64,000 nucleotides of DNA from Opitutus terrae PB90-1 (GTDB taxonomy: Bacteria; Verrucomicrobiota; Verrucomicrobiia; Opitutales; Opitutaceae): positions 3,357,001-3,421,000 of the forward strand of contig NC_010571.1 of the NCBI RefSeq assembly GCF_000019965.1. The letters run 5' to 3'. The position numbers and the translations under genes were made by a program. The notes beneath the pieces were generated by a model that did not search any database, was not told where the DNA came from, and worked only from the letters and a program-made list of their open reading frames with translations. Shown here in pieces: positions 1-64,000 of the stretch. How positions within the stretch are numbered: the first letter of the stretch is position 1; the number at the start of each line of letters is the position of its first letter.

Positions 1-536
1 ACCTCGTGCGCGATGCGTTCGCAGGATTGCGCATCTCCGGCGGGCACGGCGACGAGCAGCCGGCGGGCGCCCCGTGCACGCACCGCGTGAATGGCCGCAC
101 GCATCGTGGCCCCGGTCGCCAGCCCGTCATCGGCCAGTACGACCGTTCGCCCGCGCAGGTCCAACGGCTCCGCCAGTTGATAAAGCTCCTCGCAGCGTCG
201 CAGTTCAGCGAGCGCGCGGTCGGCGACGGCAGCGACATGAAAGCGCGAGAGCCCCATCTGGTCGATGAGCGGTTCGTCGAGAACCTCGGCTCCGTCGGAC
301 GCGATCGCGCCCAGTGCCCGGCCCGGCAGACTCGGCGCGCCGAGTTTGCGGACGATGACTACGTCGAGCGGCGCATCGAGCTGTCGCGCCAACTCGCACG
401 CGACCGGCACGCCGCCGCGCACGAGCGCGAGCACGACGGCGGATTCCGTCCCCAAACGTTCGCGCACATGAGGCGCGAGCAGCTGTCCGGCCTCGGTGCG
501 ATCGCGATATCGCTGAGTTTCCTGGATGGTTTTCAT
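1..536 (-). CDS. Phosphoribosyltransferase family protein, partial (C-terminus outside window)
   Basis: Reading leftward from the ATG at 536 the frame stays open to the window edge, giving the first 178 residues of a protein whose family (stand-alone type I phosphoribosyltransferases, COG1926-like) is usually about 210-220 residues. The PRPP-binding loop is visible as VVLADDGLATGAT near residues 140-152, and the N-terminal RGGVPVA segment fits the hydrophobic core strand. AAAGGAG lies 9 bases before ATG 536; an in-frame ATG at 545 sits directly against that SD and is less likely. Substrate is unknown: members are annotated only as purine/pyrimidine-type transferases. It is the last gene of the leftward stress-type block, separated from the next gene by about 500 bases. 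Confidence 0.85.
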   Translation of the reverse strand, partial: MKTIQETQRYRDRTEAGQLLAPHVRERLGTESAVVLALVRGGVPVACELARQLDAPLDVVIVRKLGAPSLPGRALGAIASDGAEVLDEPLIDQMGLSRFHVAAVADRALAELRRCEELYQLAEPLDLRGRTVVLADDGLATGATMRAAIHAVRARGARRLLVAVPAGDAQSCERIAHE

Positions 537-1033
537 CGTGCACATCTCCTTTCTTCGCCGACGGCACGGCGGGCCGAGCTGATCTCGGACTTCGTTCGCC
601 GTCGCGCCGCGCGACTGCAGACCGCCGGCGTCCCGTGTTTCGCGCGGGGTGGAAATCGCTGAAGGCATACCGTCCTCCAGGGGTGCGAATTCACTGGCGC
701 GCCTCCGACCGGGGGGCATCGGCTGACTCGATCCGGATCGGCGGCAGCGTAAAGCTAGCTCAATTCGCGCGGAGGCAAGTGATTTCGCCGCGATGCGCGC
801 GGGAGTGGAGGCAGAGGGGCGGTCCGCGGAAAACCAGTCGCGGCACGGCACCCGCAGTTCCTCCTCGCTGAAGCGCTCTTCGACCAGCTCTTTAGCGGGG
901 GCGACGCGCAAAAGGTCCTGCCCCGAAAGACGGGGCAGGACGTCGAGCGTTAGCCCGGAAATTTCATGAACAGGAGTGAATCTGAGTCCGAAATTTCCGT
1001 CCGCCTGCGGCGGAGCGACCTTGTCGCGGCTAG
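537..1033. other. Intergenic stretch, about 500 bases
   Basis: No convincing ORF was found. The only ORFs here are arginine-rich frames without family resemblance. It holds the upstream region of the phosphoribosyltransferase gene and, at 916-940, a strong hairpin that probably terminates the small gene at 1034-1279. Confidence 0.5.
909..940 (-). terminator. Rho-independent-type terminator for the 1034-1279 gene
   Basis: The arms TCCTGCCCCG (916-925) and CGGGGCAGGA (931-940) form a perfect 10-bp stem with a 5-base loop. Read on the minus strand, the stem is followed by CCTTTT (915-910), a short U-tract. It lies about 95 bases past the stop of the small minus-strand gene. Confidence 0.65.
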
Positions 1034-1279
1034 CTAGCTTTCCACCAACTCGGTTTTCCAGATCGCGAAGGCTTCCGGCCAGTCGCGTTCGGCGGCCAGG
1101 AATGCTTCCGGCCAGCCCTTCTTGATCAGATCGGCGGCCGTGTCGTCGTCCAGTTGGTTCAGGTATTCCGTGACCACGGCGCAGCGGTCGCGCCAGTTGG
1201 CAGGATACACACCGGAGGCCCAGCCATGCATGCGACGAAGATTATTATTACTGAGAACAGATTTGGGAGCTTGATTCAT
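1034..1279 (-). CDS. Small hypothetical protein, 81 aa
   Basis: Not recognised. The protein has a balanced composition unlike the Arg/Pro-rich shadow frames nearby: an N-terminal MNQAPKSVLSNNNLRR stretch, then RDRCAVVTEYLNQLDDDTAA and two WPEAF motifs (about residues 56-60 and 68-72) in an acidic, probably helical second half. There is one cysteine and no membrane segment. The ATG at 1279 is preceded by a weak GGAAA. A hairpin with a T-run follows the stop. The tandem WPEAF repeat suggests a small helical protein, but no function can be assigned. Confidence 0.6.
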   Translation of the reverse strand: MNQAPKSVLSNNNLRRMHGWASGVYPANWRDRCAVVTEYLNQLDDDTAADLIKKGWPEAFLAAERDWPEAFAIWKTELVES

Positions 1280-1808
1280 TTTGTTTCCAAGGTGGGGCGG
1301 TTTCGTCGACCCAAGAGAAGCGAGACGCCCGCGAGCCGCGGACGCGGTTTGGATAAAAGGCCCCGCCGGGGCGGTGGCCGGATCAGTGCGGTTGTCGACC
1401 GGTCGGCGCGTCCTTCATGCACCCGCCCGCGACCGAAACGAATCGCGAAGATCGGGGGAGGAGTACGACCGGCGTGCGCCAGGGCAGGCCGCGCGAAGCA
1501 GCGCGCCAAAGGCGACTGAAAGGGGAAGGTGATTGAACATCGTTGCTACAGGCCGCGGCGCGAGGGCCCCGGGGTGATGAGATCAGAGCGGACGTCGCTC
1601 GACCATGGGGCGCGTTTTTCGTGATGAACACGTCGTAGGAGGGCAGTCCGCTGCTCCGAGACTCGTTCAAGGTTTCGCGGAATATCGAATTTGTGAAAGG
1701 TGTACTCTGGCGCGTCGCGAGACGACGCGATCAGCGCTGGCTCGAACTCACGTGCGCGTGCCGAGGGGCCGCGCCGAGGTGAGTCCGCGCGGTCCCCGAG
1801 GCCGACGC
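1280..1808. other. Intergenic stretch, about 530 bases
   Basis: No supported gene was found. A short GC hairpin with an A-tract at 1355-1372 reads as a terminator in the leftward direction. The ORFs present are Arg/Pro-rich frames on both strands without recognisable motifs. Confidence 0.45.
1355..1372 (-). terminator. Possible terminator of the leftward 1809-4252 operon
   Basis: On the minus strand GCCCC-GGC-GGGGC (1372-1360) forms a 5-bp GC stem with a 3-base loop, followed by CTTTTAT (1359-1353). The stem is short and lies about 440 bases after the last operon gene, so the assignment is tentative. Confidence 0.4.
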
Positions 1809-2417
1809 TCAGGCGCACGAGCCCACGATCAGTTCACGGCAATGCAGCTTCGCATACTCGATGTGAAACTGGGCGTTCTGCTGTCGCCAGAACAGGAACC
1901 ACTCGCGAGGAGTGAATCGCTCCTGAACCGCCGAGATGGGCAGAAAGACATGCAGCACGTGACGGTCGGCGTGGCGATCCGCGAGCTCGAGGAAAGCGTC
2001 GCCGCGCAGTTCGCGGGCGATCGGTTGCACGAATTCGCGTGCGGCCCGGGCCACCCGCGCTTCCCGCGCGAGCACGCTCGCGCGGGAGTGACCGAACGCG
2101 CCGAGGGCTTCGCGATCGTTGGCCCCGACGGGATAGAACACTTCGGGGCCCAGGCAGACGCCCAGTTTCGGCGTGAAAAACGTTCGCCCGGTCCGCCAGA
2201 TGCCGCCGAACAGACCGCGATAGCCGTGATGCGTGTACCAGAGCGCCTCGCCCTGCAGTCGCAGTTCGCGGTGCACGGATTCGACATTGTCGTTCGTGAG
2301 GAGCACGAACGGCGGAATCTGCGCGGCGGGCTTGGCCGCACGCGGGAAGGAGTAGTCGTTTTTCTTCGCGGGGCGCGCGGTGTGCGCGCGCGCATTGGGA
2401 ACCGGCGTCGTGCTCAT
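1809..2417 (-). CDS. Hypothetical protein, 202 aa
   Basis: Not recognised. The start at 2417 is chosen because GGAGG lies 7 bases upstream and the ATG overlaps the stop of the preceding small ORF as ATGA. The N-terminal 40 residues are basic and probably disordered. The rest is a globular-looking domain rich in aromatic residues, with LLTNDNVESVHREL, ALWYTHHGYRGLFGG and a C-terminal REWFLFWRQQNAQFHIEYAKLHC stretch (the longest quoted piece is shortened from about residues 165-190). No signal peptide or membrane helix is visible. It is the last gene of a run with an aldo/keto reductase-like gene and a ribosome-hibernation factor, so a role in the same stress or starvation response is plausible but unproven. 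Confidence 0.7.
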   Translation of the reverse strand: MSTTPVPNARAHTARPAKKNDYSFPRAAKPAAQIPPFVLLTNDNVESVHRELRLQGEALWYTHHGYRGLFGGIWRTGRTFFTPKLGVCLGPEVFYPVGANDREALGAFGHSRASVLAREARVARAAREFVQPIARELRGDAFLELADRHADRHVLHVFLPISAVQERFTPREWFLFWRQQNAQFHIEYAKLHCRELIVGSCA

Positions 2418-2689
2418 GCGAGGTCCTCCGCGTGGACGATGGCGGGATGGCGGCAGACGTCCCCGGCCGGTTCCGGCCGGCGGACGCTGATACCGCGGTC
2501 GGAGACCGAGGCCTGCCACTGGACGTCACTGGCCGTGCTGCAGCCGATCACGACGGCGCCGGACCAGGAGGCGCGCGCGGGGCGGCTACGGCGCCGTCGG
2601 GTGCGCGCGGCGGCGGTTTCGAATTGGTTCACGACGAGAACGCGGGTGCGATCGCCGTGACGGTGATGAGTGATGGCAAGTGTTTCCAT
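2414..2689 (-). CDS. Small hypothetical protein, 91 aa
   Basis: Not recognised. It lies between the hibernation factor and the 202-aa protein and its TGA overlaps the next ATG by four bases (ATGA), which supports translation. It begins METLAITHHRHGDRTRVLVV, followed by an Arg-rich stretch (about residues 28-38) and a less biased second half. No SD precedes the ATG at 2689. The Arg-rich part could equally be a by-product of GC-rich DNA, so the call rests mainly on its position. Confidence 0.45.
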   Translation of the reverse strand: METLAITHHRHGDRTRVLVVNQFETAAARTRRRRSRPARASWSGAVVIGCSTASDVQWQASVSDRGISVRRPEPAGDVCRHPAIVHAEDLA

Positions 2690-2769
2690 GGCAGAAGGAG
2701 GTTGGAGGTTGGTACTGGAGGCACGGGCGGTCGGACGACGGGCGGCGGCGCCGCATCTCCCGCGGCGTC

Positions 2770-3165
2770 TCAGGAAGCGACCAGGCGCGGCGACACCGTC
2801 GTGCGATCGCGATACGCGCGGATATCATCCATGGCGCGCTGCCGCATCCGAACCGTGGCCCGTCGGCGGAGCATCCGGTCGAGGCGGTCGATCAGCCAGT
2901 CGATGGATTTGTAGGCGTCGTTCGAGACCACGGACGCCAGCAGATCCGGCCCGTGCAGTTCGATCCGTCCCTTGGCGACGAACAAAGCAACGCCGTTGCG
3001 GTGCTCGCGGTCCAGGTCGACACGCACGCGAATGATGCGCGGTTCATGGCGGAAGAGCCGCTCGGCCTTGGTTTCGATGGTGGATCTCAACGCATCGGTG
3101 AGCCACAGGCGGATGCCGCGGATAACGAGCTTGGTCTCGAGTTCACGAGCTGTGGTGTGTTTCAT
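2770..3165 (-). CDS. Ribosome hibernation promoting factor / RaiA family protein (short form), copy 1
   Basis: 131 residues. The HPF/YfiA fold is recognisable over residues 10-110: VIRGIRLWLTDALRSTIETKAERLF, then RVRVDLD, the AKGRIELHGPDL strand and the helix IDWLIDRLDRMLRR. Proteins of this family bind the decoding region of the 30S subunit in stationary phase and silence 70S ribosomes. The C-terminal dimerisation domain of long HPFs is absent. It begins 25 bases after the aldo/keto reductase-like gene and is probably cotranscribed with it. A second, better conserved copy lies at 31172-31552. Confidence 0.85.
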   Translation of the reverse strand: MKHTTARELETKLVIRGIRLWLTDALRSTIETKAERLFRHEPRIIRVRVDLDREHRNGVALFVAKGRIELHGPDLLASVVSNDAYKSIDWLIDRLDRMLRRRATVRMRQRAMDDIRAYRDRTTVSPRLVAS

Positions 3166-3190
3166 TTTTTGGGGGCCTTTCGTTAGGGGG

Positions 3191-4252
3191 CTAGACGGTC
3201 AGGAGTTCGTTTTCGCGAGCGACTTCCGTCGTCGCGGTGGGGGAGGTGGAGCTCGGGTCGACGGTTGCGTCGCGCAGTGGCAGATGCGTGCGCTGCACGG
3301 TGGAGGCGCGATCGAGCCGTTCGAGGTCCGAGGCGCTGAGCGACAACTCGCCCGCAGCGACGATTTCGCGCAGCAGCGCAACCGAATTGGCGCCAATCAG
3401 CGCCGAGGTGACGTGCGGGTGGTGGAGCACCCACGCCAGCGCGATTTGCGCGGGCGTGCGGTCGTGTTCGTGGGCGAGCTGGTTCACCGTCCGCACGACC
3501 TTTGCGCCGCAGTCGAACCCGTAACGCTCGACGAGCCAACGGAGCCGGGACGTGCCCAACGCGAGCGAACTGCCCTCGCGCTTCGCCAGCAGGCCTCCGG
3601 CCAGCGGGGAGCGGGCGATCAGCCCCAGCCGGTACGTCTCGCACGCCCCGCCGAGTTCGGTTTCGACGCGGGCTCGGGCGAGCAGCGAATAGTCGGCCTG
3701 GAGGGCGTCGATCCGGCAGTGGTTGGCGCGATAGCCAGCGTGGATTTCGTTGACGAGCCGCCACGCCGGAAGTTCGGCGAACGCGAGGTAGCGCAGGCGG
3801 CCCGTGCGCACCGACTGGTCCAGCACGGCGCGAATCGCAGGCGCGATCCGCTGTGGCCCGGCCCACTCGCAGACGAGCAAATCCAGATAGTCCGTCTGGA
3901 AGCGCGCGAGCGAGTCGTCGATGCTACGCTGCAGCTGCTTCGCGAGGTCCTCCTCGGTGAGGTCCCGCGCTTCGCGCAGGCTGATGCGCGTGGCCAGAAC
4001 CAGCGCCGAGCGCGCGTGACCGCGCGCGCGCCACCAGCGGCCGACCACGGCTTCGGAGGCGGCGACCGAGGCGGGACCGTCGTCGACGCCGGGATTGGGC
4101 GCGAGCGCCTGGATGAAGTTGCCGCCCGCGGCATGGTAGGCGTCGAGGACGGCGAGTGAAGTGGATTCACCAATACGCCAGCCGAAGTTCATGGTGCCGA
4201 GGCAGAACTCGGGCAGCTGGGCGCCGGTGCAACCGAAGGAGCGTTGCTTCAT
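3191..4252 (-). CDS. Aldo/keto reductase-fold protein with all four catalytic residues replaced (AKR-like 1)
   Basis: 353 residues with the overall AKR (beta/alpha)8 layout: N-terminal FCLGTMNFG, the strand AAGGNFI, the mid-barrel LQADYSLL, ARSPLAGGLL and the NADPH-side motif ALAWVLHHPHVTSALIGANS. In active AKRs the tetrad is Asp-Tyr-Lys-His. Here the equivalent positions read Gln48, Asn53, Arg89 (LATRIS) and Glu129 (VCEW), so normal carbonyl reduction is unlikely. A C-terminal tail after residue 325 is low-complexity. It heads the leftward operon with the hibernation factor. A paralogue with the same substitutions is at 8524-9567. The fold is clear; the activity is unknown. Confidence 0.88.
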   Translation of the reverse strand: MKQRSFGCTGAQLPEFCLGTMNFGWRIGESTSLAVLDAYHAAGGNFIQALAPNPGVDDGPASVAASEAVVGRWWRARGHARSALVLATRISLREARDLTEEDLAKQLQRSIDDSLARFQTDYLDLLVCEWAGPQRIAPAIRAVLDQSVRTGRLRYLAFAELPAWRLVNEIHAGYRANHCRIDALQADYSLLARARVETELGGACETYRLGLIARSPLAGGLLAKREGSSLALGTSRLRWLVERYGFDCGAKVVRTVNQLAHEHDRTPAQIALAWVLHHPHVTSALIGANSVALLREIVAAGELSLSASDLERLDRASTVQRTHLPLRDATVDPSSTSPTATTEVARENELLTV

Positions 4253-4900
4253 AGTAAGTCACGAGCTAAGGGTTGGGACATGACGGACCAAAGCCCGTCA
4301 GGAGGGTAGGTGACCAACAGCGTCGACGGCGCCCGAAGGGCTCGTCCGCTGGTGCGGAAACCGTATCCGCGGCGCGCCGGCGCTGGTGAGCGGCGAGCCG
4401 GATCTACATCCCTAGCTCGTCTGACTCACCGCGCCGGCAAGGCCGGGAAGATGACAACTACATGGAGTAATTGTCGGGAGGCTGTGGGGAAAAACTTCAT
4501 TGGGTTCAGCAGCCGCGGGGACCAATGCGTGACGATTTTGTTCTGTCAAGTTTTTTTGCAGAAAAAATTTGACATCGGTGCGAAAGACACGGATCTAAAG
4601 ATCCATGATCCGCCGCACCCTCCAATTTGCTTGCTGCATCCGACCGCTCCACGCGGTACGGACGGGAGTCGCGTGGATCTTCCTTGGCTAACCCGGGCCT
4701 GAGCTGAAGCGACGCGGGCCTTGTCCGCGATAGAGCCAGCTCCGGATCCCGGTTTTTCGAATACGTCACGCTAACGCGTGCGCTGCGCCTGGGCGCAACC
4801 GTCGGTTTACCCCGTCTTTCCCCTGATCGTCCAGACCGCCACGACGCGGTCGGCATCCACCCGGCACCCGCCTGTCCGGCCTCGAACCCCATCAACCCCC
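4253..4900. other. Divergent intergenic region with unusual AT-rich inverted repeat, about 650 bases
   Basis: It lies between the divergent AKR-like 1 and Rnk-like 1 genes. ORFs on either strand show no family motif and I do not call them. It contains the AT-rich inverted repeat at 4544-4574, promoter-like sequence at 4569-4599 and the short palindrome GGATCTAAAGATCC at 4591-4604. Confidence 0.5.
4569..4599 (+). promoter_or_regulatory. Candidate promoter for the rightward Rnk/metallophosphoesterase block
   Basis: A consensus TTGACA (4569-4574) is followed 19 bases later by TCTAAA (4594-4599, 4 of 6 matches to TATAAT). The -10 lies inside the palindrome GGATCTAAAGATCC (4591-4604), a possible operator. 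The leader to the Rnk-like gene would be about 300 bases. An inverted TGTCAA at 4544-4549 gives a face-to-face -35-like element on the other strand. Confidence 0.45.
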
Positions 4901-5389
4901 ATGGATACCATTTACATCACCACTGAGGACAACGCCCGGCTGCGCCTGCTCCTTTTGCTCAGTCCCTACACCGATACGCGTCAACGCGAGCGCGAACTGT
5001 TGCGCCGCGGACTGGACCGCGCGGCCATTCTGCCGCTCTCGGCCGACTGGCCGGAAGCGATCCGGCTGGGCGTCGCTTTCGAATATGAGGATCTCGACAA
5101 CGGCGTGATCCACACCGGCTGCCTGTGCCTGCCGGACGAGGAGGCGACGACGGCGCACGGAATCCCGGTGCTCTCTCGTTTTGGTGCCGCGGTGATCGGC
5201 TGCTGCGTGGGCAACGAAGTCTGGTGGGCGGAGATGGACCGTTCCCGGCGCATCCTGGTTCGCCGCGTCGGCACGGCCGTGGCGCACGAGCCTGGCCCGG
5301 AGGCTCTCGCCGCGGATGCCGCTCTGGCCGAACCAGCGGCGCTCGAACCGCAATTTGGGCCCGGCCGCGCCGAATTGCAGACCGCCTAG
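4901..5389 (+). CDS. Rnk-like protein with GreA/GreB C-terminal domain, copy 1
   Basis: 162 residues. The N-terminal part (1-50) has the Rnk pattern IYITTEDNARLRLLL and ELLRRGLDRA. Residues 60-130 form the GreA/GreB C-terminal (FKBP-like) domain, with IRLGVAFEYEDLDNG, GIPVLSRFGAAVIG and GNEVWW. The long coiled coil with acidic tip of true GreA is absent. Family members bind RNA polymerase near the secondary channel and in E. coli Rnk affects nucleoside diphosphate kinase levels; here the role is inferred. The C-terminal 30 residues are Ala/Glu-rich and unstructured. A second copy lies at 6559-6990. Confidence 0.85.
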   Translation: MDTIYITTEDNARLRLLLLLSPYTDTRQRERELLRRGLDRAAILPLSADWPEAIRLGVAFEYEDLDNGVIHTGCLCLPDEEATTAHGIPVLSRFGAAVIGCCVGNEVWWAEMDRSRRILVRRVGTAVAHEPGPEALAADAALAEPAALEPQFGPGRAELQTA

Positions 5390-5782
5390 CGCGCCGGCGC
5401 ACGCCCCTCTGTCGCCATGCTCAGACGCATTTACGTCTTCAGCTTTTCGTCCTGTGCGTGCCGCGCCCGCGGCGGGCGGCACGTCGGGGACGGAGCGGCA
5501 CGGGCCAAGCGGTCGGTCATTCACGACTGTCCCGGATAGCCCGCCCGCGAGTCCGCGCGGGAGCCCAGTGACTCAGCTACGCTGAGCCGCGGCTCGCGGC
5601 CGAGTGCGGGCAGCGAAGAGCTGCCCGGCGCTGGCCTGCAGCCGATCTCGGCCCCCGGCGCACCGCCGCTGTCGGCGCCCGTTCTCGACGAACCTCGATC
5701 CCATTGCGCCGCCCGGGCGAAGCCGCGAGCGCGAATCCTCCCACTCCTTCCACTTTCCACTCCTTCGTCCACTCCCTTCGTC
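5390..5782. other. Intergenic stretch between Rnk-like 1 and the metallophosphoesterase, about 390 bases
   Basis: No supported gene was found. It contains a GC-rich imperfect hairpin at 5458-5482 (GTGCC pairing with GGCAC around a GCCC/GGGC core), which could terminate the Rnk-like transcript, and a small hairpin CTCAGC-TAC-GCTGAG around 5574-5588. No T-run follows either. Confidence 0.4.
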
Positions 5783-6490
5783 ATGATCATCCTTCACGTC
5801 ACCGATCTTCACTTCAACCAGCGCTGGTATGACTGGCTATCGGACCGCGCGCCGGCGCACGACGTGCTGGTACTTTCCGGCGACTTGCTTGATCTGGCAA
5901 ACGCAACGCCGGCAGCCCGGCAGGCCGCCTGGGTCAGCGATTGGGCGCAGAGCATCGGCACGCCGATGTGCGTGTGCAGCGGGAATCACGATCTGGAATG
6001 GGACAGCGCCCTCGAGCGCTGGCGGCCGGCATTGTGGCTGCGCGATCTGGCCGGTCCCACGCGCTGGATTGATGGCCAGGCCGGTACGATCGGCGGGCTC
6101 CGCTTCCTCAGCATCGGCTGCGCCACGCGGCCGAAGGGCGGCGAAGCCGACGTCTGGGTCGTGCACGCTCCACCCATCGGCGTGCTGACCGGCCGGCGGA
6201 TCGGTGGCCGCGACGGCGGCGACCCGGAACTCGCCGCGCGCGTTGCGCGTTTCGCTCCGCAGATCGTCTGCTCGGGCCACGTCCACGATCCGACGCATTG
6301 GTGCGCCCGCTCCGGCGGGACGCTGTATCTGAATCCTGGGCATACCGCCGATGCGCTGGTTCCGAACCACATCCTGATCGATACGGAACAAATGCATGCC
6401 CGCGGCGTGATGGGCTGCCGCGTGGCGGAAACCGTCGCCGGGCCAACCGCCCGGGAGCTCGCGACGCCCGCGGCGGCCGTCCCCGGGTGA
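5783..6490 (+). CDS. Metallophosphoesterase (calcineurin-like)
   Basis: 235 residues with the complete metal-site series of the family in order: TDLHF (Asp8, His10), LSGDLLDL (about 31-38), SGNHDLEW (about 66-73), WVVHAPP (about 124-130) and GHVHDP (about 159-164). These residues hold the dinuclear metal centre that hydrolyses phosphomonoesters or diesters. No signal peptide is present, so it is cytoplasmic. It sits between the two Rnk-like genes, each in the same orientation; the pairing hints at nucleotide or stress signalling. The physiological substrate cannot be told from sequence. Confidence 0.9.
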   Translation: MIILHVTDLHFNQRWYDWLSDRAPAHDVLVLSGDLLDLANATPAARQAAWVSDWAQSIGTPMCVCSGNHDLEWDSALERWRPALWLRDLAGPTRWIDGQAGTIGGLRFLSIGCATRPKGGEADVWVVHAPPIGVLTGRRIGGRDGGDPELAARVARFAPQIVCSGHVHDPTHWCARSGGTLYLNPGHTADALVPNHILIDTEQMHARGVMGCRVAETVAGPTARELATPAAAVPG

Positions 6491-6558
6491 GCCGCTCAAC
6501 CCCTCCATCGACCCTCCAACCACTAACCTCCCTCTCGAAACCCAAACATAACAAAAGC

Positions 6559-6990
6559 ATGAATACCAGTCCCCTCTACTTCTCCATCGAAGATTACACC
6601 AAGCTCAGCCTCCTGGCCACGGCCACCAGCCGGCCCGGTACGCCGAGCCAGCTCCGGAGCGAATTGAGCCGCGGCGTCGTGGTCGACGCGACCGCGCTGC
6701 CGCCGACCGCGATCCGGCTCGGCTCGACCGTCGAAATCGAGGATCTTGAATCCGGCGAGATCGAAACCTACACGCTGGTGCTGCCCGAGCAGGCCAACGT
6801 CGACGCGCGCAAGCTCTCGGTGCTCGCCCCGATCGGAACGGCGGTCATCGGCTGCCTGCAGGGCGCGGAGGTGGCGTGGTCCACGCCGGGCGGAACCCGG
6901 CGACTCCGCATCGGCCGGGTGAGTCCGCCCGCCGAACCGGCCACGCCGGTCGGACTGACGCTGCCGTTGGCGCTACCCAGCGCCTCGTAG
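6559..6990 (+). CDS. Rnk-like protein with GreA/GreB C-terminal domain, copy 2
   Basis: 143 residues. It begins LYFSIEDYTKLSLLATA, followed by a short helix with SQLRSELSRGVVVD and the GreA/B C-terminal domain (about 55-120): IRLGSTVEIEDLESGE, LSVLAPIGTAVIGCLQG and WSTPGGTRRLRIGRV. It is collinear with copy 1 but diverged in sequence, and its tail is also Pro/Ala-rich. Presumed target is RNA polymerase, by family. The ATG at 6559 follows a purine-rich ACAAAAGC and no strong SD. Confidence 0.85.
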   Translation: MNTSPLYFSIEDYTKLSLLATATSRPGTPSQLRSELSRGVVVDATALPPTAIRLGSTVEIEDLESGEIETYTLVLPEQANVDARKLSVLAPIGTAVIGCLQGAEVAWSTPGGTRRLRIGRVSPPAEPATPVGLTLPLALPSAS

Positions 6991-7049
6991 ACCCCGCCGC
7001 AGGGCGATCGCGCCCTGCGGCTTGCCCCCACGAACCCATCCCTCCAGCC

Positions 7050-8495
7050 ATGGAATTCAAGAATCGCATTGTCCTCATTGGTTTTGGCGTCGTCGCGCGC
7101 GCGCTGCTTCCGCTCTTGATCAAGCATCTGCGCGTCGCGCCGGCTCGTATCGTCGTCATCGACTTCGCGAATCGGGAAGCCGCGCTCCAGCCGTGGATCG
7201 CGAAAGGCCTGAAGTTTATCCATGAACGGGTCACCCCGTTCAGCTTGGCGCGGCTGTTGTCATCGCATGCCGGCCGCGGCGATCTGATCGTCGATCTGGC
7301 CTGGAGCATCGACTTCTTCGACATCGCGCGCTGGGCGCACGAGAACGAGGTCGTCTACGTCAACGCCTCGCTCGAGTCGTGGGATCCCGGTGAGGAGATG
7401 CAGCGCAAGACGCCATTCGAGAAGTCGCTCTACGCCCGTTACGCGAAACTGCTGCCGTTGCGCGAAGCGTGGCGCGGTGCGACGACGGCGCTCGTCGATC
7501 AGGGGGCGAATCCCGGATTGATCTCGCCGTTCGTCAAAGCCGGGCTGCTCGACATCGCGGCGGCCGTGGTCGAGGAAAAGAAAGTTCCCGGCCCGATCGT
7601 GCGACGATTGCGGCAGGCGAGCCAGGCGGGGAATTTCGCCGAGTTGGCCCGCACGCTCGGCGTCAAAACGATTCACTGCAGCGAGTGGGACACCCAGCGC
7701 TCGAACGTGGCGAAGTCGCCGGACGAGTTCGTGTCGACATGGAGCCCCGACGCGATGTGGGAGGAATCCATCTCGCCTTCGGAGCTCGGCTGGGGGACGC
7801 ACGAAAAGCAGCTGCCGCCCGCGGCGCTGCAGCCGGAAGTCGGACCACGCAATCAGATCATCCTGCCGCACATGGGCCTCAACACCTGGGTGCGCTCGTG
7901 GGTGCCGAACCAGGAGATCGTCGGAATGCTGATGGCGCACGGCGAATCGTTCGGATTGTCGCACGCGCTGACGGTGTACAAGAACGGCCGGCCGGTTTAT
8001 CGGCCGACAGTCAACTACTCGTACATGCCCTGTGCGGACAGCCTCGTCTCATTGCACGAGCTGCGCGCCCGCAACTACGAGCTGCACCCCAAGACGCGGA
8101 TTCCGACCGACGAGATCGTGGCGGGGACGGACGTCGTGGGCGCATTGATCATGGGGCACCCATTCGGCGCCTGGTGGATCGGGAGCATTCTCTCGATCGA
8201 CGAGGCCCGGAAGAAAGTGCCCGGCTGCAATGCGACGGCGTTGCAGGTCGCGAGCGGCGTGCTCGCGGGTACGTTGTGGGCGCTGCGCAATCCCCGCGCG
8301 GGCCTCCGGCTGCCCGAGGACCTCCCGCATCGCGAGATTCTCGATACCGCCCGCCCGTATCTGGGGCAGTTCGTGTCGGTTCGGTCCGATTGGACGCCGC
8401 TCAGCCGGCACCGCGAATATTTCACCGACGGTCCCGCCAGCACGGTCGACCGATCGGATCCCTGGCAGTTTCAAAACTTCATCTTCAAACCCTAG
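7050..8495 (+). CDS. hss: Homospermidine synthase
   Basis: 481 residues, the usual size for bacterial homospermidine synthase, which joins two putrescines (or putrescine and spermidine) to homospermidine using NAD as a prosthetic redox carrier. The N-terminal Rossmann motif IVLIGFGVVARALLPLL and the saccharopine dehydrogenase-like layout are clear. Family segments include LVDQGANPGLISPFVK, SEWDTQRS, HEKQLPPAALQPEVGPRNQ (shortened) and YMPCADSL. ATG 7050 is chosen over upstream in-frame codons because the Rossmann strand follows directly. It lies 28 bases upstream of AKR-like 2. Polyamine production fits the stress theme of the block. Confidence 0.92.
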   Translation: MEFKNRIVLIGFGVVARALLPLLIKHLRVAPARIVVIDFANREAALQPWIAKGLKFIHERVTPFSLARLLSSHAGRGDLIVDLAWSIDFFDIARWAHENEVVYVNASLESWDPGEEMQRKTPFEKSLYARYAKLLPLREAWRGATTALVDQGANPGLISPFVKAGLLDIAAAVVEEKKVPGPIVRRLRQASQAGNFAELARTLGVKTIHCSEWDTQRSNVAKSPDEFVSTWSPDAMWEESISPSELGWGTHEKQLPPAALQPEVGPRNQIILPHMGLNTWVRSWVPNQEIVGMLMAHGESFGLSHALTVYKNGRPVYRPTVNYSYMPCADSLVSLHELRARNYELHPKTRIPTDEIVAGTDVVGALIMGHPFGAWWIGSILSIDEARKKVPGCNATALQVASGVLAGTLWALRNPRAGLRLPEDLPHREILDTARPYLGQFVSVRSDWTPLSRHREYFTDGPASTVDRSDPWQFQNFIFKP

Positions 8496-8523
8496 CCGGC
8501 GCCGCCGGCCTGAGCTGATCCCC

Positions 8524-9567
8524 ATGCGAACTTCCCAATTCGGAGAAACCTCCCTCACTGTTTCCGAACTTTGTCTCGGCACGTCGACCTTCGCGCGTTA
8601 CGCGAACCAGCAGGAAAGCTTTGCGATCCTGGACGCGTTTCGCGCGGCGGGCGGCAACCTGATTCAGACCAGCGGACAGTGCCCCGGCGCGAGCCTCGGC
8701 GACGGGCTGCTCGGCTGGCCCGAGGAGTTCCTGGGTCGCTGGATGAGAGCGCGGAGCGTGCCGCGGAGCGAGCTGATCATCGGCACGCGGATCGCGGTGG
8801 CGAAGCCGGTCGTGGGCGGAGTGAAAGCGTATCAGCAGGCGATGCTGGACTGCGTGCATGATTCGCTGCGCCGGATGGGCCTCGCCCATCTCGACCTTCT
8901 GCTCGTCGAGTGGACGAGTGATCTGTTGCCGCTGGAAGAGAGCATGGCCTGCTTGGACGCGCTCGTCCGGCGCGGCGTGGTACGTCACGTGGTGGCAGCG
9001 CATTTCCCGGTCGAGCATCTGGCGCAAGCCTGCGGCGCGCGGCCGACCGCACTCGATGGCGTGCAACTCGACTACTCGCTCGTCTATCGTGCGCGCTACG
9101 AAATGGACGCCGCGCCGCTGTGCCGCGAGCACGGGCTCGGCTTCATCGCGCGTTCGCCGCTCGCCGGCGGCTATCTGGTCTCGACGCCGCCGCCGCGGAT
9201 CGGCTCGTTCCGCTGTCGCACCTACGATGATCCGGCGGCGGCGCAAGCGGCTGGTCGCGGTTGGTCAACCCTGTCCGCGGTCGCAACGGCCCACTGCGGT
9301 TCGCCGGCGCAGATCGCGCTGGCCTGGGTCCTGGGTCAGCCGCGCGTCGACGCTGTGCTAATCAGCGCGCGCGATGTGCTACAACTGCGCGAGCTGATCG
9401 GGGCGACCGGCTTGACGCTCTCGTCTGAGGACCGGCACCGATTGGAGGCTGCGACGGAACCTTCAGGCGACGGCGCGGGACGATCGAGAGATGAAATATC
9501 CGAGCGCGTCCGCTTCGGTGAGACTGGCCGCCTCGGGCACGGGGCGCTGGTGAAAGGACAGGTGTGA
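8524..9567 (+). CDS. Aldo/keto reductase-fold protein with all four catalytic residues replaced (AKR-like 2)
   Basis: 347 residues, paralogous to AKR-like 1 and collinear with it. AKR landmarks are present: LCLGTSTFA, AAGGNLI, VQLDYSLVYRARYE, IARSPLAGGYLV and ALAWVLGQPRVDAVLISARD. The tetrad positions read Gln48, Cys53, Arg89 (GTRIA) and Glu129 (VEW) in place of Asp, Tyr, Lys and His. Three of the four replacements are identical to those in the paralogue. The start follows the homospermidine synthase stop by 28 bases. The TGA at 9565-9567 overlaps the next ATG. Normal reductase chemistry is unlikely; a binding or regulatory role is an inference. Confidence 0.88.
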   Translation: MRTSQFGETSLTVSELCLGTSTFARYANQQESFAILDAFRAAGGNLIQTSGQCPGASLGDGLLGWPEEFLGRWMRARSVPRSELIIGTRIAVAKPVVGGVKAYQQAMLDCVHDSLRRMGLAHLDLLLVEWTSDLLPLEESMACLDALVRRGVVRHVVAAHFPVEHLAQACGARPTALDGVQLDYSLVYRARYEMDAAPLCREHGLGFIARSPLAGGYLVSTPPPRIGSFRCRTYDDPAAAQAAGRGWSTLSAVATAHCGSPAQIALAWVLGQPRVDAVLISARDVLQLRELIGATGLTLSSEDRHRLEAATEPSGDGAGRSRDEISERVRFGETGRLGHGALVKGQV

Positions 9568-9815
9568 TGATTTCGATTCCATCTCCAGGTCGTCGCGGCG
9601 GCGCGGCGATGCGTTGCGGTCCGGAATGCCGGCATGCGGAGCGGTTGCGCTCGCCCTATGCCGAGTGGGTCTGGTGTCACCGTCACGACGCCACGCAGCG
9701 GCTCCATCACGAACGTTCCTGGTGCCAGCATTACAGCGCCGGTTCGCGCGACGCTCGCGGGTCCGGACGAGCGGCGGCGGCATTCCAGCGCGCGAGGGAG
9801 GAAGCAGCATCATGA
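9567..9815 (+). CDS. Small Cys/His-rich ORF, 82 aa, coupled on both sides
   Basis: Not recognised. Its ATG overlaps the stop of AKR-like 2 (TGATG, 9565-9569) and its TGA overlaps the ATG of the PAS gene (ATGA, 9812-9815). The product is rich in Cys and His in a zinc-ribbon-like spread (CGPECRH, WVWCHRHD, LHHERSWCQHY) and ends in an Ala/Arg/Glu helix. The double overlap is the main support; no homologous family is known to me, and a non-coding spacer is still possible. Confidence 0.5.
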   Translation: MISIPSPGRRGGAAMRCGPECRHAERLRSPYAEWVWCHRHDATQRLHHERSWCQHYSAGSRDARGSGRAAAAFQRAREEAAS

Positions 9816-10360
9816 ACACGAGATCGTTCCAGAATCCCTTCAGCGGAGAAGCCCCGGCTGGAGCCGTGATGGCGGCTCTGGCGCGGTTGCTGGCGAACCT
9901 GCCGGGCTTTGTTTACCGGAGCCGGCCGGACGCGCAGCGCACGATGGAATTTGTGAGCGATCGTTGCCGCGATCTCACGGGTTACGATCCCCATCGTTTC
10001 ATCGAAAACCAGAGTCTTACCTACGGGGCCCTGATTCATCCGGCTGACCGGGCTCGGGTGGACGGCATCATCTTTAATGCGGCGGCGCGGGGCCGGCGGT
10101 TCACCTGCGGGTATCGGCTGCAGACCGCGTACGGCGGTTGCGTGGAAGTCGTGGACCGGGGCGTGGGTGTGCTGGACGAAACCGGTGCGCTGTGCGCGAT
10201 CGAAGGTTATATCTACCGTGCGGACGGAGCGCGAGAGCCGGGCGAGCTCGACGTGCCTGGCGTGCTGGACGTTGACGACGCCACCTCCGAGTTAGTCGAC
10301 CGGATGCTCCGCACGCGCACTCCCGACGTGCCTGCGCCGATTCCCACGGCGATCGAGTGA
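9812..10360 (+). CDS. Stand-alone PAS-domain protein
   Basis: 182 residues. A PAS fold-3 type domain covers about residues 28-130: LPGFVYRSRPDAQRTMEFVSD, LTGYDPHRFI, the typical LIHPADRARVD and the closing strands YRLQTAYGGCVEVVDRGVGVLDETGA. There is no kinase, GGDEF or HTH output domain and no membrane segment, so it would sense or dimerise and act on a partner. GGGAGG lies about 10 bases before ATG 9812. It closes the rightward block. Confidence 0.85.
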   Translation: MNTRSFQNPFSGEAPAGAVMAALARLLANLPGFVYRSRPDAQRTMEFVSDRCRDLTGYDPHRFIENQSLTYGALIHPADRARVDGIIFNAAARGRRFTCGYRLQTAYGGCVEVVDRGVGVLDETGALCAIEGYIYRADGAREPGELDVPGVLDVDDATSELVDRMLRTRTPDVPAPIPTAIE

Positions 10361-10541
10361 CGCTACCGCGGGCGAGGAGTCTTCCCTCGCGGCGCAACGG
10401 CAGCTGACGGCTCGCCGCGTCACGCGGGGCGACAGCGCGGCGGGGGTGGAATTTAGCCTCGGGCCCTCCGATTCGGGAGTCGGCTGATCCCTGAACCGCC
10501 GGATTGTGAATAACAAATCGCGGATTCCGCCCCGTCTTTGC

Positions 10542-10571
10542 TTGACGTTGGTGGGTTGAATTGGGTTGAAA
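10542..10571 (+). promoter_or_regulatory. Candidate promoter of the dcw cluster
   Basis: TTGACG (10542-10547) is followed after 18 bases by TTGAAA (10566-10571), a weak -10. The putative spacer and -10 lie within the MraZ boxes, so repressor binding there would block polymerase. Confidence 0.45.
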
Positions 10572-10590
10572 TGGGGCACTTTGGGGCACT
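10551..10590 (+). promoter_or_regulatory. MraZ operator: four tandem 10-bp TGGG repeats
   Basis: TGGG occurs at 10552, 10562, 10572 and 10582, an exact 10-bp period. The units read in pairs, GTGGGTTGAA/TTGGGTTGAA then ATGGGGCACT/TTGGGGCACT. MraZ in other bacteria binds three or four TGGG-type repeats spaced 10 bp upstream of its own gene. The array ends 16 bases before the mraZ start, so it is a strong candidate for autoregulation of the whole cluster. Confidence 0.88.
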
Positions 10591-10606
10591 TGGCGGTTCC
10601 CCACCC

Positions 10607-11059
10607 ATGGCGCAACCCGGCAAAGCTTTCTACACGGGCCTTTTCAGGCACACCCTCGACGACAAGTTTCGGCTCACGATTCCGTCGGCGTGGCGCACTG
10701 CGCACGGGGAAGGCGACATGTTTCTCGCGACGCCGCATCCGGACGGCTACATCGCGGTGTTGCCGCCGGCTGAGGTGGAGAAACTCCACGCGAAAATCGC
10801 GCAAATCGCGTTGAGCGACGGCGGCGGTCAGGATTTCGCCGCGCGGTTTTTTGCGCAGACGCAGTCGTTCTCCTTCGACAAGGCCGGTCGCATCGGTCTC
10901 GAAGACGCGTTGCTGTCCCACGCGGGGATCGAGCGCGATGCCGTGCTCGTGGGCTCGCTGACCAAGTTTAACATCTACGCTCCGGCGCGCTGGGAGAAAG
11001 TCGAGGCGCGCACCGCGGGCGAGAACTTCGGCGACCTCATGCGCCGCCTGGGGGTTTGA
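10607..11059 (+). CDS. mraZ: Transcriptional regulator MraZ
   Basis: 150 residues, normal family length. Both AbrB-like halves are visible: YTGLFRHTLDDKFRLTIPSAWR (shortened; about residues 8-28) and FSFDKAGRIGLEDALLSHAG (about 85-104), the latter with the DKxGRI consensus. MraZ forms a ring-shaped oligomer that binds TGGG repeats and controls the dcw operon. ATG 10607 (MAQPGKAFY) is preferred over upstream in-frame starts because those would overlap the operator repeats. The stop lies 2 bases before a small ORF at 11062. Confidence 0.95.
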   Translation: MAQPGKAFYTGLFRHTLDDKFRLTIPSAWRTAHGEGDMFLATPHPDGYIAVLPPAEVEKLHAKIAQIALSDGGGQDFAARFFAQTQSFSFDKAGRIGLEDALLSHAGIERDAVLVGSLTKFNIYAPARWEKVEARTAGENFGDLMRRLGV

Positions 11060-11061
11060 GC

Positions 11062-11271
11062 ATGTCGCACCACGCTCGCTCCGTCCTCAAGCGCTCCCGC
11101 CGGCAAACCGCCAAAGCCGCCGCTCGGCGCGCCGCGAACGCCGCGCGCGAGACTCCAGGCGTTGTGACCGACGCGACGCCGATCGCGCGGGTGCGCGACG
11201 GCCTCGTGCTGCGTGCCGTCCGCCAACCTTCCAGTTCGAGGAACCAGCCCGATGAGCGCGGCGCTTGCTGA
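11062..11271 (+). CDS. Small basic ORF between mraZ and rsmH, 69 aa
   Basis: Not recognised. The N-terminal half is strongly basic ([20 protein letters not shown] and a run of Arg/Ala, likely helical), the second half is more neutral with [17 protein letters not shown]. The ATG lies 2 bases after the mraZ stop and the ORF overlaps the rsmH start by 20 bases, so it fills a gap that would otherwise be 192 bases long in a tightly packed operon. Two ORFs of similar size sit in other dcw gaps (17698, 19015). Position is the main support. Confidence 0.5.
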
Positions 11272-12208
11272 AACTCCGCTCGCGACCATGACGCCGGGTC
11301 ACCAGCCTGTCCTGCTCCGCGAAGTGCTGGGTTTTCTCGCCCCGCGCGCCCGCGGACGCTACCTGGATTGCACCTTCGGCGGCGGTGGACACACCCGCGC
11401 GCTGCTGGAAGCGGCGGCGGAGGTTCGCGTCGTGGCGCTCGATCGCGATCCGGCAGCGCAGCCCCGCGCGGCTGCATTGCGCGAGACGTTCGGCGAGCGG
11501 TTTGAATTTATCGATCGCGACTTCGGCCGGCTCGCGGAGCTTCCGCACGAAGGTTTCGACGGCGTGCTGTTTGATTTCGGCGTCTCGTCGTTTCAACTCG
11601 ACGAGACGGAGCGCGGCTTCTCGTTCCGGCACGACGCGCCGGCGGACATGCGCATGGATCCGCGGAGTGGGGTGCCGGCAAGCCAGTGGCTCGAGACCGC
11701 CACGGAGGAAATGCTGGTCCGAGCGATACGCGATTTTGGAGAGGAACAACACTGGCGGCGGATCGTGCGAGCGATTCGCGACGCGCGGGGCACGGGCGCG
11801 CTGGCGCGGACGGCTTCGCTCGCTGAGTTGATTGCGGCGGCGATTCCCGCGTGCGACCGGCATGCGGCGAAGATCCATCCGGCGACGCGCGCGTTTCAAG
11901 GCGTTCGGATCGCGGTGAACGACGAGATCGGCGCGATCGAGCGCGCACTGCCGGCGGCGTTCGCCAAACTCGCGCCCGGCGGCGTGCTGTGCGTCATCAG
12001 TTTCCATTCGCTCGAGGATCGTCCGGCCAAGCAATTCTTCCGCCGGATGTGCGGCCAACCCGAAAGCGCCGCTGATGCTACGCCGCAGGATCTGCGCGTG
12101 AAGCTCGCCGATCCGTTGACCCGTCGGCCCGTCACGCCCGCCGACGACGAACTCGCCGCCAACCCCCGCAGCCGCTCGGCCAAGCTCCGCGCGCTGCGCC
12201 GACTCTGA
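11252..12208 (+). CDS. rsmH: 16S rRNA (cytosine(1402)-N4)-methyltransferase RsmH (MraW)
   Basis: 318 residues. It methylates N4 of C1402 in the ribosomal P site using SAM. The SAM motif is [16 protein letters not shown] (about residues 37-52), and family signatures follow: [45 protein letters not shown] and the C-terminal [10 protein letters not shown]. Start 11252 is chosen for GAGGAA 8 bases upstream; ATG 11288 ([10 protein letters not shown]) is the shorter alternative. Second recognised gene of the dcw cluster. Confidence 0.95.
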
Positions 12209-12236
12209 TCTTCCCGCCCCCATCCGACCCCGGCAG

Positions 12237-12626
12237 ATGAACACGTTTTCAACCCACGGCTTCGTCAACCAGCTCATGGTGTATACGCTCGTGATGATCG
12301 GCTTCAGCGGCTCGATCGGCTTGGGCACGGTCTGGATGCGGCATCAAATCTCGGTGACGGCCAACTCCACGCGCCAGCTGGCGGCGCGCATCACCGAAGT
12401 CGAGCGGCACCTGGCCGAGACGACCGCGGCGGCGGAAAGCGAGCGCGATCCCGACGTGTTGCTGCGACGCAACGTCGAATGGCGGCTCGGCCTCGTTCCG
12501 CCCAGCCAAAACCAGATTGTCCATGTGACGCAGGATCCGGTCCTCAATCTTGCCGCCAAACGCAACCGCGGCCTCTTCGGTGATCGTCCGGCAACGGTCT
12601 CCTTCCCGCTGGCGCTGCAGCGCTGA
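12237..12626 (+). CDS. ftsL: FtsL/DivIC-like cell division protein
   Basis: 129 residues. One membrane helix (about 12-33) follows a short cytoplasmic N-terminus, then an Ala/Glu-rich coiled-coil segment (about 36-70) with LAARITEVERHLAETTAAAES, and a periplasmic tail. Sequence similarity to FtsL is always low; the call rests on topology, size and the canonical place between rsmH and ftsI. FtsL would join FtsB and FtsQ in the divisome and activate FtsW-FtsI. Confidence 0.72.
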   Translation: MNTFSTHGFVNQLMVYTLVMIGFSGSIGLGTVWMRHQISVTANSTRQLAARITEVERHLAETTAAAESERDPDVLLRRNVEWRLGLVPPSQNQIVHVTQDPVLNLAAKRNRGLFGDRPATVSFPLALQR

Positions 12627-12631
12627 CCGCC

Positions 12632-14599
12632 ATGTCGAAGGGCTTCGCCTCCAGTTACCGCCTCGTCCTGCTCGCGGTGGCGATTGTCGGCGGTTTCTGC
12701 GCGCTCGGCGTGCGGCTGGTTTTCCTGCACGTGATCGATCGCGAGGAGTTGGTGCGCGTCGTCGAGAAGGCGCGTCGCCAGATCATCGCCGAGCCGGCGC
12801 GCCGCGGCGACATCGTTTCCTCGCGCGCGACCGCCCGCGGCAACCTGCAGGAGCGCGCGTTGGATCGGCGCGAGAGCATCCTGGCCACGAGCCGGTCGAT
12901 GATCATCCTCGGTGTCGATCCGCAATCGCTGCGGCCCGAGGACGAGAAAAAGTGGCCGCAGCTGGCGGAGTTGATCGGTCTGCCGCTGCGCGACCTCGAA
13001 CGGGTGTTTCGCACCAAAACGCGGCCGGTGACCGCGAAAGGCGAAGCGGCCGAGGCAAATCCGTTCCTCAGCGCCCTGGCCGGGAAAACCGAGGAGGAGG
13101 CGGAGGAACCCGATTTCGTTGCCGAGTCGCAGGCGAACGATGCGGTGGACGCGAACGGCGAACGGCCGATTCGCTGGGCCAAGCTGAGTGAGAACGTCAG
13201 CGAAGGGACCTACACGCTGATCCGGCAGCTGAATATCCGCGGGGTTTATGGCAACCGCGTCTATCGCCGCACTTATCCGCACAACAGTCTGGCGGCGCAC
13301 CTCATCGGTTACGTGAACAAGGCCGGTGAAGCCGCGGATGGCGTGGAACGCTACGCGGACTTCTACCTGCGCGGTCGTGATGGCTGGCGGGAAGGTGAGC
13401 GCGACGGCAAGGGCCGCGAAGTCGCGCAGTTCCGCACGCGCGAGGTGGCGCCGTCCGACGGCTACTCCGTGGTGCTCTCGATCGATACCGCGGTGCAGCA
13501 CATGGCCGAGGAGGAACTGGCGAACATCGCCGCGACCCTCAATCCGCAGAAGGCCACGATCATCATCAGCGATCCGAACACCGGGTTCATCTGGGCGATG
13601 GCCAACTACCCGACCTTCGATCTCAACACCTACAGCAAGATTCCCAAAAGCCAGCAGCGTGTGATGCGCAACGTCGCTGTCGCCGACATCTACGAGCCGG
13701 GCTCGACGTTCAAGATCGTGGCGCTGTCCGGCGCGTTGAACGAGGGCGTGGTCACGCCCGAGACCCGGTTCGACTGCAGCATCACGAGCGTGATGGACGA
13801 TCTCGGCAAGATGCGCAGCCTGCCGGGCGAGGATCACCGTTTCACCGAGCCATTGTCCGTGGCTCAGATCGCCTCGAAATCGAGCAATCGCGGCGCCGCG
13901 CAGCTCGCGATCCAGCTTGGCCGGCAGCGCTTCTACGACTACGCGCACGCCTTCGGCTTCGGCGAACGCACGGGATTCCCCGTCGGCGCCGAGGAGAACG
14001 GCGTGTTGACCTCGCCGAAATCGCCGAACTGGGACGGGCTCACCATCACCCGCATGCCGATGGGCCACTCCGTCGACGCGACGGCGCTGCAGATGCACAT
14101 GGCGATGGGCGTGATCGCGAGCGGCGGCGAACTGCTGCGGCCGCAAATCATCAGGGAGATCCGCGATGCCTCCGGCGAAGTGGTTTATCGTTACGGCCCG
14201 GTCGTGAAACACCGCGCGATCTCGACGCAAACCGCGCGAACGATGCGCCGGCTGCTGCAAGGCGTCGTGATCGAGGGCACGGGCCGGCAGGCCGCGATTC
14301 CGAATTTCGAAGTCGCGGGCAAGACCGGCTCGACGCAGAAGCTGATCGACGGCGTCTACTCCAGCCAGCACCACGTCGCTTCGTTCGTCGGGTTTTTTCC
14401 GGCCAGCCAGCCGCAGGTTGCGATCTCCGTCATTGTGGACGACGCTAACCCGTTGAAAGGCCCGTACGCGTCCGGCGGGACGGTCGCGGCGCCTTCCTTC
14501 AAGCGGCTTGGTGAACAGCTTATCCAGTATCTTGATATCAGGCCCGTCTATTCCGAGGCGGGCACCAGCAACCTTGCCATGGGGGGACTCCGCCGGTGA
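12632..14599 (+). CDS. ftsI: Division-specific transpeptidase FtsI (PBP3)
   Basis: 655 residues. An N-terminal anchor (about 9-31) precedes the PBP dimerisation domain and a class B transpeptidase domain. Active-site motifs are STFK with nucleophile Ser358, the SSN motif at 417-419 and KTG at 564-566. It cross-links septal peptidoglycan outside the membrane. An acidic insertion (about residues 135-185, rich in Glu/Ala) lengthens the pedestal domain compared with E. coli FtsI. The gene starts 5 bases after ftsL. Confidence 0.95.
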   Translation: MSKGFASSYRLVLLAVAIVGGFCALGVRLVFLHVIDREELVRVVEKARRQIIAEPARRGDIVSSRATARGNLQERALDRRESILATSRSMIILGVDPQSLRPEDEKKWPQLAELIGLPLRDLERVFRTKTRPVTAKGEAAEANPFLSALAGKTEEEAEEPDFVAESQANDAVDANGERPIRWAKLSENVSEGTYTLIRQLNIRGVYGNRVYRRTYPHNSLAAHLIGYVNKAGEAADGVERYADFYLRGRDGWREGERDGKGREVAQFRTREVAPSDGYSVVLSIDTAVQHMAEEELANIAATLNPQKATIIISDPNTGFIWAMANYPTFDLNTYSKIPKSQQRVMRNVAVADIYEPGSTFKIVALSGALNEGVVTPETRFDCSITSVMDDLGKMRSLPGEDHRFTEPLSVAQIASKSSNRGAAQLAIQLGRQRFYDYAHAFGFGERTGFPVGAEENGVLTSPKSPNWDGLTITRMPMGHSVDATALQMHMAMGVIASGGELLRPQIIREIRDASGEVVYRYGPVVKHRAISTQTARTMRRLLQGVVIEGTGRQAAIPNFEVAGKTGSTQKLIDGVYSSQHHVASFVGFFPASQPQVAISVIVDDANPLKGPYASGGTVAAPSFKRLGEQLIQYLDIRPVYSEAGTSNLAMGGLRR

Positions 14600-14706
14600 T
14601 CGGCTATCTTTCACAAAACTATCCGTTGATTCACGCCTTCGCGCCGCAGGCCAGCCCGCGCGGCCGCACGCGTGAGGAGACTCAAATCCGCAACCGCGTT
14701 TTCAAA

Positions 14707-16206
14707 ATGGCTCCCAAACTCTCCGACTATTTCGGTGAAGCCGAAATCGTGGCCGTCAAAGGCAGCCTCGACCGCCCGATCTCCGGGCTCGTGCTCGACA
14801 GCCGCCGCGTGGTGCCGGGCAACCTCTTCTTTGCGCTGCCGGGTCTGCGCGCGGACGGCGCGTCGTTCATCGACGAGGCCGTGAACCGCGGCGCGGTGGC
14901 GATCGTGACGCAGAAGATGCCGGCGCACCCGCCGGGCAAGGTCACGGTGATCCAGGTCGCCGATGCCCGCGCGACGCTCGCGCGCGTGGCGCAGCGTTAC
15001 TACAAGTTCCCCGATCGCGACATGACCGTGATCGGCGTCACGGGCACCAACGGCAAGACGACCGTCACGCACCTGCTGAAGCATTTCCTCAACGGCGACC
15101 AGCGCGTGGGCCTGCTGGGCACGATCAACTACGATCTGGGCGCCCGCACGGTGCCGGCGTATCGCACGACGCCCGAATCGCTCGACATCTACGGCATGAT
15201 GGCGCAAATGCGCGACGCCGGCTGCCGCCAGGCGGTGATGGAAGTCAGCTCGCACGGCATCGACCAGCAGCGCGTGGCCGGGCTGCAGTTCGGCGCGGCG
15301 GTGTTCACCAATCTCACCCGCGATCATCTCGACTACCACAAGACGCTCGACGCGTACTTCGAGGTGAAGAAGCGGCTGTTCACCGGCGGCACCGGTGCGG
15401 CTCCCAAGGTGGCGGTGGTCAATTTCGACGATCCCTACGGCGTTACGCTCGCCGCCAGCCTGAAACGCGAACACCAGTCAGCCAAGCTGGTGACGTTCGG
15501 GGAAAACCTGCAGGCCGACGTGCGCGCCGAGAACGTACACCTGAACTTCACCAACAGCACGTTCCGGCTGGTCTGGCCCGGCGGCACGATGGAAATCGAG
15601 TCGCCGCTGATCGGTCGCTATAACGTGAGCAACCTCCTGGCGGCGATTGCGGCCGCGTGGGGCCTGGGTCGCGATCCGTTCGTGTTCCTGGCGCGGCTGC
15701 GCGCGTTCAAGGGCGTGCCCGGCCGCATGGAGCGGATCGACGAGGGCCAGCCGTACAACGTGCTGGTCGACTACGCGCACACCGATGACGCGTTGCGCAA
15801 CGCGCTCGGCATGCTGCGCGCGATCACGCCGGGCCGGCTGTTCGTGGTGTTCGGTTGCGGCGGCAACCGCGATCGCACGAAACGACCGTTGATGGTGAAG
15901 GCCGTGCAGGAGTTCGCCGATTTCGCCTTCGCCACCGCCGACAATCCGCGCGCCGAGCCGCTGCCGCAGATCTTCGACGACATGAAAGCCGGCGTCCTGG
16001 CACCGGAAAAAATCACCTGGATCGAGGACCGCCGCCGGGCGATCAGCCTCGCGCTCGATGCCGCGAAAGCCGGCGATTGCCTGCTGATCGCGGGCAAGGG
16101 GCACGAGAGTTATCAGGAATTTGCCGACACTGTGATCCCCTTCGACGACCGCCAGGTCGTGCGCGAGCTGATCGGGATCAAGAACCTGAAGGAGGCCAGA
16201 GGGTGA
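14707..16206 (+). CDS. murE: UDP-N-acetylmuramoyl-L-alanyl-D-glutamate--2,6-diaminopimelate ligase MurE
   Basis: 499 residues from ATG 14707. It adds the third stem-peptide residue in the cytoplasm. The ATP loop GVTGTNGKTTVTHLL has Lys117; the DNPR motif at 412-415 marks meso-diaminopimelate as substrate rather than lysine. The central and C-terminal Mur domains are complete, with MEVSSHGIDQQRV and AGKGHESYQ. A GTG at 14596 overlapping the ftsI stop (GTGA) would add 37 residues that do not resemble MurE; it is an alternative start. Confidence 0.94.
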   Translation: MAPKLSDYFGEAEIVAVKGSLDRPISGLVLDSRRVVPGNLFFALPGLRADGASFIDEAVNRGAVAIVTQKMPAHPPGKVTVIQVADARATLARVAQRYYKFPDRDMTVIGVTGTNGKTTVTHLLKHFLNGDQRVGLLGTINYDLGARTVPAYRTTPESLDIYGMMAQMRDAGCRQAVMEVSSHGIDQQRVAGLQFGAAVFTNLTRDHLDYHKTLDAYFEVKKRLFTGGTGAAPKVAVVNFDDPYGVTLAASLKREHQSAKLVTFGENLQADVRAENVHLNFTNSTFRLVWPGGTMEIESPLIGRYNVSNLLAAIAAAWGLGRDPFVFLARLRAFKGVPGRMERIDEGQPYNVLVDYAHTDDALRNALGMLRAITPGRLFVVFGCGGNRDRTKRPLMVKAVQEFADFAFATADNPRAEPLPQIFDDMKAGVLAPEKITWIEDRRRAISLALDAAKAGDCLLIAGKGHESYQEFADTVIPFDDRQVVRELIGIKNLKEARG

Positions 16207-16282
16207 GCGCGCAGTCCGGACTGCCGCCTTCCACCGGCTGAACTCTCCCCGCGAACCACGACCGACGGCCGTGGCGCGAAAA

Positions 16283-17701
16283 ATGCCCAGCTTTTCTCCA
16301 GCTCAACTTGCTTCGTGGACCGGCGGTCGATGGACGGCGCAGCCGGTCTCGTCGCTTCTGGCCTTCGCCATCGACAGCCGGCAACTGCGGCGCGGCGACG
16401 TTTTTGTTGCCATCAAGTCGGAGCAGCGTGACGGACATGCGTTCCTCGGTGCGGCCGAGGCAGCGGGGGCGAGTGCCGCGTTGGTGAGCACGCCCGATCC
16501 GGCGCTGGCGCTGCCGCAACTGGTGGTGGCCGATCCGCTCCGCGCCTTTCAGGCGATCGCGCGCGAGCACCGCCGGCTGTTTCGCGGTCCCGTGGTCGGC
16601 ATTTCCGGCAGCGCGGGTAAGACCTCGACGAAGAACCTGCTCGCGTTGCTGCTGGAAACTGCTGCGGCGAGTTCCGACGCGCACGCGGGACAGGTGCTCG
16701 CGACGGAGGGCAATCTGAACAATCACCTCGGCGTGCCACTCACGTTGACGCTGCTCGATCCGGCGGTGCACCGGTTCGCCGTGGTGGAGGCGGGAATCAG
16801 TGCGCCGGGTGAAATGGCGCCCCTGGCGGAAATGATCCAGCCGGACGTGGCGTTGATCACGCTCGTGGCGGCGGCGCACACTGAGGAACTCGGCGGACTC
16901 GCAGGCGTGGCCAAAGAGAAGGCAGTGCTACCGGCCGCGGTGCCGCCGACGGGTATCGCGATTTTCCCGAAACACTGCACCGAGTTCGCCGCGTTTCGCG
17001 AACTCGACGTGCAGCAGATGGTCGTGGAACGCGCCGATGTCATCCGGCCGGCGCAGCCGCCGCGCGACAAGGTGTTCTTTACCGTCTCGCATCGCGACGA
17101 GCACACGGTGGTGGCGCTGGCCTACGGTCCGCCGCCGCCGCTCACGTTTACGCTCCGCCGGGTCAGTGATGGCATGGCGCAGAACGCCGCGCTCGCGATC
17201 TGCGCGGCGCTGTGGCTCGGCGTGCCCGCCGAGAGCATCCAACAGCGGCTCGCGCAATGGCAGCCGGCGAAGCTGCGCGGCGAGTTGCGCCGGGAGAACG
17301 GTCGCTGGCTGTACCTTGACTGCTACAATGCCAATCCCGCCTCGATGACGGATGCGCTCGAAGCCTTCTATGGCATGGCGCCGACGGCGGAGCCGCGGCT
17401 GTTCGTCTTGGGCGGCATGGAAGAACTCGGCCGCGAGGCGGCCGGTTATCATCACGAACTGGGTCGCGCGTTGCGGCTGCGCGCCGGGGACCAGGCGGTG
17501 GTGATCGGCGAACACGCGCCGGCGGTGCGGGCGGGCGCGCTCGCAGCGGGCACGGCTCCCGACCAGGTCCGCGTGGCGGAATCGCTCGAGCCGATCGCGG
17601 TGCAGGTCGCCGCGTGGCGCGGCGCGGTATTCGTGAAAGGCAGCCGGCGCTACGCGCTCGAAAAAGTTTTGGCGACGAAACCTGAGGAGACCCAGCGATG
17701 A
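16283..17701 (+). CDS. murF: UDP-N-acetylmuramoyl-tripeptide--D-alanyl-D-alanine ligase MurF
   Basis: 472 residues from ATG 16283 (GTG 16271 is possible). It adds D-Ala-D-Ala to the UDP-MurNAc-tripeptide. The ATP loop GISGSAGKTSTKNLL has Lys113; further family marks are TEGNLNNHLGVPLTLL-type sequence, DCYNANPASM and FVLGGMEELG. The stop overlaps the next small ORF as ATGA (17698-17701). Confidence 0.94.
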   Translation: MPSFSPAQLASWTGGRWTAQPVSSLLAFAIDSRQLRRGDVFVAIKSEQRDGHAFLGAAEAAGASAALVSTPDPALALPQLVVADPLRAFQAIAREHRRLFRGPVVGISGSAGKTSTKNLLALLLETAAASSDAHAGQVLATEGNLNNHLGVPLTLTLLDPAVHRFAVVEAGISAPGEMAPLAEMIQPDVALITLVAAAHTEELGGLAGVAKEKAVLPAAVPPTGIAIFPKHCTEFAAFRELDVQQMVVERADVIRPAQPPRDKVFFTVSHRDEHTVVALAYGPPPPLTFTLRRVSDGMAQNAALAICAALWLGVPAESIQQRLAQWQPAKLRGELRRENGRWLYLDCYNANPASMTDALEAFYGMAPTAEPRLFVLGGMEELGREAAGYHHELGRALRLRAGDQAVVIGEHAPAVRAGALAAGTAPDQVRVAESLEPIAVQVAAWRGAVFVKGSRRYALEKVLATKPEETQR

Positions 17702-17895
17702 CAACGATGCCTGATATCGTGACGATTCCCGCCTTCGCACCGGAGAGTGAGGCGCGCCAGCCCAAGCGCACCCTGCGCCGCGCGCCATTGCCGCGCGTGC
17801 GCTTCGCCGGCAACCCGCGGGACGTGACGCTGGATCGCAACGGGGCGACCGACGACGTGCAGCCGCGGGGCATGATCATCCTCATCGTGAAATGA
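17698..17895 (+). CDS. Small ORF between murF and mraY, 65 aa
   Basis: Not recognised. ATG 17698 overlaps the murF stop by four bases and the TGA ends one base before the mraY ATG, so it exactly fills the gap. The product starts MTTMPDIVTIPAFAPESEAR, has a basic Arg/Pro middle (KRTLRRAPLPRVRFAG) and ends in a short hydrophobic GMIILIVK. The perfect fit on both sides is good evidence of translation. Confidence 0.6.
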   Translation: MTTMPDIVTIPAFAPESEARQPKRTLRRAPLPRVRFAGNPRDVTLDRNGATDDVQPRGMIILIVK

Positions 17896-17896
17896 G

Positions 17897-19012
17897 ATGC
17901 TGAGCCACCTCGCAGACCTGCAGGACTATTTCGGACCGCTTCGGCTGCTGCGGTATATCACCGTGCGCACGCTGCTGGCGGCGGTCACGAGCCTGACGAT
18001 CGGATTCGTGATCGCGCCGTGGCTGATCGCGAAGTTTCGCGAGCTGAAGCTGGGCCACGGCTACATCGACGATCGCACGGGTGCGCTCGGCGCCACTTAT
18101 TTTGACAAGAAGAACACGCCCACCATGGGCGGGCTGATCATTTTCCTCTCGGTGTTCACGAGCGCGGCGCTCTGGGCGGCACCGAACATCTGGGTGTTCG
18201 TGAGCCTGTTCGTCTACGCCGCGCTCACGATTCCGGGCTGGCGCGACGACTACCTGAAGGTCGTCCACAAGAACCGCAACGGCATCTCGTCGTGGGAGAA
18301 GATCGGCTGGCAGTCGCTGGCGACGGTGGTCGCGCTGGGCCTGCTGCTGTGGCATCCGGCGAGCGCACAGAAGATTCGTGAGTTCTGGGTGCCGTTCGTG
18401 AAATACCCGCTGATCCCGCACATGCACTGGGCGGTGCTGCTGGTGCTGATTTACCTTTGGATCGTCGGCTTTAGCAACGCGATCAATTTGACCGACGGGC
18501 TCGATGGACTCGCGATCGGCTGCACCATTCCGGTGGCGCTGGTCTTCGGCATCATGGCCTATGTCGCCGACCATGTGTTTCTCTCGCAGTACCTGCTGAC
18601 CAGCCACGTCCCGGGCACCGGCGAACTGGCGGTGATCTGCGGCGCGCTGATCGGCGGCTGCATGGCGTTTCTCTGGTATAACTGCCACCCGGCCGAGGTG
18701 TTCATGGGCGACACGGGTTCGCTCGCGCTCGGCGGACTCATCGGCGTGATGGCATTCATGATCCACCAGCCGCTGACGCTGGTGATCGTGGGCGGCGTCT
18801 TCGTGGCCGAGATGCTCTCGGTCGTGGTGCAGGTGGGGGTGTTCAAAATCACCAAGCGGCGAAGCGGGGTCGGGCGGCGGTTCTTCCTCATGGCGCCGGT
18901 TCATCACCATTTTCAAAAAAAGGGCTGGCCCGAGACGAAGGTCGTGCTGCGGTTCTGGGTGCTGTCGCTCGGCTGCGCGCTGGCGGGTCTGGCGACGTTG
19001 AAACTGCGCTGA
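17897..19012 (+). CDS. mraY: Phospho-N-acetylmuramoyl-pentapeptide-transferase MraY
   Basis: 371 residues, polytopic with about ten membrane helices. It transfers phospho-MurNAc-pentapeptide to undecaprenyl phosphate, making lipid I. Signatures: a TMGG motif, WRDDYLKVVHKNRNG (catalytic acidic pair), NAINLTDGLDGLAIG and the C-terminal PVHHHFQKKGWPE. ATG 17897 lies one base after the preceding small ORF. The enzyme sits in the inner membrane. Confidence 0.97.
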   Translation: MLSHLADLQDYFGPLRLLRYITVRTLLAAVTSLTIGFVIAPWLIAKFRELKLGHGYIDDRTGALGATYFDKKNTPTMGGLIIFLSVFTSAALWAAPNIWVFVSLFVYAALTIPGWRDDYLKVVHKNRNGISSWEKIGWQSLATVVALGLLLWHPASAQKIREFWVPFVKYPLIPHMHWAVLLVLIYLWIVGFSNAINLTDGLDGLAIGCTIPVALVFGIMAYVADHVFLSQYLLTSHVPGTGELAVICGALIGGCMAFLWYNCHPAEVFMGDTGSLALGGLIGVMAFMIHQPLTLVIVGGVFVAEMLSVVVQVGVFKITKRRSGVGRRFFLMAPVHHHFQKKGWPETKVVLRFWVLSLGCALAGLATLKLR

Positions 19013-19014
19013 CA

Positions 19015-19206
19015 ATGAAACCATTTCGATCCCATTGCCATTCGCAGGACGCCATCGCGGCGCAAATTGCCGCGCTCCGCGCCGACTGGCGTCGCGCGCT
19101 CGAGAGTGCGACCATCGTGGTGCATCGCGCGCGGACGCGCAGCCGGACCGTGACGCCGCTGGCGACCGCGGTGCCTCCGCCTCTACTGGAACTGACATGC
19201 CGTTGA
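19015..19206 (+). CDS. Small ORF between mraY and murD, 63 aa
   Basis: Not recognised. The ATG lies 2 bases after the mraY stop and the ORF overlaps the start of murD by 10 bases. The N-terminal half reads as an amphipathic helix (QDAIAAQIAALRADWRRALE), followed by a basic RARTRSRTVTPLA stretch and a Pro/Leu tail. As with the other two dcw small ORFs, location and packing are the main support. Confidence 0.55.
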   Translation: MKPFRSHCHSQDAIAAQIAALRADWRRALESATIVVHRARTRSRTVTPLATAVPPPLLELTCR

Positions 19207-20525
19207 CCGCTCCAGACTCTCTCGCGCCCAGCCTCGCGCACCCGGTCGCCATCTTCGGCGGCGGCGTGAGTGGGGTGGGGGCGTGCGCGCTGCTCGCGGA
19301 ACTGGGCGCGGCCGGAGTGATCTACGACGCGAAGGGGACCGAGTTCACCGCGAAAGCGGCGAGCCTGCACCGGCTCGTGATTTTCTCGCCGGGTTTTCCG
19401 CCCGAACATCCGTGGCTGGTGCTGGCGCGCCAGGCTGGGTGCGAATGTCTCGCCGAGCTCGATCTCGCCTCGGTGTTCTGGCGCGGCACAGTCATCGCCG
19501 TCACCGGCACCAACGGCAAAACCACGCTGACGGAATTTCTTACTCACGCGCTGCGTTCGATCGGCCGCGACGCCCGTTCCGTCGGGAACGTCGGTCATTC
19601 GTTCGCGCAGGCGGTGGCGGAATCGAATGGCGGCACCTCCGAGCAGATCGCCGTCTGCGAGGTAAGCTCGTTCCAAGCGGAGACGCTCAAGCACTTCCGC
19701 GCGAGCGCGACGCTCTGGACGAACATTGCCGAAGATCACCTGGAACGGCACCCGGGCCTGGAGAGCTATTTCAACGCGAAGTGGAACCTGGTGTTGCACA
19801 CGCGCGTGCCGGCGACCGGCACGGCGCATCCGCTGCCGTTCGTCGGTGCGCGCGGCGGCGGCGTGTTCGCGGGGTCCTCGGTGCGGCGGTTCGCCGAACG
19901 GTATGGACGGCCGCTCACCGGCATCGAGTGGGTGGCGACGGAGCATCAGCCGACCAACCCGCGGCTCGCGGGCACCGTGTTCGCCGACTATCCGCAGCGC
20001 GAAAACTATTTGCTCGCCGAAGCGTGGTGGCGCGCCGCGGGACTGCCGGTGGAACAACTCGAACTCGCCGCGAAACGCTTCGATCTCGGGCGGCACCGGC
20101 TCGCCCTCGTCGTGGAACGCGATGGCGCCACCTACTGGAATGACTCGAAGGCCACCAACTTCCACGCGGTCGAGGCCGCGCTCGAGCGGTTCACGACGCC
20201 GGTGGTTCTCATCGCGGGCGGCAAGGCGAAGGGCGGCGATCTCGCGGGCTTCGTGCATCGGATCGCGCCGCGGGTCGCGCACGTCGTGCTCATCGGCGAA
20301 ACGAGCGAGGAGCTGGCGTTTCACTGCGCGGCGTTTCGCGTCGCGCACACACGCTGCAGCACGCTCGAGGACGCGGTCCGCCGCGCGGCCGAACTCGCCG
20401 AACCCGGCGATCACGTGCTGCTCAGCCCGGGGTTCGCGAGCTTCGACATGTTCCGCAGCTACGCGGATCGCGGCGAGCAGTTCGAACAACTTGCGCGCAA
20501 CCTCGGCGACGCACCCAAATTTTGA
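19197..20525 (+). CDS. murD: UDP-N-acetylmuramoyl-L-alanine--D-glutamate ligase MurD
   Basis: 442 residues. It adds D-Glu to UDP-MurNAc-L-Ala. The N-terminal Rossmann-like FGGGVSGVGACAL, the ATP loop VTGTNGKTTLTEFL with Lys108, CEVSSFQAETL and NDSKATNFHAVEAAL are diagnostic. ATG 19197 is chosen as the only start just ahead of the Rossmann strand; it overlaps the small upstream ORF. Confidence 0.95.
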   Translation: MPLTAPDSLAPSLAHPVAIFGGGVSGVGACALLAELGAAGVIYDAKGTEFTAKAASLHRLVIFSPGFPPEHPWLVLARQAGCECLAELDLASVFWRGTVIAVTGTNGKTTLTEFLTHALRSIGRDARSVGNVGHSFAQAVAESNGGTSEQIAVCEVSSFQAETLKHFRASATLWTNIAEDHLERHPGLESYFNAKWNLVLHTRVPATGTAHPLPFVGARGGGVFAGSSVRRFAERYGRPLTGIEWVATEHQPTNPRLAGTVFADYPQRENYLLAEAWWRAAGLPVEQLELAAKRFDLGRHRLALVVERDGATYWNDSKATNFHAVEAALERFTTPVVLIAGGKAKGGDLAGFVHRIAPRVAHVVLIGETSEELAFHCAAFRVAHTRCSTLEDAVRRAAELAEPGDHVLLSPGFASFDMFRSYADRGEQFEQLARNLGDAPKF

Positions 20526-20561
20526 TAGCATTCGCTCCCGCAACCAACCAACACTCCTGCC

Positions 20562-21470
20562 ATGAAAATTCTGAAGATCTTCGGCGTCGTCGTGGGCGTC
20601 CACGTCTTTGCCTTGATTCTGATTTTCGCCAATCCGGGTTGCAGTTCCGCCAAGCGGCCGACGCGTGACGCCTCTGAGACCGTGATCGCCAGCGGTGGCG
20701 ATACCAGCGCGATGGTCGCGCCGGTGGCCGCGACCAGCGAGTCGCCGGTCAGCCTCGCGCCGCCGCCCTCGTTCGATCCGAATGCGCCCGCGACTGCGGT
20801 GGTGCGTTTCACGCCGACGCGTCCCGGCACGCCGACCGCCGCCGCGCTCGAAGCCGCGCCGGTTGCGGACGTCACGCCGGCGACGACGTACACCGTCGTG
20901 CGCGGCGATAGCCTCTGGACGATCGCCAAGAAGCACCACAGCTCGGTCGGTGAAATCGCGGCGGCCAACAATCTCCGCACCAGCGCGACGGTGCGCGTGG
21001 GACAGAAGCTGATCATCCCGGCCAAGTCGGTCGCGGGGAGCGCGCAGTTCCAGCCAGCGGAAAGCACGCCGGTCGTCGCCGCGACACCGACGGCGCCGCG
21101 GGCTTCGGGCGAAGCAGTCAAGCACATCGTGCGGCCGGGCGAAACGCTCGGCGCCATCGCGCGGAAATATCAGGTGAAGGTCGGCGACATCGCCACCGCG
21201 AACGCCATTTCGGATCCGGCGCGGATCCGGCCCGGCATGGAGTTGACCATCCCGGGCTGGCAGGCGCCGACGAGCCGCGCGACGCGCGCGACGCCGAGCA
21301 CTGCCACATCGCGCCCGGCGGCCCAGGAACCCACGGCGACGCCCGCGACCCAACCCGCGACCACGGAGTCGGTGCCGACGATCGTCATCCCCGCCCCGGA
21401 ACAGGATCTCGATGCTGGGTTGCGCGACAAGCAAGGCGATGCGCCGGTGATTCCGGTGGAGGAAAAGTGA
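20562..21470 (+). CDS. LysM peptidoglycan-binding protein with N-terminal membrane signal
   Basis: 302 residues. Residues 7-24 are a hydrophobic signal or anchor, followed by NPGCSS, a weak lipobox. Two LysM modules (about 109-153 and 187-232) each carry the GDSLWTIAKK or GETLGAIARK pattern. The linkers and the tail are Ala/Pro/Thr-rich and disordered. It would bind glycan strands in the periplasm. Its place between murD and ftsW points to a role in wall synthesis or septation, but no catalytic domain is present. Confidence 0.88.
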   Translation: MKILKIFGVVVGVHVFALILIFANPGCSSAKRPTRDASETVIASGGDTSAMVAPVAATSESPVSLAPPPSFDPNAPATAVVRFTPTRPGTPTAAALEAAPVADVTPATTYTVVRGDSLWTIAKKHHSSVGEIAAANNLRTSATVRVGQKLIIPAKSVAGSAQFQPAESTPVVAATPTAPRASGEAVKHIVRPGETLGAIARKYQVKVGDIATANAISDPARIRPGMELTIPGWQAPTSRATRATPSTATSRPAAQEPTATPATQPATTESVPTIVIPAPEQDLDAGLRDKQGDAPVIPVEEK

Positions 21471-21602
21471 GCCCCTCCCGCGTCCGCGCGAATACTTCTC
21501 GCAACCCTTGGCCCGGCGTGTCGTCGCTTCGCGGCGCGTGCGATCGATGCGGCCGGTCCGGCAGCGGGTCGCGCGCGGCCGCTGTTGAAGCTGTCTGACG
21601 AA

Positions 21603-22769
21603 ATGACGTCGAGCGCCTCTCCCTCTCGTGGTCAACGCGGCCGGTTCGCCTTGAATCCGGTGGCGGTGATCTTCATCTGTGCGCTCGGTCTGACGTTTCT
21701 CGGGCTGACGATCCTGTTCAGCGCGAGCGTGGCGTTCAAGCAGGGGCCGTATTTCTATCTGACGAAGCAGTTGGTGGGCGTGGGCACGGCGGCGGTCTTT
21801 TGCCTCGTGGTCAGCCGGCTCGATCTCGACTACCTGCGACGCTACGCGTGGATCATCGCTGGAGTTTTTCTCGTCCTGCTCGTGCTGGTGTTGATTCCGC
21901 ACGTCGGCGTCTGGCGCGGGGGCGCGCGTCGCTGGCTCGGTATCGGCTCGGCCGTCGTGCAGGTGTCGGAGTTCGCGAAACTCGCGATGGTGTTTGCACT
22001 GTCGCACTACCTGGCGCTGCACCAGACGCGCATCGGCGAGTTCAAGCTCGGGTTTGTGTACCCGGTCGCGTTGATCGGCGTGTTCGCGCTGCTCGTGCAA
22101 CAGGAGCCGGATTTCGGCACGGCGGCACTGATCATGGCGGTTGGGCTCGTGTTGCTTTTCCTCGCAGGTGCTCGTTGGCGCTACATCATGCCGGCGATCC
22201 TCGCGGTGGCAGGTTTGTTCACCGTGGCGGTGATGCTGAATCCAAACCGGCTGCGGCGGTTCCTGGCGTTTCTCGACGTGGAAGGAAACAAGCAGGGCGG
22301 AACCTATCAGCTCTACCAATCGCTCGCGGCGTTCGCGGCGGGCGGCGTCGACGGCGCGGGGCTCGGCCAGGGGCGGCAGCAGCTCAACTTCCTGCCGGAG
22401 GCGCACACGGACATGATCTTCGCGGTCGTCGGCGAGGAACTCGGGCTCTGGTTTACGCTCGGTGTCGTCGCGCTGTTCCTGATCATTTTTGTCGCCGGGT
22501 TGCTGCACCTCCGCCGCGCGCCGAATCTTTTCCAGTATCTGCTGGTCACCGGTTGTCTGCTGCTGATCTGCCTGCAGGCGATCATCAACGTGGGTGTCGT
22601 CACCGGGGTGCTGCCGACCAAGGGCATGTCGCTGCCGTTCATCAGCGCGGGACTTTCCAACCTGCTCTTGATGGGGCTGATCCTCGGGATCTTTCTGAAC
22701 ACCCAGCGCACCTGGGGCCGCGCGGCGCTGAACAGCCGGGCACGCACGATGCAGGAGGTGCTGGCATGA
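21603..22769 (+). CDS. ftsW: Septal peptidoglycan polymerase FtsW (SEDS family)
   Basis: 388 residues from ATG 21603 (a TTG at 21585 is an alternative). Ten membrane helices are expected. SEDS motifs: GGARRWLGIGSAVVQVSEFAKL, QQEPDFGTA, and PEAHTDMIFAVVGEELG with the conserved Asp. FtsW polymerises lipid II at the septum together with FtsI. The start is 132 bases after the LysM gene. The following gap before murG has unusual direct repeats. Confidence 0.93.
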   Translation: MTSSASPSRGQRGRFALNPVAVIFICALGLTFLGLTILFSASVAFKQGPYFYLTKQLVGVGTAAVFCLVVSRLDLDYLRRYAWIIAGVFLVLLVLVLIPHVGVWRGGARRWLGIGSAVVQVSEFAKLAMVFALSHYLALHQTRIGEFKLGFVYPVALIGVFALLVQQEPDFGTAALIMAVGLVLLFLAGARWRYIMPAILAVAGLFTVAVMLNPNRLRRFLAFLDVEGNKQGGTYQLYQSLAAFAAGGVDGAGLGQGRQQLNFLPEAHTDMIFAVVGEELGLWFTLGVVALFLIIFVAGLLHLRRAPNLFQYLLVTGCLLLICLQAIINVGVVTGVLPTKGMSLPFISAGLSNLLLMGLILGIFLNTQRTWGRAALNSRARTMQEVLA

Positions 22770-22863
22770 GGGGAAAAGTGCAAAGTAACAAGTGGGTAAG
22801 TAACAAGAGGCACGGGATGGCGCGTCTTGGCACTTGGAACTTGGCACTTAGGACTTTTCGGCG
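22770..22863. repeat. ftsW-murG spacer with nested direct and inverted repeats
   Basis: The 94-base spacer holds AAGTAACAAG twice (22783-22792, 22798-22807) and CTTGGCACTT twice (22826-22835, 22840-22849). AAGTGCAAAG (22776-22785) can pair with either CTTGGCACTT copy (9 of 10), and TTTT follows at 22855-22858 just before the murG start. It is visibly less GC-rich than the flanking genes. It may act as an attenuator, or be a mobile or simple repeat. Confidence 0.6.
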
Positions 22864-23997
22864 ATGAGCACGTTCCTGATCTCCTGTGGCGGCACCGGTG
22901 GACATCTTTCGCCGGGCATCGCGCTGGCCGAGGGGTTGCAGGCACGCGGGCATTCGGTCCGGCTGCTGATCAGCCACAAGAAAGTCGACGCACGGCTGAT
23001 CGCCAAGTATCCGCGGCTCGACTTCACGCGCGTGCCGGGGACCGGCTTCTCGCTGCATCCAGTCCGATTGGCGCGGTTCATCGGCACGCAGTCGCGTGGA
23101 TTGTGGTTTTGCCGGGGGCTGGTGCGTGCAGCGCGACCGGCGGGCGTGGTGGCCTTCGGCGGTTTTACATCGGCGGGCGTGGTGCTCGCGGCGCGGTGGC
23201 GCGGCGTGCCCGTGGCGCTGCACGAGGCGAATCGCGTGCCGGGCCGGGCCATTCGCGTGCTGAGCCGGTTCGCCAACCGCGTCTATCTGCCGCCGGGCGT
23301 CCGGCTGGCGTCCGCGCCGCCCGGCGCCGTGCGACCGATGGGACTGCCCGTCCGGCAGGAAATTCGGCGCGTGTCACAAACCGACGCGCGGGCGCGATTC
23401 GGTTTTGCCGTCGGACAAAAGCTGCTGGTCGTGTTCGGCGGCAGCCAGGGTGCCACGGTGCTGAACGACTGGGTCCGGCGCGAAATGCCGGCACTGGCAG
23501 CCGAAGGCGTGCAGGTGTGCTGCGTGACGGGGCTGGGCAAGGGCAGCGATGAAACCGTCGAACTCCGGACGCATGCGGGGCAGCCGGTCCGCATTCAATT
23601 CCTGACGTTCTGCGATTGCGTGCCGGAACTGCTCTCGGCGGCGGACCTGGTTTTGTCGCGCGCCGGAGCCGGCACGATCGCCGAACTGGTGCGCTGCGAA
23701 ACGCCCGCAATCCTGGTGCCCTTCCCGCAGGCCGCGGACGATCACCAGCGGGCGAACGCGGCGTTCTTCGAGCGGCAAGGCGGCGGAGTGGTCGTCGAGC
23801 AGACGATGATGCACAGCGTGCGCGCCGAGGTGCTGGACGTGATTTTCGACGAGGAACTATTGCGGAAATTCCGCGGCAACCTGCAACGGATGGATCGTGC
23901 CAACTCGCTCGAGTTGATGCTGAACGATCTGGAAGAGATGACGCGCACGCATGGGGCGTCGGGGTCGCCGGGTACGGCGACGGCGGTGGTGACATGA
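22864..23997 (+). CDS. murG: Undecaprenyldiphospho-muramoylpentapeptide beta-N-acetylglucosaminyltransferase MurG
   Basis: 377 residues, GT-B fold family GT28. It converts lipid I to lipid II on the inner face of the membrane. Signatures: CGGTGGHLSPGIALAEGL at the N-terminus, ALHEANRVPGRA, VFGGSQGATVLN and the UDP-GlcNAc site ADLVLSRAGAGTIAELV followed by PFPQAADDHQ. The stop overlaps the murC-murB ATG (ATGA, 23994-23997). Confidence 0.95.
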   Translation: MSTFLISCGGTGGHLSPGIALAEGLQARGHSVRLLISHKKVDARLIAKYPRLDFTRVPGTGFSLHPVRLARFIGTQSRGLWFCRGLVRAARPAGVVAFGGFTSAGVVLAARWRGVPVALHEANRVPGRAIRVLSRFANRVYLPPGVRLASAPPGAVRPMGLPVRQEIRRVSQTDARARFGFAVGQKLLVVFGGSQGATVLNDWVRREMPALAAEGVQVCCVTGLGKGSDETVELRTHAGQPVRIQFLTFCDCVPELLSAADLVLSRAGAGTIAELVRCETPAILVPFPQAADDHQRANAAFFERQGGGVVVEQTMMHSVRAEVLDVIFDEELLRKFRGNLQRMDRANSLELMLNDLEEMTRTHGASGSPGTATAVVT

Positions 23998-26384
23998 GCG
24001 ACGCTGCGCTGCCTTCCGTCTTCGGCCGCAGCGTGCGGAGAATCCACTGCGTTGGCGCGGGCGGCATGGGCGTGGCACCGCTGGCGATTTATCTGCGCCG
24101 GCTCGGCTTCACCGTCAGCGGTGAGGACGACGCGATGATGCCCGAGGTGCGCGAGTTGCTGGAGCGCGCCGGAGTGCGGGTGGGTCCGATGGACGCGGAT
24201 TGCGAACTGATGGTGCATTCGTCGGCGATCGCGCCGGCGCATCCGGCGTTCGCGGCGGCCCGGGCGCGCGGACTGCGCTGCGTGCGCCGCGGCGAGATGC
24301 TGGCAGAGGTGGTGAGCGGGAAGAAGTTCGTGGCGGTGTGCGGGTCGCACGGCAAAACCACGACGACCGCGATGTTGATCACGGCGCTGCGCAGCGCGGG
24401 CTTTCCCGCGGGCTACGTGTTGGGCGGACTTTTCACCGACGGCAGCTCACCGGCGGACGTCGGCACGAACGAATGGGTCGTGGCCGAAGTGGACGAAAGC
24501 GACGGGACGATCGAGCGCTTCGTGCCAGAAATCACGGTCGCCGTGAATCTCGACTGGGACCATCCGGATCACTATCGCGATCGGGCCGAGCTGGAGCAGA
24601 CTTTCCATCATTTGTTCGCGCGGACCCGCGGGCTGGTTTTGTTCAGCGCGGAGTGCGCGGTCAGTCGGCGGAGCGCGACGGAACTGGCGGCGATGGAGGA
24701 ACACCGGATCGAGGCGGAGATCACCGGGCCGAATTTTCTGAGTTTCGGGACCGCGGGAGATTTTTCCGGACGGATCGTGCGCGAAGACGGCGCGCGGATG
24801 ACGCTGCAGCTGGACGGTCGCTTCGCCAGTCGCGAGACCGCCGTGCAGGCACGCGGGGCGTTCAACGCGGCGAACGCGACGGCGGCGCTGGCGGCTGCGC
24901 AGGTGATGGGTGCGCGCCCCGGCGGCGACGCGCTGGCCAATTATCCGGGCGTGCGTCGGCGGCAGACCGTGTTGCACGACGACGCGTTTACGGTGATTGA
25001 GGATTACGCGCATCATCCGGGGGAGATTCGCGCGTTGCTCGGCAGCCTGCGCGAACGGTTGCGGCGTAAGCAGCCCGCGGCGGACAAGCGCGGCGCGGTC
25101 GGCCGGTTGATCGTGGTCTTTCAACCGCATCGGTTCAGTCGCACGGCGCAGTTCAAGGTGGATTTCGCGCAGGCGCTCGGCGCCGCGGACTGGCTCTACC
25201 TGCTCGACGTTTACGGCGCGGGCGAGGCACCGAGGACCGGTGGCATGACGGCGGACGTGGCGGCGGCGGCGGGACGGCAGAACCCAATGCTGCCGATCGA
25301 CTATCAGCCCGGCGCCGATCGCCGGTGGTTCGATGCGCTCGATCGCCAAGTGCGGCCGGGCGACCTGGTGGCCTTCGTCGGCGCGGGAGACATCGATCGC
25401 AAAGCGCGGGCCTGGATCGAGCGCCGGACCCGCAAACCGCGCAGGGCGGGCGATTGGGACGCCGTGCTGACGAAACTGCAGCGCGTGGTGTCGGCCGAAA
25501 CGAGCCTGCGACGCGACGAGTTGCTCGGCCCGAAGACGACGATGCGCGTCGGCGGACCGGCGCGGATTTATGCCGAGCCGGCGAGCGTCGCGGATCTGCA
25601 GGCGTTGTTGCGCACGGCAACTGCCGTGCCGGTCGAGGTGTTCATCCTCGGTCGCGGATCCAATCTGCTGGTCCCGGACGAGGGCGTGGAAGGGCTGGTG
25701 ATCTCGCTCGCGCACGAGGCTTGGGCGCAGTTCGAGGTGCGGCCAGACGGAAGGATCTGGGTCGGCGCGGGACTTCGACTGAAAAATCTGTGCGGACTCG
25801 CAGCCAAGGCGGGGTTGAGCGGATTCGAATTTCTCGAGGGCATTCCCGGCAATGTGGGCGGCGCGCTGCGAATGAACGCGGGCGCGATGGGCGGCTGGAT
25901 GTTCGACGTCGTCGACGAGCTGCAACTGATGACGATGGCAGGCGAGGTACAGTCGCTGCCGCGTACCGCGCTGAAGGTGACGTATCGTCATTGCCCGGAG
26001 CTGGAGCGGGCGATCGGGTTGGGGGCGTTGTTGCGCCGGCCGGCTTACGCGAACGCGGAAGTGGTGAATCAGCAGATCGCGGCTTACCGCACGAAGCGGC
26101 AGGCGACGCAGCCGCGCGAACCGAGCGCGGGATGCATTTTCAAAAACCCCCCGGGGACGTCCGCTGGCCGGTTGATCGACGAAAGCGGGTTGAAGGGTAC
26201 GCGCGTCGGCGACGCCGAAGTGTCGCCGGTCCACGCGAACTTCATCATCAACCGCGGCCACGCGACGGCGGCCGAAGTGCTCGAGCTGGTCCGGCGGGTG
26301 CGCGCTCGGGTGAAGGAGGTCAAGGGCATCAACCTCGAGCCCGAGGTGCTGCTTTACGGCAAATTGTGGGAGGATGTGCTGTGA
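23994..26384 (+). CDS. murC-murB: MurC-MurB fusion: UDP-N-acetylmuramate--L-alanine ligase / UDP-N-acetylenolpyruvoylglucosamine reductase
   Basis: 796 residues. Residues 1 to about 470 are MurC: Rossmann-like CVGAGGMGVAPL, ATP loop CGSHGKTTTTAML with Lys121, EVDESDGT, FNAANATAAL and DYAHHPGEIRALL. Residues about 490-796 are MurB: TTMRVGGPA, LGRGSNLLV, GIPGNVGGALRMNAG and the C-terminal LEPEVLLYG. The two enzymes catalyse successive steps (MurB makes UDP-MurNAc, MurC adds L-Ala), so fusion could channel the intermediate. The proton-donor position, Ser in E. coli MurB (GSFFKNP), is Cys714 here (GCIFKNP). No frameshift or internal stop is present. Confidence 0.95.
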   Translation: MSDAALPSVFGRSVRRIHCVGAGGMGVAPLAIYLRRLGFTVSGEDDAMMPEVRELLERAGVRVGPMDADCELMVHSSAIAPAHPAFAAARARGLRCVRRGEMLAEVVSGKKFVAVCGSHGKTTTTAMLITALRSAGFPAGYVLGGLFTDGSSPADVGTNEWVVAEVDESDGTIERFVPEITVAVNLDWDHPDHYRDRAELEQTFHHLFARTRGLVLFSAECAVSRRSATELAAMEEHRIEAEITGPNFLSFGTAGDFSGRIVREDGARMTLQLDGRFASRETAVQARGAFNAANATAALAAAQVMGARPGGDALANYPGVRRRQTVLHDDAFTVIEDYAHHPGEIRALLGSLRERLRRKQPAADKRGAVGRLIVVFQPHRFSRTAQFKVDFAQALGAADWLYLLDVYGAGEAPRTGGMTADVAAAAGRQNPMLPIDYQPGADRRWFDALDRQVRPGDLVAFVGAGDIDRKARAWIERRTRKPRRAGDWDAVLTKLQRVVSAETSLRRDELLGPKTTMRVGGPARIYAEPASVADLQALLRTATAVPVEVFILGRGSNLLVPDEGVEGLVISLAHEAWAQFEVRPDGRIWVGAGLRLKNLCGLAAKAGLSGFEFLEGIPGNVGGALRMNAGAMGGWMFDVVDELQLMTMAGEVQSLPRTALKVTYRHCPELERAIGLGALLRRPAYANAEVVNQQIAAYRTKRQATQPREPSAGCIFKNPPGTSAGRLIDESGLKGTRVGDAEVSPVHANFIINRGHATAAEVLELVRRVRARVKEVKGINLEPEVLLYGKLWEDVL

Positions 26385-26477
26385 GGGATGAGCTGAGAGC
26401 CAAGAGTCCAGAGCTGAGAGCACGGACTCTGGGTTGTGATCTGCTCTTCGCTCTCAGCTCTGAGCTCTAGACTTTTT
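26385..26477. repeat. murB-ddl spacer with long hairpin and T-run
   Basis: GAGCTGAGAGC occurs twice (26390-26400, 26411-26421). CAGAGCTGAGAGC (26409-26421) pairs perfectly over 13 bp with GCTCTCAGCTCTG (26450-26462). TTTTT at 26473-26477 touches the ddl start codon. It resembles a terminator or attenuator inside the dcw operon and matches the ftsW-murG spacer in style. Confidence 0.6.
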
Positions 26478-27413
26478 ATGGATTCACCTGTCATCGCCGT
26501 TTTCAGTGGCGGCACTTCCTCCGAACGCGAAGTCTCGCTCGGCTCCGGTCAGGCGTGTGCGGCGGCGCTCGAGAAATCGTTCCGCGTTGAACGATTCCAA
26601 ATCGACGCGGACGCACTGCCGGCGGGACTCGATCCGCAGCGGCATGTGGTTTTTTCGACGCTGCACGGCACGTTCGGTGAGGATGGCGGGATGCAGCGGC
26701 TGCTCGACGCGGCGGGCATGCACTATGCGGGCTGCGATGCGGTCAGCAGCGCGCTGACGATGGACAAGACGCTGACGAAAGAGACGGCGGCGGCGAAGGG
26801 GATTAAGGTCATTCCCGGCGTGACGTTTCCGGCGGCGAAGAAACCCCGGCCTGAGCAGGTGATCGAACAGTTTGGCGAGCGGGTGGTGGTGAAGCCAAAC
26901 GCGGAAGGCAGCAGCGTCGGTTTGAACCTGGTGGGCTCGCGCGAGGAGCTCACGCGCGTGCTCGACGTAATCCAGAACGGTCGCTGGATCATCGAGCGGC
27001 GGATCTTCGGACGCGAACTCGCAGTGGGCGTGCTGAACGGTCGGGCGATGGGCGTGGTGGAGATCCGACCGAAATCCGGCGTCTATGACTACGCCAGCAA
27101 GTACACGAAGGGGATGACGAACTATCTCGCGCCGGCACCGCTGGACGCGGCGCTGACGCAGAAAATTCAGGCGGCGGCGCAAACGGCGTTCGCGGCGTGC
27201 GGTTGCCGCGATTATGCGCGTGTGGATTTCATCCTCGGCGATGATCACGAGCTTTATTTGCTGGAAATAAACACCCTCCCCGGCATGAAGGAAACGAGCC
27301 TGCTGCCGATGAGCGCTCGCTGCGAGGGGATCGATTTTACGGCCTTGGTGAAGGCAATGGTCACGCCCGCGGTGCAGCGTTTTCACGCGGCGCGGGCGTC
27401 GCGAAATCCGTGA
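26478..27413 (+). CDS. ddl: D-alanine--D-alanine ligase
   Basis: 311 residues, ATP-grasp fold. It makes the D-Ala-D-Ala used by MurF. Signatures: VFSGGTSSEREVSLGSG near the N-terminus, LHGTFGEDGGMQ, MDKTLTKE, VVKPNAEGSSVG, ARVDFIL and LEINTLPGMKETSLLP. ATG 26478 is chosen because the Ddl N-terminal strand follows at once; an upstream extension runs through the repeat spacer. Confidence 0.95.
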   Translation: MDSPVIAVFSGGTSSEREVSLGSGQACAAALEKSFRVERFQIDADALPAGLDPQRHVVFSTLHGTFGEDGGMQRLLDAAGMHYAGCDAVSSALTMDKTLTKETAAAKGIKVIPGVTFPAAKKPRPEQVIEQFGERVVVKPNAEGSSVGLNLVGSREELTRVLDVIQNGRWIIERRIFGRELAVGVLNGRAMGVVEIRPKSGVYDYASKYTKGMTNYLAPAPLDAALTQKIQAAAQTAFAACGCRDYARVDFILGDDHELYLLEINTLPGMKETSLLPMSARCEGIDFTALVKAMVTPAVQRFHAARASRNP

Positions 27414-28417
27414 GTCGCACCGAGCTCAATCCTCCGCAAGCGCGCAGCTGGCGAGACATTCCCCAGCAGGTGAAACCGCGCGCGATGTCGGCGGAGGGGC
27501 GGCGGCGGTGGTGGTGGAGTGGCATGAAGACCGTGCTGGCGCTCGCTGCGGTGGGCGGACTCGGCTGGGGCGCGGTGGAAATCGCGGCGGCCTTGCGCGG
27601 CCGGCCGCAGCCGCTGACCAGCGCCGAAGCGGTGCCGGTGAAGGAGATCGATTTCGCCACCGATGGGGTGCTGCCGCGCGAATGGGTGGTGCAGACACTC
27701 GCGCTGCCGCCACGAGCAACGCTGATGCAGCTCGACCTGTATCGGCTGCGGGAGCGGCTGACGGCGGCGGGGCAGGTTCGCACGGCGACATTGACGCGCA
27801 CCTTTCCCGCGACGCTGACGGTGAGCATTTCGGAGCAATCGCCGGTGGCGCGCGTGATGGCGCAGACGGCCGGCGCGGAACCCGAGATGCTGCTGGTGGC
27901 GCGCGACGGCACCGTGTTTGCCGGGCTGGGGTTCGATCCGGAGCTGTTGAAAACATTGCCCTGGCTCGATGGCGTGAAGTTGAAGCGGGACGGCGGGAGA
28001 TTTGAACCCATCGCCGACATGCCGACGGTCGCGGATCTACTGGGCAAGGCGAAGCTGGAGGCGGAGCATCTCTATCGCGAATGGCAGGTCGTGTCGCTCG
28101 CGCGGCTGGAGTCGGACGGCGAAATCGAGGTGCGCGCGACGAATGTGGCGTGCATCCGGTTCGGCACGAGCGAGGATTTTTTCCGGCAGCTGGCGCGGCT
28201 CGATTCGCTGCTCGATGCGGCGCGGGCCAAGTCCGACCGGCCGGTGCGCGAGATCAACCTCGCGATTGGCGCGCATGTGCCGGTGGCGTTCGAGGAGGTG
28301 GATCCGACGGCGCCGCTGAAACAGCCGGGCGATGCGCGGCCGGCCACGACGACGACCACGCGACGCAATCCGGTGGTGCCTGCTTTCCCAGATCTGCAAC
28401 GCAAAACCACGCTGTGA
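27410..28417 (+). CDS. ftsQ: Cell division protein FtsQ (POTRA domain)
   Basis: 335 residues. GTG 27410 overlaps the ddl stop (GTGA). A cytoplasmic N-terminus of about 38 residues precedes a membrane helix (about 39-60) and a periplasmic POTRA domain (about 73-140) with LREWVV-type and LTRTFPATLTVSISEQSPVA sequence typical of FtsQ/DivIB. The Pro/Thr-rich C-terminus is disordered. FtsQ bridges FtsL/FtsB to the early divisome. The stop overlaps the ftsA GTG (GTGA). Confidence 0.88.
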   Translation: MSRTELNPPQARSWRDIPQQVKPRAMSAEGRRRWWWSGMKTVLALAAVGGLGWGAVEIAAALRGRPQPLTSAEAVPVKEIDFATDGVLPREWVVQTLALPPRATLMQLDLYRLRERLTAAGQVRTATLTRTFPATLTVSISEQSPVARVMAQTAGAEPEMLLVARDGTVFAGLGFDPELLKTLPWLDGVKLKRDGGRFEPIADMPTVADLLGKAKLEAEHLYREWQVVSLARLESDGEIEVRATNVACIRFGTSEDFFRQLARLDSLLDAARAKSDRPVREINLAIGAHVPVAFEEVDPTAPLKQPGDARPATTTTTRRNPVVPAFPDLQRKTTL

Positions 28418-29628
28418 GCTCCCGTCCCACCTTCATTGGCGCCGTCGAAATCGGCACCTCAAAAATCACCGTCCTCGTCGGCGAATATACCGGCCGCGAA
28501 CTCGCCATCATTGGCCACGGCGAGTGCTCGTCGCGCGGCATCATCAAAGGCACGGTGGTCGACTACAAGGCGGCGAGCGAGTCGACGCACAGCGCGCTCG
28601 AGCAGGCGGAGCGGGATGCCGGCGAGCGGATCGAGCTGGTGTTTCTCGCCCAGACGGGCGGGCACTTGGAAGGCTTCTACAACGAAGCCGCGGTCAACGT
28701 GAAGGCGGCGGACAACATGATCGATCGCGACGACATCCGCACGGTGTGCGAGCTCGCGCGCTCGAAGGAGCTGCCCGAGGGCCGGATGGTGGTGCATCAC
28801 ATTCGGCGGCCGTTCCGCGTCGATGGCCGGCTGGTGCCGACCTCGCCGGAAAATCTCGTCGGCCAGCGGCTGGAGGTGGGCTACTGGACGGTCCACGGTC
28901 AGGAGCAGCGACTCGCGGACAACATTCACGTGATCCGCGGTTTCAATCTCGAGGTGCGTGAGCTGGTGCTGTCGAGTCTGGCTTCCGGTCACATGGTGAC
29001 GACGCCCGAGGAGCGGCAGAACGGCGTGCTGGCGGTCGACATCGGCGCGGGCACGACCGACTACGTGCTCTATCGCGACGGCGTGCCGCACACCACCGGC
29101 GTGGTCCCCGTGGGCGGAACGCATTTGACGAACGATCTCAGCATCGGACTGCGTTTGACGGAAGGTCAGGCGGAGAAGCTGAAGCTGCGGTTTGGACGGG
29201 CGTTCGTGAACCCGAAGGACAAGGGCGAGAAAGTCTGGCTCGACGGCAATTTCGCGATCGGCGACCGGCAGTTTCCGCGGCACGCGATCGAGCAGATCAC
29301 GGCGGCCCGCACGTGGGAGCTGCTCGAGGTGGTGCGCAAGAAGCTGGGCAACGCGTTCTCGCCCGAAACCTGCGCCGCGGGCGTGGTGTTGACCGGCGGC
29401 ACGGCCAAGCTGAGCGGGATCGCGGAGGTTGCCGCAAAGGTTTTCGGTGTGCCTGCGCATCTGGGCGAGACCCCGACCTGGGTGGCGGAAAATCTGCGCG
29501 ACCCTGGTTATCACACCGCGCTCGGATTGCTCTACTACGGCGTGAACGCGCAGAGCGACCGCGTAATAGCGAACCGGCGCAACGCCGGCTGGCTCGGCAA
29601 CATCAAGCGACTTTTCGCCAATACCTGA
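28414..29628 (+). CDS. ftsA: Cell division protein FtsA
   Basis: 404 residues, actin-like ATPase that anchors FtsZ to the membrane. GTG 28414 overlaps the ftsQ stop. Actin-family motifs: GAVEIGTSKITVLVGE (phosphate 1), LAVDIGAGTTDYVLYRDG with Asp209 (phosphate 2) and GVVLTGGTAKLSGIAEVA (adenosine motif). The 1C-type subdomain is present. The C-terminal WLGNIKRLFANT is the amphipathic membrane-targeting helix. Confidence 0.95.
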   Translation: MSSRPTFIGAVEIGTSKITVLVGEYTGRELAIIGHGECSSRGIIKGTVVDYKAASESTHSALEQAERDAGERIELVFLAQTGGHLEGFYNEAAVNVKAADNMIDRDDIRTVCELARSKELPEGRMVVHHIRRPFRVDGRLVPTSPENLVGQRLEVGYWTVHGQEQRLADNIHVIRGFNLEVRELVLSSLASGHMVTTPEERQNGVLAVDIGAGTTDYVLYRDGVPHTTGVVPVGGTHLTNDLSIGLRLTEGQAEKLKLRFGRAFVNPKDKGEKVWLDGNFAIGDRQFPRHAIEQITAARTWELLEVVRKKLGNAFSPETCAAGVVLTGGTAKLSGIAEVAAKVFGVPAHLGETPTWVAENLRDPGYHTALGLLYYGVNAQSDRVIANRRNAGWLGNIKRLFANT

Positions 29629-29641
29629 ACCTGAACCGATG

Positions 29642-29665
29642 CGGCCGAGGGCGGCCGCGCTCCCA
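29642..29665. repeat. Dispersed 24-bp element (family C) in the ftsZ leader
   Basis: The 24 bases at 29642-29665 are identical to those at 39758-39781. They begin CGGCCGAGGGCGGCCG, which folds as GGCCG-AGGG-CGGCC. The element ends 8 bases before the ftsZ ATG, so the hairpin could affect translation of ftsZ. Confidence 0.7.
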
Positions 29666-29673
29666 GGACCAGA

Positions 29674-30969
29674 ATGAATCTCAACGAACTCCCCCTCGAA
29701 CACGCGCTGCTCACCGATCGCGCCATCGCGATCAAGATGGTAGGCGTGGGCGGCGCCGGCTCGAACGCGGTCGACCGCCTCAAGATGGAAAACCTCGAGC
29801 GGCTGCAACTCGGCGTGATCAACACCGACTATCAGGCGCTCGCCAGCTCGCCCGTGCAGGACAAGGTCCTCATCGGCATGAGCATCACCCGCGGGCTGGG
29901 CGCCGGCGGTGATCCCGAGCTGGGACGTGAGGCGGCCGAGGCCGATCGCGAAAAGATCACGAACGTGGTGAAGGATTGCGACCTCGTGTTCCTCATCGGC
30001 GGGATGGGCGGGGGCACGGGGAGCGGCGCGCTCCCGGTGGTGGCGGAGATCGCAAGCGAGCAGGGCGCGCTGGTGATCGCATTCGTGACGATGCCCTTCA
30101 GCTTTGAGGGTGGTCGGCGGTTGAAGCAGGCCGAGGAGGGGCTCTCCGCGTTGCGTCGCGTCTGCGACGCGGTCATCCCGCTGCCGAACGACGTGCTGCT
30201 GCAGGAATCAGCCGAGAACGAGACCGTGCTGGACTCGTTCGCGCGGGCCGACGAGTGGATCGGCCGTGGCGTGAAGTCCATCTGGGCGATGCTGTTCAAG
30301 ACCGGGTTGATCAATCTGGATTTCGCCGGCTTGCAGCAGGTGTTTGCGCAACGCGGCGGGAAAACGCTGTTCGGGCTTGGCGAGGGGACGGGCCCGAACG
30401 CCGTCGCCGACGCCGTGGGAAGTTTGAAGCTCTGTCCGCTGCTCCATACGCCGGAGTTTTCGCGGAAAGCCGACCGGCTGCTCGTGAACATCATCGGCGG
30501 CACGGATCTCACGCTGCCGAAGGTCAACGAACTGATGACGGCGATCACCGAGCAGTTCGGACGTGAGTCGCACATCATCATGGGCGCGGTGATCGACGAG
30601 GAGATGCAGAACCGCGTCGACGTTTGCGTGATCGGCACCACCGACATGGGCAACCGCGGCGTGCCGGCGCGGCGGCATACGTCGATGCCGGGCCGCGGGC
30701 GCCTGACGAATCGGCCGGAGCCGACGACGACGGTGACGTCCGACGGCGCCGCGACGACCCCAGTGGTTGGTACGGGCGCAGAGAAGCCGGCGCAGACAAC
30801 GTTGGAGAAAGAGGCCGCCGCAGCCGCCGCGAAACTGGCGCAACACGAATTCGGGTTCGGCGAACTCGAGAGCCGGGGACATTTCGAAAAGACCGATCGC
30901 AACCTGTTCGACGGGCAGGATCTGGACGTCCCGACCTATCTGCGGAAAGGAATCAAGGTTTCGATTTGA
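29674..30969 (+). CDS. ftsZ: Cell division GTPase FtsZ
   Basis: 431 residues, tubulin homologue that forms the Z ring. GTP-binding parts: MVGVGGAGSNAVDR near residue 22, the tubulin signature GGGTGSG at 112-118 and FARADEW-type T6-T7 region; the synergy loop NEL..AI is conserved. A Thr/Ala-rich linker (about 335-385) leads to the C-terminal peptide DLDVPTYLRKGIK, which binds FtsA and other partners. It is the last gene of the dcw cluster. The upstream spacer from ftsA holds repeat element C. Confidence 0.97.
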   Translation: MNLNELPLEHALLTDRAIAIKMVGVGGAGSNAVDRLKMENLERLQLGVINTDYQALASSPVQDKVLIGMSITRGLGAGGDPELGREAAEADREKITNVVKDCDLVFLIGGMGGGTGSGALPVVAEIASEQGALVIAFVTMPFSFEGGRRLKQAEEGLSALRRVCDAVIPLPNDVLLQESAENETVLDSFARADEWIGRGVKSIWAMLFKTGLINLDFAGLQQVFAQRGGKTLFGLGEGTGPNAVADAVGSLKLCPLLHTPEFSRKADRLLVNIIGGTDLTLPKVNELMTAITEQFGRESHIIMGAVIDEEMQNRVDVCVIGTTDMGNRGVPARRHTSMPGRGRLTNRPEPTTTVTSDGAATTPVVGTGAEKPAQTTLEKEAAAAAAKLAQHEFGFGELESRGHFEKTDRNLFDGQDLDVPTYLRKGIKVSI

Positions 30970-30989
30970 ATCTGAGATGGCGCCGGACG

Positions 30990-31107
30990 GCGCGTTAGGG
31001 ATAACGCGCGCTACCGATGATGGCACGGGCGTTTGCGAGCGAGAGTTTGCGCCGATGGGCGCTTGGTCGCTTCTGACCTGTCTCCACGGGCAAGATGCTC
31101 GTGCCAC
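30990..31107. repeat. Palindromic repeat region after ftsZ (family A)
   Basis: GCGCGTTA-GGGA-TAACGCGC (30990-31009) is a perfect 8-bp hairpin. TGGCACGGGC (31021-31030) faces an inverted partner within 31085-31107. The latter, read on the minus strand (GTGGCACGAGCATCTTGCCC...), matches the element at 42781 with two differences in 23 bases. It lies between convergent ftsZ and the hibernation factor gene. Confidence 0.65.
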
Positions 31108-31113
31108 GATCAC

Positions 31114-31143
31114 AAAAAAGCCCGCCGGCGGGGGCCGGCGGGC
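31114..31143 (-). terminator. Strong Rho-independent terminator of the hibernation factor gene
   Basis: GCCCGCCGGC (31120-31129) and GCCGGCGGGC (31134-31143) form a perfect 10-bp GC stem with a GGGG loop. On the minus strand TTTTTT (31119-31114) follows directly. The stem begins 28 bases past the stop of the gene at 31172-31552. Confidence 0.9.
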
Positions 31144-31171
31144 ATCAAAGAAAAAGGTCCTTCGCGGGCGA

Positions 31172-31552
31172 TCAGACGGCTTTAGGGAGAGCCACTTGTT
31201 GATCGATCTGCTCCACGGCGGGAAGATTGTGTCGGCGCACCTTGTACATGTGGTGGCGCTTGCTCAGCATGCGATCGAGCTTGTCGATGAGCAGCGAGAT
31301 CGCCTTGTGGCATTCGTCCGCTTGGACGACGGCGTTGAGGTCCGGACCATGGATTTCGACATGGCCCTTGGCCTTGAACCGGGTGGCGACCGCCTCCTTG
31401 GAGTCGCACTCGAGTTCGACGCGGACCCGAATGATCCGCTCCTCATGACGAAACAGACGTTCGGCCTTTTCTCGAACGAAGTACTTCAAGGACGGAGTGA
31501 GTTCGAGATGAATGCCCGATACGATGACTTCGTGGTTGTTTTGTCTGTTCAT
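31172..31552 (-). CDS. hpf: Ribosome hibernation promoting factor / RaiA family protein (short form), copy 2
   Basis: 126 residues. The fold covers residues 8-105: VIVSGIHLELTPSLKYFVREKAERLF, RVRVELECDS, FKAKGHVEIHGPDLNAVV and ISLLIDKLDRMLSKRHH. It is a short form without the C-terminal dimerisation domain, and shares KAERLFRHE.RIIRVRV with copy 1 at 2770-3165. Expected role is inactivation or protection of ribosomes in stationary phase. It is monocistronic with a clear terminator and divergent from the SDR gene. Confidence 0.92.
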   Translation of the reverse strand: MNRQNNHEVIVSGIHLELTPSLKYFVREKAERLFRHEERIIRVRVELECDSKEAVATRFKAKGHVEIHGPDLNAVVQADECHKAISLLIDKLDRMLSKRHHMYKVRRHNLPAVEQIDQQVALPKAV

Positions 31553-31581
31553 GATACTGCGTTTGTTTTGGGTTTTACCGA

Positions 31582-31599
31582 GTCAGGGCAGATCCTGAC
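31582..31599. promoter_or_regulatory. Short palindrome between divergent hpf copy 2 and SDR genes
   Basis: GTCAGG-GCAGAT-CCTGAC is a perfect 6-bp inverted repeat in the 74-base divergent spacer. It could be an operator; no known regulator consensus is recognised. Confidence 0.35.
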
Positions 31600-31626
31600 G
31601 CGGCCCGTAAAAATTCTCCTGAGCCC

Positions 31627-32445
31627 ATGATTGCCCTTCGCGAAGTATGCCAATCGTTCACCGCCGTCGTGCTGACGGGGGGATCTTCCGGTATAGGAAA
31701 ATCGTTCATCGAGCTCGCCGGGAACCTGTATCCGGCACTCCGCTTTTGCAACCTCTCGAGGACGGCTCCGGTCATAAAAAGCGAAGAGCTTATCCTCTGC
31801 CATGTCCCCTGTGACCTCGCGTCGGTCGTGGAGACGGAGCGGGCAGCGACGGAAGTAGAAGCCTTCCTTAACCGAGACGTGCCAGCGGGACGAGTGCTGC
31901 TCATCAACAACAGTGGTTTCGGCTCATACGGGGCCTTTCCTGAGCCCAATCTTTCTCAACAGCTCGAAATGCTGCAGGTTAACACCGTCGCGATGGTCCG
32001 GCTCACCGGTCGACTGCTGCCGGTGCTCAAGGCTCGCGGCGGCGTAGTGATGAACATCGCCTCCACCGCGGCGTTCCAGCCGACGCCGCACCTCGCGGTC
32101 TATGGCGCAACCAAGTCGTTCGTGCTGAATTGGACCCTCGCGCTGAACGAGGAATGGCGTGGCACCAACCTGCGGGCCATGGCGGTGTGTCCGGGACCGA
32201 CGAGCACGCCGTTTTTCCAGCGCGCCGGGCTGGCCCCCGGTAACGCGGCGGAGCGGACCGGCATGAGCACCGAGGCCGTAGTGCTGGCGGCGTTGCGCGG
32301 GCTGGCCAAAGGCAAAAGCCTCGTGGTGCCCGGTTGGAAAAACAAGTTGCTGGCAGCGGCGAGCGGGATGGGACCCAGGACGTGGGTGGCGCGGATTTCC
32401 GGCCAAGTCATCGCCGCGCAGCGGCTGCAGCACGTCCGCGCATGA
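31627..32445 (+). CDS. Short-chain dehydrogenase/reductase
   Basis: 272 residues, classical SDR. The cofactor loop is LTGGSSGIGKS (about 17-27), followed by NNSGFGSYG, the catalytic Ser in NIASTAAF and the YGATK motif with Tyr and Lys. No substrate-specific feature can be read. The gene overlaps the pseudouridine synthase gene as ATGA (32442-32445), so the two are cotranslated. Confidence 0.9.
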   Translation: MIALREVCQSFTAVVLTGGSSGIGKSFIELAGNLYPALRFCNLSRTAPVIKSEELILCHVPCDLASVVETERAATEVEAFLNRDVPAGRVLLINNSGFGSYGAFPEPNLSQQLEMLQVNTVAMVRLTGRLLPVLKARGGVVMNIASTAAFQPTPHLAVYGATKSFVLNWTLALNEEWRGTNLRAMAVCPGPTSTPFFQRAGLAPGNAAERTGMSTEAVVLAALRGLAKGKSLVVPGWKNKLLAAASGMGPRTWVARISGQVIAAQRLQHVRA

Positions 32446-33281
32446 TCCCTGATCCTAGCCCGGGCGGGCCGCTGCCGGAGATCATGTCGCGCCGCGCCTG
32501 CGCGTGGCCGCGCCGGATGCAGCAGGGCCCGGCGCGGCTGATCACGGCGGAAGAGCTGCGCACGTGGATCGTGCATGAGGACGAGCGACTGCTCGTGGTC
32601 GCCAAGCCGGGGGACGTGGTTTGCCACCCCTCGAAGGCCGGGCCGTGGTCGAGTCTGGTCGGCGCGGTGCGGGAGTTCACCGGACTCGCGACGGTGCATT
32701 TGGTCTTTCGACTCGACCGCGAGACCAGCGGAATCGTCGTGCTCGCCAAGGACCCGAAGACCGCCAGCCGGCTGCAGGTCGCGATGCAGGAGCGCAAGAT
32801 CGGCAAGGCTTACGTCGCGATCCTGACCGGGGCGATGCGCGAACCGGTGACCGTCGATCAGCCGCTGGGCGACGACGTGGCCAGTCCGGTTTTCGTCAAG
32901 TCGGCCGTGCGCGCCGACGGCCAGCGCTCCGTCACGCATTTTTCCCCGATCACGGTGGCGGCGGATGATGCTTTTTCGCTGGTCCGCGTGGTGACCGAGA
33001 CCGGACGCAAGCACCAGATCCGCGCCCATGCGCAGTGGCTCGGTCACAGCCTTGTCGGCGACAAAATCTACGGTCCGGACGCGCGCTGCTATCTCGATTT
33101 CATCGACACGGGCTGGACGCCGGCGCTGGCGGACAAGCTCCTGTTGCCGCGGCAGGCACTGCATTGCGCCGAGATCGATCTCACGCGCACAGGTCTCGCC
33201 CATGTGTTTCGCGCGCCGATGGCCGAGGACATGCGACGGTTCTGCGCCGAGCGTGGCATCGTCGCGCCGGCGGAGCTATAG
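32442..33281 (+). CDS. RluA-family pseudouridine synthase
   Basis: 279 residues. It would isomerise uridines in rRNA or tRNA. The catalytic loop reads VFRLDRETSGIVVLAKD (standard HRLDxxTSG, His replaced by Phe, Asp kept), and the C-terminal ETGRKHQIRAHAQWLGHSLVGDKIYG (shortened, about 190-215) is typical. No S4 domain precedes it. The start at 32442 is supported by the ATGA overlap with the SDR gene. Which RNA position it modifies is unknown. Confidence 0.9.
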   Translation: MIPDPSPGGPLPEIMSRRACAWPRRMQQGPARLITAEELRTWIVHEDERLLVVAKPGDVVCHPSKAGPWSSLVGAVREFTGLATVHLVFRLDRETSGIVVLAKDPKTASRLQVAMQERKIGKAYVAILTGAMREPVTVDQPLGDDVASPVFVKSAVRADGQRSVTHFSPITVAADDAFSLVRVVTETGRKHQIRAHAQWLGHSLVGDKIYGPDARCYLDFIDTGWTPALADKLLLPRQALHCAEIDLTRTGLAHVFRAPMAEDMRRFCAERGIVAPAEL

Positions 33282-33348
33282 CGGACTCGCGTGAAGTCCG
33301 CGCGGCTTTCGCTGCGGCGCATTCAGAAATGGCCAGGCTGCGCCTGTG

Positions 33349-33415
33349 GTAGCGGCACGCCTCCGTTCTGCCGGGGTTGAGCAGACAAGCCGGCAGGCGG
33401 GACGGCTGCCGTTAC
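33349..33415. repeat. Inverted repeat element (family B) between convergent genes
   Basis: A 26-base arm at 33349-33374 (starting GTAGCGGCACGCCTC) pairs imperfectly (19 of 26) with 33390-33415 around a 15-base loop. The arms resemble those at 59706-59773. It lies in the 169-base gap between the convergent pseudouridine synthase and M14 peptidase genes and may terminate both transcripts. Confidence 0.65.
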
Positions 33416-33450
33416 ACGAAAATCGCTACGACCTGGCTTAAGTGCGGGCG

Positions 33451-34230
33451 TCAGCGTTGAGCGGGCGCGAAACTGGCCAACGCGACCTCCAGTGCGGCGC
33501 GCTGCGCGGCGATGCGCTGCGGCAGCGGAAGCGCCGAGGGGCTTTCGAGCGTGTAGGTGAGCGTCGTGTGGTGCTGCAACAGGTAGATGGCTTCGGGCCA
33601 CTGATCACGCAGCAGCGGATCGCCGAGGGGGCGGATGATGCCGGGCGCGGCGGATTCGCGGCCATCGATGATCGCCGCGGACTCGATTGCGCAGACGCGC
33701 GCGACGGCGGCGATCATCGGCTCGGCGAGCGAGGGGCGGTTTTGCGGGTTGAGTTCGTAGACGTAGAAGCCGGTGGACTCCCAATCCTCGTGCAGGCAGA
33801 TCGCGAGATCGAAGTTCGGCTGACGGCGCAACCAGCTCACGTGCGCGCGGATCTCGGCCGAAAGGAGGTGCCGGTAGTCGCGGTTGAGATCGACGCCGTC
33901 CGCGTTTTCGCGGCAGCTGCCGGGAAATCCCGCGGGATTCAGCAGCGGGCACAGGAACCACGTGGCGCGTGTGTCGAACCAGCCGGCCTCGAGCATTTCG
34001 AGGAGGGCGAGCGGCGGCGCGGGCTCATCCCCGTGGATGCCCGCGGAGAGGTAAACGCGTGGCCGTGGGCCGGGCGTGCGTTTGGTCAGCGCGATGAGCG
34101 GGCAGCCGGCGATCTCGCCAAAGCGCTCGACCCGAAACCCCTGACGCGCACCGGCGGATTCGAAGCGCCCGATCAGCTCGATCGGCACGAAGGCGGCGGG
34201 CTGCGGAGGCGGGCGTGAGAGCTGGCTCAT
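33451..34230 (-). CDS. M14-family zinc carboxypeptidase (MpaA-like)
   Basis: 259 residues. Zinc ligands are visible in SAGIHGDEPAPPLALLE (HxxE), with the third His in ICLHEDWES. NADGVDLNRDY is the substrate-binding motif and YTLESPS contains the catalytic Glu. No signal peptide is seen, so a cytoplasmic enzyme such as a murein-peptide amidase that recycles tripeptide is likely, although succinylglutamate desuccinylase-like activity is an alternative. It is divergent from gltX. Confidence 0.85.
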   Translation of the reverse strand: MSQLSRPPPQPAAFVPIELIGRFESAGARQGFRVERFGEIAGCPLIALTKRTPGPRPRVYLSAGIHGDEPAPPLALLEMLEAGWFDTRATWFLCPLLNPAGFPGSCRENADGVDLNRDYRHLLSAEIRAHVSWLRRQPNFDLAICLHEDWESTGFYVYELNPQNRPSLAEPMIAAVARVCAIESAAIIDGRESAAPGIIRPLGDPLLRDQWPEAIYLLQHHTTLTYTLESPSALPLPQRIAAQRAALEVALASFAPAQR

Positions 34231-34571
34231 GACGGTGGGCTACGCAAACTGCGATGGCCGCCGTCCGCAAGCGTGGGACGGCCCGGGGGCGGCTGCGCGG
34301 GCCGCTCGCGGCGGCGGCCAAGCCGTTGCGATCCGCACGCGCGCGAACACGCCGGAACGCGGCCTCCCCTGGCGATTCTGCGCTCGACCGCCCGAAACCG
34401 CAGAAGCCACGAACGTGGTCCGATCGGACCACGTTCGTGGCCTCGGCCAAGACCAGGCGGTTGCGGCACGTGACGTGGGCTTTGACAGCGGGGACATGGC
34501 TCCCCTTGCTGGTGCGTTGCTCGGCTGTCGCGGATCAATTCGGTCCGCGAGCCGACTCCTTCACTCGCATC
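34231..34571. other. Divergent spacer before gltX with 36-bp palindrome, about 340 bases
   Basis: The region lies between the M14 peptidase and gltX genes. It holds the perfect palindrome at 34406-34441 and a TTTGACAGCGGGGA promoter-like motif at 34481-34494. An in-frame extension of gltX through here is rejected because GltX homology starts at 34572. Confidence 0.6.
34406..34441. promoter_or_regulatory. Perfect 36-bp palindrome without loop
   Basis: The 18 bases from 34406 (GCCACGAACGTGGTCCGA) are followed immediately by their exact reverse complement to 34441. No spacer is present. It could be an operator, a cruciform or hairpin, or a recombination site. Confidence 0.9.
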
Positions 34572-35954
34572 ATGGCTCACGTTCGCGTTCGTTTCGCTCC
34601 CAGCCCGACGGGGTTTTTCCATATCGGCAGCGCCCGCACAGCGCTGTTCAACTGGCTCTACGCCCGTCACACCGGCGGCACGTTCGTGCTGCGAATCGAG
34701 GACACCGACAAGGAGCGGAACAGCGAGGCGTTCCTCAACGTAATCTACGATAGCCTCCGCTGGCTGGGCATGGAATGGGACGAAGGTCCCGGCAAAGGCG
34801 GCGAATTTGGTCCGTACCGGCAGAGCGAGCGCGACGCGGTTTACCGCGAGTATCTCGCGAAGCTCACGGCGGCAGGCCGCACGTATGAGAAGGACGGTGC
34901 CATCTGGTTCAAGCTGTTGGGCGAGCGCTACGAAGTCTTCGACGAGCACCGCAAGAAAACCGTCACGAAGGTGAAGACCGCGCCGACCGTGATCGAGGAC
35001 CGGATTCGCGGCCGGGTCGAGCGCGTGGAGGACGAGGACTTCGTGATCTTCCGCTCCGACGGCAACCCGGTGTTCCATTTTGTGAACGTCGTTGACGACA
35101 TCGCCATGCAGATCACGCACGTGATCCGCGGCGAGGATCACCTCTCCAACACCAGCAAACACGTCGAGCTGTTCAAAGCCTTCGGCGCGCCGGTGCCGCA
35201 GTTCGCGCATATTCCGCTCATCCTGAAACAGAATGGTCCGGGCAAGATGTCGAAGCGCGACCAGGGCGCCTTGATCGAGGAATATCAGCGGCGCGGCTAT
35301 CTGTCGGAGGCGCTCGTGAATTTCCTCAGCCTGCTCGGCTGGAACCCGGGCGACGATCGCGAGAAGATGCCGATTGCGGAGATCATCCGGCTCTTCGATC
35401 TGCCCGGCGTCAACCAGAGCAACGCGCGGTTCGACGACAAGAAACTCGCGCACATGAACATGGCCTATCTGCTGGAATTGCCTGCGGACACGTTCGTGCA
35501 GAAGGCGCGCGCGTTTTTCGAATCACTCGGCGACAACGCGACGGCGAAAGCGGCGCTCGCCGCCGAGCCGGCGTTCTTCCGCGAGGTGATGTTGCTGAGT
35601 CAGCCCAAGATCAAGGGCTTCGAGGAGCTGCCGGCTTACACCGCGTACTTCTTCACCGACGAGTTCGCGACGGATGCGAAGGTGCGCGACAAGGTGATGG
35701 GGAAGGGCGATCCGAAAGCGCGGTTGCGCGAATTGATCGAGGCGCTGCCCGGGTTCGATTTTTCCAACGATGCGGCGGTTGAGGAAGGCATCAAAGTTCT
35801 CGCCACAAAAAACGCGCTCGGGTTCGGCGACTATCAGTCGGTCGCGCGGCTTGGGGTCTCGGGAACGAATGTCGGGCCCAGCATCACGGGGATGTTTCGC
35901 GTGCTCGGACGCGAACGCGTGCGCGCGCGGCTCGAGCGGCTGCTGAACGCTTGA
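34572..35954 (+). CDS. gltX: Glutamyl-tRNA synthetase
   Basis: 460 residues, class I aminoacyl-tRNA synthetase. The HIGH motif is HIGSAR (His17) in [20 protein letters not shown] (20 residues shown) and the KMSKR motif starts at Lys225 in GKMSKRDQG. The catalytic core also has IEDTDKERN and [10 protein letters not shown]. The C-terminal anticodon-binding domain is complete to LERLLNA. ATG 34572 gives the standard N-terminus [14 protein letters not shown]. Confidence 0.97.
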
Positions 35955-36057
35955 GTCCCACGTGGCGCACGGTGGACGGCCTGCAGAGGGACGTCCGGCT
36001 ATACTGTTGCGTGTGACCGGAATTCGACAGTGGGCGCCGGGCGACTAGTCTCGGAGC

Positions 36058-36858
36058 ATGAGACCGCACAAGCTCGGTCGCGGGGTGTTCGCATTGCTGC
36101 TGGCGCTCGGAGTGGCGCCGCTGGGGTGGGGAGCGGTGAGCTCGCCCGATTTCCCCGCTCTGAACGAACGCGAGTTCAAGCCCGCCGCGCTCGGCCCGCG
36201 CGAGCCGCGGCTCGAAATCGACTATCCTGGTGGCGCGCGCATGCGCGGTGTCACCCACGGCCGGGCCGTGGTGTCGGTGCTCGTCGGAGCGGACGGGCAG
36301 CCGCAGGATTTCTTTGTTTCAAGTGCCGCGGATCCGGCGTTTGGCGCGGCCTTGTTGGACCGCGTGCGGACGCTGACCTATCAGGCGGCGCTGTTCAGAG
36401 GCACGCCGGTGCCGGCCCGGCTGGACGTGGGTTATCAATTCGATGCCCTCGGCGCGACGCTGGACGTGATGGATGCCTCGCGCCAGCTCTCGGTGAAGAG
36501 TGATCGGGCGGCGGAACAAACGCCGGTGCTCGAGAGCAAACTGGATCATCCGCTGGAGTTCACCGATGCGGCGCTGCCGCGGTTGCCCAAGAGCTACCAG
36601 CCGACGAGCGACGAGCCGGTCCGGGTGTTCGTCACTTTCTACGTGGACGGTGAGGGGCACACGTATGCACCCAACGTCGAGTCCGCGCCGGCGCCGGTGC
36701 TGTTCAGCGGGGCGATCAAAGCGGTGCGGCAATGGACGTTTCAGCCGCCGACGCAGAAGGGAAAGCCTGTCACGGTGTTCGCCGCGCGCTCGGTGAGCTT
36801 CATCCCGCGGACGCCCGCGCCCGAACAATCGCCGGCCGGAGAAAAGAAAGCGGAGTGA
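36058..36858 (+). CDS. Secreted protein with two TonB C-terminal-like domains
   Basis: 266 residues. A signal peptide (about 1-25, ending LGWGA) is followed by two domains with the TonB-C fold pattern: residues about 58-125 with GRAVVSVLVGADGQPQDFFV and residues about 172-250 with VRVFVTFYVDGEGHTYAPNV and VRQWTFQPPTQKGKPV. Unlike TonB it lacks an uncleaved anchor with a Pro-rich spacer, so energy transduction is doubtful. A periplasmic interaction role is likely; the partner is unknown. Confidence 0.8.
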   Translation: MRPHKLGRGVFALLLALGVAPLGWGAVSSPDFPALNEREFKPAALGPREPRLEIDYPGGARMRGVTHGRAVVSVLVGADGQPQDFFVSSAADPAFGAALLDRVRTLTYQAALFRGTPVPARLDVGYQFDALGATLDVMDASRQLSVKSDRAAEQTPVLESKLDHPLEFTDAALPRLPKSYQPTSDEPVRVFVTFYVDGEGHTYAPNVESAPAPVLFSGAIKAVRQWTFQPPTQKGKPVTVFAARSVSFIPRTPAPEQSPAGEKKAE

Positions 36859-36933
36859 CAGCTTCGGCGCTTGGCTCGTCGATACGGAGTGACGGAGCCG
36901 TGCGGAAATCCGAACAACTGCACCTGTGGCTAT

Positions 36934-38550
36934 CTAGAACGGGAAGTCTCCGGTCTGCACCGGTGCGGTGGCTTTTTCCACCGGCCGCTCGCGAACGAAG
37001 CCGTGGCGCTGGTGACCGGTGACGCGAATCGCCTTCGGGTCGGCGGGACAGGCAAACTCGCACGCACCGCAGCCGATGCAGCTCTCACCGTGCACCCACG
37101 GCAGCCGCAGATTGTCGCCGTAAGGTTTCGTGTCGACGGCCTTGGTTGGGCAATGCTCCGAACAGGCGGCGCAGTCGGTGCCCTTCGTCTTCACGATGCA
37201 TTTTTCGACATCGAGCTTGGCCACGCCGATCTTCGCGGCGTGCTTCTGCGCAAGCGTGAGCGGCGTGAGCGCGCCGTCGGGACACACTTCGGAGCAGCGC
37301 TGGCAATCGAACAGACAGTAGGCGCGGCTGTAATCCAGCCGCGGCTTCATCAGCCCGTTCCAACCGTAGTCCAGAAACGCCGGTTGCAGGACGTGCGTGG
37401 GACACGCGCTGATGCAGAGGTGACAGGCGGTGCAATGCTCGAGCAGCCGATCCACGCTTTCGGCGCCGGGCGGCGCGATGGCGCGGCTCTCGTTGTTGGA
37501 CTTGCGAGTGCGATGGCGGTGCCGACCAGCGCCTTCGTCCGCGTCATCCTCCCCGCGCCCGGCGCCAAGGAGCGGCGCAGCGGAGGCGACGCTGAGCGCA
37601 GCCAAAAAGGTCCGACGCTGCGGATCCGCCGCTCCGAGTGATTGCGCGCGAGTGGCGGACGCGCGGGCCGGCGGTTGCGAGGCAGCGCCACGCCGCCAGG
37701 AAAAACGGTGGCGAATCCCGTGCTCGTCGCAGGCGCCCACGCAGTTGTAGCAGGCCACGCAGCGACTGGCATCGATCGTGGCGGTGCGCAAATCGATGCA
37801 CTGCGCCTTGCAGACGCGCAGGCAGTCGCCGCATTTTCGGCAAACCGTGGAGTCGATGCTGAGTCGGAACGCGCTCCGGCGGGAGAGGAATCCAAGGAAT
37901 GTGCCGACTGGGCACACCGTGTTGCAGTAAAGCCGGCCGCGCGTGACCGCCATCACCGTTACGATGGCGAGTCCAAGCAGCGGGAAGGCCAGAGCGCCCG
38001 CCGCCGCCCATTGGGGCTCAATGCGCGCGACGAGGGTGAGGCCGGCTGCATTGGCCGCCTGCGCGAGCAGGTTGTTCGCGTGGACAACCACAGGTCGGAA
38101 CAGATCGGAAGCAATGCGACCAAAAATGCTATAGGGATCGAACAGAGAGAGTGCGAAACCGAACCAGCCGGTGACGATGCCCAGCAGCGTCGCGGAGAAG
38201 AAACTTCGCCGGGCCCAGATCGCCGCGGGCCGGTAGGGTAGCCGCAGTCTTTTTCGGCGCAGCGCGTCGCGCGCTCGCGCGATGAGATCCTGCAAAATCC
38301 CCAGCGGACAAATGACGGAGCAGTAGACGCGACCAAACGCGAGCGTGAGGGCGAGCAGCAGGGCGAGCGCGGTGGCGAACGCGGCTCCTGTGGCGAATCC
38401 GAGCAGCGCCGGCACAAATTGCGTCGACGCGACCGAGTAGCCGAGCCAGGTCGGCAGCGATCCACGGGGATCGAGGAAAACGACCAAGCAGGCGGCGAAT
38501 ACCAGTGCGCCCGCGGCGACGCGCAGCAGCTTGAGTCGCGATCGGGCCAC
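36934..38550 (-). CDS. Membrane polyferredoxin: NapH-like plus NapG-like fusion
   Basis: 538 residues. The N-terminal half (1 to about 300) has several membrane helices with CPLGILQD and CPVGTFLGF NapH/NosR-type motifs and a bis-4Fe-4S segment (CRKCGDCLRVCK, CVACYNCVGACD). An internal twin-arginine segment starts at Arg312 (QRRTFLAALSVASAAPLLGA). The C-terminal half has several 4Fe-4S motifs (CTACHLCISACP, CQRCSEVCP, CAACSEHCP, CIGCGACEFACP), as in NapG. It would pass electrons from quinol to a partner. GTG 38550 lies 4 bases after the stop of the DUF362 gene, so the two form an operon. Confidence 0.88.
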   Translation of the reverse strand: MARSRLKLLRVAAGALVFAACLVVFLDPRGSLPTWLGYSVASTQFVPALLGFATGAAFATALALLLALTLAFGRVYCSVICPLGILQDLIARARDALRRKRLRLPYRPAAIWARRSFFSATLLGIVTGWFGFALSLFDPYSIFGRIASDLFRPVVVHANNLLAQAANAAGLTLVARIEPQWAAAGALAFPLLGLAIVTVMAVTRGRLYCNTVCPVGTFLGFLSRRSAFRLSIDSTVCRKCGDCLRVCKAQCIDLRTATIDASRCVACYNCVGACDEHGIRHRFSWRRGAASQPPARASATRAQSLGAADPQRRTFLAALSVASAAPLLGAGRGEDDADEGAGRHRHRTRKSNNESRAIAPPGAESVDRLLEHCTACHLCISACPTHVLQPAFLDYGWNGLMKPRLDYSRAYCLFDCQRCSEVCPDGALTPLTLAQKHAAKIGVAKLDVEKCIVKTKGTDCAACSEHCPTKAVDTKPYGDNLRLPWVHGESCIGCGACEFACPADPKAIRVTGHQRHGFVRERPVEKATAPVQTGDFPF

Positions 38551-38554
38551 GAGC

Positions 38555-39484
38555 TTAACCCAGCTTGATCCGGCGGATGTCGACCTGCTCGAGGTCCATC
38601 ACGCCGAGCTTCATCTCCGCTCCGATCCGAATGTGCGCGATCCGCGCGGGATCGTGACCGAGCATTTTCGCGCCGGCCGCATCGACGGCGACCGGATCGG
38701 GCGAGACCAGCAGCGTGCGCATTTCGACGACATCGTCAGTGGTTCGCCCGCGCGGGCCGTTCCGTACGAGCGGATGATACGCGTCGACGATGTTGAGCGT
38801 CGGTTTCCGCAGCGTGAGGAAGTCCGCGATCGACTGGTGCAGGTCGTGCATGTGGTAGTCGCGCCGGTCCCAGATCACGCCCATCAGGTTTTTCATCGCG
38901 GCGGTGATCAACGTGCCACTGTGATGCTTCAGCACCGGCAAGTTGAAAAAGACGTCGCTGTCGAGCACGAGCGAGTGGACCTGCGCGCGCTTGAGCCGGA
39001 CGCCTGGGATGTCCACCTCGCGATAGAGACTCGGATCCTTGCCGTTGACGATGCGCGCGCCGGCCGCTTTCGCCGCCGCGGCGATGCCGCTGTGCTCGTA
39101 GGTCTGCTCCCACGGATCGCAGGTGTTGTCGAAGATGCTGACGGATTTCGCTCCGGCTCCGAGACAGAGGGTCGTCAGGTGCGCGACGAGTTCCGGATGC
39201 GTGTTGGCGCCGCGCTCGGGGGATGCATCCCAGCCAATGTTCGGCTTGATGAGCACGGTCTGGCCGGCCCGGACGAAGGCGCCGATGCCGCCGAACACGG
39301 CGAGCGCGGCGTCCAGCATCGCCGTGCGACTGCCATCGCGCACCGCCACCAGGATCGGCCGCGCGGCGGGCGTAGCGGGCGTCGGTATGGCACCTTCGGC
39401 GGCGGCGAGTCGCCGCCACGGCGTGAGGGCAACGGCAGCGCCCAGCGCGAGACTATGCTTCAGAAAATCACGGCGGGAGTTCAT
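38555..39484 (-). CDS. DUF362 family protein with Tat signal
   Basis: 309 residues. The N-terminus MNSRRDFLKHSLALGAAVAL is a twin-arginine signal, so export in folded form is expected. The DUF362 domain follows, with VLIKPNIGWD, NTHPELVAHL, LPVLKHHSGTLITAAMKNLMG (shortened) and VSPDPVAVDAAGAKMLG. Members are often paired with ferredoxins, as here: the iron-sulfur fusion gene follows after 4 bases. No Fe-S motif lies in this protein. Function is not established. Confidence 0.88.
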   Translation of the reverse strand: MNSRRDFLKHSLALGAAVALTPWRRLAAAEGAIPTPATPAARPILVAVRDGSRTAMLDAALAVFGGIGAFVRAGQTVLIKPNIGWDASPERGANTHPELVAHLTTLCLGAGAKSVSIFDNTCDPWEQTYEHSGIAAAAKAAGARIVNGKDPSLYREVDIPGVRLKRAQVHSLVLDSDVFFNLPVLKHHSGTLITAAMKNLMGVIWDRRDYHMHDLHQSIADFLTLRKPTLNIVDAYHPLVRNGPRGRTTDDVVEMRTLLVSPDPVAVDAAGAKMLGHDPARIAHIRIGAEMKLGVMDLEQVDIRRIKLG

Positions 39485-39785
39485 CGGCGTGGCGGGTAAC
39501 GTGGAATGCAGCGCGGGTTGTGCTCGGGCGCTGAATAACGTTAAGCCGTTCGCGGAACGCCGGCACCGCATTCATTGCCGAAAACTCGCCGGGAGTTGGT
39601 GGGACCTCGGGACCGCCGTGATGACCAGAGGTGCTCGCGACGGGGAGCGGAATCCGCGCTCTACCATGGTGTCCGCGCGACCCAAGGGCACGACCGCGAC
39701 GCACGCCGGTCCAGACTAAGGATGGAGGCCAATGGAGCAGTCCGCACTCGACCGGAACGGCCGAGGGCGGCCGCGCTCCCACCGG
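39485..39785. other. Intergenic stretch between the DUF362 gene and rpoN, about 300 bases
   Basis: No gene is supported. It contains the upstream region of the DUF362 gene and dispersed element C at 39758-39781, which ends 4 bases before the rpoN stop codon. Confidence 0.5.
39758..39781. repeat. Dispersed 24-bp element (family C), second copy
   Basis: It is identical over 24 bases to 29642-29665 and begins CGGCCGAGGGCGGCCG. It lies directly downstream of the rpoN stop, where the hairpin may mark the end of the kinase-rpoN transcript. Confidence 0.7.
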
Positions 39786-41282
39786 CTACTTGTAGTCGCG
39801 GCGCAGATTACTCGGGAGGATGCCAAGCTCCTCGCGATATTTCGCGACGGTGCGCCGTGCGAGCGTGATGCCCTTTTCCTGAAGCTTCGCCACGATCTCC
39901 TGATCGCTCAAGGGGGCGGACTTGTCCTCGAGCGCGATCAGGTCGGCCAGCATCTCCTTCACGCTGGTGTTCGAAACCGAGTCGCCGCTCTCCGCTTGAT
40001 AGCCGGTGGTGAAGAAATACTTGAATTCGAAGACGCCGTGCGGGGTCTTCATGTATTTGTTCGCGATCGCACGGCTGACCGTCGTCTCGTGCACGCCGAC
40101 GACGTCCGCGATCTGCGTCATCGTCAGCGGCCGCAGCTGCGACACGCCGTGTTCGAAGAACGGGAGCTGCGCGTTGATGATCTCGCGGGTGATCCGCTCG
40201 ATCGTGCGCTGCCGTTGCTCGATCGAATCGATCAGGAACTTGCCCGAGCGCATCCGTTCGCGGAGATAATCGCGTTCCTCTTTCGAGAGCGTGCCCTTGG
40301 CGATCAGCTCACGGTAGGTGCTGGAGAGCCGGAGCCGCGGAATGTAGTCGCTGTTGAGATGGATTTTCCACTCGTCGCCTTCCTTCTCGACGACCACATC
40401 GGGCACGACGACGCGGTTGCTGTCCTCGGCGAAACGGCGGCCCGGCGCGGGATCGAGCTTGCCGATTTCCTCGATGGCCGCCTGCACGTCGTCGGCGGCG
40501 ACGCCGAGCTTGCGGGAGAGCTCGGGAATGCGCCGCCGCGAAAGCAGCTCGAAGTGATCGCGCAGCATGCGCGCGGCGAGCGTGTCCCCGCGACCCTTGG
40601 CGTGGAGCTGCGCGAGCAGGCAGTCGGCGAGCGTCTGGCTGCCGATGCCGGGCGGATCGAAGCTCTGCAGCAGCTTCAGCGCTTCGGTCACGGTTGCGTA
40701 GGGCAGATTGGCTTGCAGCGCGATGTCCGAGGGCGACTGCGCCAGATAGCCGCGATCGTCGAGATTACCGATCAGCTGGTGCAAGGCTTCGTGCACTGGC
40801 GGCGCGAGATCGTTGAGCACGACCTGCTGCATCAAGTGCTCCTGCAGCGAAGTCTCGCTGACGAGCGAATCGAAGAAGTGCTGTCGCTTCTCGGCGTCCT
40901 CGGCGGTGAACGGCTGAGCGCCGCCGACATTCGCGAAATGGTCGCGCCAGTCTTCGTCGATCTTGCCGAGGATCTCGAACTGCTTGGTGAAATCGAGCTC
41001 GTCGCGCGTGGGGCTGTCGTCCCCGGGCGGGGCGACGTCCTCGTGTTCGCCGGGCGTGCTGGTGTCATTCGGCGCATCCGTCTCGGCCGGTTTCTCAACG
41101 CTCTCGCCCTCCATCGGCAGTTCCTCGAGGGTCGGGTTCGCCTGCAACTCCTCCTGAATGACCGAGCGCAGATCCAGCGCGGCGACCTGAAGGATCTTCA
41201 AGGACTGACGCAGCTGTGGCGCCAGAACGAGCGATTGGGTCTGGCGCTGGCGAAGGTCGTGGCTGAAGGAGGGCCCGCTCAT
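39786..41282 (-). CDS. rpoN: RNA polymerase sigma-54 factor
   Basis: 498 residues. Region I ([20 protein letters not shown], Gln/Leu-rich) is at the N-terminus; an acidic linker (about 55-100) follows; the core-binding domain and the HTH ([22 protein letters not shown], shortened) lead to the RpoN box [10 protein letters not shown] near residue 480. Sigma-54 directs enhancer-dependent transcription at -24/-12 promoters. The ATG overlaps the stop of the Ser/Thr kinase gene (ATGA), so the two are probably translationally coupled. Confidence 0.96.
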
Positions 41283-42307
41283 GAGAGAGAAACGCGAGGA
41301 GGAGCGGGAACAGGTTCGACGGACGCGGGTGCGACCGCGGCGGCGCTCGCCCCCACGGGTGCGGGCAGCGGATCGATCACGCCGAACAGGTCTTTCAGGT
41401 AGGTTCCCAGTTTCTCATTCGTTGGGCCGTAGCGATCACTGTAAAGGTAAAGCTCGAGATCGTTCAGCATTTCGAAGGCCGTCTGATAGCGCTTGTCGCG
41501 GTCGCGCTGCAGGGCCTTCTGAATGATCGCTTCGAGCCGTCCATCGATTTCCGGTCGCAGCGTGGAGAAACGCGGGATCGACATCGTCAAAATATTGCGG
41601 CGCGACTGCAGCCGCTCGGGCGCGCGGAAGATGTTCCGGCCGAGCAGCACCTCGGTCAGCAGGATGCCCAGCGCGAACAGATCGGCGCGGGAATCCGTCA
41701 CCGCGTAGTTCGCCTGTTCCGGCGAGAGATACTCGTCCTTGCCCGCGATGACCTTGCCTTCCTCGTTGTACATCAGGTCCAAGGCCTTCGCGATGCCGAA
41801 GTCGGTGAGCTTCACGTCGCCTTCGTAGGCCATCATGATGTTCTTCGGGCCGATGTCCCGGTGAACGATATTGAGGTGCCGGCTCTCGCGGTCGCACTTC
41901 TGGTGCGCGTAGGCGAGGCCCCGCGCGATGCGCGAAATGATAAAAGCGCCGATGTCGATCGGGACCATTCGTCCGACGGTGCGGTGCCGGTCGATGAACT
42001 GCTCGAGATTCACGCCGCGCACATACTCCATCACCATGAAATACTGTCCGCCGACCTGACCGAGATGGTAGGTCTGCACGATGTTGGTGTGGATCAAATC
42101 GGCCACCAGCCGCGCCTCGCCGATGAAGTTGCGCTGAAACTCCTCGATCGCGGAATACTCTTCGCGAATCAACTTCACGGCGACGACCTTGCGGAAGCGG
42201 CCGGCGCCGAGCTGTTCCGCTTCGTAGACCACGCCCATGCCGCCGTCGGCGATCTTGCGCACCATCTCGTAATGGATCTCGTTGAAAATGTGCTTAAGCG
42301 CGCTCAC
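41279..42307 (-). CDS. Serine/threonine protein kinase (Hanks type), cytoplasmic
   Basis: 342 residues from GTG 42307 (TTG 42325 is possible). Kinase landmarks: glycine loop [13 protein letters not shown], Lys45 in VAVKLI, catalytic loop [11 protein letters not shown] in LTDFGIAKA and SPE in YLSPEQA. The catalytic-loop Lys of HRDxKxxN is Gly here; Asp and Asn are retained. Variation at this place is known in some bacterial kinases. There is no membrane helix or sensor domain; the tail after about 315 is Ala/Pro-rich. It is coupled to rpoN by ATGA. Confidence 0.92.
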
Positions 42308-42396
42308 GGCGACACGAGCAGACAACGCGCCGTGCCGACTGGCAAGTGCTCAATCCGTCCGCGGCCCGGAAATTGCTGCAGCGACACCCGCACCAT

Positions 42397-42424
42397 TTGA
42401 CAGCGGGGAGGTCGATCCTAGGTT
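42397..42424 (+). promoter_or_regulatory. Candidate promoter of the A-type carrier gene
   Basis: TTGACA (42397-42402) is followed after 16 bases by TAGGTT (42419-42424), a weak -10. The 14 bases TTTGACAGCGGGGA at 42396-42409 recur exactly at 34481-34494 upstream of gltX. Confidence 0.4.
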
Positions 42425-42432
42425 CCGCGCCG

Positions 42433-42750
42433 ATGATCACCCTCTCCACGCGAGCGGCCGAGCGTGTGCGCTCGATGCAGGCGGAACTCAACGCGCCGTC
42501 GAAAAAGCTGCGCGTGTTTGTGGAATCCGGCGGTTGCTCGGGCCTGCAATACGGAATGTCGTTCGACGAGCCGAAGCCCGATGATGCGGTCGTCGAGAGC
42601 GAAGGCGTGCCGATCCTGCTGGACCCGGCGAGCGCGACCTACCTGAGCGGCTCGACGATTGATTTCGACGACGGGCTGCACGGCAAGGGCTTCGAGATCA
42701 AAAACCCGAACGCGGGCAGCACCTGCGGCTGCGGCAAATCGTTTAGCTGA
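42433..42750 (+). CDS. A-type iron-sulfur carrier protein (IscA/ErpA family)
   Basis: 105 residues, the normal size. The three conserved cysteines are in ESGGCSGLQYGM and STCGCGKSF. Such proteins deliver 2Fe-2S or 4Fe-4S clusters to apoproteins. ATG 42433 gives the standard start MITLSTRAAERV. No isc or suf genes are adjacent, so it may be an ErpA-like terminal carrier; several Fe-S proteins are encoded nearby. Confidence 0.93.
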   Translation: MITLSTRAAERVRSMQAELNAPSKKLRVFVESGGCSGLQYGMSFDEPKPDDAVVESEGVPILLDPASATYLSGSTIDFDDGLHGKGFEIKNPNAGSTCGCGKSFS

Positions 42751-42780
42751 ATCGGAAGCATTGCACGGGGAGTGGTTCGG

Positions 42781-42884
42781 GTGGCACGGGCATCTTACCC
42801 GTGAGGATGGGAGGGCGCCGCGCCCTTTGCGGGAGTCGCGAATAAACCCTCAAGTCGAACTCACGGGCGGGACGCCCGTGCCAC
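42781..42884. repeat. Inverted repeat element (family A) between convergent genes
   Basis: A 25-base arm at 42781-42805 (starting GTGGCACGGGCATCTT) pairs at 21 of 25 positions with 42860-42884. The loop region contains a further small hairpin GGGCG-CCG-CGCCC near 42812-42824. It is related to the element at 31021-31107. It lies between the convergent A-type carrier and UbiE/MenG genes. Confidence 0.75.
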
Positions 42885-42916
42885 GCGGAGCGTAGCCCGG
42901 CCACTCACGAACGCGG

Positions 42917-43615
42917 CTATTTCGTCGCTTCGTGCAATGCGACGATCCCGAACGTCATCCCGCGCGCCGTCACCTGGCGAAACCCGGCGGCGAGGATCTC
43001 GTTCGCCAGTGCTTCGCGGCCGGGAAACTGCTCGATCGTGTTGTTCAGATACTCGTAAGCCGCGCGATCACCCGTCACCCAGCCGGCCAGCCGCGGGAGT
43101 ACGCGCCGGAGGTAGAAGAGATAAAGCGGACGAAACCACCGGCTGGCCTGCGAGAACTCGAGCACGAACAGCTTTCCACCCGGCCGCAGCACGCGGTGCA
43201 TTTCGGTTAGCGAACGATGCCGGTCGGCCATGTTGCGCAGCCCGAACGCGATGGTAACCGCGTCATAAACGGCGTCGGGCAGGGGCAGCGCGAGCCCGTC
43301 GCCTTGGCGAAACGTCACGTTTTCGTAGCGACCACCCGCGGCCGCTTTCTTCTTTTGCGCTTCGTCCAACATCGGCTGGCAGAAGTCCATACCGGTCACC
43401 TGCGCGGCGGTCTCAAACCGACGGCTCAAGGCAAACGCCACATCGCCGCTGCCGGTGGCCAAGTCCAAGATATCTCGTGGCTTGCTACGCGCCACGGCTT
43501 GTACGAGCCGCTTGCGCCAGGAGATATCCGCACCGCCGCTGAGCAGCCGGTTCGCGACGTCGTAGCGACGCGCGATGCGGGCGAACATGGAGTTGACGGC
43601 GGCGGGATCAGGCAT
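42917..43615 (-). CDS. ubiE: UbiE/MenG-type quinone methyltransferase
   Basis: 232 residues from ATG 43615 (a GTG at 43648 is possible). SAM-dependent C-methylation in menaquinone or ubiquinone synthesis. Signatures: MFARIARRYDVANRLLSGG, ILDLATGSGDVAFAL (SAM motif), AFGLRNMADRHRSLTEMHRVLRPGG (shortened) and the C-terminal FGIVALHEATK. Verrucomicrobiota generally use menaquinone, so MenG activity is more likely. It is divergent from the HU gene. Confidence 0.92.
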   Translation of the reverse strand: MPDPAAVNSMFARIARRYDVANRLLSGGADISWRKRLVQAVARSKPRDILDLATGSGDVAFALSRRFETAAQVTGMDFCQPMLDEAQKKKAAAGGRYENVTFRQGDGLALPLPDAVYDAVTIAFGLRNMADRHRSLTEMHRVLRPGGKLFVLEFSQASRWFRPLYLFYLRRVLPRLAGWVTGDRAAYEYLNNTIEQFPGREALANEILAAGFRQVTARGMTFGIVALHEATK

Positions 43616-43678
43616 GGGGCAGTCTAAACGCAATTGCTCGGGGATCACCCTAAACTCCCGGAAAATGCTTCATAGGGG

Positions 43679-43706
43679 TTGACGCAATTGCAGTTGTGAA
43701 AATCAT
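43679..43706 (+). promoter_or_regulatory. Candidate promoter of the HU/IHF-family gene
   Basis: TTGACG (43679-43684) and AATCAT (43701-43706, 4 of 6 to the -10 consensus) are 16 bases apart. The region is visibly AT-richer than its surroundings. AAGGA lies about 9 bases before the ATG at 43748. Confidence 0.55.
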
Positions 43707-43747
43707 TTAGGGCGTAAGAGACGGCTCAGATTAACCAAGGAAATTCT

Positions 43748-44056
43748 ATGTCCACTAACCTCACAAAACGGGAGATCGTGCTGGAAATCTATAAGAAGAC
43801 GGGCTTTCCGCAGAAGCAGGTAGTCGAGTCCGTTCAACTCACACTCGACATCATTCAGAAAGCGTTGGCTGAAGGCCGCAATGTCGAATTGCGCAACTTC
43901 GGCGTGCTGGAGGTCCAAGTGCGCAAGGCGCGCATCGGCCGCAACCCGAACAAGCCGGAGGCCGAAGTGGTGATCCCGCAACGGGCCGTCGTGAAATTCA
44001 AATCGGGCAAGATCCTGAAGCAGCAACTGAAGAAGCTGGACCTGAGCAAACTCTAG
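43748..44056 (+). CDS. HU/IHF-family DNA-binding protein
   Basis: 102 residues. The N-terminal helices LTKREIVLEIYKKTGFPQKQ and the LRNFGVLEVQVRKARIGRNP arm (20 residues) with the Pro-containing tip identify the DNABII family. GRNVELRNFG is closer to IHF than to HU. It bends DNA as a dimer. IHF-type bending commonly assists sigma-54 promoters, and rpoN is 2.5 kb away, but that link is inference. Confidence 0.93.
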   Translation: MSTNLTKREIVLEIYKKTGFPQKQVVESVQLTLDIIQKALAEGRNVELRNFGVLEVQVRKARIGRNPNKPEAEVVIPQRAVVKFKSGKILKQQLKKLDLSKL

Positions 44057-44058
44057 CC

Positions 44059-44076
44059 GCTGCGCGTCAGCGCAGC
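44059..44076 (+). terminator. Hairpin directly after the HU/IHF gene
   Basis: GCTGCGC-GTCA-GCGCAGC is a perfect 7-bp stem 3 bases past the stop codon. CTCT follows rather than a clean T-run, so termination strength is uncertain. Confidence 0.5.
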
Positions 44077-44087
44077 CTCTGGGCCGT

Positions 44088-44150
44088 CGAAGCTGCCTCG
44101 GCCGCGGCGCGAAAATAACATCGCGCTGCGGCGGGCAGCTTCGCCATTTT
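44088..44150 (+). terminator. Large nested hairpin upstream of hisS (terminator or attenuator)
   Basis: CGAAGCTGCC (44088-44097) pairs with GGCAGCTTCG (44134-44143). Inside, GCCGCGGCGCGA (44101-44112) pairs with 44121-44132 at 11 of 12 positions, with an AT-rich 8-base loop. TTTT (44147-44150) follows 3 bases later, and the hisS ATG is 8 bases beyond. It could end HU transcripts or attenuate hisS. Confidence 0.7.
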
Positions 44151-44158
44151 CGGCGGCA

Positions 44159-45472
44159 ATGGCTACGTTTCAGTCACTGCCCGGTTTCCGGGAGTTTTAT
44201 CCCGATGCGCTGGCGCGTCGGAACCATATTTTTCGGTTGTGGCGTCAGACCGCGGTCGCATTTGGCTTCGCCGAGTATGACGCGCCCGTGCTGGAGCCGC
44301 TGGAGCTCTACAAGACCAAATCAGGCGACGAGATCGAGGCGCAGCTCTTCAGCTTTACGGACAAAGGCGGGCGCGAGGTGGCTCTCCGACCCGAGATGAC
44401 GCCGACGGTCTGCCGGATGGTCGGGGCTAAGGCCAATGCGCTGAAGCGGCCGATCAAATGGTTCAGCATCGCGGAATACTACCGCTACGAGCGGGCGCAA
44501 AAGGGACGCGAGCGGGCGTTTTTTCAGTTCAATGCGGATCTGTTCGCGGAGCCGGGCCCCGAGGCTGAGATCGAGCTTATCGCGCTGCTCACTCAGTGCC
44601 TGAAAGCGTTTGGGCTCACCGAACAAGACTTCTACATCCGGCTGAGCGACCGGAATCTGTGGTTCTTCTATCTAGAGGCTCTCGGGCTGGATGAGCCGCG
44701 GATTCGCGCGGTGCTCTCGGCGGTCGACAAGTTCGAGAAAGTCGGCGACGACGCCTTCAAGCCGTATGCGGAGCAATTCGGGCCACTCGATCTTGCGCTC
44801 AAGCAGCGGGTGCTGGAGTTTTTGCAGATCAAGACGCTGGCCTCACTCGAGCAGACGCTGGCGCCGCTCGGCGGGGAGAAGCTCGCGGCGCGGCTCGGCG
44901 ATTGGCGGAAACTGCTCGACGGACTCGCGGCCATGGGACTGTCGCCGTTCATCGAGGTGGATCTCGGCGTGGTGCGGGGGTTGGCGTATTACACGGGCTT
45001 CGTCTTCGAAGCGTTTGATCGCAAAGGCGAACTGCGGGCGATCGCGGGCGGTGGTCGTTACAACGATCTCGTCAAAAAGCTCGGCGGTCCCGATCTGCCG
45101 GCGGTGGGGTTTGCGATCGGCGATGTCACGCTCGGACTGCTGCTCGACGCGCGCGGGCTGATGCCGGCATTCGTACAGGCCAGCGATGTTTATTGCGTGA
45201 TCGGCGGCGCAGCGGAGCGGCAAGCGGCGTTTGCGGATGTCAACGCCCTGCGCGCCGCGGGTTTCAAGGTGGACTATCCGCTGAAGGACGTGCCGTTCGG
45301 GAAACAGTTCAAACTCGCCGCGGATTCGGGCGCGAAGCTGGCGCTGATCTACGGACCGGACGAGCTGGCCAAGAACGTCGTGAAACTCCGCGACCTGACG
45401 ACGCGCACGGAAACGGACGTGCCGCGCGAGCAGGTGCAGGCGATGGTGCGCGACTTCTTTTCGACGGACTGA
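44159..45472 (+). CDS. hisS: Histidyl-tRNA synthetase
   Basis: 437 residues, class II synthetase. Motif 2 region RYERAQKGRERAFFQFNADLF (shortened by context), HisA motif GLAYYTGFVFEAFD, motif 3 region GGRYNDLVKKLGG and AVGFAIGDVTLGLLL are present. The C-terminal anticodon domain (about 340-437) is complete, which argues for HisS rather than HisZ. A strong hairpin just upstream may regulate it. Confidence 0.93.
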   Translation: MATFQSLPGFREFYPDALARRNHIFRLWRQTAVAFGFAEYDAPVLEPLELYKTKSGDEIEAQLFSFTDKGGREVALRPEMTPTVCRMVGAKANALKRPIKWFSIAEYYRYERAQKGRERAFFQFNADLFAEPGPEAEIELIALLTQCLKAFGLTEQDFYIRLSDRNLWFFYLEALGLDEPRIRAVLSAVDKFEKVGDDAFKPYAEQFGPLDLALKQRVLEFLQIKTLASLEQTLAPLGGEKLAARLGDWRKLLDGLAAMGLSPFIEVDLGVVRGLAYYTGFVFEAFDRKGELRAIAGGGRYNDLVKKLGGPDLPAVGFAIGDVTLGLLLDARGLMPAFVQASDVYCVIGGAAERQAAFADVNALRAAGFKVDYPLKDVPFGKQFKLAADSGAKLALIYGPDELAKNVVKLRDLTTRTETDVPREQVQAMVRDFFSTD

Positions 45473-45480
45473 GGTCTGGC

Positions 45481-46311
45481 GTGAAAGCACCACGCCGCCG
45501 CGGGCTGGGATTGCGCAGCGCACTGGCGCTGGTCGTGATCTATGGCGCCGTGACGCTTTGGGCGCGTTCCCTTTCGGATTCGATGCTGTTTCTGCCGGAC
45601 TACGGCTCACGGGTTGAGCCGGCGGGTGCCGTGCGAATCGACGTGGGGGAGGGCATCGCGGTGTCGGCCGTGTATCTGCCGAACCCGGCGGCCCGGTTCA
45701 CGGTGTGGTATTTTCACGGCAATGCCGAGGCGTTGGGCGATCTGACACCGCGATTGGAAAAACTGCGGGAGCTGGGCTTCGCGGTTTTCGCGGTGGAGTA
45801 TCCCGGCTACGGTGCGAGCGGCGGTGTGCCGACCGAACGTTCGATTTACGCCGCAAATCGAGCCGCGCTCGCCTATCTGCGCGAGCGGGTCCACGTTCCC
45901 CCGGAGAAGGTGATTCTCTATGGTCGGTCCGTGGGCGGGGGACCGGCGACCGAAATTGCCGCAAAGGAAAATGTGGGCGGACTGGTACTCGAGAGCGCGT
46001 TCGTGAGCGCGTATCGGGTGATGACGCGCTGGCCGCTGCTGCCAGGAGACAAGTTCAGAAACCTTGCCAAGCTGCGCGACGTGCGTTGCCCGGTGCTGGT
46101 GATACACGGTCGTGCGGACCGGGTGATTCCGTGCTGGCACGGCGAGGCGCTCTATGCGGCGGCACGCGGTACGAAGCAGCATCTCTGGATCGATACGGCC
46201 GGGCACAACGACCTGCTGGAATGGGCGGGCGATCGCTACGGAAAGGCGCTGCAGGAATTCACTGGCCTAGTGGCCGCGCCGAGCGGACACGGAACGACCG
46301 CAATCCAATAG
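45481..46311 (+). CDS. Membrane-anchored alpha/beta hydrolase (Bem46/ABHD13-like)
   Basis: 276 residues from GTG 45481, 8 bases after hisS. A membrane helix (about 10-28) precedes the hydrolase fold. The nucleophile elbow is YGRSVGGGPA, the acid is in IHGRADRVIP and the histidine in DTAGHNDLLE; FHGNAEALGD forms the oxyanion loop. The family is close to peptidases and lipases, and substrates are generally unknown. It probably forms a transcript with hisS. Confidence 0.87.
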   Translation: MKAPRRRGLGLRSALALVVIYGAVTLWARSLSDSMLFLPDYGSRVEPAGAVRIDVGEGIAVSAVYLPNPAARFTVWYFHGNAEALGDLTPRLEKLRELGFAVFAVEYPGYGASGGVPTERSIYAANRAALAYLRERVHVPPEKVILYGRSVGGGPATEIAAKENVGGLVLESAFVSAYRVMTRWPLLPGDKFRNLAKLRDVRCPVLVIHGRADRVIPCWHGEALYAAARGTKQHLWIDTAGHNDLLEWAGDRYGKALQEFTGLVAAPSGHGTTAIQ

Positions 46312-46377
46312 GGCCGGCGTTGGCGCCGGCCGCGGAGATCATCGGAGCTCGTTCACGGCTGCCGGTGAACGGCAGCC
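46312..46377. repeat. Two adjacent hairpins between convergent genes
   Basis: GGCCGGCG-TTGG-CGCCGGCC (46312-46331) and GGCTGCCG-GTGAA-CGGCAGCC (46357-46377) are perfect 8-bp stems. The second can refold as GTTCAC...GTGAAC (46351-46370). They lie between the convergent hydrolase and cdd genes, like the family A and B elements. Confidence 0.65.
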
Positions 46378-46402
46378 CTACGCGGATTGGTTCGCGCGAG
46401 GT

Positions 46403-46810
46403 TCAGCCGAGATTGCCGGGGCCAAACGCGTGCGGCAGCAGTTGGTCGAGTGTGGTCTCGATCCGATCGGAGCCGTCGCAGACGCTGATCACCAGCGCGG
46501 TGGGGCCAAATTCATTGATGACCTGCCGGCACGCGCCGCAGGGCGACGTGGCCGTGGGCGTGGGCGTGTAGACCGCCACCGCTTTGATCGCGCGCTCGCC
46601 GGCGGCCGCCGCCGAGAAGATCGCGGTGCGCTCGGCGCAGTTGCACAACCCATAGGAGGCGTTCTCGACGTTGCAGCCGGTGAACACGTGGCCGGAGGAG
46701 GTGAGCACCGCCGCGCCGACGGGGAACTTGGAGTAGGGCGAATAAGAAGCCTCGGCGGCCCGGCGGGCGGCTTTCTCCAGACGACGGCGCACAGCGGGCG
46801 TGATTTTCAT
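46403..46810 (-). CDS. cdd: Cytidine deaminase
   Basis: 135 residues, homotetrameric type. Zinc and catalytic motifs: NCAERTAIF (Cys, Glu) and PCGACRQVI (two Cys). YSPYSKFPVGAAV and FTGCNVENASYGL form the substrate pocket. It deaminates cytidine and deoxycytidine for salvage. Gene starts 69 bases downstream of kbl on the same strand. Confidence 0.96.
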   Translation of the reverse strand: MKITPAVRRRLEKAARRAAEASYSPYSKFPVGAAVLTSSGHVFTGCNVENASYGLCNCAERTAIFSAAAAGERAIKAVAVYTPTPTATSPCGACRQVINEFGPTALVISVCDGSDRIETTLDQLLPHAFGPGNLG

Positions 46811-46879
46811 CCAGCCAGCGTAGCAGCTCCGAGCACGGAGCGAAGCGAAGAATGCGGGGCCGGGGGCGCGGCGCGTCGG

Positions 46880-48070
46880 CTACAGTCCGAGCTCGTGCTT
46901 GGTCGCGGCGAACGCGTCGATGGCAAATTCCAGATCCTCGCGCGTGTGCGCGGCGCTGACCTGGGTCCGAATCCGCGCGGCGCCCTGCGGCACCACCGGA
47001 TAAAAGAACCCGACCACGTAGACGCCGCGCTCGAGCATTCGCGCGGCAAACTGCTGCGCCCGTTTCGCATCGCCGAGCATGACGGGCACGATCGGATGCG
47101 TGCCGGGCTTGATCGCGAGCCCGGCCTGCGTGAGTCCGGCGCGGAAGAACGCCGTGTTGGCCTCGAGCCGATCGCGCAGCTCCGTCGAGCGCGCCAGCAG
47201 ATCGAGCGCCGCGATCGATGCGGCGACGATTGCGGGGGCGAGGCTGTTCGAGAACAGGTAGGGCCGCGAGCGCTGCCGCAGCAGGTCGATGGCTTCCTTG
47301 CGGCCGCTGACATAGCCGCCGCTCGCGCCACCGAGCGCCTTGCCGAGTGTGCCCGTGAGCAAATCGACGCGCTCCACCACGCCACAAAGTTCAGGCGTGC
47401 CGCGACCGGTCCGGCCCATGAAGCCCACGGCGTGACTGTCGTCGACCAAGACGAGCGCGTGATGCTGGTCGGCTAGCGCGCAAATCTCCCGCAGGTTCGC
47501 GATGATGCCATCCATCGAGAACACGCCATCGGTGGCAATGAGCTTGAACCGTGCGCCGGCGGCGTTGGCCTCGCGGAGTTTTGCCGCGAGATCGCTCATG
47601 TCGTTATTGCGGTACCGGTAGCGCTGCGCTTTGCACAGCCGAATGCCGTCGATGATGGAGGCGTGATTGAGCTCGTCGCTGATGACCGCGTCCTCGGCGC
47701 CGAGCAGGGTTTCGAACACACCGCCGTTGGCATCGAAGCAGGACGAATAGAGGATGGTTTCCTCGGTGCCCAGAAAGTGGCTGAGCCGTTGTTCGAGTTC
47801 ACGGTGGATCTGCTGCGTGCCGCAGATGAAGCGCACCGAGGAGAGCCCATAGCCCCAGCGATCGAGCGCCGCGTGCGCCGCGGCGATGATTTGCGGATGG
47901 TTCGCCAGGCCGAGATAGTTGTTGGCGCAGAAGTTGAGCACCGCGCGGCCCTCCGCGGTCGCGACCCGGGCCTGTTGCGCGGTCGCGAGCACGCGCTCCT
48001 GTTTGTAGAGCCCGGCGGCTTCGATATCCGCGAGCGTCTGCCGCAGATGGGTGAGGAAGTCGGTAACCAT
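46880..48070 (-). CDS. kbl: 2-amino-3-ketobutyrate CoA ligase (glycine C-acetyltransferase)
   Basis: 396 residues, PLP-dependent alpha-oxoamine synthase family. It cleaves 2-amino-3-oxobutyrate with CoA to glycine and acetyl-CoA. The PLP lysine is in [38 protein letters not shown] and [16 protein letters not shown] are family marks. ATG 48070 gives the usual N-terminus [13 protein letters not shown]. The partner tdh lies at 49597-50637, separated by the oppositely oriented satD pair. Confidence 0.94.
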
Positions 48071-48118
48071 GCCCCGACGTTGCGCGGCCAACCGGGGAAG
48101 GCAAAAGGATCCGCCGTT

Positions 48119-48189
48119 AACCAAAACGGTTAAAAGTAGAGAAAGTTAACCGATACGGTTTATTACTTGAAATGTGAACCAAATCGGTT
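48119..48189 (+). promoter_or_regulatory. Three-site operator-like array upstream of satD
   Basis: The 13-base sites AACCAAAACGGTT (48119-48131), AACCGATACGGTT (48148-48160) and AACCAAATCGGTT (48177-48189) are spaced exactly 29 bp apart. The middle one has perfect 5-base arms AACCG/CGGTT. The array spans the kbl-satD divergent gap and ends 12 bases before satD. A further GGTTAACC lies at 48186-48193. It looks like a cooperative repressor site. Confidence 0.85.
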
Positions 48190-48201
48190 AACCAAGGAAC
48201 C

Positions 48202-48831
48202 ATGCAGGTGATGGCGATCATCGGCGACGTTGTCGCCTCCAAGACGATGGCGAGCCGGGCCGTTTTCCAGCGCAAGCTGGCCAAGGTGCTGACCGGCGCC
48301 GGGCGGGACGCGAGTGGACTCGCGTCGCCGTACACCATCACGCTGGGCGATGAGTTTCAGGCGGTGTATCGCGCGGCGGACACGTTGTTCGCTGAGGTGT
48401 TTACGATCATGGCGGAGATCCACCCGGTGCGCGCCCGGTTCGCCATCGGTGTCGGGGAACTGGCGACCCGGCTGAATCCCGAGCAGGCGCTGGGCATGGA
48501 CGGTCCGGTGTTTCACCAGGCACGGGCGGCGCTGACCGAGCTGAAGGTGGACGAACGACTGCTGCGGATCGCCGGCGCCGAGCCGGAAGCGTGGCGACTG
48601 GCCAATGGCGTGCTGAACCTGCTCTCGCATGCGGTCGAAGGTTGGAGCCGCAACCGGCTGCTCGTGATGGCCGGATTGCTGCGGGGCCGGACGGTGCGGG
48701 AAATCGAGGAGGGGATGAAGATCTCGCGCGTGGCGGTCTATAAAAACATCCGGACCGCCGCGCTGGATGACGTGAAGGACGTTTGCGAGGAGCTCGGCGT
48801 GGCGCTGAATCGAACCCTGCGGGAGCGATGA
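48202..48831 (+). CDS. SatD family protein
   Basis: 209 residues. The N-terminus AIIGDVVASKTMASR and GDEFQAVYR are typical of the SatD family (named after the secretion and acid tolerance operon of Streptococcus mutans). The C-terminal third carries an HTH-like segment REIEEGMKISRVAVYKNIR (about residues 165-185), so it may bind DNA, possibly the three-site array upstream. It is coupled to the next gene by ATGA (48828-48831). Its biochemical role is not established. Confidence 0.82.
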   Translation: MQVMAIIGDVVASKTMASRAVFQRKLAKVLTGAGRDASGLASPYTITLGDEFQAVYRAADTLFAEVFTIMAEIHPVRARFAIGVGELATRLNPEQALGMDGPVFHQARAALTELKVDERLLRIAGAEPEAWRLANGVLNLLSHAVEGWSRNRLLVMAGLLRGRTVREIEEGMKISRVAVYKNIRTAALDDVKDVCEELGVALNRTLRER

Positions 48832-49571
48832 CCAACGAATTTGTAGTCTGCGCGACGCTGGTGCTGCTGCTGCGCTTGCGGCTGCTGCTCGGCGACGCGA
48901 GCGTCCGGCCGCCAAGTTGGGCGGCGAAATGCGCGATCGAACTGGCGGCGCTCGGACTATTTGCCCCGAGTCGGATGTTGTGGGCGCTGGCGGCTACGAG
49001 CGTCGGAATCAATGCGCTTTCAGCGTGGGCGGATCGGCGCGCAGCCGACCGCAACGGCAGCCGGCTGCTGCTCGGGATCGTGCACGTGCTGCTGCTGAGC
49101 GTGTGGCTGTCGTCGGCGGCCGGGGTGCGATTCCGGCCGGAGTTGCACGGGCTCGCCGACTGGCTTGAGTCGTGGAGCGCGCTGGGTGGCGAGGCGCGAC
49201 GACTCGTGGGCCCGGCGGGCATGAAGATGGCTTTCGGCATGTTGCTCGCGGCCAACGAGGCGAACCTGCTCGTCCGCTGGCTGCTTGGCCGGCTGCAGAT
49301 CAAGCCGGGCGCGCCGTCGCTGCTCGGGCCCACGATCGACGCCAGCGAGTTCAATCGCGGCCGCGTGATCGGACTGCTCGAACGCGTGCTGATCTACGCC
49401 TTCGTCCTGACGGGGCAGTTCGGCGCGATCGGCTTCACGCTCGCGGCGAAAGGTTTTACCCGGTTCAAGGAACTCGAGAACCGCGGCTTCGCGGAATATG
49501 TGCTGATCGGCACGCTGCTGTCCTCCAGCGTGGCCATGGCGATCGGCGCGTGGATCAAGAGCGTGCTGTGA
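48828..49571 (+). CDS. SatD-associated membrane protein (DUF3307-like)
   Basis: 247 residues, five or six predicted membrane helices. The C-terminal GRVIGLLERVLIYAFVLTGQFGAIGF region with LAAKGFTRFKELENRGFAEYVLIGTLLS (both shortened when compared) is the recognisable family part, which in other genomes accompanies SatD. ATG 48828 overlaps the satD stop. The pair is probably one functional unit in the membrane; function unknown. Confidence 0.78.
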   Translation: MTNEFVVCATLVLLLRLRLLLGDASVRPPSWAAKCAIELAALGLFAPSRMLWALAATSVGINALSAWADRRAADRNGSRLLLGIVHVLLLSVWLSSAAGVRFRPELHGLADWLESWSALGGEARRLVGPAGMKMAFGMLLAANEANLLVRWLLGRLQIKPGAPSLLGPTIDASEFNRGRVIGLLERVLIYAFVLTGQFGAIGFTLAAKGFTRFKELENRGFAEYVLIGTLLSSSVAMAIGAWIKSVL

Positions 49572-49596
49572 ACCCGAGGCCCGCGACGAACCAACG

Positions 49597-50637
49597 TCAG
49601 GCGTTTTCCCAATCGAGCACGATCTTGCCGCTCTTGCCCGAGCGCATCAGCTCGAATCCCTGCTGAAACTCGGTGAAGGGAAATCGGTGCGTGATGACCG
49701 GCGAGATATCGAGTCCACTCTGGATCAGCGCCGTCATCTTATACCACGTCTCATACATTTCGCGGCCGTAGACCCCGCGGATCGTGAGCATGTTGAAGAC
49801 GACCTTGTTCCAGTCGACCGGGGCTTTCTCGGGCATGATGCCGAGCAGCGCGATGCGGCCGCCGTGAAACATGTTGTCGATCATGTCCGCGAGCGCGCGC
49901 GGATTGCCGGACATCTCGAGGCCAACGTCGAAGCCCTCCTTCATGCCGAGCTCGCGCTGCACCTCAGGCAGCTGCTCCTGAGAAACATCGACCACGCGCG
50001 TCGCGCCCATGCGACGCGCCAGCGCCAGCCGGTTCGGATTCACATCGGTGACGACGACCTGGCGTGCACCGGATTGTTTCGCGACGGCAGTGGCCATGCA
50101 GCCGATGGGACCGGCGCCGGTGATGAGGACGTCCTCGCCCACGAGATCATACTGCAGCGCCGTATGCACGGCGTTGCCGAGCGGATCGAAGCACGAGAGC
50201 ACGTCCAGCGGGATCGAGGGATCCACGTGCACAGCGTTGCTCGCCGGGATGCAGAGATATTCGGCGAACGCGCCGTCGCGATTCACGCCGACGCCCTTGG
50301 TGTCCTTACAGAGGTGCCGGCGACCGGCGAGGCAGTTGCGGCAGACGCCACACACGATGTGGCCTTCGCCGTCGACTAGATCGCCGCGTTGGAAGCCGTG
50401 CACGTTGCTGCCGACCTCCTCGATGCTGCCGACGAATTCGTGCCCGATGACCATTGGCGGGCGGATGGTTTTCTCGGCCCACGCGTCCCAATTGTAGATG
50501 TGCACATCGGTCCCGCAGATGGAGGTCTTCTTGATCTTGATCAGGACCTCGTTGATGCCGGGTTGGGGGACGGGCACTTCGGTCAACTGCAGCCCGGGGC
50601 CGGACTGCAGCTTCGCGATCGCGCGCATTTTTCTCAT
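49597..50637 (-). CDS. tdh: L-threonine 3-dehydrogenase
   Basis: 346 residues, zinc alcohol dehydrogenase superfamily. It oxidises L-threonine to 2-amino-3-oxobutyrate, the substrate of Kbl. Catalytic zinc ligands are in [13 protein letters not shown] and GHEFVG; the structural zinc cysteines are in [15 protein letters not shown]. The NAD fold begins [15 protein letters not shown] 50637 is used (MRKMRAIAK). It follows ogt by 45 bases on the same strand. Confidence 0.95.
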
Positions 50638-50682
50638 GCGCCGAGGCTAGCGACGCGCGCACCGCTGTCGAGCGAGGCGATG

Positions 50683-51168
50683 CTATTCCGCGAGGAGCTG
50701 GGCGCCCTCGAGCGCGAGCAGCCGCAGCTTCTGCTTGACGCCGCCGGGACCGGAAAACCCAGTCATCCGTCCGTCGGCGCCCACGATCCGATGGCAGGGA
50801 ATGAGCAAGGGCCAGCGATTCACGCCGAGTGCGGCACCGACCGCACGGCTGGTGGCCGGCGGATAGCCGAGTCGCGCGGCGATTTCGCCATAGCTGCAGG
50901 TCTGTCCGGGTTTCACCTGCAGCGTCGCCTGCAACACGTCGGCGTTGAAGGCCGGCACGAGATGAAAGTCGAAAGGCAGCCGCGAGAAATCCTGGAGGTC
51001 GCCGGAGAGATGCCGCTGCACGCGCGCGATGATCGCCGCGATCTCCGGGGGCGGCGCTACGTCGGCGGCCGCAGGTTGTGCCTCCGGCAGCTCAAACCCC
51101 GTCAACACCTGGTCGCTCCACGCGATCGCGCAGCATCCGAACTCGGTGGTGAAGGTGGTGCGGCCCAT
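50683..51168 (-). CDS. ogt: Methylated-DNA--protein-cysteine methyltransferase
   Basis: 161 residues. The acceptor cysteine is in IPCHRIVG; the arginine-finger helix TCSYGEIAARLGYPPATSRAVG (shortened) precedes it. It repairs O6-methylguanine by suicidal transfer. The gene starts 5 bases after rnr, suggesting an rnr-ogt-tdh transcript. Confidence 0.95.
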   Translation of the reverse strand: MGRTTFTTEFGCCAIAWSDQVLTGFELPEAQPAAADVAPPPEIAAIIARVQRHLSGDLQDFSRLPFDFHLVPAFNADVLQATLQVKPGQTCSYGEIAARLGYPPATSRAVGAALGVNRWPLLIPCHRIVGADGRMTGFSGPGGVKQKLRLLALEGAQLLAE

Positions 51169-51173
51169 GGCGA

Positions 51174-53675
51174 CTACAACTTCGGACGGAAATCGATCAG
51201 CCGTTTGTAGCGGTCGACCTTTTCCACGACAACCTCGATCCGGTCGTTGACGGCGAAGCGGCGCTTGTGCCGGCGGCCGGTGAACATCGTGCCCGCGTTG
51301 TTCAGCACGTAGTGGTCGTCGCTGAGCGTATGCGTTGGCACGAAACCGAAGGTCATCGATTCGACGAGCTCCACGAAGAAACCGTTCTGGCGCACGTCGG
51401 TGACGACGGCGGCGAATGGCGTCTTCTTTTTCTTCGCAAGCTCGCGTTCGAAGAATTCCAGCAGCTTTACCTTCACGCTTTCCCGCTCGGCCTCGGCGCT
51501 GTTGATTTCGGTGAGGCTGAGGTGTTCGCCAAGGCTCTCCACGTGGCCGAGATTGTAGCTGGTGTGGCCGTGCGCCGGCCGGCCGCCTTGGTGTTTCACC
51601 AGGTAGAAATCGAATACGCGGTGCACGACGAGATCGGCGTAGCGGCGGATCGGCGAGGTGAAGTGGGTGTAGTCCTTTTTGTTCAGGCCGAAGTGTCCAT
51701 CCGCCGTCGCGCGATAGGCGGCCTTGCGCAGGCTGCGCAGCAGCTGCGTGCGCAGCGTGTAACCTTGCGGATGGGTGCTCAGGGTTCGGATCAGTTTCAC
51801 CAGTTCCTCGCGGCGGGTGAGGTCACCGGTGTGAATGTCGAACGTGGCGAGCAGTTGCCGGTACTCGTCGAGCTTGTCCGGATCGGGCTCGTCGTGCACG
51901 CGATAGAGCGAGGGCAACGAATGCGTCCGCGTGAGCCGTGCGAGGGCCTCGTTGGCCGCGAGCATGAACTCCTCGATCAGCTGATGGCTCTCGTCGTGCT
52001 CGATCTTCTCGAGTCGGTCGGCGTAGCCCTGTTCGTCGACGAAGATCTTCGTCTCCGGCATGTCGAGATCGAGACTGCCGTGCGCCATCCGGTCGTGCCG
52101 GAGCCGGCTGGCGATTTTCCAAAGGGCGCGGACCCATGATTGCAGATCGACGAGCTCTGCGTCGCTCAGCGCGCTGAGCGCGCGGCCGGTGGAGCCGGTC
52201 TGGTGTTTGGGCGGCAGCGGCAGCGCGCGGATCCGATCGAGATCGTGCTCGAACATCAGCGCGTAGGCCTGCTTGTAGGTGAGGCGTTTTCGGCTGCGGA
52301 TGGCCGTATTGGCGAACGTCGTCTCTTTCAACCGGCCATTTTTCGCGAACGTGAGGAAGACGGCCTTGCAGAGCCGGTCCTGACCTTCGACGAGCGAGCA
52401 GAGCCCGTTGGAGAGTTTCTCGGGCAGCATCGGGATCACCGTGCCGACGAGATAAGTCGAGTTGCCGCGCCGCTGTGCCTCGCGATCCAGCGCGGTGCCG
52501 GGACGCACGTAGGTGGACACGTCGGCAATGTGGATACCCACGCGCACGTCGCCGCCGTGGAGCGGCTCATACGACAGCGCGTCGTCGAAATCCTTCGCGT
52601 CATCCGGATCGATCGTGAACACCGGTTGCTCCCGGTAGTCGAGCCGGCCGGCGAGCTCGCGCGGGTGCACGCGATCGGGCAGGGTGGCGGCCTCGCGTTC
52701 GACGTCGGCGGGGAACGTCGTCACGAGATTGTATTTTTGGAAAATCGCCAGCAGCTCGGCCTGTGGTTCGTGCGTGCGCCCGAGCCGGGATTCGATCTCG
52801 CCCGTGAGCGGATCGTGCCGGCGATTCCAAGCGTGGAGTTTCACCACCACCTTGTCGCCGGGTTGCGGGGCGGGCTTCACGCCCGAGCGCGCGGGGTCGC
52901 TTACCGCGACTTCGTAGACGAAGCGCGGATCGTCAGGCACCACGAGGTAGTCGCGACCGCGCCGGCGCAGATCGCCGACGACGGTGTCGCGGCCGCGTTC
53001 GAGCACGCGCTCGACGCCGCCGATTTTCTCGCCCGGCCGACGGCCGCGACGACCGGCGAACACGCGCACGACGACGCGATCGCCCGGGAGCGCGACGTCG
53101 GTGTCCTCGGCGAAGACCTGGATCGGCGGCTGGCTCGGGTCAGCGGGACGACCGCCGGTGGCCTCCAGCACGACGAAAGCGGAGCCGCCGGCGCGAAATT
53201 GGATCCGGCCGATGTATTCGTCCGGCCCGAGAGGCAGCCTGGTTGCCACCGGCGCTTTCGTTTTCCCGCGCGGTGCTGGCGACGGCTTTGCGGGCGCACG
53301 CGTGGCGGCGGGAGTCAGTTTGCGGGCGGTCGGCGTGAAGATGCGACGCGCGGACAGCTCTTCTCCGATTTCCTCGGGAACAACCGTGGCCTCGGACCGC
53401 GGCGGCGTGGCGAAGCGATTCTGTTTGGCGGAGGCGTGTCGGCCCGGTCGTTCCGCACCGCGCTGGCCGGCGTCGCGTCCGCGTCCGTCGGCGGGCCCGA
53501 ATCGCTCCTGGCCCAGGCGCTTGGCGCGGCCCTGCGAAAGCAGCACGTGCAGTTCGTGCGCGAGTTCGGCGCGGCGCTTCTTGTGCAGACCGAGCCGGCG
53601 GCGCAGCTCGGGCTCGGTGGCGGGGGAGTAAGTAGGCTCGCTGAGCAATGCCAGCAGTCGTTCACGAAGAGTCAT
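51174..53675 (-). CDS. rnr: Ribonuclease R
   Basis: 833 residues. An N-terminal helix-turn-helix-like region (1-60) and an Ala/Pro/Arg-rich linker (about 60-140) precede two cold-shock domains and the RNB catalytic domain with FTIDPDDAKDFDDALSYE (metal-binding aspartates). The C-terminal S1 domain ends at DRYKRLIDFRPKL; the lysine-rich tail of E. coli RNase R is missing. It degrades structured RNA 3' to 5'. It is divergent from glgA with a 76-base gap. Confidence 0.94.
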   Translation of the reverse strand: MTLRERLLALLSEPTYSPATEPELRRRLGLHKKRRAELAHELHVLLSQGRAKRLGQERFGPADGRGRDAGQRGAERPGRHASAKQNRFATPPRSEATVVPEEIGEELSARRIFTPTARKLTPAATRAPAKPSPAPRGKTKAPVATRLPLGPDEYIGRIQFRAGGSAFVVLEATGGRPADPSQPPIQVFAEDTDVALPGDRVVVRVFAGRRGRRPGEKIGGVERVLERGRDTVVGDLRRRGRDYLVVPDDPRFVYEVAVSDPARSGVKPAPQPGDKVVVKLHAWNRRHDPLTGEIESRLGRTHEPQAELLAIFQKYNLVTTFPADVEREAATLPDRVHPRELAGRLDYREQPVFTIDPDDAKDFDDALSYEPLHGGDVRVGIHIADVSTYVRPGTALDREAQRRGNSTYLVGTVIPMLPEKLSNGLCSLVEGQDRLCKAVFLTFAKNGRLKETTFANTAIRSRKRLTYKQAYALMFEHDLDRIRALPLPPKHQTGSTGRALSALSDAELVDLQSWVRALWKIASRLRHDRMAHGSLDLDMPETKIFVDEQGYADRLEKIEHDESHQLIEEFMLAANEALARLTRTHSLPSLYRVHDEPDPDKLDEYRQLLATFDIHTGDLTRREELVKLIRTLSTHPQGYTLRTQLLRSLRKAAYRATADGHFGLNKKDYTHFTSPIRRYADLVVHRVFDFYLVKHQGGRPAHGHTSYNLGHVESLGEHLSLTEINSAEAERESVKVKLLEFFERELAKKKKTPFAAVVTDVRQNGFFVELVESMTFGFVPTHTLSDDHYVLNNAGTMFTGRRHKRRFAVNDRIEVVVEKVDRYKRLIDFRPKL

Positions 53676-53751
53676 GGGAAAAGCGGACGCCCAGCGCGCA
53701 GGCCGAGCTTTGGTATTTGCGTGACGAAACAGCCGCGCTTAGCTGTGCGCG

Positions 53752-55194
53752 ATGAAAATCGTCCATGTCGCGAGTGAATTGTTCCCTTACGTGAAGACCG
53801 GGGGACTGGCAGATGCGGTGGCATCGCTCGCGGGCATGCTGGCGGATAGCGGACACGAGGTGGCGGTTTTTTTGCCCGGATACCGCGCGGCGCTCGAGCA
53901 TCGCGATGCCGCGGCGGCGGAGCGTCGCTACCGGCTGAAAGTGGAGATGGGCCAGCAGTATTTGTCGGGCGACGTGCGGGTGTTTTCGCCACGGCCAAAT
54001 CTCTCGATCTTTCTGATCTGCCGCGAGGAGTTCTTCGATCGGCGCGCGCCGTATGGCAATGGTGAGCGGGACTACGAGGACAACTCGGATCGATTCATCT
54101 TCTTCTGCAAGGGTGTGGTCGAGACGCTGCGACTGGCGGACATGCAGGCGGACGTAGTCCACGCGCACGACTGGCAGGCCGCGCTGCTGCCGCTGCTGTT
54201 GCGCGAAGCCGAGCGCCGGCAGGGCGGAATGCTGGCGATGAAAACGATCTTCACGATCCACAACATCGCGTTTCAGGGCATCTTTCCGCGGGCGGTGTTT
54301 GCGCGCACGAACCTGCCGGACGAGCTCAACAGCGTCGACGGCCTCGAGTATTACGAGCAGATCAACTTCATGAAGGCGGGCATCCTGTTCGCGGATCGCG
54401 TAACGACGGTGAGCCCGCGCTACGCCGAGGAAATCCAGACGCCGGAGTTCGGCTGCGGGTTGGACGGCGTGGTGCAGACGCGGGAGAGCGACTTGGTGGG
54501 ACTGCTGAACGGCGTGGATACGAAGGTGTGGAATCCCGCGACGGATCCGCTGCTGCCGGCGCGCTACTCGCGGGCGGACTTGGCGGGCAAGCGCGTGTGT
54601 CGCGCCGAGCTGTTGAAGCGATTCGGGTTTGCGCCGGATTTCGACGGGCCCGTGTTCGGCATGGTGTGCCGGCTCGCGGAGCAGAAAGGCGTGGACCTGG
54701 TGCTCGCGAACCAGGGCTTCTTCCTTTCCCAGAGCTGCCGGCTAATCGTGCTCGGCGCCGGTGAACTGCGCTACGAGACGGCGATGAAAGCGCTCGCGGC
54801 CCGCGCGCCGAACAAGATCGCGCTGAGCGCCAAGCTCGACGAGGCGATGAGCCACTTGATCGAGGCGGGCAGCGACTTCTTCCTCATGCCGTCGCTGTTC
54901 GAACCGTGCGGCTTGAACCAGATGTATTCGCAGATCTACGGCACGCTGCCAATCGTCAGCCGGGTGGGCGGACTCGTCGACACGGTGATCGATGCGGACC
55001 AGCAGCCGGAGAAGGGCACGGGACTGATGTGCGAGCCGACCAGTGCGTCGCTCCTCGATGTGCTCGCGCGGGCGATGACGCTCTTTGACGACAAGCCGCG
55101 CTATGGCACGGTCCAGCAACGCGCGATGGCGCGGGAGTTCGGCTGGAACGTGGCGGCTGCCGGTTATGAACGGCTGTATCGCGACACGCTCTGA
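53752..55194 (+). CDS. glgA: Glycogen synthase (ADP-glucose)
   Basis: 480 residues, GT5 family. The ADP-glucose loop KTGGLADAVASL (from about residue 15) is at the N-terminus. HAHDWQAALLPLL, TIHNIAFQG and the C-terminal PSLFEPCGLNQMYSQIYGTLPIV (shortened) are characteristic. It extends alpha-1,4-glucan chains. No other glg genes are in the window. Confidence 0.96.
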   Translation: MKIVHVASELFPYVKTGGLADAVASLAGMLADSGHEVAVFLPGYRAALEHRDAAAAERRYRLKVEMGQQYLSGDVRVFSPRPNLSIFLICREEFFDRRAPYGNGERDYEDNSDRFIFFCKGVVETLRLADMQADVVHAHDWQAALLPLLLREAERRQGGMLAMKTIFTIHNIAFQGIFPRAVFARTNLPDELNSVDGLEYYEQINFMKAGILFADRVTTVSPRYAEEIQTPEFGCGLDGVVQTRESDLVGLLNGVDTKVWNPATDPLLPARYSRADLAGKRVCRAELLKRFGFAPDFDGPVFGMVCRLAEQKGVDLVLANQGFFLSQSCRLIVLGAGELRYETAMKALAARAPNKIALSAKLDEAMSHLIEAGSDFFLMPSLFEPCGLNQMYSQIYGTLPIVSRVGGLVDTVIDADQQPEKGTGLMCEPTSASLLDVLARAMTLFDDKPRYGTVQQRAMAREFGWNVAAAGYERLYRDTL

Positions 55195-55239
55195 GCGGGC
55201 CGCCAACAGGGCAATCGCGTCCGAAGCTCACGCGAAGTC

Positions 55240-56745
55240 ATGACTCCGACGCTGCTGTGGTTCCGGCAGGACCTGCGGTTGCAGGATAATCCTGCGCTGC
55301 ACGCGGCGCTCGCGCGCGGCGGTCCGGTGATCCCGGTGTACGTGTGGGAGGAGTCGTGCGAATCACCCGCGGCCGAGGGGGCGCGGGCTAACGATGGATG
55401 GGCGGCTCAGCCGGGCGCGGCATCGCGTTGGTGGCTGCATCATTCGCTCGAGGCGCTCGACGCGGCTGTGCGCGAGCGAGGCGGGCGACTGATTTTGCGG
55501 CGCGGTGATCCGCTCGCCGAATTGCAGGAAATCGTGCGGGCGACCGGCGCGAAGGGGGTTTACTGGAATCGCCGCTACGAGCCGGCGGCGCGCGCGCGCG
55601 ATGCGCGCGTGCAAACGGAACTCGCGGCCGCGGGGCTCGACGTGAAGACCTTCAACTCGGCGCTGCTGAACGAGCCGGAGACGATTCTGAACAAACAGGG
55701 CGGGCCGTTTCAGGTGTTCAGCGCTTACTGGCGTCATTGTCTCACGTTGCCGGTGGCGGCGCCGAGAAAGCTTCCGGCCGGCCCGATCCCAGCACCGGAG
55801 CGCTGGCCGCGGTCGCTGGACGTGGCGGCGCTCGAACTGCGGCCGCGCGTGGCGTGGGATCGCGGGCTGGCGCAGGCGTGGACGCCAGGCGAGGCGAGCG
55901 CCGCGAAGCGGATGACGCGGTTCGTGGCCGGCGCGATTGATCGCTACGACGAGGAACGTGATTTTCCCGGCTGCGACGGCACGTCGATGCTCTCGGCGGC
56001 GCTGCATTGGGGCGAAATTTCGCCGCGACAGCTCTGGGCGGCGGTGCGGGGGCGATCGCGGGAATCCGGCGTGTTCCCGCCGAGCAACGGCGCGCGGATC
56101 TTTTTGGCGGAACTCGGCTGGCGCGAGTTTGCCTACCACCTGCTGTGGCATTTTCCGCACACGATCGAGCAACCGCTGCGCCGCGCCTTCGCGCGCTTCT
56201 CCTGGGCAGAGGATCCGGAGGGCAGACGGCTGCGCGCCTGGCAACGCGGGCAGACGGGATATCCAATCGTCGATGCCGGAATGCGACAGTTGTGGCAAAC
56301 AGGGTGGATGCACAATCGCGTGCGGATGATCGTGGCGTCGTTTTTGGTGAAGCACCTGCGACTCTCATGGCCGCACGGGGCCACGTGGTTTTGGGACACG
56401 CTCGTCGACGCCGACCTCGCCAACAATACGCTCGGCTGGCAATGGAGCGCCGGATGCGGCGCGGACGCCGCGCCCTATTTTCGAATCTTCGCGCCGGTGC
56501 TGCAGGGGCGGAAATTTGATTCGGACGGAGTCTACGTCCGTCGGTGGGTGCCCGAGCTTGCGCGGCTGCCGGACCGGTTTTTGCACGCGCCGTGGACTGC
56601 GACGGCGCAAACGCTTGCCGCGGCGGGAGTGCGGTTGGGAGAAAATTATCCGCGCCCCGTCGTCGATCATGCGGCAGCACGGGCGGAGGCGCTCGCGGCG
56701 TTTCGCCAGTTGCGCGAACCGCCGGTGCGAACGACGCTGCGCTAA
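55240..56745 (+). CDS. phrB: Deoxyribodipyrimidine photolyase
   Basis: 501 residues. The antenna domain starts TLLWFRQDLRLQDNPAL; the FAD domain has GWREFAYHLLWHFPHTI, TGYPIVDAGMRQLWQTGWMHNR (shortened) and NTLGWQWSAGCGADAAPYFRIFAP (shortened). These fit class I CPD photolyases, which repair UV dimers with blue light. It starts 46 bases after glgA. Confidence 0.95.
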   Translation: MTPTLLWFRQDLRLQDNPALHAALARGGPVIPVYVWEESCESPAAEGARANDGWAAQPGAASRWWLHHSLEALDAAVRERGGRLILRRGDPLAELQEIVRATGAKGVYWNRRYEPAARARDARVQTELAAAGLDVKTFNSALLNEPETILNKQGGPFQVFSAYWRHCLTLPVAAPRKLPAGPIPAPERWPRSLDVAALELRPRVAWDRGLAQAWTPGEASAAKRMTRFVAGAIDRYDEERDFPGCDGTSMLSAALHWGEISPRQLWAAVRGRSRESGVFPPSNGARIFLAELGWREFAYHLLWHFPHTIEQPLRRAFARFSWAEDPEGRRLRAWQRGQTGYPIVDAGMRQLWQTGWMHNRVRMIVASFLVKHLRLSWPHGATWFWDTLVDADLANNTLGWQWSAGCGADAAPYFRIFAPVLQGRKFDSDGVYVRRWVPELARLPDRFLHAPWTATAQTLAAAGVRLGENYPRPVVDHAAARAEALAAFRQLREPPVRTTLR

Positions 56746-56757
56746 GGAGCACGCACG

Positions 56758-57708
56758 ATGAGCGACCAAGCCAAGGTTTTTCCGACTGCGGAACGAGCGC
56801 GGCCGCGCCGCGTCGTGATCGCGGGCGCGTCGGGCCTGATCGGCACCGCGCTGACGGCACGGTTGCGGAGCAGCGGCGGCGAGGTGCGGCAGCTGGTGCG
56901 CGGCACGGCGAGAGCGCCAGCTGAGTGGAGCTGGGATCCGGCGAACGGCAAAATCGATGTCGCCGCGCTGGTGGGCACGGAGGCGGTCGTGAATCTCGCC
57001 GGCGCGAACATCGGCGCCGGCCGATGGACGGCCGCGCGAAAAACCCTCCTCCGCCAGAGTCGGATCGACGCCACGCGTACGTTGGTGGAGGCGATCGCGC
57101 GCATGACGGAAAAACCTGCGGTGCTCCTCAACGCGTCCGCCGTCGGGTACTATGGCGATCGCGGCGCGGAGGTGTTGGACGAGACGAGCGCGAGTGGGCG
57201 CGGATTTCTAGCTGAGGTGTGTGAAGCGTGGGAAACCGAGGCGCGACGAGCGGAGCCGCTGGGCGTGCGCGTGGTGCTGGCGCGATTCGCGATGGTGCTC
57301 GCGCCGAGTGGCGGCGCGCTGGCGAAGCTACGGCCGCTGTTTCAGCTCGGGCTCGGCGGGAGGCTGGGCCGCGGGGAGCAATGGATGAGCTGGGTCACGC
57401 TTGGCGACGCGGTTCGTGCGGTCGAGCATGCGCTGGCGGACCCGCAGATGAACGGGCCGATGAACGTCGCGGCGCCAGTGCCGGTGACCAACGCCGAGTT
57501 TACGCGGGCGTTGGCAGCGGCGCTGCACCGACCGGCGGTGTTCCCCGTGCCGAGACCCGTGTTGCGCGTGGCGCTTGGCGAGATGGCCGACGCGATGCTG
57601 CTCGCTAGCACGCGAGCGATGCCCGGCCGGCTGCGCGCGAGTGGGTTCGGCTTCGAACAACCGCAGCTGGACGGCGCGCTCGCGCAAGTGTTGGAGCGCA
57701 GTCATTAG
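56758..57708 (+). CDS. TIGR01777-type epimerase-like NAD(P)-binding protein
   Basis: 316 residues. The extended-SDR cofactor motif VVIAGASGLIGTALTARL is near residue 20, followed by VNLAGANIGAGRWTAARK, LLNASAVGYYGDRG and LARFAMVLAPSGGALAKL. The C-terminal DUF1731-like part includes LRASGFGFEQPQLDGAL. Function of the YfcH family is not established. The gene lies 12 bases after phrB. Confidence 0.9.
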   Translation: MSDQAKVFPTAERARPRRVVIAGASGLIGTALTARLRSSGGEVRQLVRGTARAPAEWSWDPANGKIDVAALVGTEAVVNLAGANIGAGRWTAARKTLLRQSRIDATRTLVEAIARMTEKPAVLLNASAVGYYGDRGAEVLDETSASGRGFLAEVCEAWETEARRAEPLGVRVVLARFAMVLAPSGGALAKLRPLFQLGLGGRLGRGEQWMSWVTLGDAVRAVEHALADPQMNGPMNVAAPVPVTNAEFTRALAAALHRPAVFPVPRPVLRVALGEMADAMLLASTRAMPGRLRASGFGFEQPQLDGALAQVLERSH

Positions 57709-57816
57709 GACAAGCCCGACGGCGGCGTCGCCGAAATCACGGATTGTGCTATCGGGTGGTTTGCACACACTCCAAGCTTCCCCCACTGGGACGCCGTCCT
57801 AGTTTGGCGGATTCTT

Positions 57817-58233
57817 ATGCAGAAAACGCTCGTTATCTTTAAGCCGGATTGCATGGAGAAGCGACTGGTGGGCACCGTCCTCAGCCGTTTCGAGGCGGCC
57901 GGATTTGATGTGATCGGATGCAAGATGATGCGGCTCACCCCGCAGCTGCTGCGGGAGCACTATGCCCACGTCGCCGACCGGCCATTCTATCCGAATCTCG
58001 AAAGCTTCATGAGCTCGCGGCCCGTGATCGTGATGGCGCTGCAGGGCGACAATATCGTGCAACGCGTCCGCGACTTATTGGGGCCGACGGATTCGAAGAA
58101 GGCCCCGAAAGGCACGATCCGCGGTGATTTTGGCACCGACGTGTCGGTCAACATCGTGCACGCTTCGGATAGTGACGAGGCCGGCCGGATCGAGATCGCG
58201 CGGTTCTTCAAACCGGACGAAGTCTTCGCCTAA
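57817..58233 (+). CDS. ndk: Nucleoside diphosphate kinase
   Basis: 138 residues. The phospho-histidine is in NIVHASDS; TLVIFKPDCMEKRLVG at the N-terminus and GTIRGDFGTDVSVN are family marks. It balances NTP pools. Two Rnk-like proteins occur at the left of the window, whose E. coli namesake affects Ndk levels. A hairpin follows the gene. Confidence 0.96.
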   Translation: MQKTLVIFKPDCMEKRLVGTVLSRFEAAGFDVIGCKMMRLTPQLLREHYAHVADRPFYPNLESFMSSRPVIVMALQGDNIVQRVRDLLGPTDSKKAPKGTIRGDFGTDVSVNIVHASDSDEAGRIEIARFFKPDEVFA

Positions 58234-58257
58234 GCGGCGCCCGCTCGCGGCACTCCG

Positions 58258-58284
58258 GCGCTCCTGAGTTGAAGGAGCGCTGTT
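58258..58284 (+). terminator. Terminator-like hairpin after ndk
   Basis: GCGCTCC (58258-58264) and GGAGCGC (58274-58280) form a perfect 7-bp stem with a 9-base loop, followed by TGTT. It lies 25 bases past the ndk stop. Confidence 0.6.
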
Positions 58285-58414
58285 CATCCATATCCCGGGC
58301 GTGACCGAGTCACGTCCGAGGAGACCAGGGGTGGCTGCGCGGTTCGCGCGCTGCAGGACGGGGTTTGGTTTTGACGCAGGCGCGGGGAGAGGCGCAACGT
58401 GCTCGCGCTTTCCC

Positions 58415-59689
58415 ATGAAACTCCTCCGTTCACCACTCCTTCTCACCGCACTTGTCGCGGTATCCAGTTTGCTCGCATCCAGCCCGGCGGCGACGCCGTC
58501 GGCGGACCGGTTCCAGATTCCGGCGACCGATGAAGGACTGCCGGGCGCGGGCCCGATCCGGCGCGCCGATTGGTTTCAGCGCGTGTGGACGGAACGGCGG
58601 AGCAGCTGGGCGAACGACACGCAGAAGGATCAGGGCGCGATCGTGTTTCTTGGCGACTCGATTACGCAGGGCTGGGCGAGCACAGGTAGCAGTTTTCCCG
58701 GACTGAAGGTGGCCAATCGCGGAATCAGCGGCGACACCACGCGTGGCGTGCTGATCCGGCTGCAGGAGGACGTGATCGCGCTGAATCCGCGCGGCGTCGT
58801 GCTGTTGATCGGCACGAACGACCTCGAGGAATGGGCGGCGCCCGAGATCATTGCGGGCAACATGAAGCTGATCCTCGCGGCCTTCCGGCAGCACAATCCG
58901 GCCATGCCCGTCGTGCTCTGCCAGGTGATGCCGTCGTCGCTCACGATGCGGCGTCCAGCGCACATGATCCGTCGGGTGAACGAGCTCTACATGGGCCTGG
59001 CGAAAGATGAGCCGCAGGTCACCGTGCTCGACACGTATGCGCTGTTCGCGAATGCGCAGGGCGACGCGCCAGCGGACATCTTCCCGGATCTGCTGCATCC
59101 GAACATCACCGGCTACGGCAAGTGGGCCGCCGCGCTGCGGCCCATCCTCGAGACGGTGGGGCTAGCGCCGGCGTGGCCGGACGACTTTACGCCGGAGCCA
59201 GGATTCGAGGCCGTGTTCAACGGCCGCGATCTCGGCGGCTGGCGCTATGACGGTGACGCGTCGCTCGAAGGCAAGGCCGCCACAAGCGACGGCCGGTTCC
59301 GCGCGGTGAACGGCCGGCTGGTGGTGACGGTCGCGCGGACCGTGCGCGACTACAAAAAGATCTGGACCACGCGGACGTTCCCGAAGGATTTCGAACTGCG
59401 GCTCGAGTTCCGCTCCAGTCCGAACGCGGACAGCGGCATCTACATTCGCGAACCGCAGCTGCAGTGCCGCGACTACTACCTCGCGGGGCCGTTCACGTCG
59501 CTGAGGAGTTACCGCCCGCTCGATTGGAACGAAGTTGTCGTGACGGTGAAGGGCGGGCTCGCTCACGCGACGATTAACGGTGAGGTGCTGCTGGACGCGT
59601 TTCCGGTGCCGGCCGACGGCCCGATCGGGTTCGAGAGCGACCGCGGGCAAATGGAATATCGGCGCGTACGGGTGAAAGAGCTGAAGTAG
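58415..59689 (+). CDS. Secreted GDSL/SGNH hydrolase with C-terminal DUF1080 domain
   Basis: 424 residues from ATG 58415. A signal peptide (about 1-25) is present. The SGNH part (about 65-255) has the nucleophile block FLGDSITQGW, the GTNDLEEW block and LLHPNITGYGKWA. The C-terminal part (about 265-424) is a DUF1080 (3-keto-disaccharide hydrolase-type) beta-sandwich with FNGRDLGGWRYDG, SGIYIREPQ and IGFESDRGQMEYRRVRV. Such fusions are common in polysaccharide-degrading Verrucomicrobiota; substrate is likely an esterified or keto-sugar, by inference. Confidence 0.88.
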   Translation: MKLLRSPLLLTALVAVSSLLASSPAATPSADRFQIPATDEGLPGAGPIRRADWFQRVWTERRSSWANDTQKDQGAIVFLGDSITQGWASTGSSFPGLKVANRGISGDTTRGVLIRLQEDVIALNPRGVVLLIGTNDLEEWAAPEIIAGNMKLILAAFRQHNPAMPVVLCQVMPSSLTMRRPAHMIRRVNELYMGLAKDEPQVTVLDTYALFANAQGDAPADIFPDLLHPNITGYGKWAAALRPILETVGLAPAWPDDFTPEPGFEAVFNGRDLGGWRYDGDASLEGKAATSDGRFRAVNGRLVVTVARTVRDYKKIWTTRTFPKDFELRLEFRSSPNADSGIYIREPQLQCRDYYLAGPFTSLRSYRPLDWNEVVVTVKGGLAHATINGEVLLDAFPVPADGPIGFESDRGQMEYRRVRVKELK

Positions 59690-59705
59690 AAGTCCGGTAG
59701 ATGGC

Positions 59706-59773
59706 GTAGCGGCAGGCCTCTGTGCCTGCCGGCTAGAACAAAAAGAACGGCAGGCAGAGACGCCTGCCGTTAC
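59706..59773. repeat. Inverted repeat element (family B) between convergent genes
   Basis: The 26-base arm at 59706-59731 (starting GTAGCGGCAGGCCTCT) pairs with 59748-59773 at 23 of 26 positions around a 16-base AT-rich loop. It is related to 33349-33415. It lies between the convergent SGNH and pentonate dehydratase genes and may serve as a bidirectional terminator. Confidence 0.8.
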
Positions 59774-59790
59774 GAGGGACCGCCGAAAGG

Positions 59791-61737
59791 CTAGTGGCTG
59801 GTCTGGGCCCGCTCCGCCGCCTTGCCTAGCTCGAGCAAGTGGACGATCCGGTCGGTGTCGTAGACGCAGCCGGACCAGCTGCCGCCGCTCGCGTCCTGCA
59901 GCGCGGACCACAGCCGCGTGTCGACGGGCACGCGCTCATCGCGGCGGAGGTTCGGATGTGGCGGCCGCGCGGCGAACGCGGGGGCGTCGGAGGCGACCAC
60001 GTCGACCGAGCCCTCGAGTTGGCGCGTGTCGATGTGCAGCCGGATCCGATCGCCATCGCGCACTCTCCCAATCGGTCCGTCGGCCCACGCCTCCGGGCTG
60101 ATGTGGCCGACACAGGCGCCGGTGGACACGCCGGAAAAACGGCCGTCGGTAATCAGCGCGATGCGTGACGCGTCCTTGGCGTATTTGAGCGCGGCGGTGA
60201 TCTGGTACGTTTCGGGCATGCCGCAGCCAGGCCCGATGCCGATGAGGACCATCACGTCGCCGGCTTTGACGCTGCCGCTCTTGATCGCGGCGATCGCCGA
60301 ATTTTCGCTCGTGAAGACGCGCGCAGGGCCCTCGTGACGGTACACGCCGTCGGGCCCGATCATTTCCGGCGCGATCGCGGTGCTTTTCACGAGCGCGCCT
60401 TCGGGTGCCAGGTTGCCGCGCAGGAACGTAACGGTGCTCGTCAACCCGCGCTCCTTCGCCCGTGCCGGCGGCAGGATCACATCGTCGGGATCGATGCCGT
60501 CGAGTTCGCGGAGTTTCTCCCGCAGCCGTGCGCGACGCTCGGATTTTTCCCACCACGCGAGATTCTCGCCCAGCGTGCGGCCGGAGACCGTGCGTGCATC
60601 GAGTCGGAGCAGACCGAGCGCGCGGAGGTGCAGCATCACCTCGGGCACGCCGCCGGCGAGGAACACCTGCACCGTGGCGAAATGGCGCGGGCCGTTCGGT
60701 AGCGAGTCGACCAGCCGCGGCACTGCGCGGTTGACTCGTGCCCAGTCGTCCACGGTCGGGCGCGGTAATCCCGCGGCGTGCGCGATCGCGGGGACGTGTA
60801 GGACGAGATTGGTTGAGCCGCCGATCGCGGCGTGAATCACCATCGCGTTATGAATCGAATCTTCCGTCAGCACGTCACGGGTGGTGGCGCCTGCCTGATC
60901 GAGCTGCAGCAGCGCCAACGCGGAGCGGCGGGCGAGATCGCGCCAGATTTCGGCGCCGGAGGGACTCAGCGCGGCGTGCGGCAACGTGAGCCCGAGCGCC
61001 TCGGCGACACACTGGGTCGAAGCGGCCGTGCCCATGAACTGGCAGCCGCCGCCCGGAGAACCGCAGGCGCGGCAGCCCATCTCGGCGGCGTAATCGAGGG
61101 TGATCTCGTCGCGCGCGAACCGCGTGGCGAGCGTCTGCACCTTGGCGGTGTCTTCGGCTTCCTCGGCAAGGAGCGTGACGCCGCCGGGGACGAGGATCGT
61201 GGGAAGGTTCGCCGTGCCGGCGAGCGCCATGAGCATCGCGGGCAAGCCCTTGTCGCACGTGGCGACGCCGAGCACGCCGCGGCGCGTCGGCAGCGAGCGG
61301 ATCAGTCGGCGCAGGACGATCGCGGCATCGTTGCGGTAGGGCAGACTGTCGAGCATGCCGGCGGTGCCGTTGGTCCGGCCATCGCACGGATCGCTGACGT
61401 AGCCGGCGAACGGGATTGCTCCCTGCGCGGAAAAGGTGCGCGCGGCTTCCTCCATCAACAGCCCGACTTCCCAATGCCCGGTGTGGTAACCGAGCGCGAC
61501 GGGCGCGCCGTCGGCGGCGCGTACGCCGCCTTGCGTGCTCAGAATCAGGAATTGCTTTCCGAGCAGCCGGGCGGGATCCCAGCCCATGCCGGCGTTTTGC
61601 GTCCAGCCGAACAGCTCGCCGCTCGACATTGCGCGCAGTCGGTCGGGGTCAACCGGCAATCGGCCCGTCGGTCCAGGCGCGGTGGTGCGCAGCGTGTAAA
61701 TGGCGTCGTTTGGGGAATCGAGCAGCGGATCAGGCAT
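59791..61737 (-). CDS. IlvD/Edd-family pentonate dehydratase, YjhG/YagF type
   Basis: 648 residues from ATG 61737. The N-terminus [19 protein letters not shown] and [15 protein letters not shown] closely follow E. coli YjhG, a D-xylonate dehydratase. Fe-S or metal cysteines are in [22 protein letters not shown] and [25 protein letters not shown] and [15 protein letters not shown] are further family motifs. It would convert a pentonate to 2-keto-3-deoxypentonate. Neighbours complete the route to 2-oxoglutarate. Confidence 0.93.
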
Positions 61738-61934
61738 GAGAGCGGAGGGAGGTGGGCGCGGAGGAATCGCCGCAAAAAGGCGCAGAAGGGGCAAGCGCCG
61801 AGAAAGCCGAGAGGCAGGGCGAACCGTCCGGTGAGCCGCGGCTCTGCCTTCGCGAAGGCCATGGCGGCAGGTTGGCGAGGACGCCTCGCTCTACCGAAGA
61901 TAGCGTGAATTTCGCAGGGGGATACGGAGAGCAG
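61738..61934. other. Spacer between aldehyde dehydrogenase and dehydratase genes
   Basis: About 200 bases without a supported gene. It contains GCGAGG-ACG-CCTCGC (61875-61889), a 6-bp hairpin, and palindromic GGC-rich sequence resembling the dispersed elements. It breaks an otherwise tight operon. Confidence 0.4.
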
Positions 61935-63536
61935 CTAGACCCGCTGCACGGCGTCGCGAGTATGTTTGCCGTCGACAAGCCGAAGCAGGCCGAGCGGGTT
62001 CGCGTCCTGCAGCGCGAGTGGCAGCAGCGCGTCCGGGAAGCCCTGGTAGCAAACCGGCCGCGCGAACCGATAAATCGCCGCAGTGCCCACGGACGTAAAA
62101 CGGACATCGGTGGTGGCGGGATACGGACCGCCGTGGTTCATCGCGGGCGAAACCTCGACGCCGGTGGGAAAGCTGTTGATGAGCAGCCGGCCGGCTTTTT
62201 GTTCGAGCGTCGCGAGCAGAGGACGCGCGTGCTCGAGATCGGCGGGCGTGCCGTGGACTGTCGCCGTGAGCTGACCTTCGAGTGAGGCTGCGCACGCTTT
62301 CAACTCGTCCTCGGTTTCGGCGATCACGATCAGGGTGAAGGGCCCGAACGCCTCGGTGGCGAGCTCGGGGTGTTCGAGAAACCGGCGGCCGCGGGAGACG
62401 GCAAAGCTCGGCTGCGATTCCGTGTGCGATGGATCGGCCGTTTTGCTCGATTCGATGAGTGGCAGCACGCCGACGACCGACGTGACCTTGGTGCGGTTCT
62501 TGAGAAACGCTTCGCGGATGCCGCTGGTGAGCATCACTCCGCACGGCGCTTCACGGACGAGTTCGCCGAACTTTTCGATGAAGGCATCGGTTTCCGGGCT
62601 GCGCAGCGCGAAGACGAGTCCGGGCTTGGTGCAGAATTGACCGACGCCGAGCGTGAACGAGCTGAGCAGCCCCTGCGCGATTTCCGTGCCGCGCTCGTGC
62701 ACGGCGCGCGGCAGCAGGAACACGGGATTCAGGCTGCTCATCTCGGCGAACACCGGAATCGGATGCGGCCGCGCCGCCGCGGCATCGAAGAGCGCGCGTC
62801 CCGCCGTGCGCGAGCCGGTGAAGCCCACCGCCGCGGTCGCGGGATGTTTCACCATCGCGACGCCGGCCGTGGCGCCTTCGCCGTGGATCATCGAGAACAC
62901 GCCGGGCGGCAGCCCACAGGCGACGGCGGCCTGCGTGATCGCGCCGCCGACGAGCTCGGCGGTGCCCGCGTGCGCGCGGTGCGCTTTCACGACGACGGTG
63001 CAGCCAGCCGCGAAGGCAGATGCCGTGTCACCACCGGCCACGGAGAACGCGAGTGGGAAGTTGCTCGAGCCGAAAACGACCACGGGGCCCAGCGGCGTAA
63101 GCATTCGCCGGAGATCCGGGCGGGGCAGCGGCTGACGCTGCGGCAGCGCCGGATCGATGCGCGCGTCGACCCAGGAGCCTTCGCGCACGAGGTTGGCGAA
63201 CAATCGCAGCTGGCCGCAGGTGCGTGCGCGTTCGCCGGTGATCCGCGCGAGCGGCAGGCCGGTTTCCTGATGCGCGCGCTGCAGCAATTCGTCGCCGACC
63301 GCCTCGATCGCGGTGGCGATCGCGTCGAGGAAGGCGGCGCGCTCGGCGGGCGGGCGCGTCGAGTAGTCGGCGAACGCGGCGGCGGATTCGTGCAGCGCGC
63401 GATCGACCTCGGCGGCCGAGGCCGAGTGAAAATCGGGCGTGAGTCGGTGGCCCGTGGCGGGATTGACGGTCCAGAAGATCGGGCCGCCGGCTTGGCCGGG
63501 CTGCCCGGCGATGAGGCTTTTTCCGTGGAGAATCAT
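61935..63536 (-). CDS. 2-oxoglutarate semialdehyde dehydrogenase (aldehyde dehydrogenase family)
   Basis: 533 residues. The catalytic Cys is in LGVGQFCTKPGLV and the general-base Glu in VFAEMSSLNPVFLLP. FGSSNFPLAFSVAGGDTASAFAAG (shortened) and VGFTGSRTAGRALFD are typical of the ketoglutarate semialdehyde dehydrogenase group that includes 2,5-dioxopentanoate dehydrogenase. It would oxidise the product of the FAH-family dehydratase to 2-oxoglutarate. It starts 3 bases after the FAH gene stop. Confidence 0.92.
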   Translation of the reverse strand: MILHGKSLIAGQPGQAGGPIFWTVNPATGHRLTPDFHSASAAEVDRALHESAAAFADYSTRPPAERAAFLDAIATAIEAVGDELLQRAHQETGLPLARITGERARTCGQLRLFANLVREGSWVDARIDPALPQRQPLPRPDLRRMLTPLGPVVVFGSSNFPLAFSVAGGDTASAFAAGCTVVVKAHRAHAGTAELVGGAITQAAVACGLPPGVFSMIHGEGATAGVAMVKHPATAAVGFTGSRTAGRALFDAAAARPHPIPVFAEMSSLNPVFLLPRAVHERGTEIAQGLLSSFTLGVGQFCTKPGLVFALRSPETDAFIEKFGELVREAPCGVMLTSGIREAFLKNRTKVTSVVGVLPLIESSKTADPSHTESQPSFAVSRGRRFLEHPELATEAFGPFTLIVIAETEDELKACAASLEGQLTATVHGTPADLEHARPLLATLEQKAGRLLINSFPTGVEVSPAMNHGGPYPATTDVRFTSVGTAAIYRFARPVCYQGFPDALLPLALQDANPLGLLRLVDGKHTRDAVQRV

Positions 63537-63539
63537 GGA

Positions 63540-64000
63540 TCAGGCGATGGTGTTGAAGAGCGTACCGACGGGCGGAATTGCGATCCGCACCTCGTCGCCA
63601 CTGCGCAAGGTGAACGAATCGGGCGGGACGATGCCGGTGCCCGTCATCAAATAGCATCCGTGCGGGAAAGACTGCTCACGGAACAGCCAATCGGCAAGCG
63701 ATGGCAGCGGACGCATGATCCGGCCGATGGTGGTTTCGCCCGAAAAAACCGGCACGCCGCCGCGGCGGATTTCGAGCAGGATGGCCGTGTCGGGCGAGGG
63801 TAGTTCGGGCGAGACGACGAGGCACGGACCGATGGCGGCGCTGCCGAGGTAGACCTTGGCCTGCGGCAGGTAGAGCGGATTTTCGCCTTCGATGTCGCGC
63901 GAGCTCATGTCGTTGCCTGCGGTGTAGCCGAAGATCCGACCACGCGCGCTGATGGCGAGCGTGAGCTCGGGTTCGGGGACGTTCCATTTCGAATCGGAGC
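63540..64000 (-). CDS. Fumarylacetoacetate hydrolase-family protein, probable 2-keto-3-deoxypentonate dehydratase, partial
   Basis: The C-terminal 152 residues are inside the window; the start lies beyond 64000. The sequence KWNVPEPELTLAISARG, GYTAGNDMSSRDIEGENPLY and LPQAKVYLGSAAIGP matches the FAH group that dehydrates 2-keto-3-deoxy-pentonates to 2-oxoglutarate semialdehyde. The Glu of DIEGEN and surrounding acidic residues bind the metal. With the two downstream genes it makes a Weimberg-type operon. An ATG at 63908 is internal to the conserved domain, not the start. Confidence 0.88.
   Translation of the reverse strand, partial: SDSKWNVPEPELTLAISARGRIFGYTAGNDMSSRDIEGENPLYLPQAKVYLGSAAIGPCLVVSPELPSPDTAILLEIRRGGVPVFSGETTIGRIMRPLPSLADWLFREQSFPHGCYLMTGTGIVPPDSFTLRSGDEVRIAIPPVGTLFNTIA

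Follow-up and report, generated by a model that had tools for sequence, protein, structure and literature searches.

Aldo-keto reductases (AKRs) are nearly defined by a catalytic tetrad of Asp, Tyr, Lys and His. The window analyzed here, a 64-kb stretch of the Opitutus terrae genome, encodes two AKR-like proteins, P1 (353 amino acids) and P2 (347 amino acids), in which all four positions are substituted. This raises the question of what an AKR barrel does once its tetrad is gone. The sequence-only reading of this DNA placed the two genes in two divergent stress-type operons, and suggested a non-reductase subfamily or new chemistry. The operons are real and recur around related genes in other genera. 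The features of the locus are as follows.

2770-3165, minus strand: HPF/YfiA-like ribosome hibernation factor, following P1 at a distance of 25 bp (PF02482, 1.4e-13)
3191-4252, minus strand: P1, tetrad-less AKR-fold protein (Q48 N53 R89 E129), heading the leftward unit
4544-4574, no strand assigned: inverted element TGTCAA-N19-TTGACA, separating the two divergent units
4901-5389, plus strand: diverged Rnk-like (GreA/GreB C-terminal type) paralogue, opening the rightward unit
5783-6490, plus strand: calcineurin-like metallophosphoesterase (PF00149, 4.3e-11; PF12850, 2.4e-11)
6559-6990, plus strand: Rnk-like member of the RNA polymerase secondary-channel factor family (PF01272, 2e-19)
7050-8495, plus strand: homospermidine synthase, 28 bp before P2 (Pfam Sacchrp_dh domains)
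8524-9567, plus strand: P2, tetrad-less AKR-fold protein (Q48 C53 R89 E129)
9794-10360, plus strand: PAS-domain protein, after P2 and weakly linked (PF08447, 7.5e-12)

Fold and tetrad positions of P1 and P2

Both proteins belong to the AKR fold superfamily by the curated Pfam cut-off for PF00248 (24 bits), which matches over the barrel in P1 (2.9e-45, 155 bits) and in P2 (3.7e-42, 144.8 bits). The predicted model of P1 (pLDDT 85.5, pTM 0.83) is a beta/alpha barrel like those of solved AKRs, with 7utf (Z 37.1; rmsd 2.0 over 288 aligned residues of 7utf_B), 8hwn (36.5) and Tas, 1lqa (36.0), as its nearest folds. Kv-beta (Z 35.3) and AKRtyl (AKR12D; 8jwk; Z 35.2) match it as well. Positions 48, 89 and 129 lie on model strands 46-50, 85-92 and 123-130, respectively, and the model is less sure around position 53 (pLDDT 69 for block 51-60). 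The barrel of P1 and P2 is common to DepB (8hwn) and its relative 7utf. DepB, the closest solved relative by sequence (4.5e-40 to P1, 2e-32 to P2), works with NADPH and has D, Y, K and H all in place in the alignments, whereas the clade of P1 and P2, called AKRq below, is without the tetrad.

Alignment with structurally known AKRs, a check that the sequence-only reading had proposed, bears out its claim that P1 and P2 carry the substitutions at identical residue numbers (Q48, N or C53, R89, E129). The two proteins are 36% identical and align without gaps up to residue 129, so their numbering agrees. In both, the Asp of DepB aligns with Q48 and the Lys with R89. The Tyr of DepB aligns with C53 of P2, and the Tyr position in P1 depends on the aligner. 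E129 of P1 stands opposite the His of the AKRtyl motif 'QFHHVD', and E129 of P2 opposite that of the DepB motif 'QMHAWD'. Near E129 the alignment of P1 with DepB is shifted by one residue because of an insertion. P1 has no Tyr within 44-66, no Lys within 84-92 and no His near 129, so no intact tetrad is concealed by misalignment. These absences and the alignments to solved AKRs together rule out an intact tetrad elsewhere in P1 or P2. In place of the Asp-Tyr-Lys-His of functional AKRs, P1 has Q-N-R-E and P2 has Q-C-R-E; all nine other AKRs of the O. terrae genome keep DYKH.

The AKRq clade

In a tree computed without the four tetrad columns, the tetrad-less proteins form one clade of 30 members on a single branch (SH-aLRT 100, stem 0.83), spanning the Opitutaceae and one further family of the same order. 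P1 and P2 sit in separate sub-lineages of this clade, so the substitutions are older than the split between them. That the change predates the divergence of P1 and P2 had been claimed from the sequence and holds; P1 and P2 are not, however, recent duplicates of each other. The nearest intact group is an Opitutaceae 'GGNFIDTADIYTTW' AKR paralogue, present in O. terrae itself (L001), which keeps DYKH and varies less than AKRq. Its join to AKRq is moderately supported (89) and is drawn open.

Among the best 80 of 540 loci of a genome scan, six AKRq proteins occur in five loci, L071-L074 and L097, whose titles read Verrucomicrobiota, Candidatus Didemnitutus, Verrucomicrobiia, Opitutaceae or Opitutus. 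All 76 non-clade AKRs in these 80 loci carry DYKH. In a phylum sample of 387 genomes, 13 matched at E <= 1e-75, nine with AKRq and four with the intact sister only, and all 13 belong to two families in the order of O. terrae. In the family sample, AKRq carriers come from 14 genera. Searching plasmids for P1 relatives gave 1299 records, every one below 60% identity.

Asp48 and Lys89 are absent from all 30 clade proteins. The homologue search suggested by the sequence-only reading found Gln48, Arg89 and Glu129 together in 21 of the 30. Its view that this set has been kept since the change is thus right for most members, though not strictly, as E129 is present in only 22/30. Q48 and R89 (28/30 each) fall in the most conserved eighth of clade sites, and few sites vary more than position 53. 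Type-II shifts are seen at positions 48, 89, 129 and 214 together. The two proteins that have lost R89 (L018 and L041) both have Arg at 129, as expected if residues 89 and 129 pair. In the AKRq pairs for which it could be computed, dN/dS is low (0.05 to 0.30).

The published cofactor contacts of AKRtyl map onto the clade. AKRtyl is an active NADPH reductase, and most of its contact residues appear to be replaced in AKRq. Its nicotinamide is stacked against W214, and S160, N161 and Q186 contact the carboxamide (PMC10923870). The P1 equivalents, matched by eye in the alignment, are R214, A159, E160 and Q185. Position 214 is never aromatic in AKRq (R23 E3 Q2 T1 S1), position 159 is mixed (A15 S9 G5 T1), Asn is found at 160 in 9/30, and Q185 is retained in 29/30. 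G-K-Y at 224-226 and Q293, near-universal in 47 intact relatives in the tree, are lost or mixed. Judged by these residues, the NAD(P)H site is probably eroded in part, with Q185 kept and the Ser-Asn pair, GKY loop and Q293 absent or mixed. Residue 214 is not diagnostic, as three of the nine intact O. terrae AKRs have Arg there (L006, L007 and L008) and a fourth has Ala (L009), all four lying outside the tree.

Operon partners and a proposed role of the AKRq barrel

The most frequent neighbor of AKRq is a Rnk-like gene. One lies within 3 kb of 25 of 31 AKRq genes and of none of 20 intact sisters (Fisher 3.7e-9, a value that overstates independence because the genomes are related), and in three loci (L185, L192 and L195) the AKRq and Rnk frames overlap by 4 bases. 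Across 200 sampled family genomes, a Rnk-like gene is present in 24/24 AKRq carriers versus 24/176 others, as detected with a profile and queries derived largely from Rnk-like proteins adjoining AKRq genes. By genus, all 14 carrier genera are among the 26 of 49 with a Rnk-like match, weak matches included (p 1.4e-5). Less often, AKRq genes have within 3 kb an HPF relative on the same strand (11/31) or a metallophosphoesterase relative (10/31), and a homospermidine synthase is near 7/31. The 20 intact sister loci have no Rnk-like, metallophosphoesterase or homospermidine synthase neighbor. HPF was rejected as an operon partner of the intact sister; it is near 2/20 of these loci on the opposite strand and so was not counted as an operon.

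The identities of these neighbors differ in firmness. The protein at 6559-6990 scores 87 bits against PRK05753, below the cut-off of 109 (relatives score 105 and 94.5), and is therefore termed Rnk-like only. Its place in the Rnk-like / GreA-GreB C-terminal family is established by its GreA_GreB domain and by the structures matched by a profile of 18 Rnk-like proteins: 2pn0 (5.9e-33) and 3bmb, 'regulator of nucleoside diphosphate kinase' (1.5e-26). The paralogue at 4901-5389 had no match in a Pfam search; the longer frame 4889-5389 reaches 41.6 bits against NCBIfam PRK05753, under the same cut-off, and the match to the Rnk-like profile at 2.2e-44 includes its own row in that profile. The hibernation factor, one of five HPF/YfiA-like genes in the O. 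terrae genome, passes TIGR00741 (46.9 bits, cut-off 40.9), and the best solved match of 7050-8495 is homospermidine synthase 2ph5 (4.1e-96).

We consider it probable, at about 0.6, that AKRq is a pseudoenzyme with an AKR fold, retained because it binds or regulates other components of a growth-arrest module. A non-reductase subfamily predicts the Q/R/E set with position 53 free, eroded cofactor sites and low dN/dS, and the sequences, in showing this pattern, support the binding or regulatory subfamily first suggested, although they do not tell a regulator from an enzyme with new chemistry. The Asp48-Lys89 pair, which tunes the catalytic Tyr, would have been swapped for Arg89 paired with Glu129, together with Gln48 and, in most members, Arg214; we infer this pairing from the letters. 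The swapped residues may form a pocket that is closed or binds anions and no longer supports hydride chemistry. AKRq would then act by binding a small ligand or its operon partners, although being encoded in one operon is no proof of physical contact, and this binding could tune the Rnk/HPF growth-arrest response, affecting RNA polymerase occupancy and ribosome hibernation. A more specific version, in which an NADPH reductase barrel became a cofactor-free partner of the Rnk-like factor and HPF and its Gln-Arg-Glu(-Arg) pocket senses an anionic signal, is tentative, with the odds somewhat against it.

Several observations run against the pseudoenzyme reading. E129 (22/30) and R214 (23/30) vary, and 214 is non-aromatic in four of nine intact AKRs. 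One member (L183) has Tyr aligned at 53 and another (L022) has His at 129. HPF, the phosphoesterase and the synthase are each near a minority of AKRq genes.

New chemistry, the other suggestion made from the sequence, is possible but rather unlikely. Gln-Arg-Glu, with Arg214, would be a rebuilt NADPH-free active site, such as that of an isomerase, lyase or hydrolase, perhaps acting on a polyamine- or nucleotide-linked metabolite. The high conservation of Q48 and R89 beside a highly variable position 53, the joint type-II shifts, and the homospermidine synthase or metallophosphoesterase genes near some AKRq genes would all fit. However, E129 and R214 vary more than would be expected of an active site, the Arg89/Glu129 pair is lost in L018 and L041, and the commonest neighbor belongs to a regulator family and is no pathway enzyme. 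The Kv-beta subunits of potassium channels, in which an AKR barrel forms part of a regulatory complex and retains NADPH binding, suggest another route, a sensor that binds NAD(P)(H) without reaction and signals redox state to its partners. The largely kept Q185, T20 (24/30), P216 and L217, the fold matches to NADPH-bound Tas and to Kv-beta, and the Arg at 214 in intact O. terrae AKRs speak for such a sensor. We think it improbable, as AKRq either lacks the Ser-Asn carboxamide pair, GKY loop and Q293 or is mixed at these sites; AKRq differs from Kv-beta in its apparently eroded cofactor site and in its linked partners, the Rnk-like and HPF genes.

It is very improbable that carbonyl reduction persists through a hidden or substitute tetrad. 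The fold and Pfam match are clearly those of an AKR, and L183 and L022 each carry one tetrad-type residue, but no member has Asp48 or Lys89, Tyr at 53 is confined to L183, and in AKRtyl Y53F by itself abolished activity (PMC10923870). The least credible explanation is that these are decaying duplicates without function. Mean site entropy is higher in AKRq than in the intact sister (1.88 vs 0.66 bits, AKRq spanning more divergence), one copy is cut (L233), and L041 has neither tetrad nor Q/R/E residues. Against decay, dN/dS is well below 1 in every computable pair, and AKRq is kept across 14 genera with recurring partners.

If the more specific version is true, a metabolic-enzyme fold has been recruited to growth-arrest control; the pattern suggests an old enzyme turned stress-response partner. 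A clade with a one-time tetrad replacement, a selected barrel and a tie to a Rnk-like gene would be a clean evolutionary experiment on the passage from enzyme to non-enzyme. Among the papers found in an open-licence library on tetrad-less AKRs, no title or abstract opening concerns this clade, and that library yielded no paper on AKRs in Opitutus. AKRq also offers a handle on Rnk, whose function is called unknown in a 2015 review (PMC4598747), as all sampled Opitutaceae carrier genomes also have a Rnk-like gene.

The intergenic element and the PAS-domain gene

A scan of 4200-5000 for sigma-70 promoters and terminators found none. The inverted element between the two units matches once in the 64-kb window, against 0.01 matches expected. 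With one mismatch allowed per half, it matches 36 times in 409,799 bases, and the exact form alone was therefore used. The exact element occurs at five distinct places among 262 loci, and five of seven P1-lineage genes have it upstream. The start of the PAS-domain gene is uncertain (9794 or 9869). Relatives of its product are encoded between two AKRq genes in L073 and near a Rnk-like gene in L221.

Two AKR barrels without the catalytic tetrad

Two proteins of the window have the aldo/keto reductase (AKR) fold and are here called P1 and P2, with residues numbered as in P1:

3191-4252, minus strand: P1, 353 aa, AKR barrel matched over its full length
8524-9567, plus strand: P2, 347 aa, AKR barrel matched over its full length

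The sequence-only reading held that both had lost the catalytic Asp-Tyr-Lys-His (DYKH) tetrad, and alignments to solved AKRs confirm it, placing Gln48, Asn53 or Cys53, Arg89 and Glu129 at these positions (one P1 alignment was shifted by one residue). P1 and P2 are 36% identical and align collinearly up to residue 129. AlphaFold's model of P1, made from 25 sequences (pLDDT 85.5; pTM 0.83), is a predicted AKR fold that matches 7utf (Z 37.1), DepB (Z 36.5), Tas (Z 36.0) and Kv-beta (Z 35.3), and it sets residues 48, 89 and 129 on barrel strands two, three and four, respectively. Its weak parts are residues 323-353 (pLDDT <50) and ten-residue blocks at 51-60 and 221-250, which average 60 to 72. 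The host genome (5,957,605 bases, single contig) holds 11 AKR matches, and DYKH is intact in all nine besides P1 and P2.

Relatives were gathered with P1 and P2 as queries, each against 200 genomes of the family, and also in 273 genomes of the order and 387 of the phylum. When 77 AKRs were placed in a tree without the four tetrad columns, 30 tetrad-less proteins all fell on one side of a single branch (SH-aLRT 100, length 0.83). This clade, AKRq, adjoins a paralogue from the same family that keeps DYKH (the intact sister) through a weaker join (89, drawn open), and its members come from Opitutaceae and another family of the order. P1 and P2 occupy separate sub-lineages (sets of 7 and 3 rows), so the substitutions are older than their split, as had been proposed. 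Homologues sharing the Gln-Arg-Glu set of P1 and P2, which the same reading had suggested looking for, do exist: the three residues occur together in 21 of the 30 members, but the other nine lack the full set. At positions 48/89/129/214 the combinations are QRER (18), QRDR (2), QRQE (2) and eight singletons (QQRR, QRHR, QRET, QREQ, QRNS, LTRQ, HRER, QREE). Position 53 varies freely. A Tyr aligns there in one member (L183), and another (L022) has His at 129.

Cofactor site and selection

In AKRtyl, as described in PMC10923870, Trp214 stacks on the nicotinamide, Ser160, Asn161 and Gln186 contact the carboxamide, and Tyr53 and His130 are tetrad members. Paired by eye in the alignment of P1 to a solved AKR, these correspond to R214, A159, E160, Q185, the region of N53, and E129, respectively. 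All 47 intact proteins of the tree have Y, W or F at 214 and Ser at 159. Within the clade, 214 is aromatic in 0/30, Ser159 and Asn160 each occur in nine members, and Q185 is retained in 29. G224-K225-Y226 and Q293, near-universal in the intact proteins, are lost or mixed in the clade, and barrel residues such as G43, G44, E67, W73, D124, R154, L217 and W274 are retained. Residue 214 alone proves nothing, because distant intact AKRs of the host genome, outside the tree, have Arg (L006, L007, L008) or Ala (L009) there. Judged by these sequences, cofactor binding may have been lost in the clade.

Six close clade pairs gave dN/dS of 0.05 to 0.21 by two counting methods, four of them within one genus and not independent; a seventh gave 0.30 by one method only, and values were obtained for seven of eight pairs. 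For the intact sister, eight pairs ranged from 0.03 to 0.20, with five computed by a single method. Mean site entropy is 1.88 bits in the clade vs 0.66 in the intact sister, with the clade sequences also covering more divergence. Q48 and R89 rank in the clade's most conserved eighth of sites. Only two of the 30 members (L018, L041) lack R89, and the same two have Arg at 129, a coincidence with a chance of 1 in 435 if rows are independent. Because these are exactly the members with Arg129, residues 89 and 129 may be paired, and an Arg89-Glu129 pair would have replaced the Asp48-Lys89 pair.

Neighbours of the AKRq genes

P1 heads a leftward unit in which a gene like that of the ribosome hibernation factor HPF follows 25 bp further on. 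The divergent rightward unit encodes, in order, a paralogue of the Rnk-like family (RNA polymerase secondary-channel factors), a metallophosphoesterase, a Rnk-like protein, homospermidine synthase, P2 and a PAS protein. Downstream of HPF in the P1 unit lie two frames without a Pfam match (1809-2417 and 2414-2689, minus), overlapping by four bases. The window has another HPF-like gene some 28 kb away (31250-31528, minus; genome C1:3388250-3388528), and the host genome has five HPF matches in total.

The neighbour census covered 31 clade genes at 28 loci, namely the 30 tree members, from AKR searches, and L232, from the Rnk search. A Rnk-like gene lies within 3 kb of 25 of the 31 (19 on the same strand), HPF of 11 (all on the same strand), a phosphoesterase of 10 and homospermidine synthase of seven. 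Read row by row, all 31 have a Rnk-like, HPF or homospermidine synthase gene within this distance. The same queries around the intact sister found Rnk-like, phosphoesterase and synthase genes in 0/20 loci, some on contigs that end <3 kb from the gene, and HPF in two, both on the opposite strand. One small protein recurs in seven of 29 compared stretches, and no further neighbour family occurs in more than four, so the link goes beyond a common genomic setting. At three loci the AKRq reading frame overlaps that of Rnk by four bases.

The small protein is encoded in the window at 1034-1231 (minus; 65 aa as called, no Pfam match), and relatives of 66 to 83 aa lie near AKRq genes in six further loci (L072, L073, L186, L188, L198, L202). 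In L073 the second AKRq gene is followed, between 7046 and 9648, by a 777-aa frame and then by this small protein. L192 has a single run (8631-13199) of AKRq, phosphoesterase, Rnk, phosphoesterase, AKRq and Rnk. At L201 (8138-12668) one Rnk-like gene sits between two homospermidine synthase genes, just ahead of an AKRq gene.

Strong Rnk-like matches occur in 48 of the 200 family genomes, with four weaker matches (E 1e-13 to 1e-14) excluded, under a profile derived largely from proteins adjoining AKRq genes. They are present in 24/24 genomes with a clade gene vs 24/176 without. Leaving aside G139 and G194 (a cut copy), two genomes found via the Rnk search whose genes were assigned by similarity outside the tree, the counts are 22/22 vs 26/178. 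All 14 carrier genera fall within the 26 of 49 genera that have Rnk (weak matches included; p 1.4e-5). The number of clade genes may be an underestimate, since few candidates were scored per genome under tight E-value limits. In the order sample, a clade gene occurs in three genomes of the second family, and in each a Rnk-like gene follows it after 33 to 39 bp.

HPF family proteins promote ribosome hibernation. We favour AKRq as a pseudoenzyme partner in the control of growth arrest (probability about 0.6), because it is a barrel without the reductase tetrad, is under selection and stands persistently beside these Rnk-like and HPF genes. New chemistry is an unlikely alternative, though the strongest of the others, and a sensor that still binds cofactor is less likely again. 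We think it improbable that AKRq is a residual reductase, and decay is the least credible reading of all. Our search of open-licence literature on tetrad-less AKRs, as far as its texts extended, found no paper on this clade.

Inverted element between the divergent units

One inverted element lies between the two units:

4544-4574, intergenic: TGTCAA-N19-TTGACA, with 0.01 matches expected in the window

The exact pattern occurs in 13 of 262 fetched loci, which represent five distinct places (the window and genomes G104, G081, G182 and G006), each of them upstream of a P1-lineage gene that has a divergent neighbour. Outside the window the exact copies lie in four AKRq divergent regions (L197, L071, L203, L188), and none was found in unrelated loci among the 262. 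Two P1-lineage genes (L016/L189, L029/L198) are without it. A sigma-70 promoter scan of 4200-5000 recognised none. The element may be an operator or a pair of -35 boxes; among its copies the middle bases vary, with spacers of 19 to 21.
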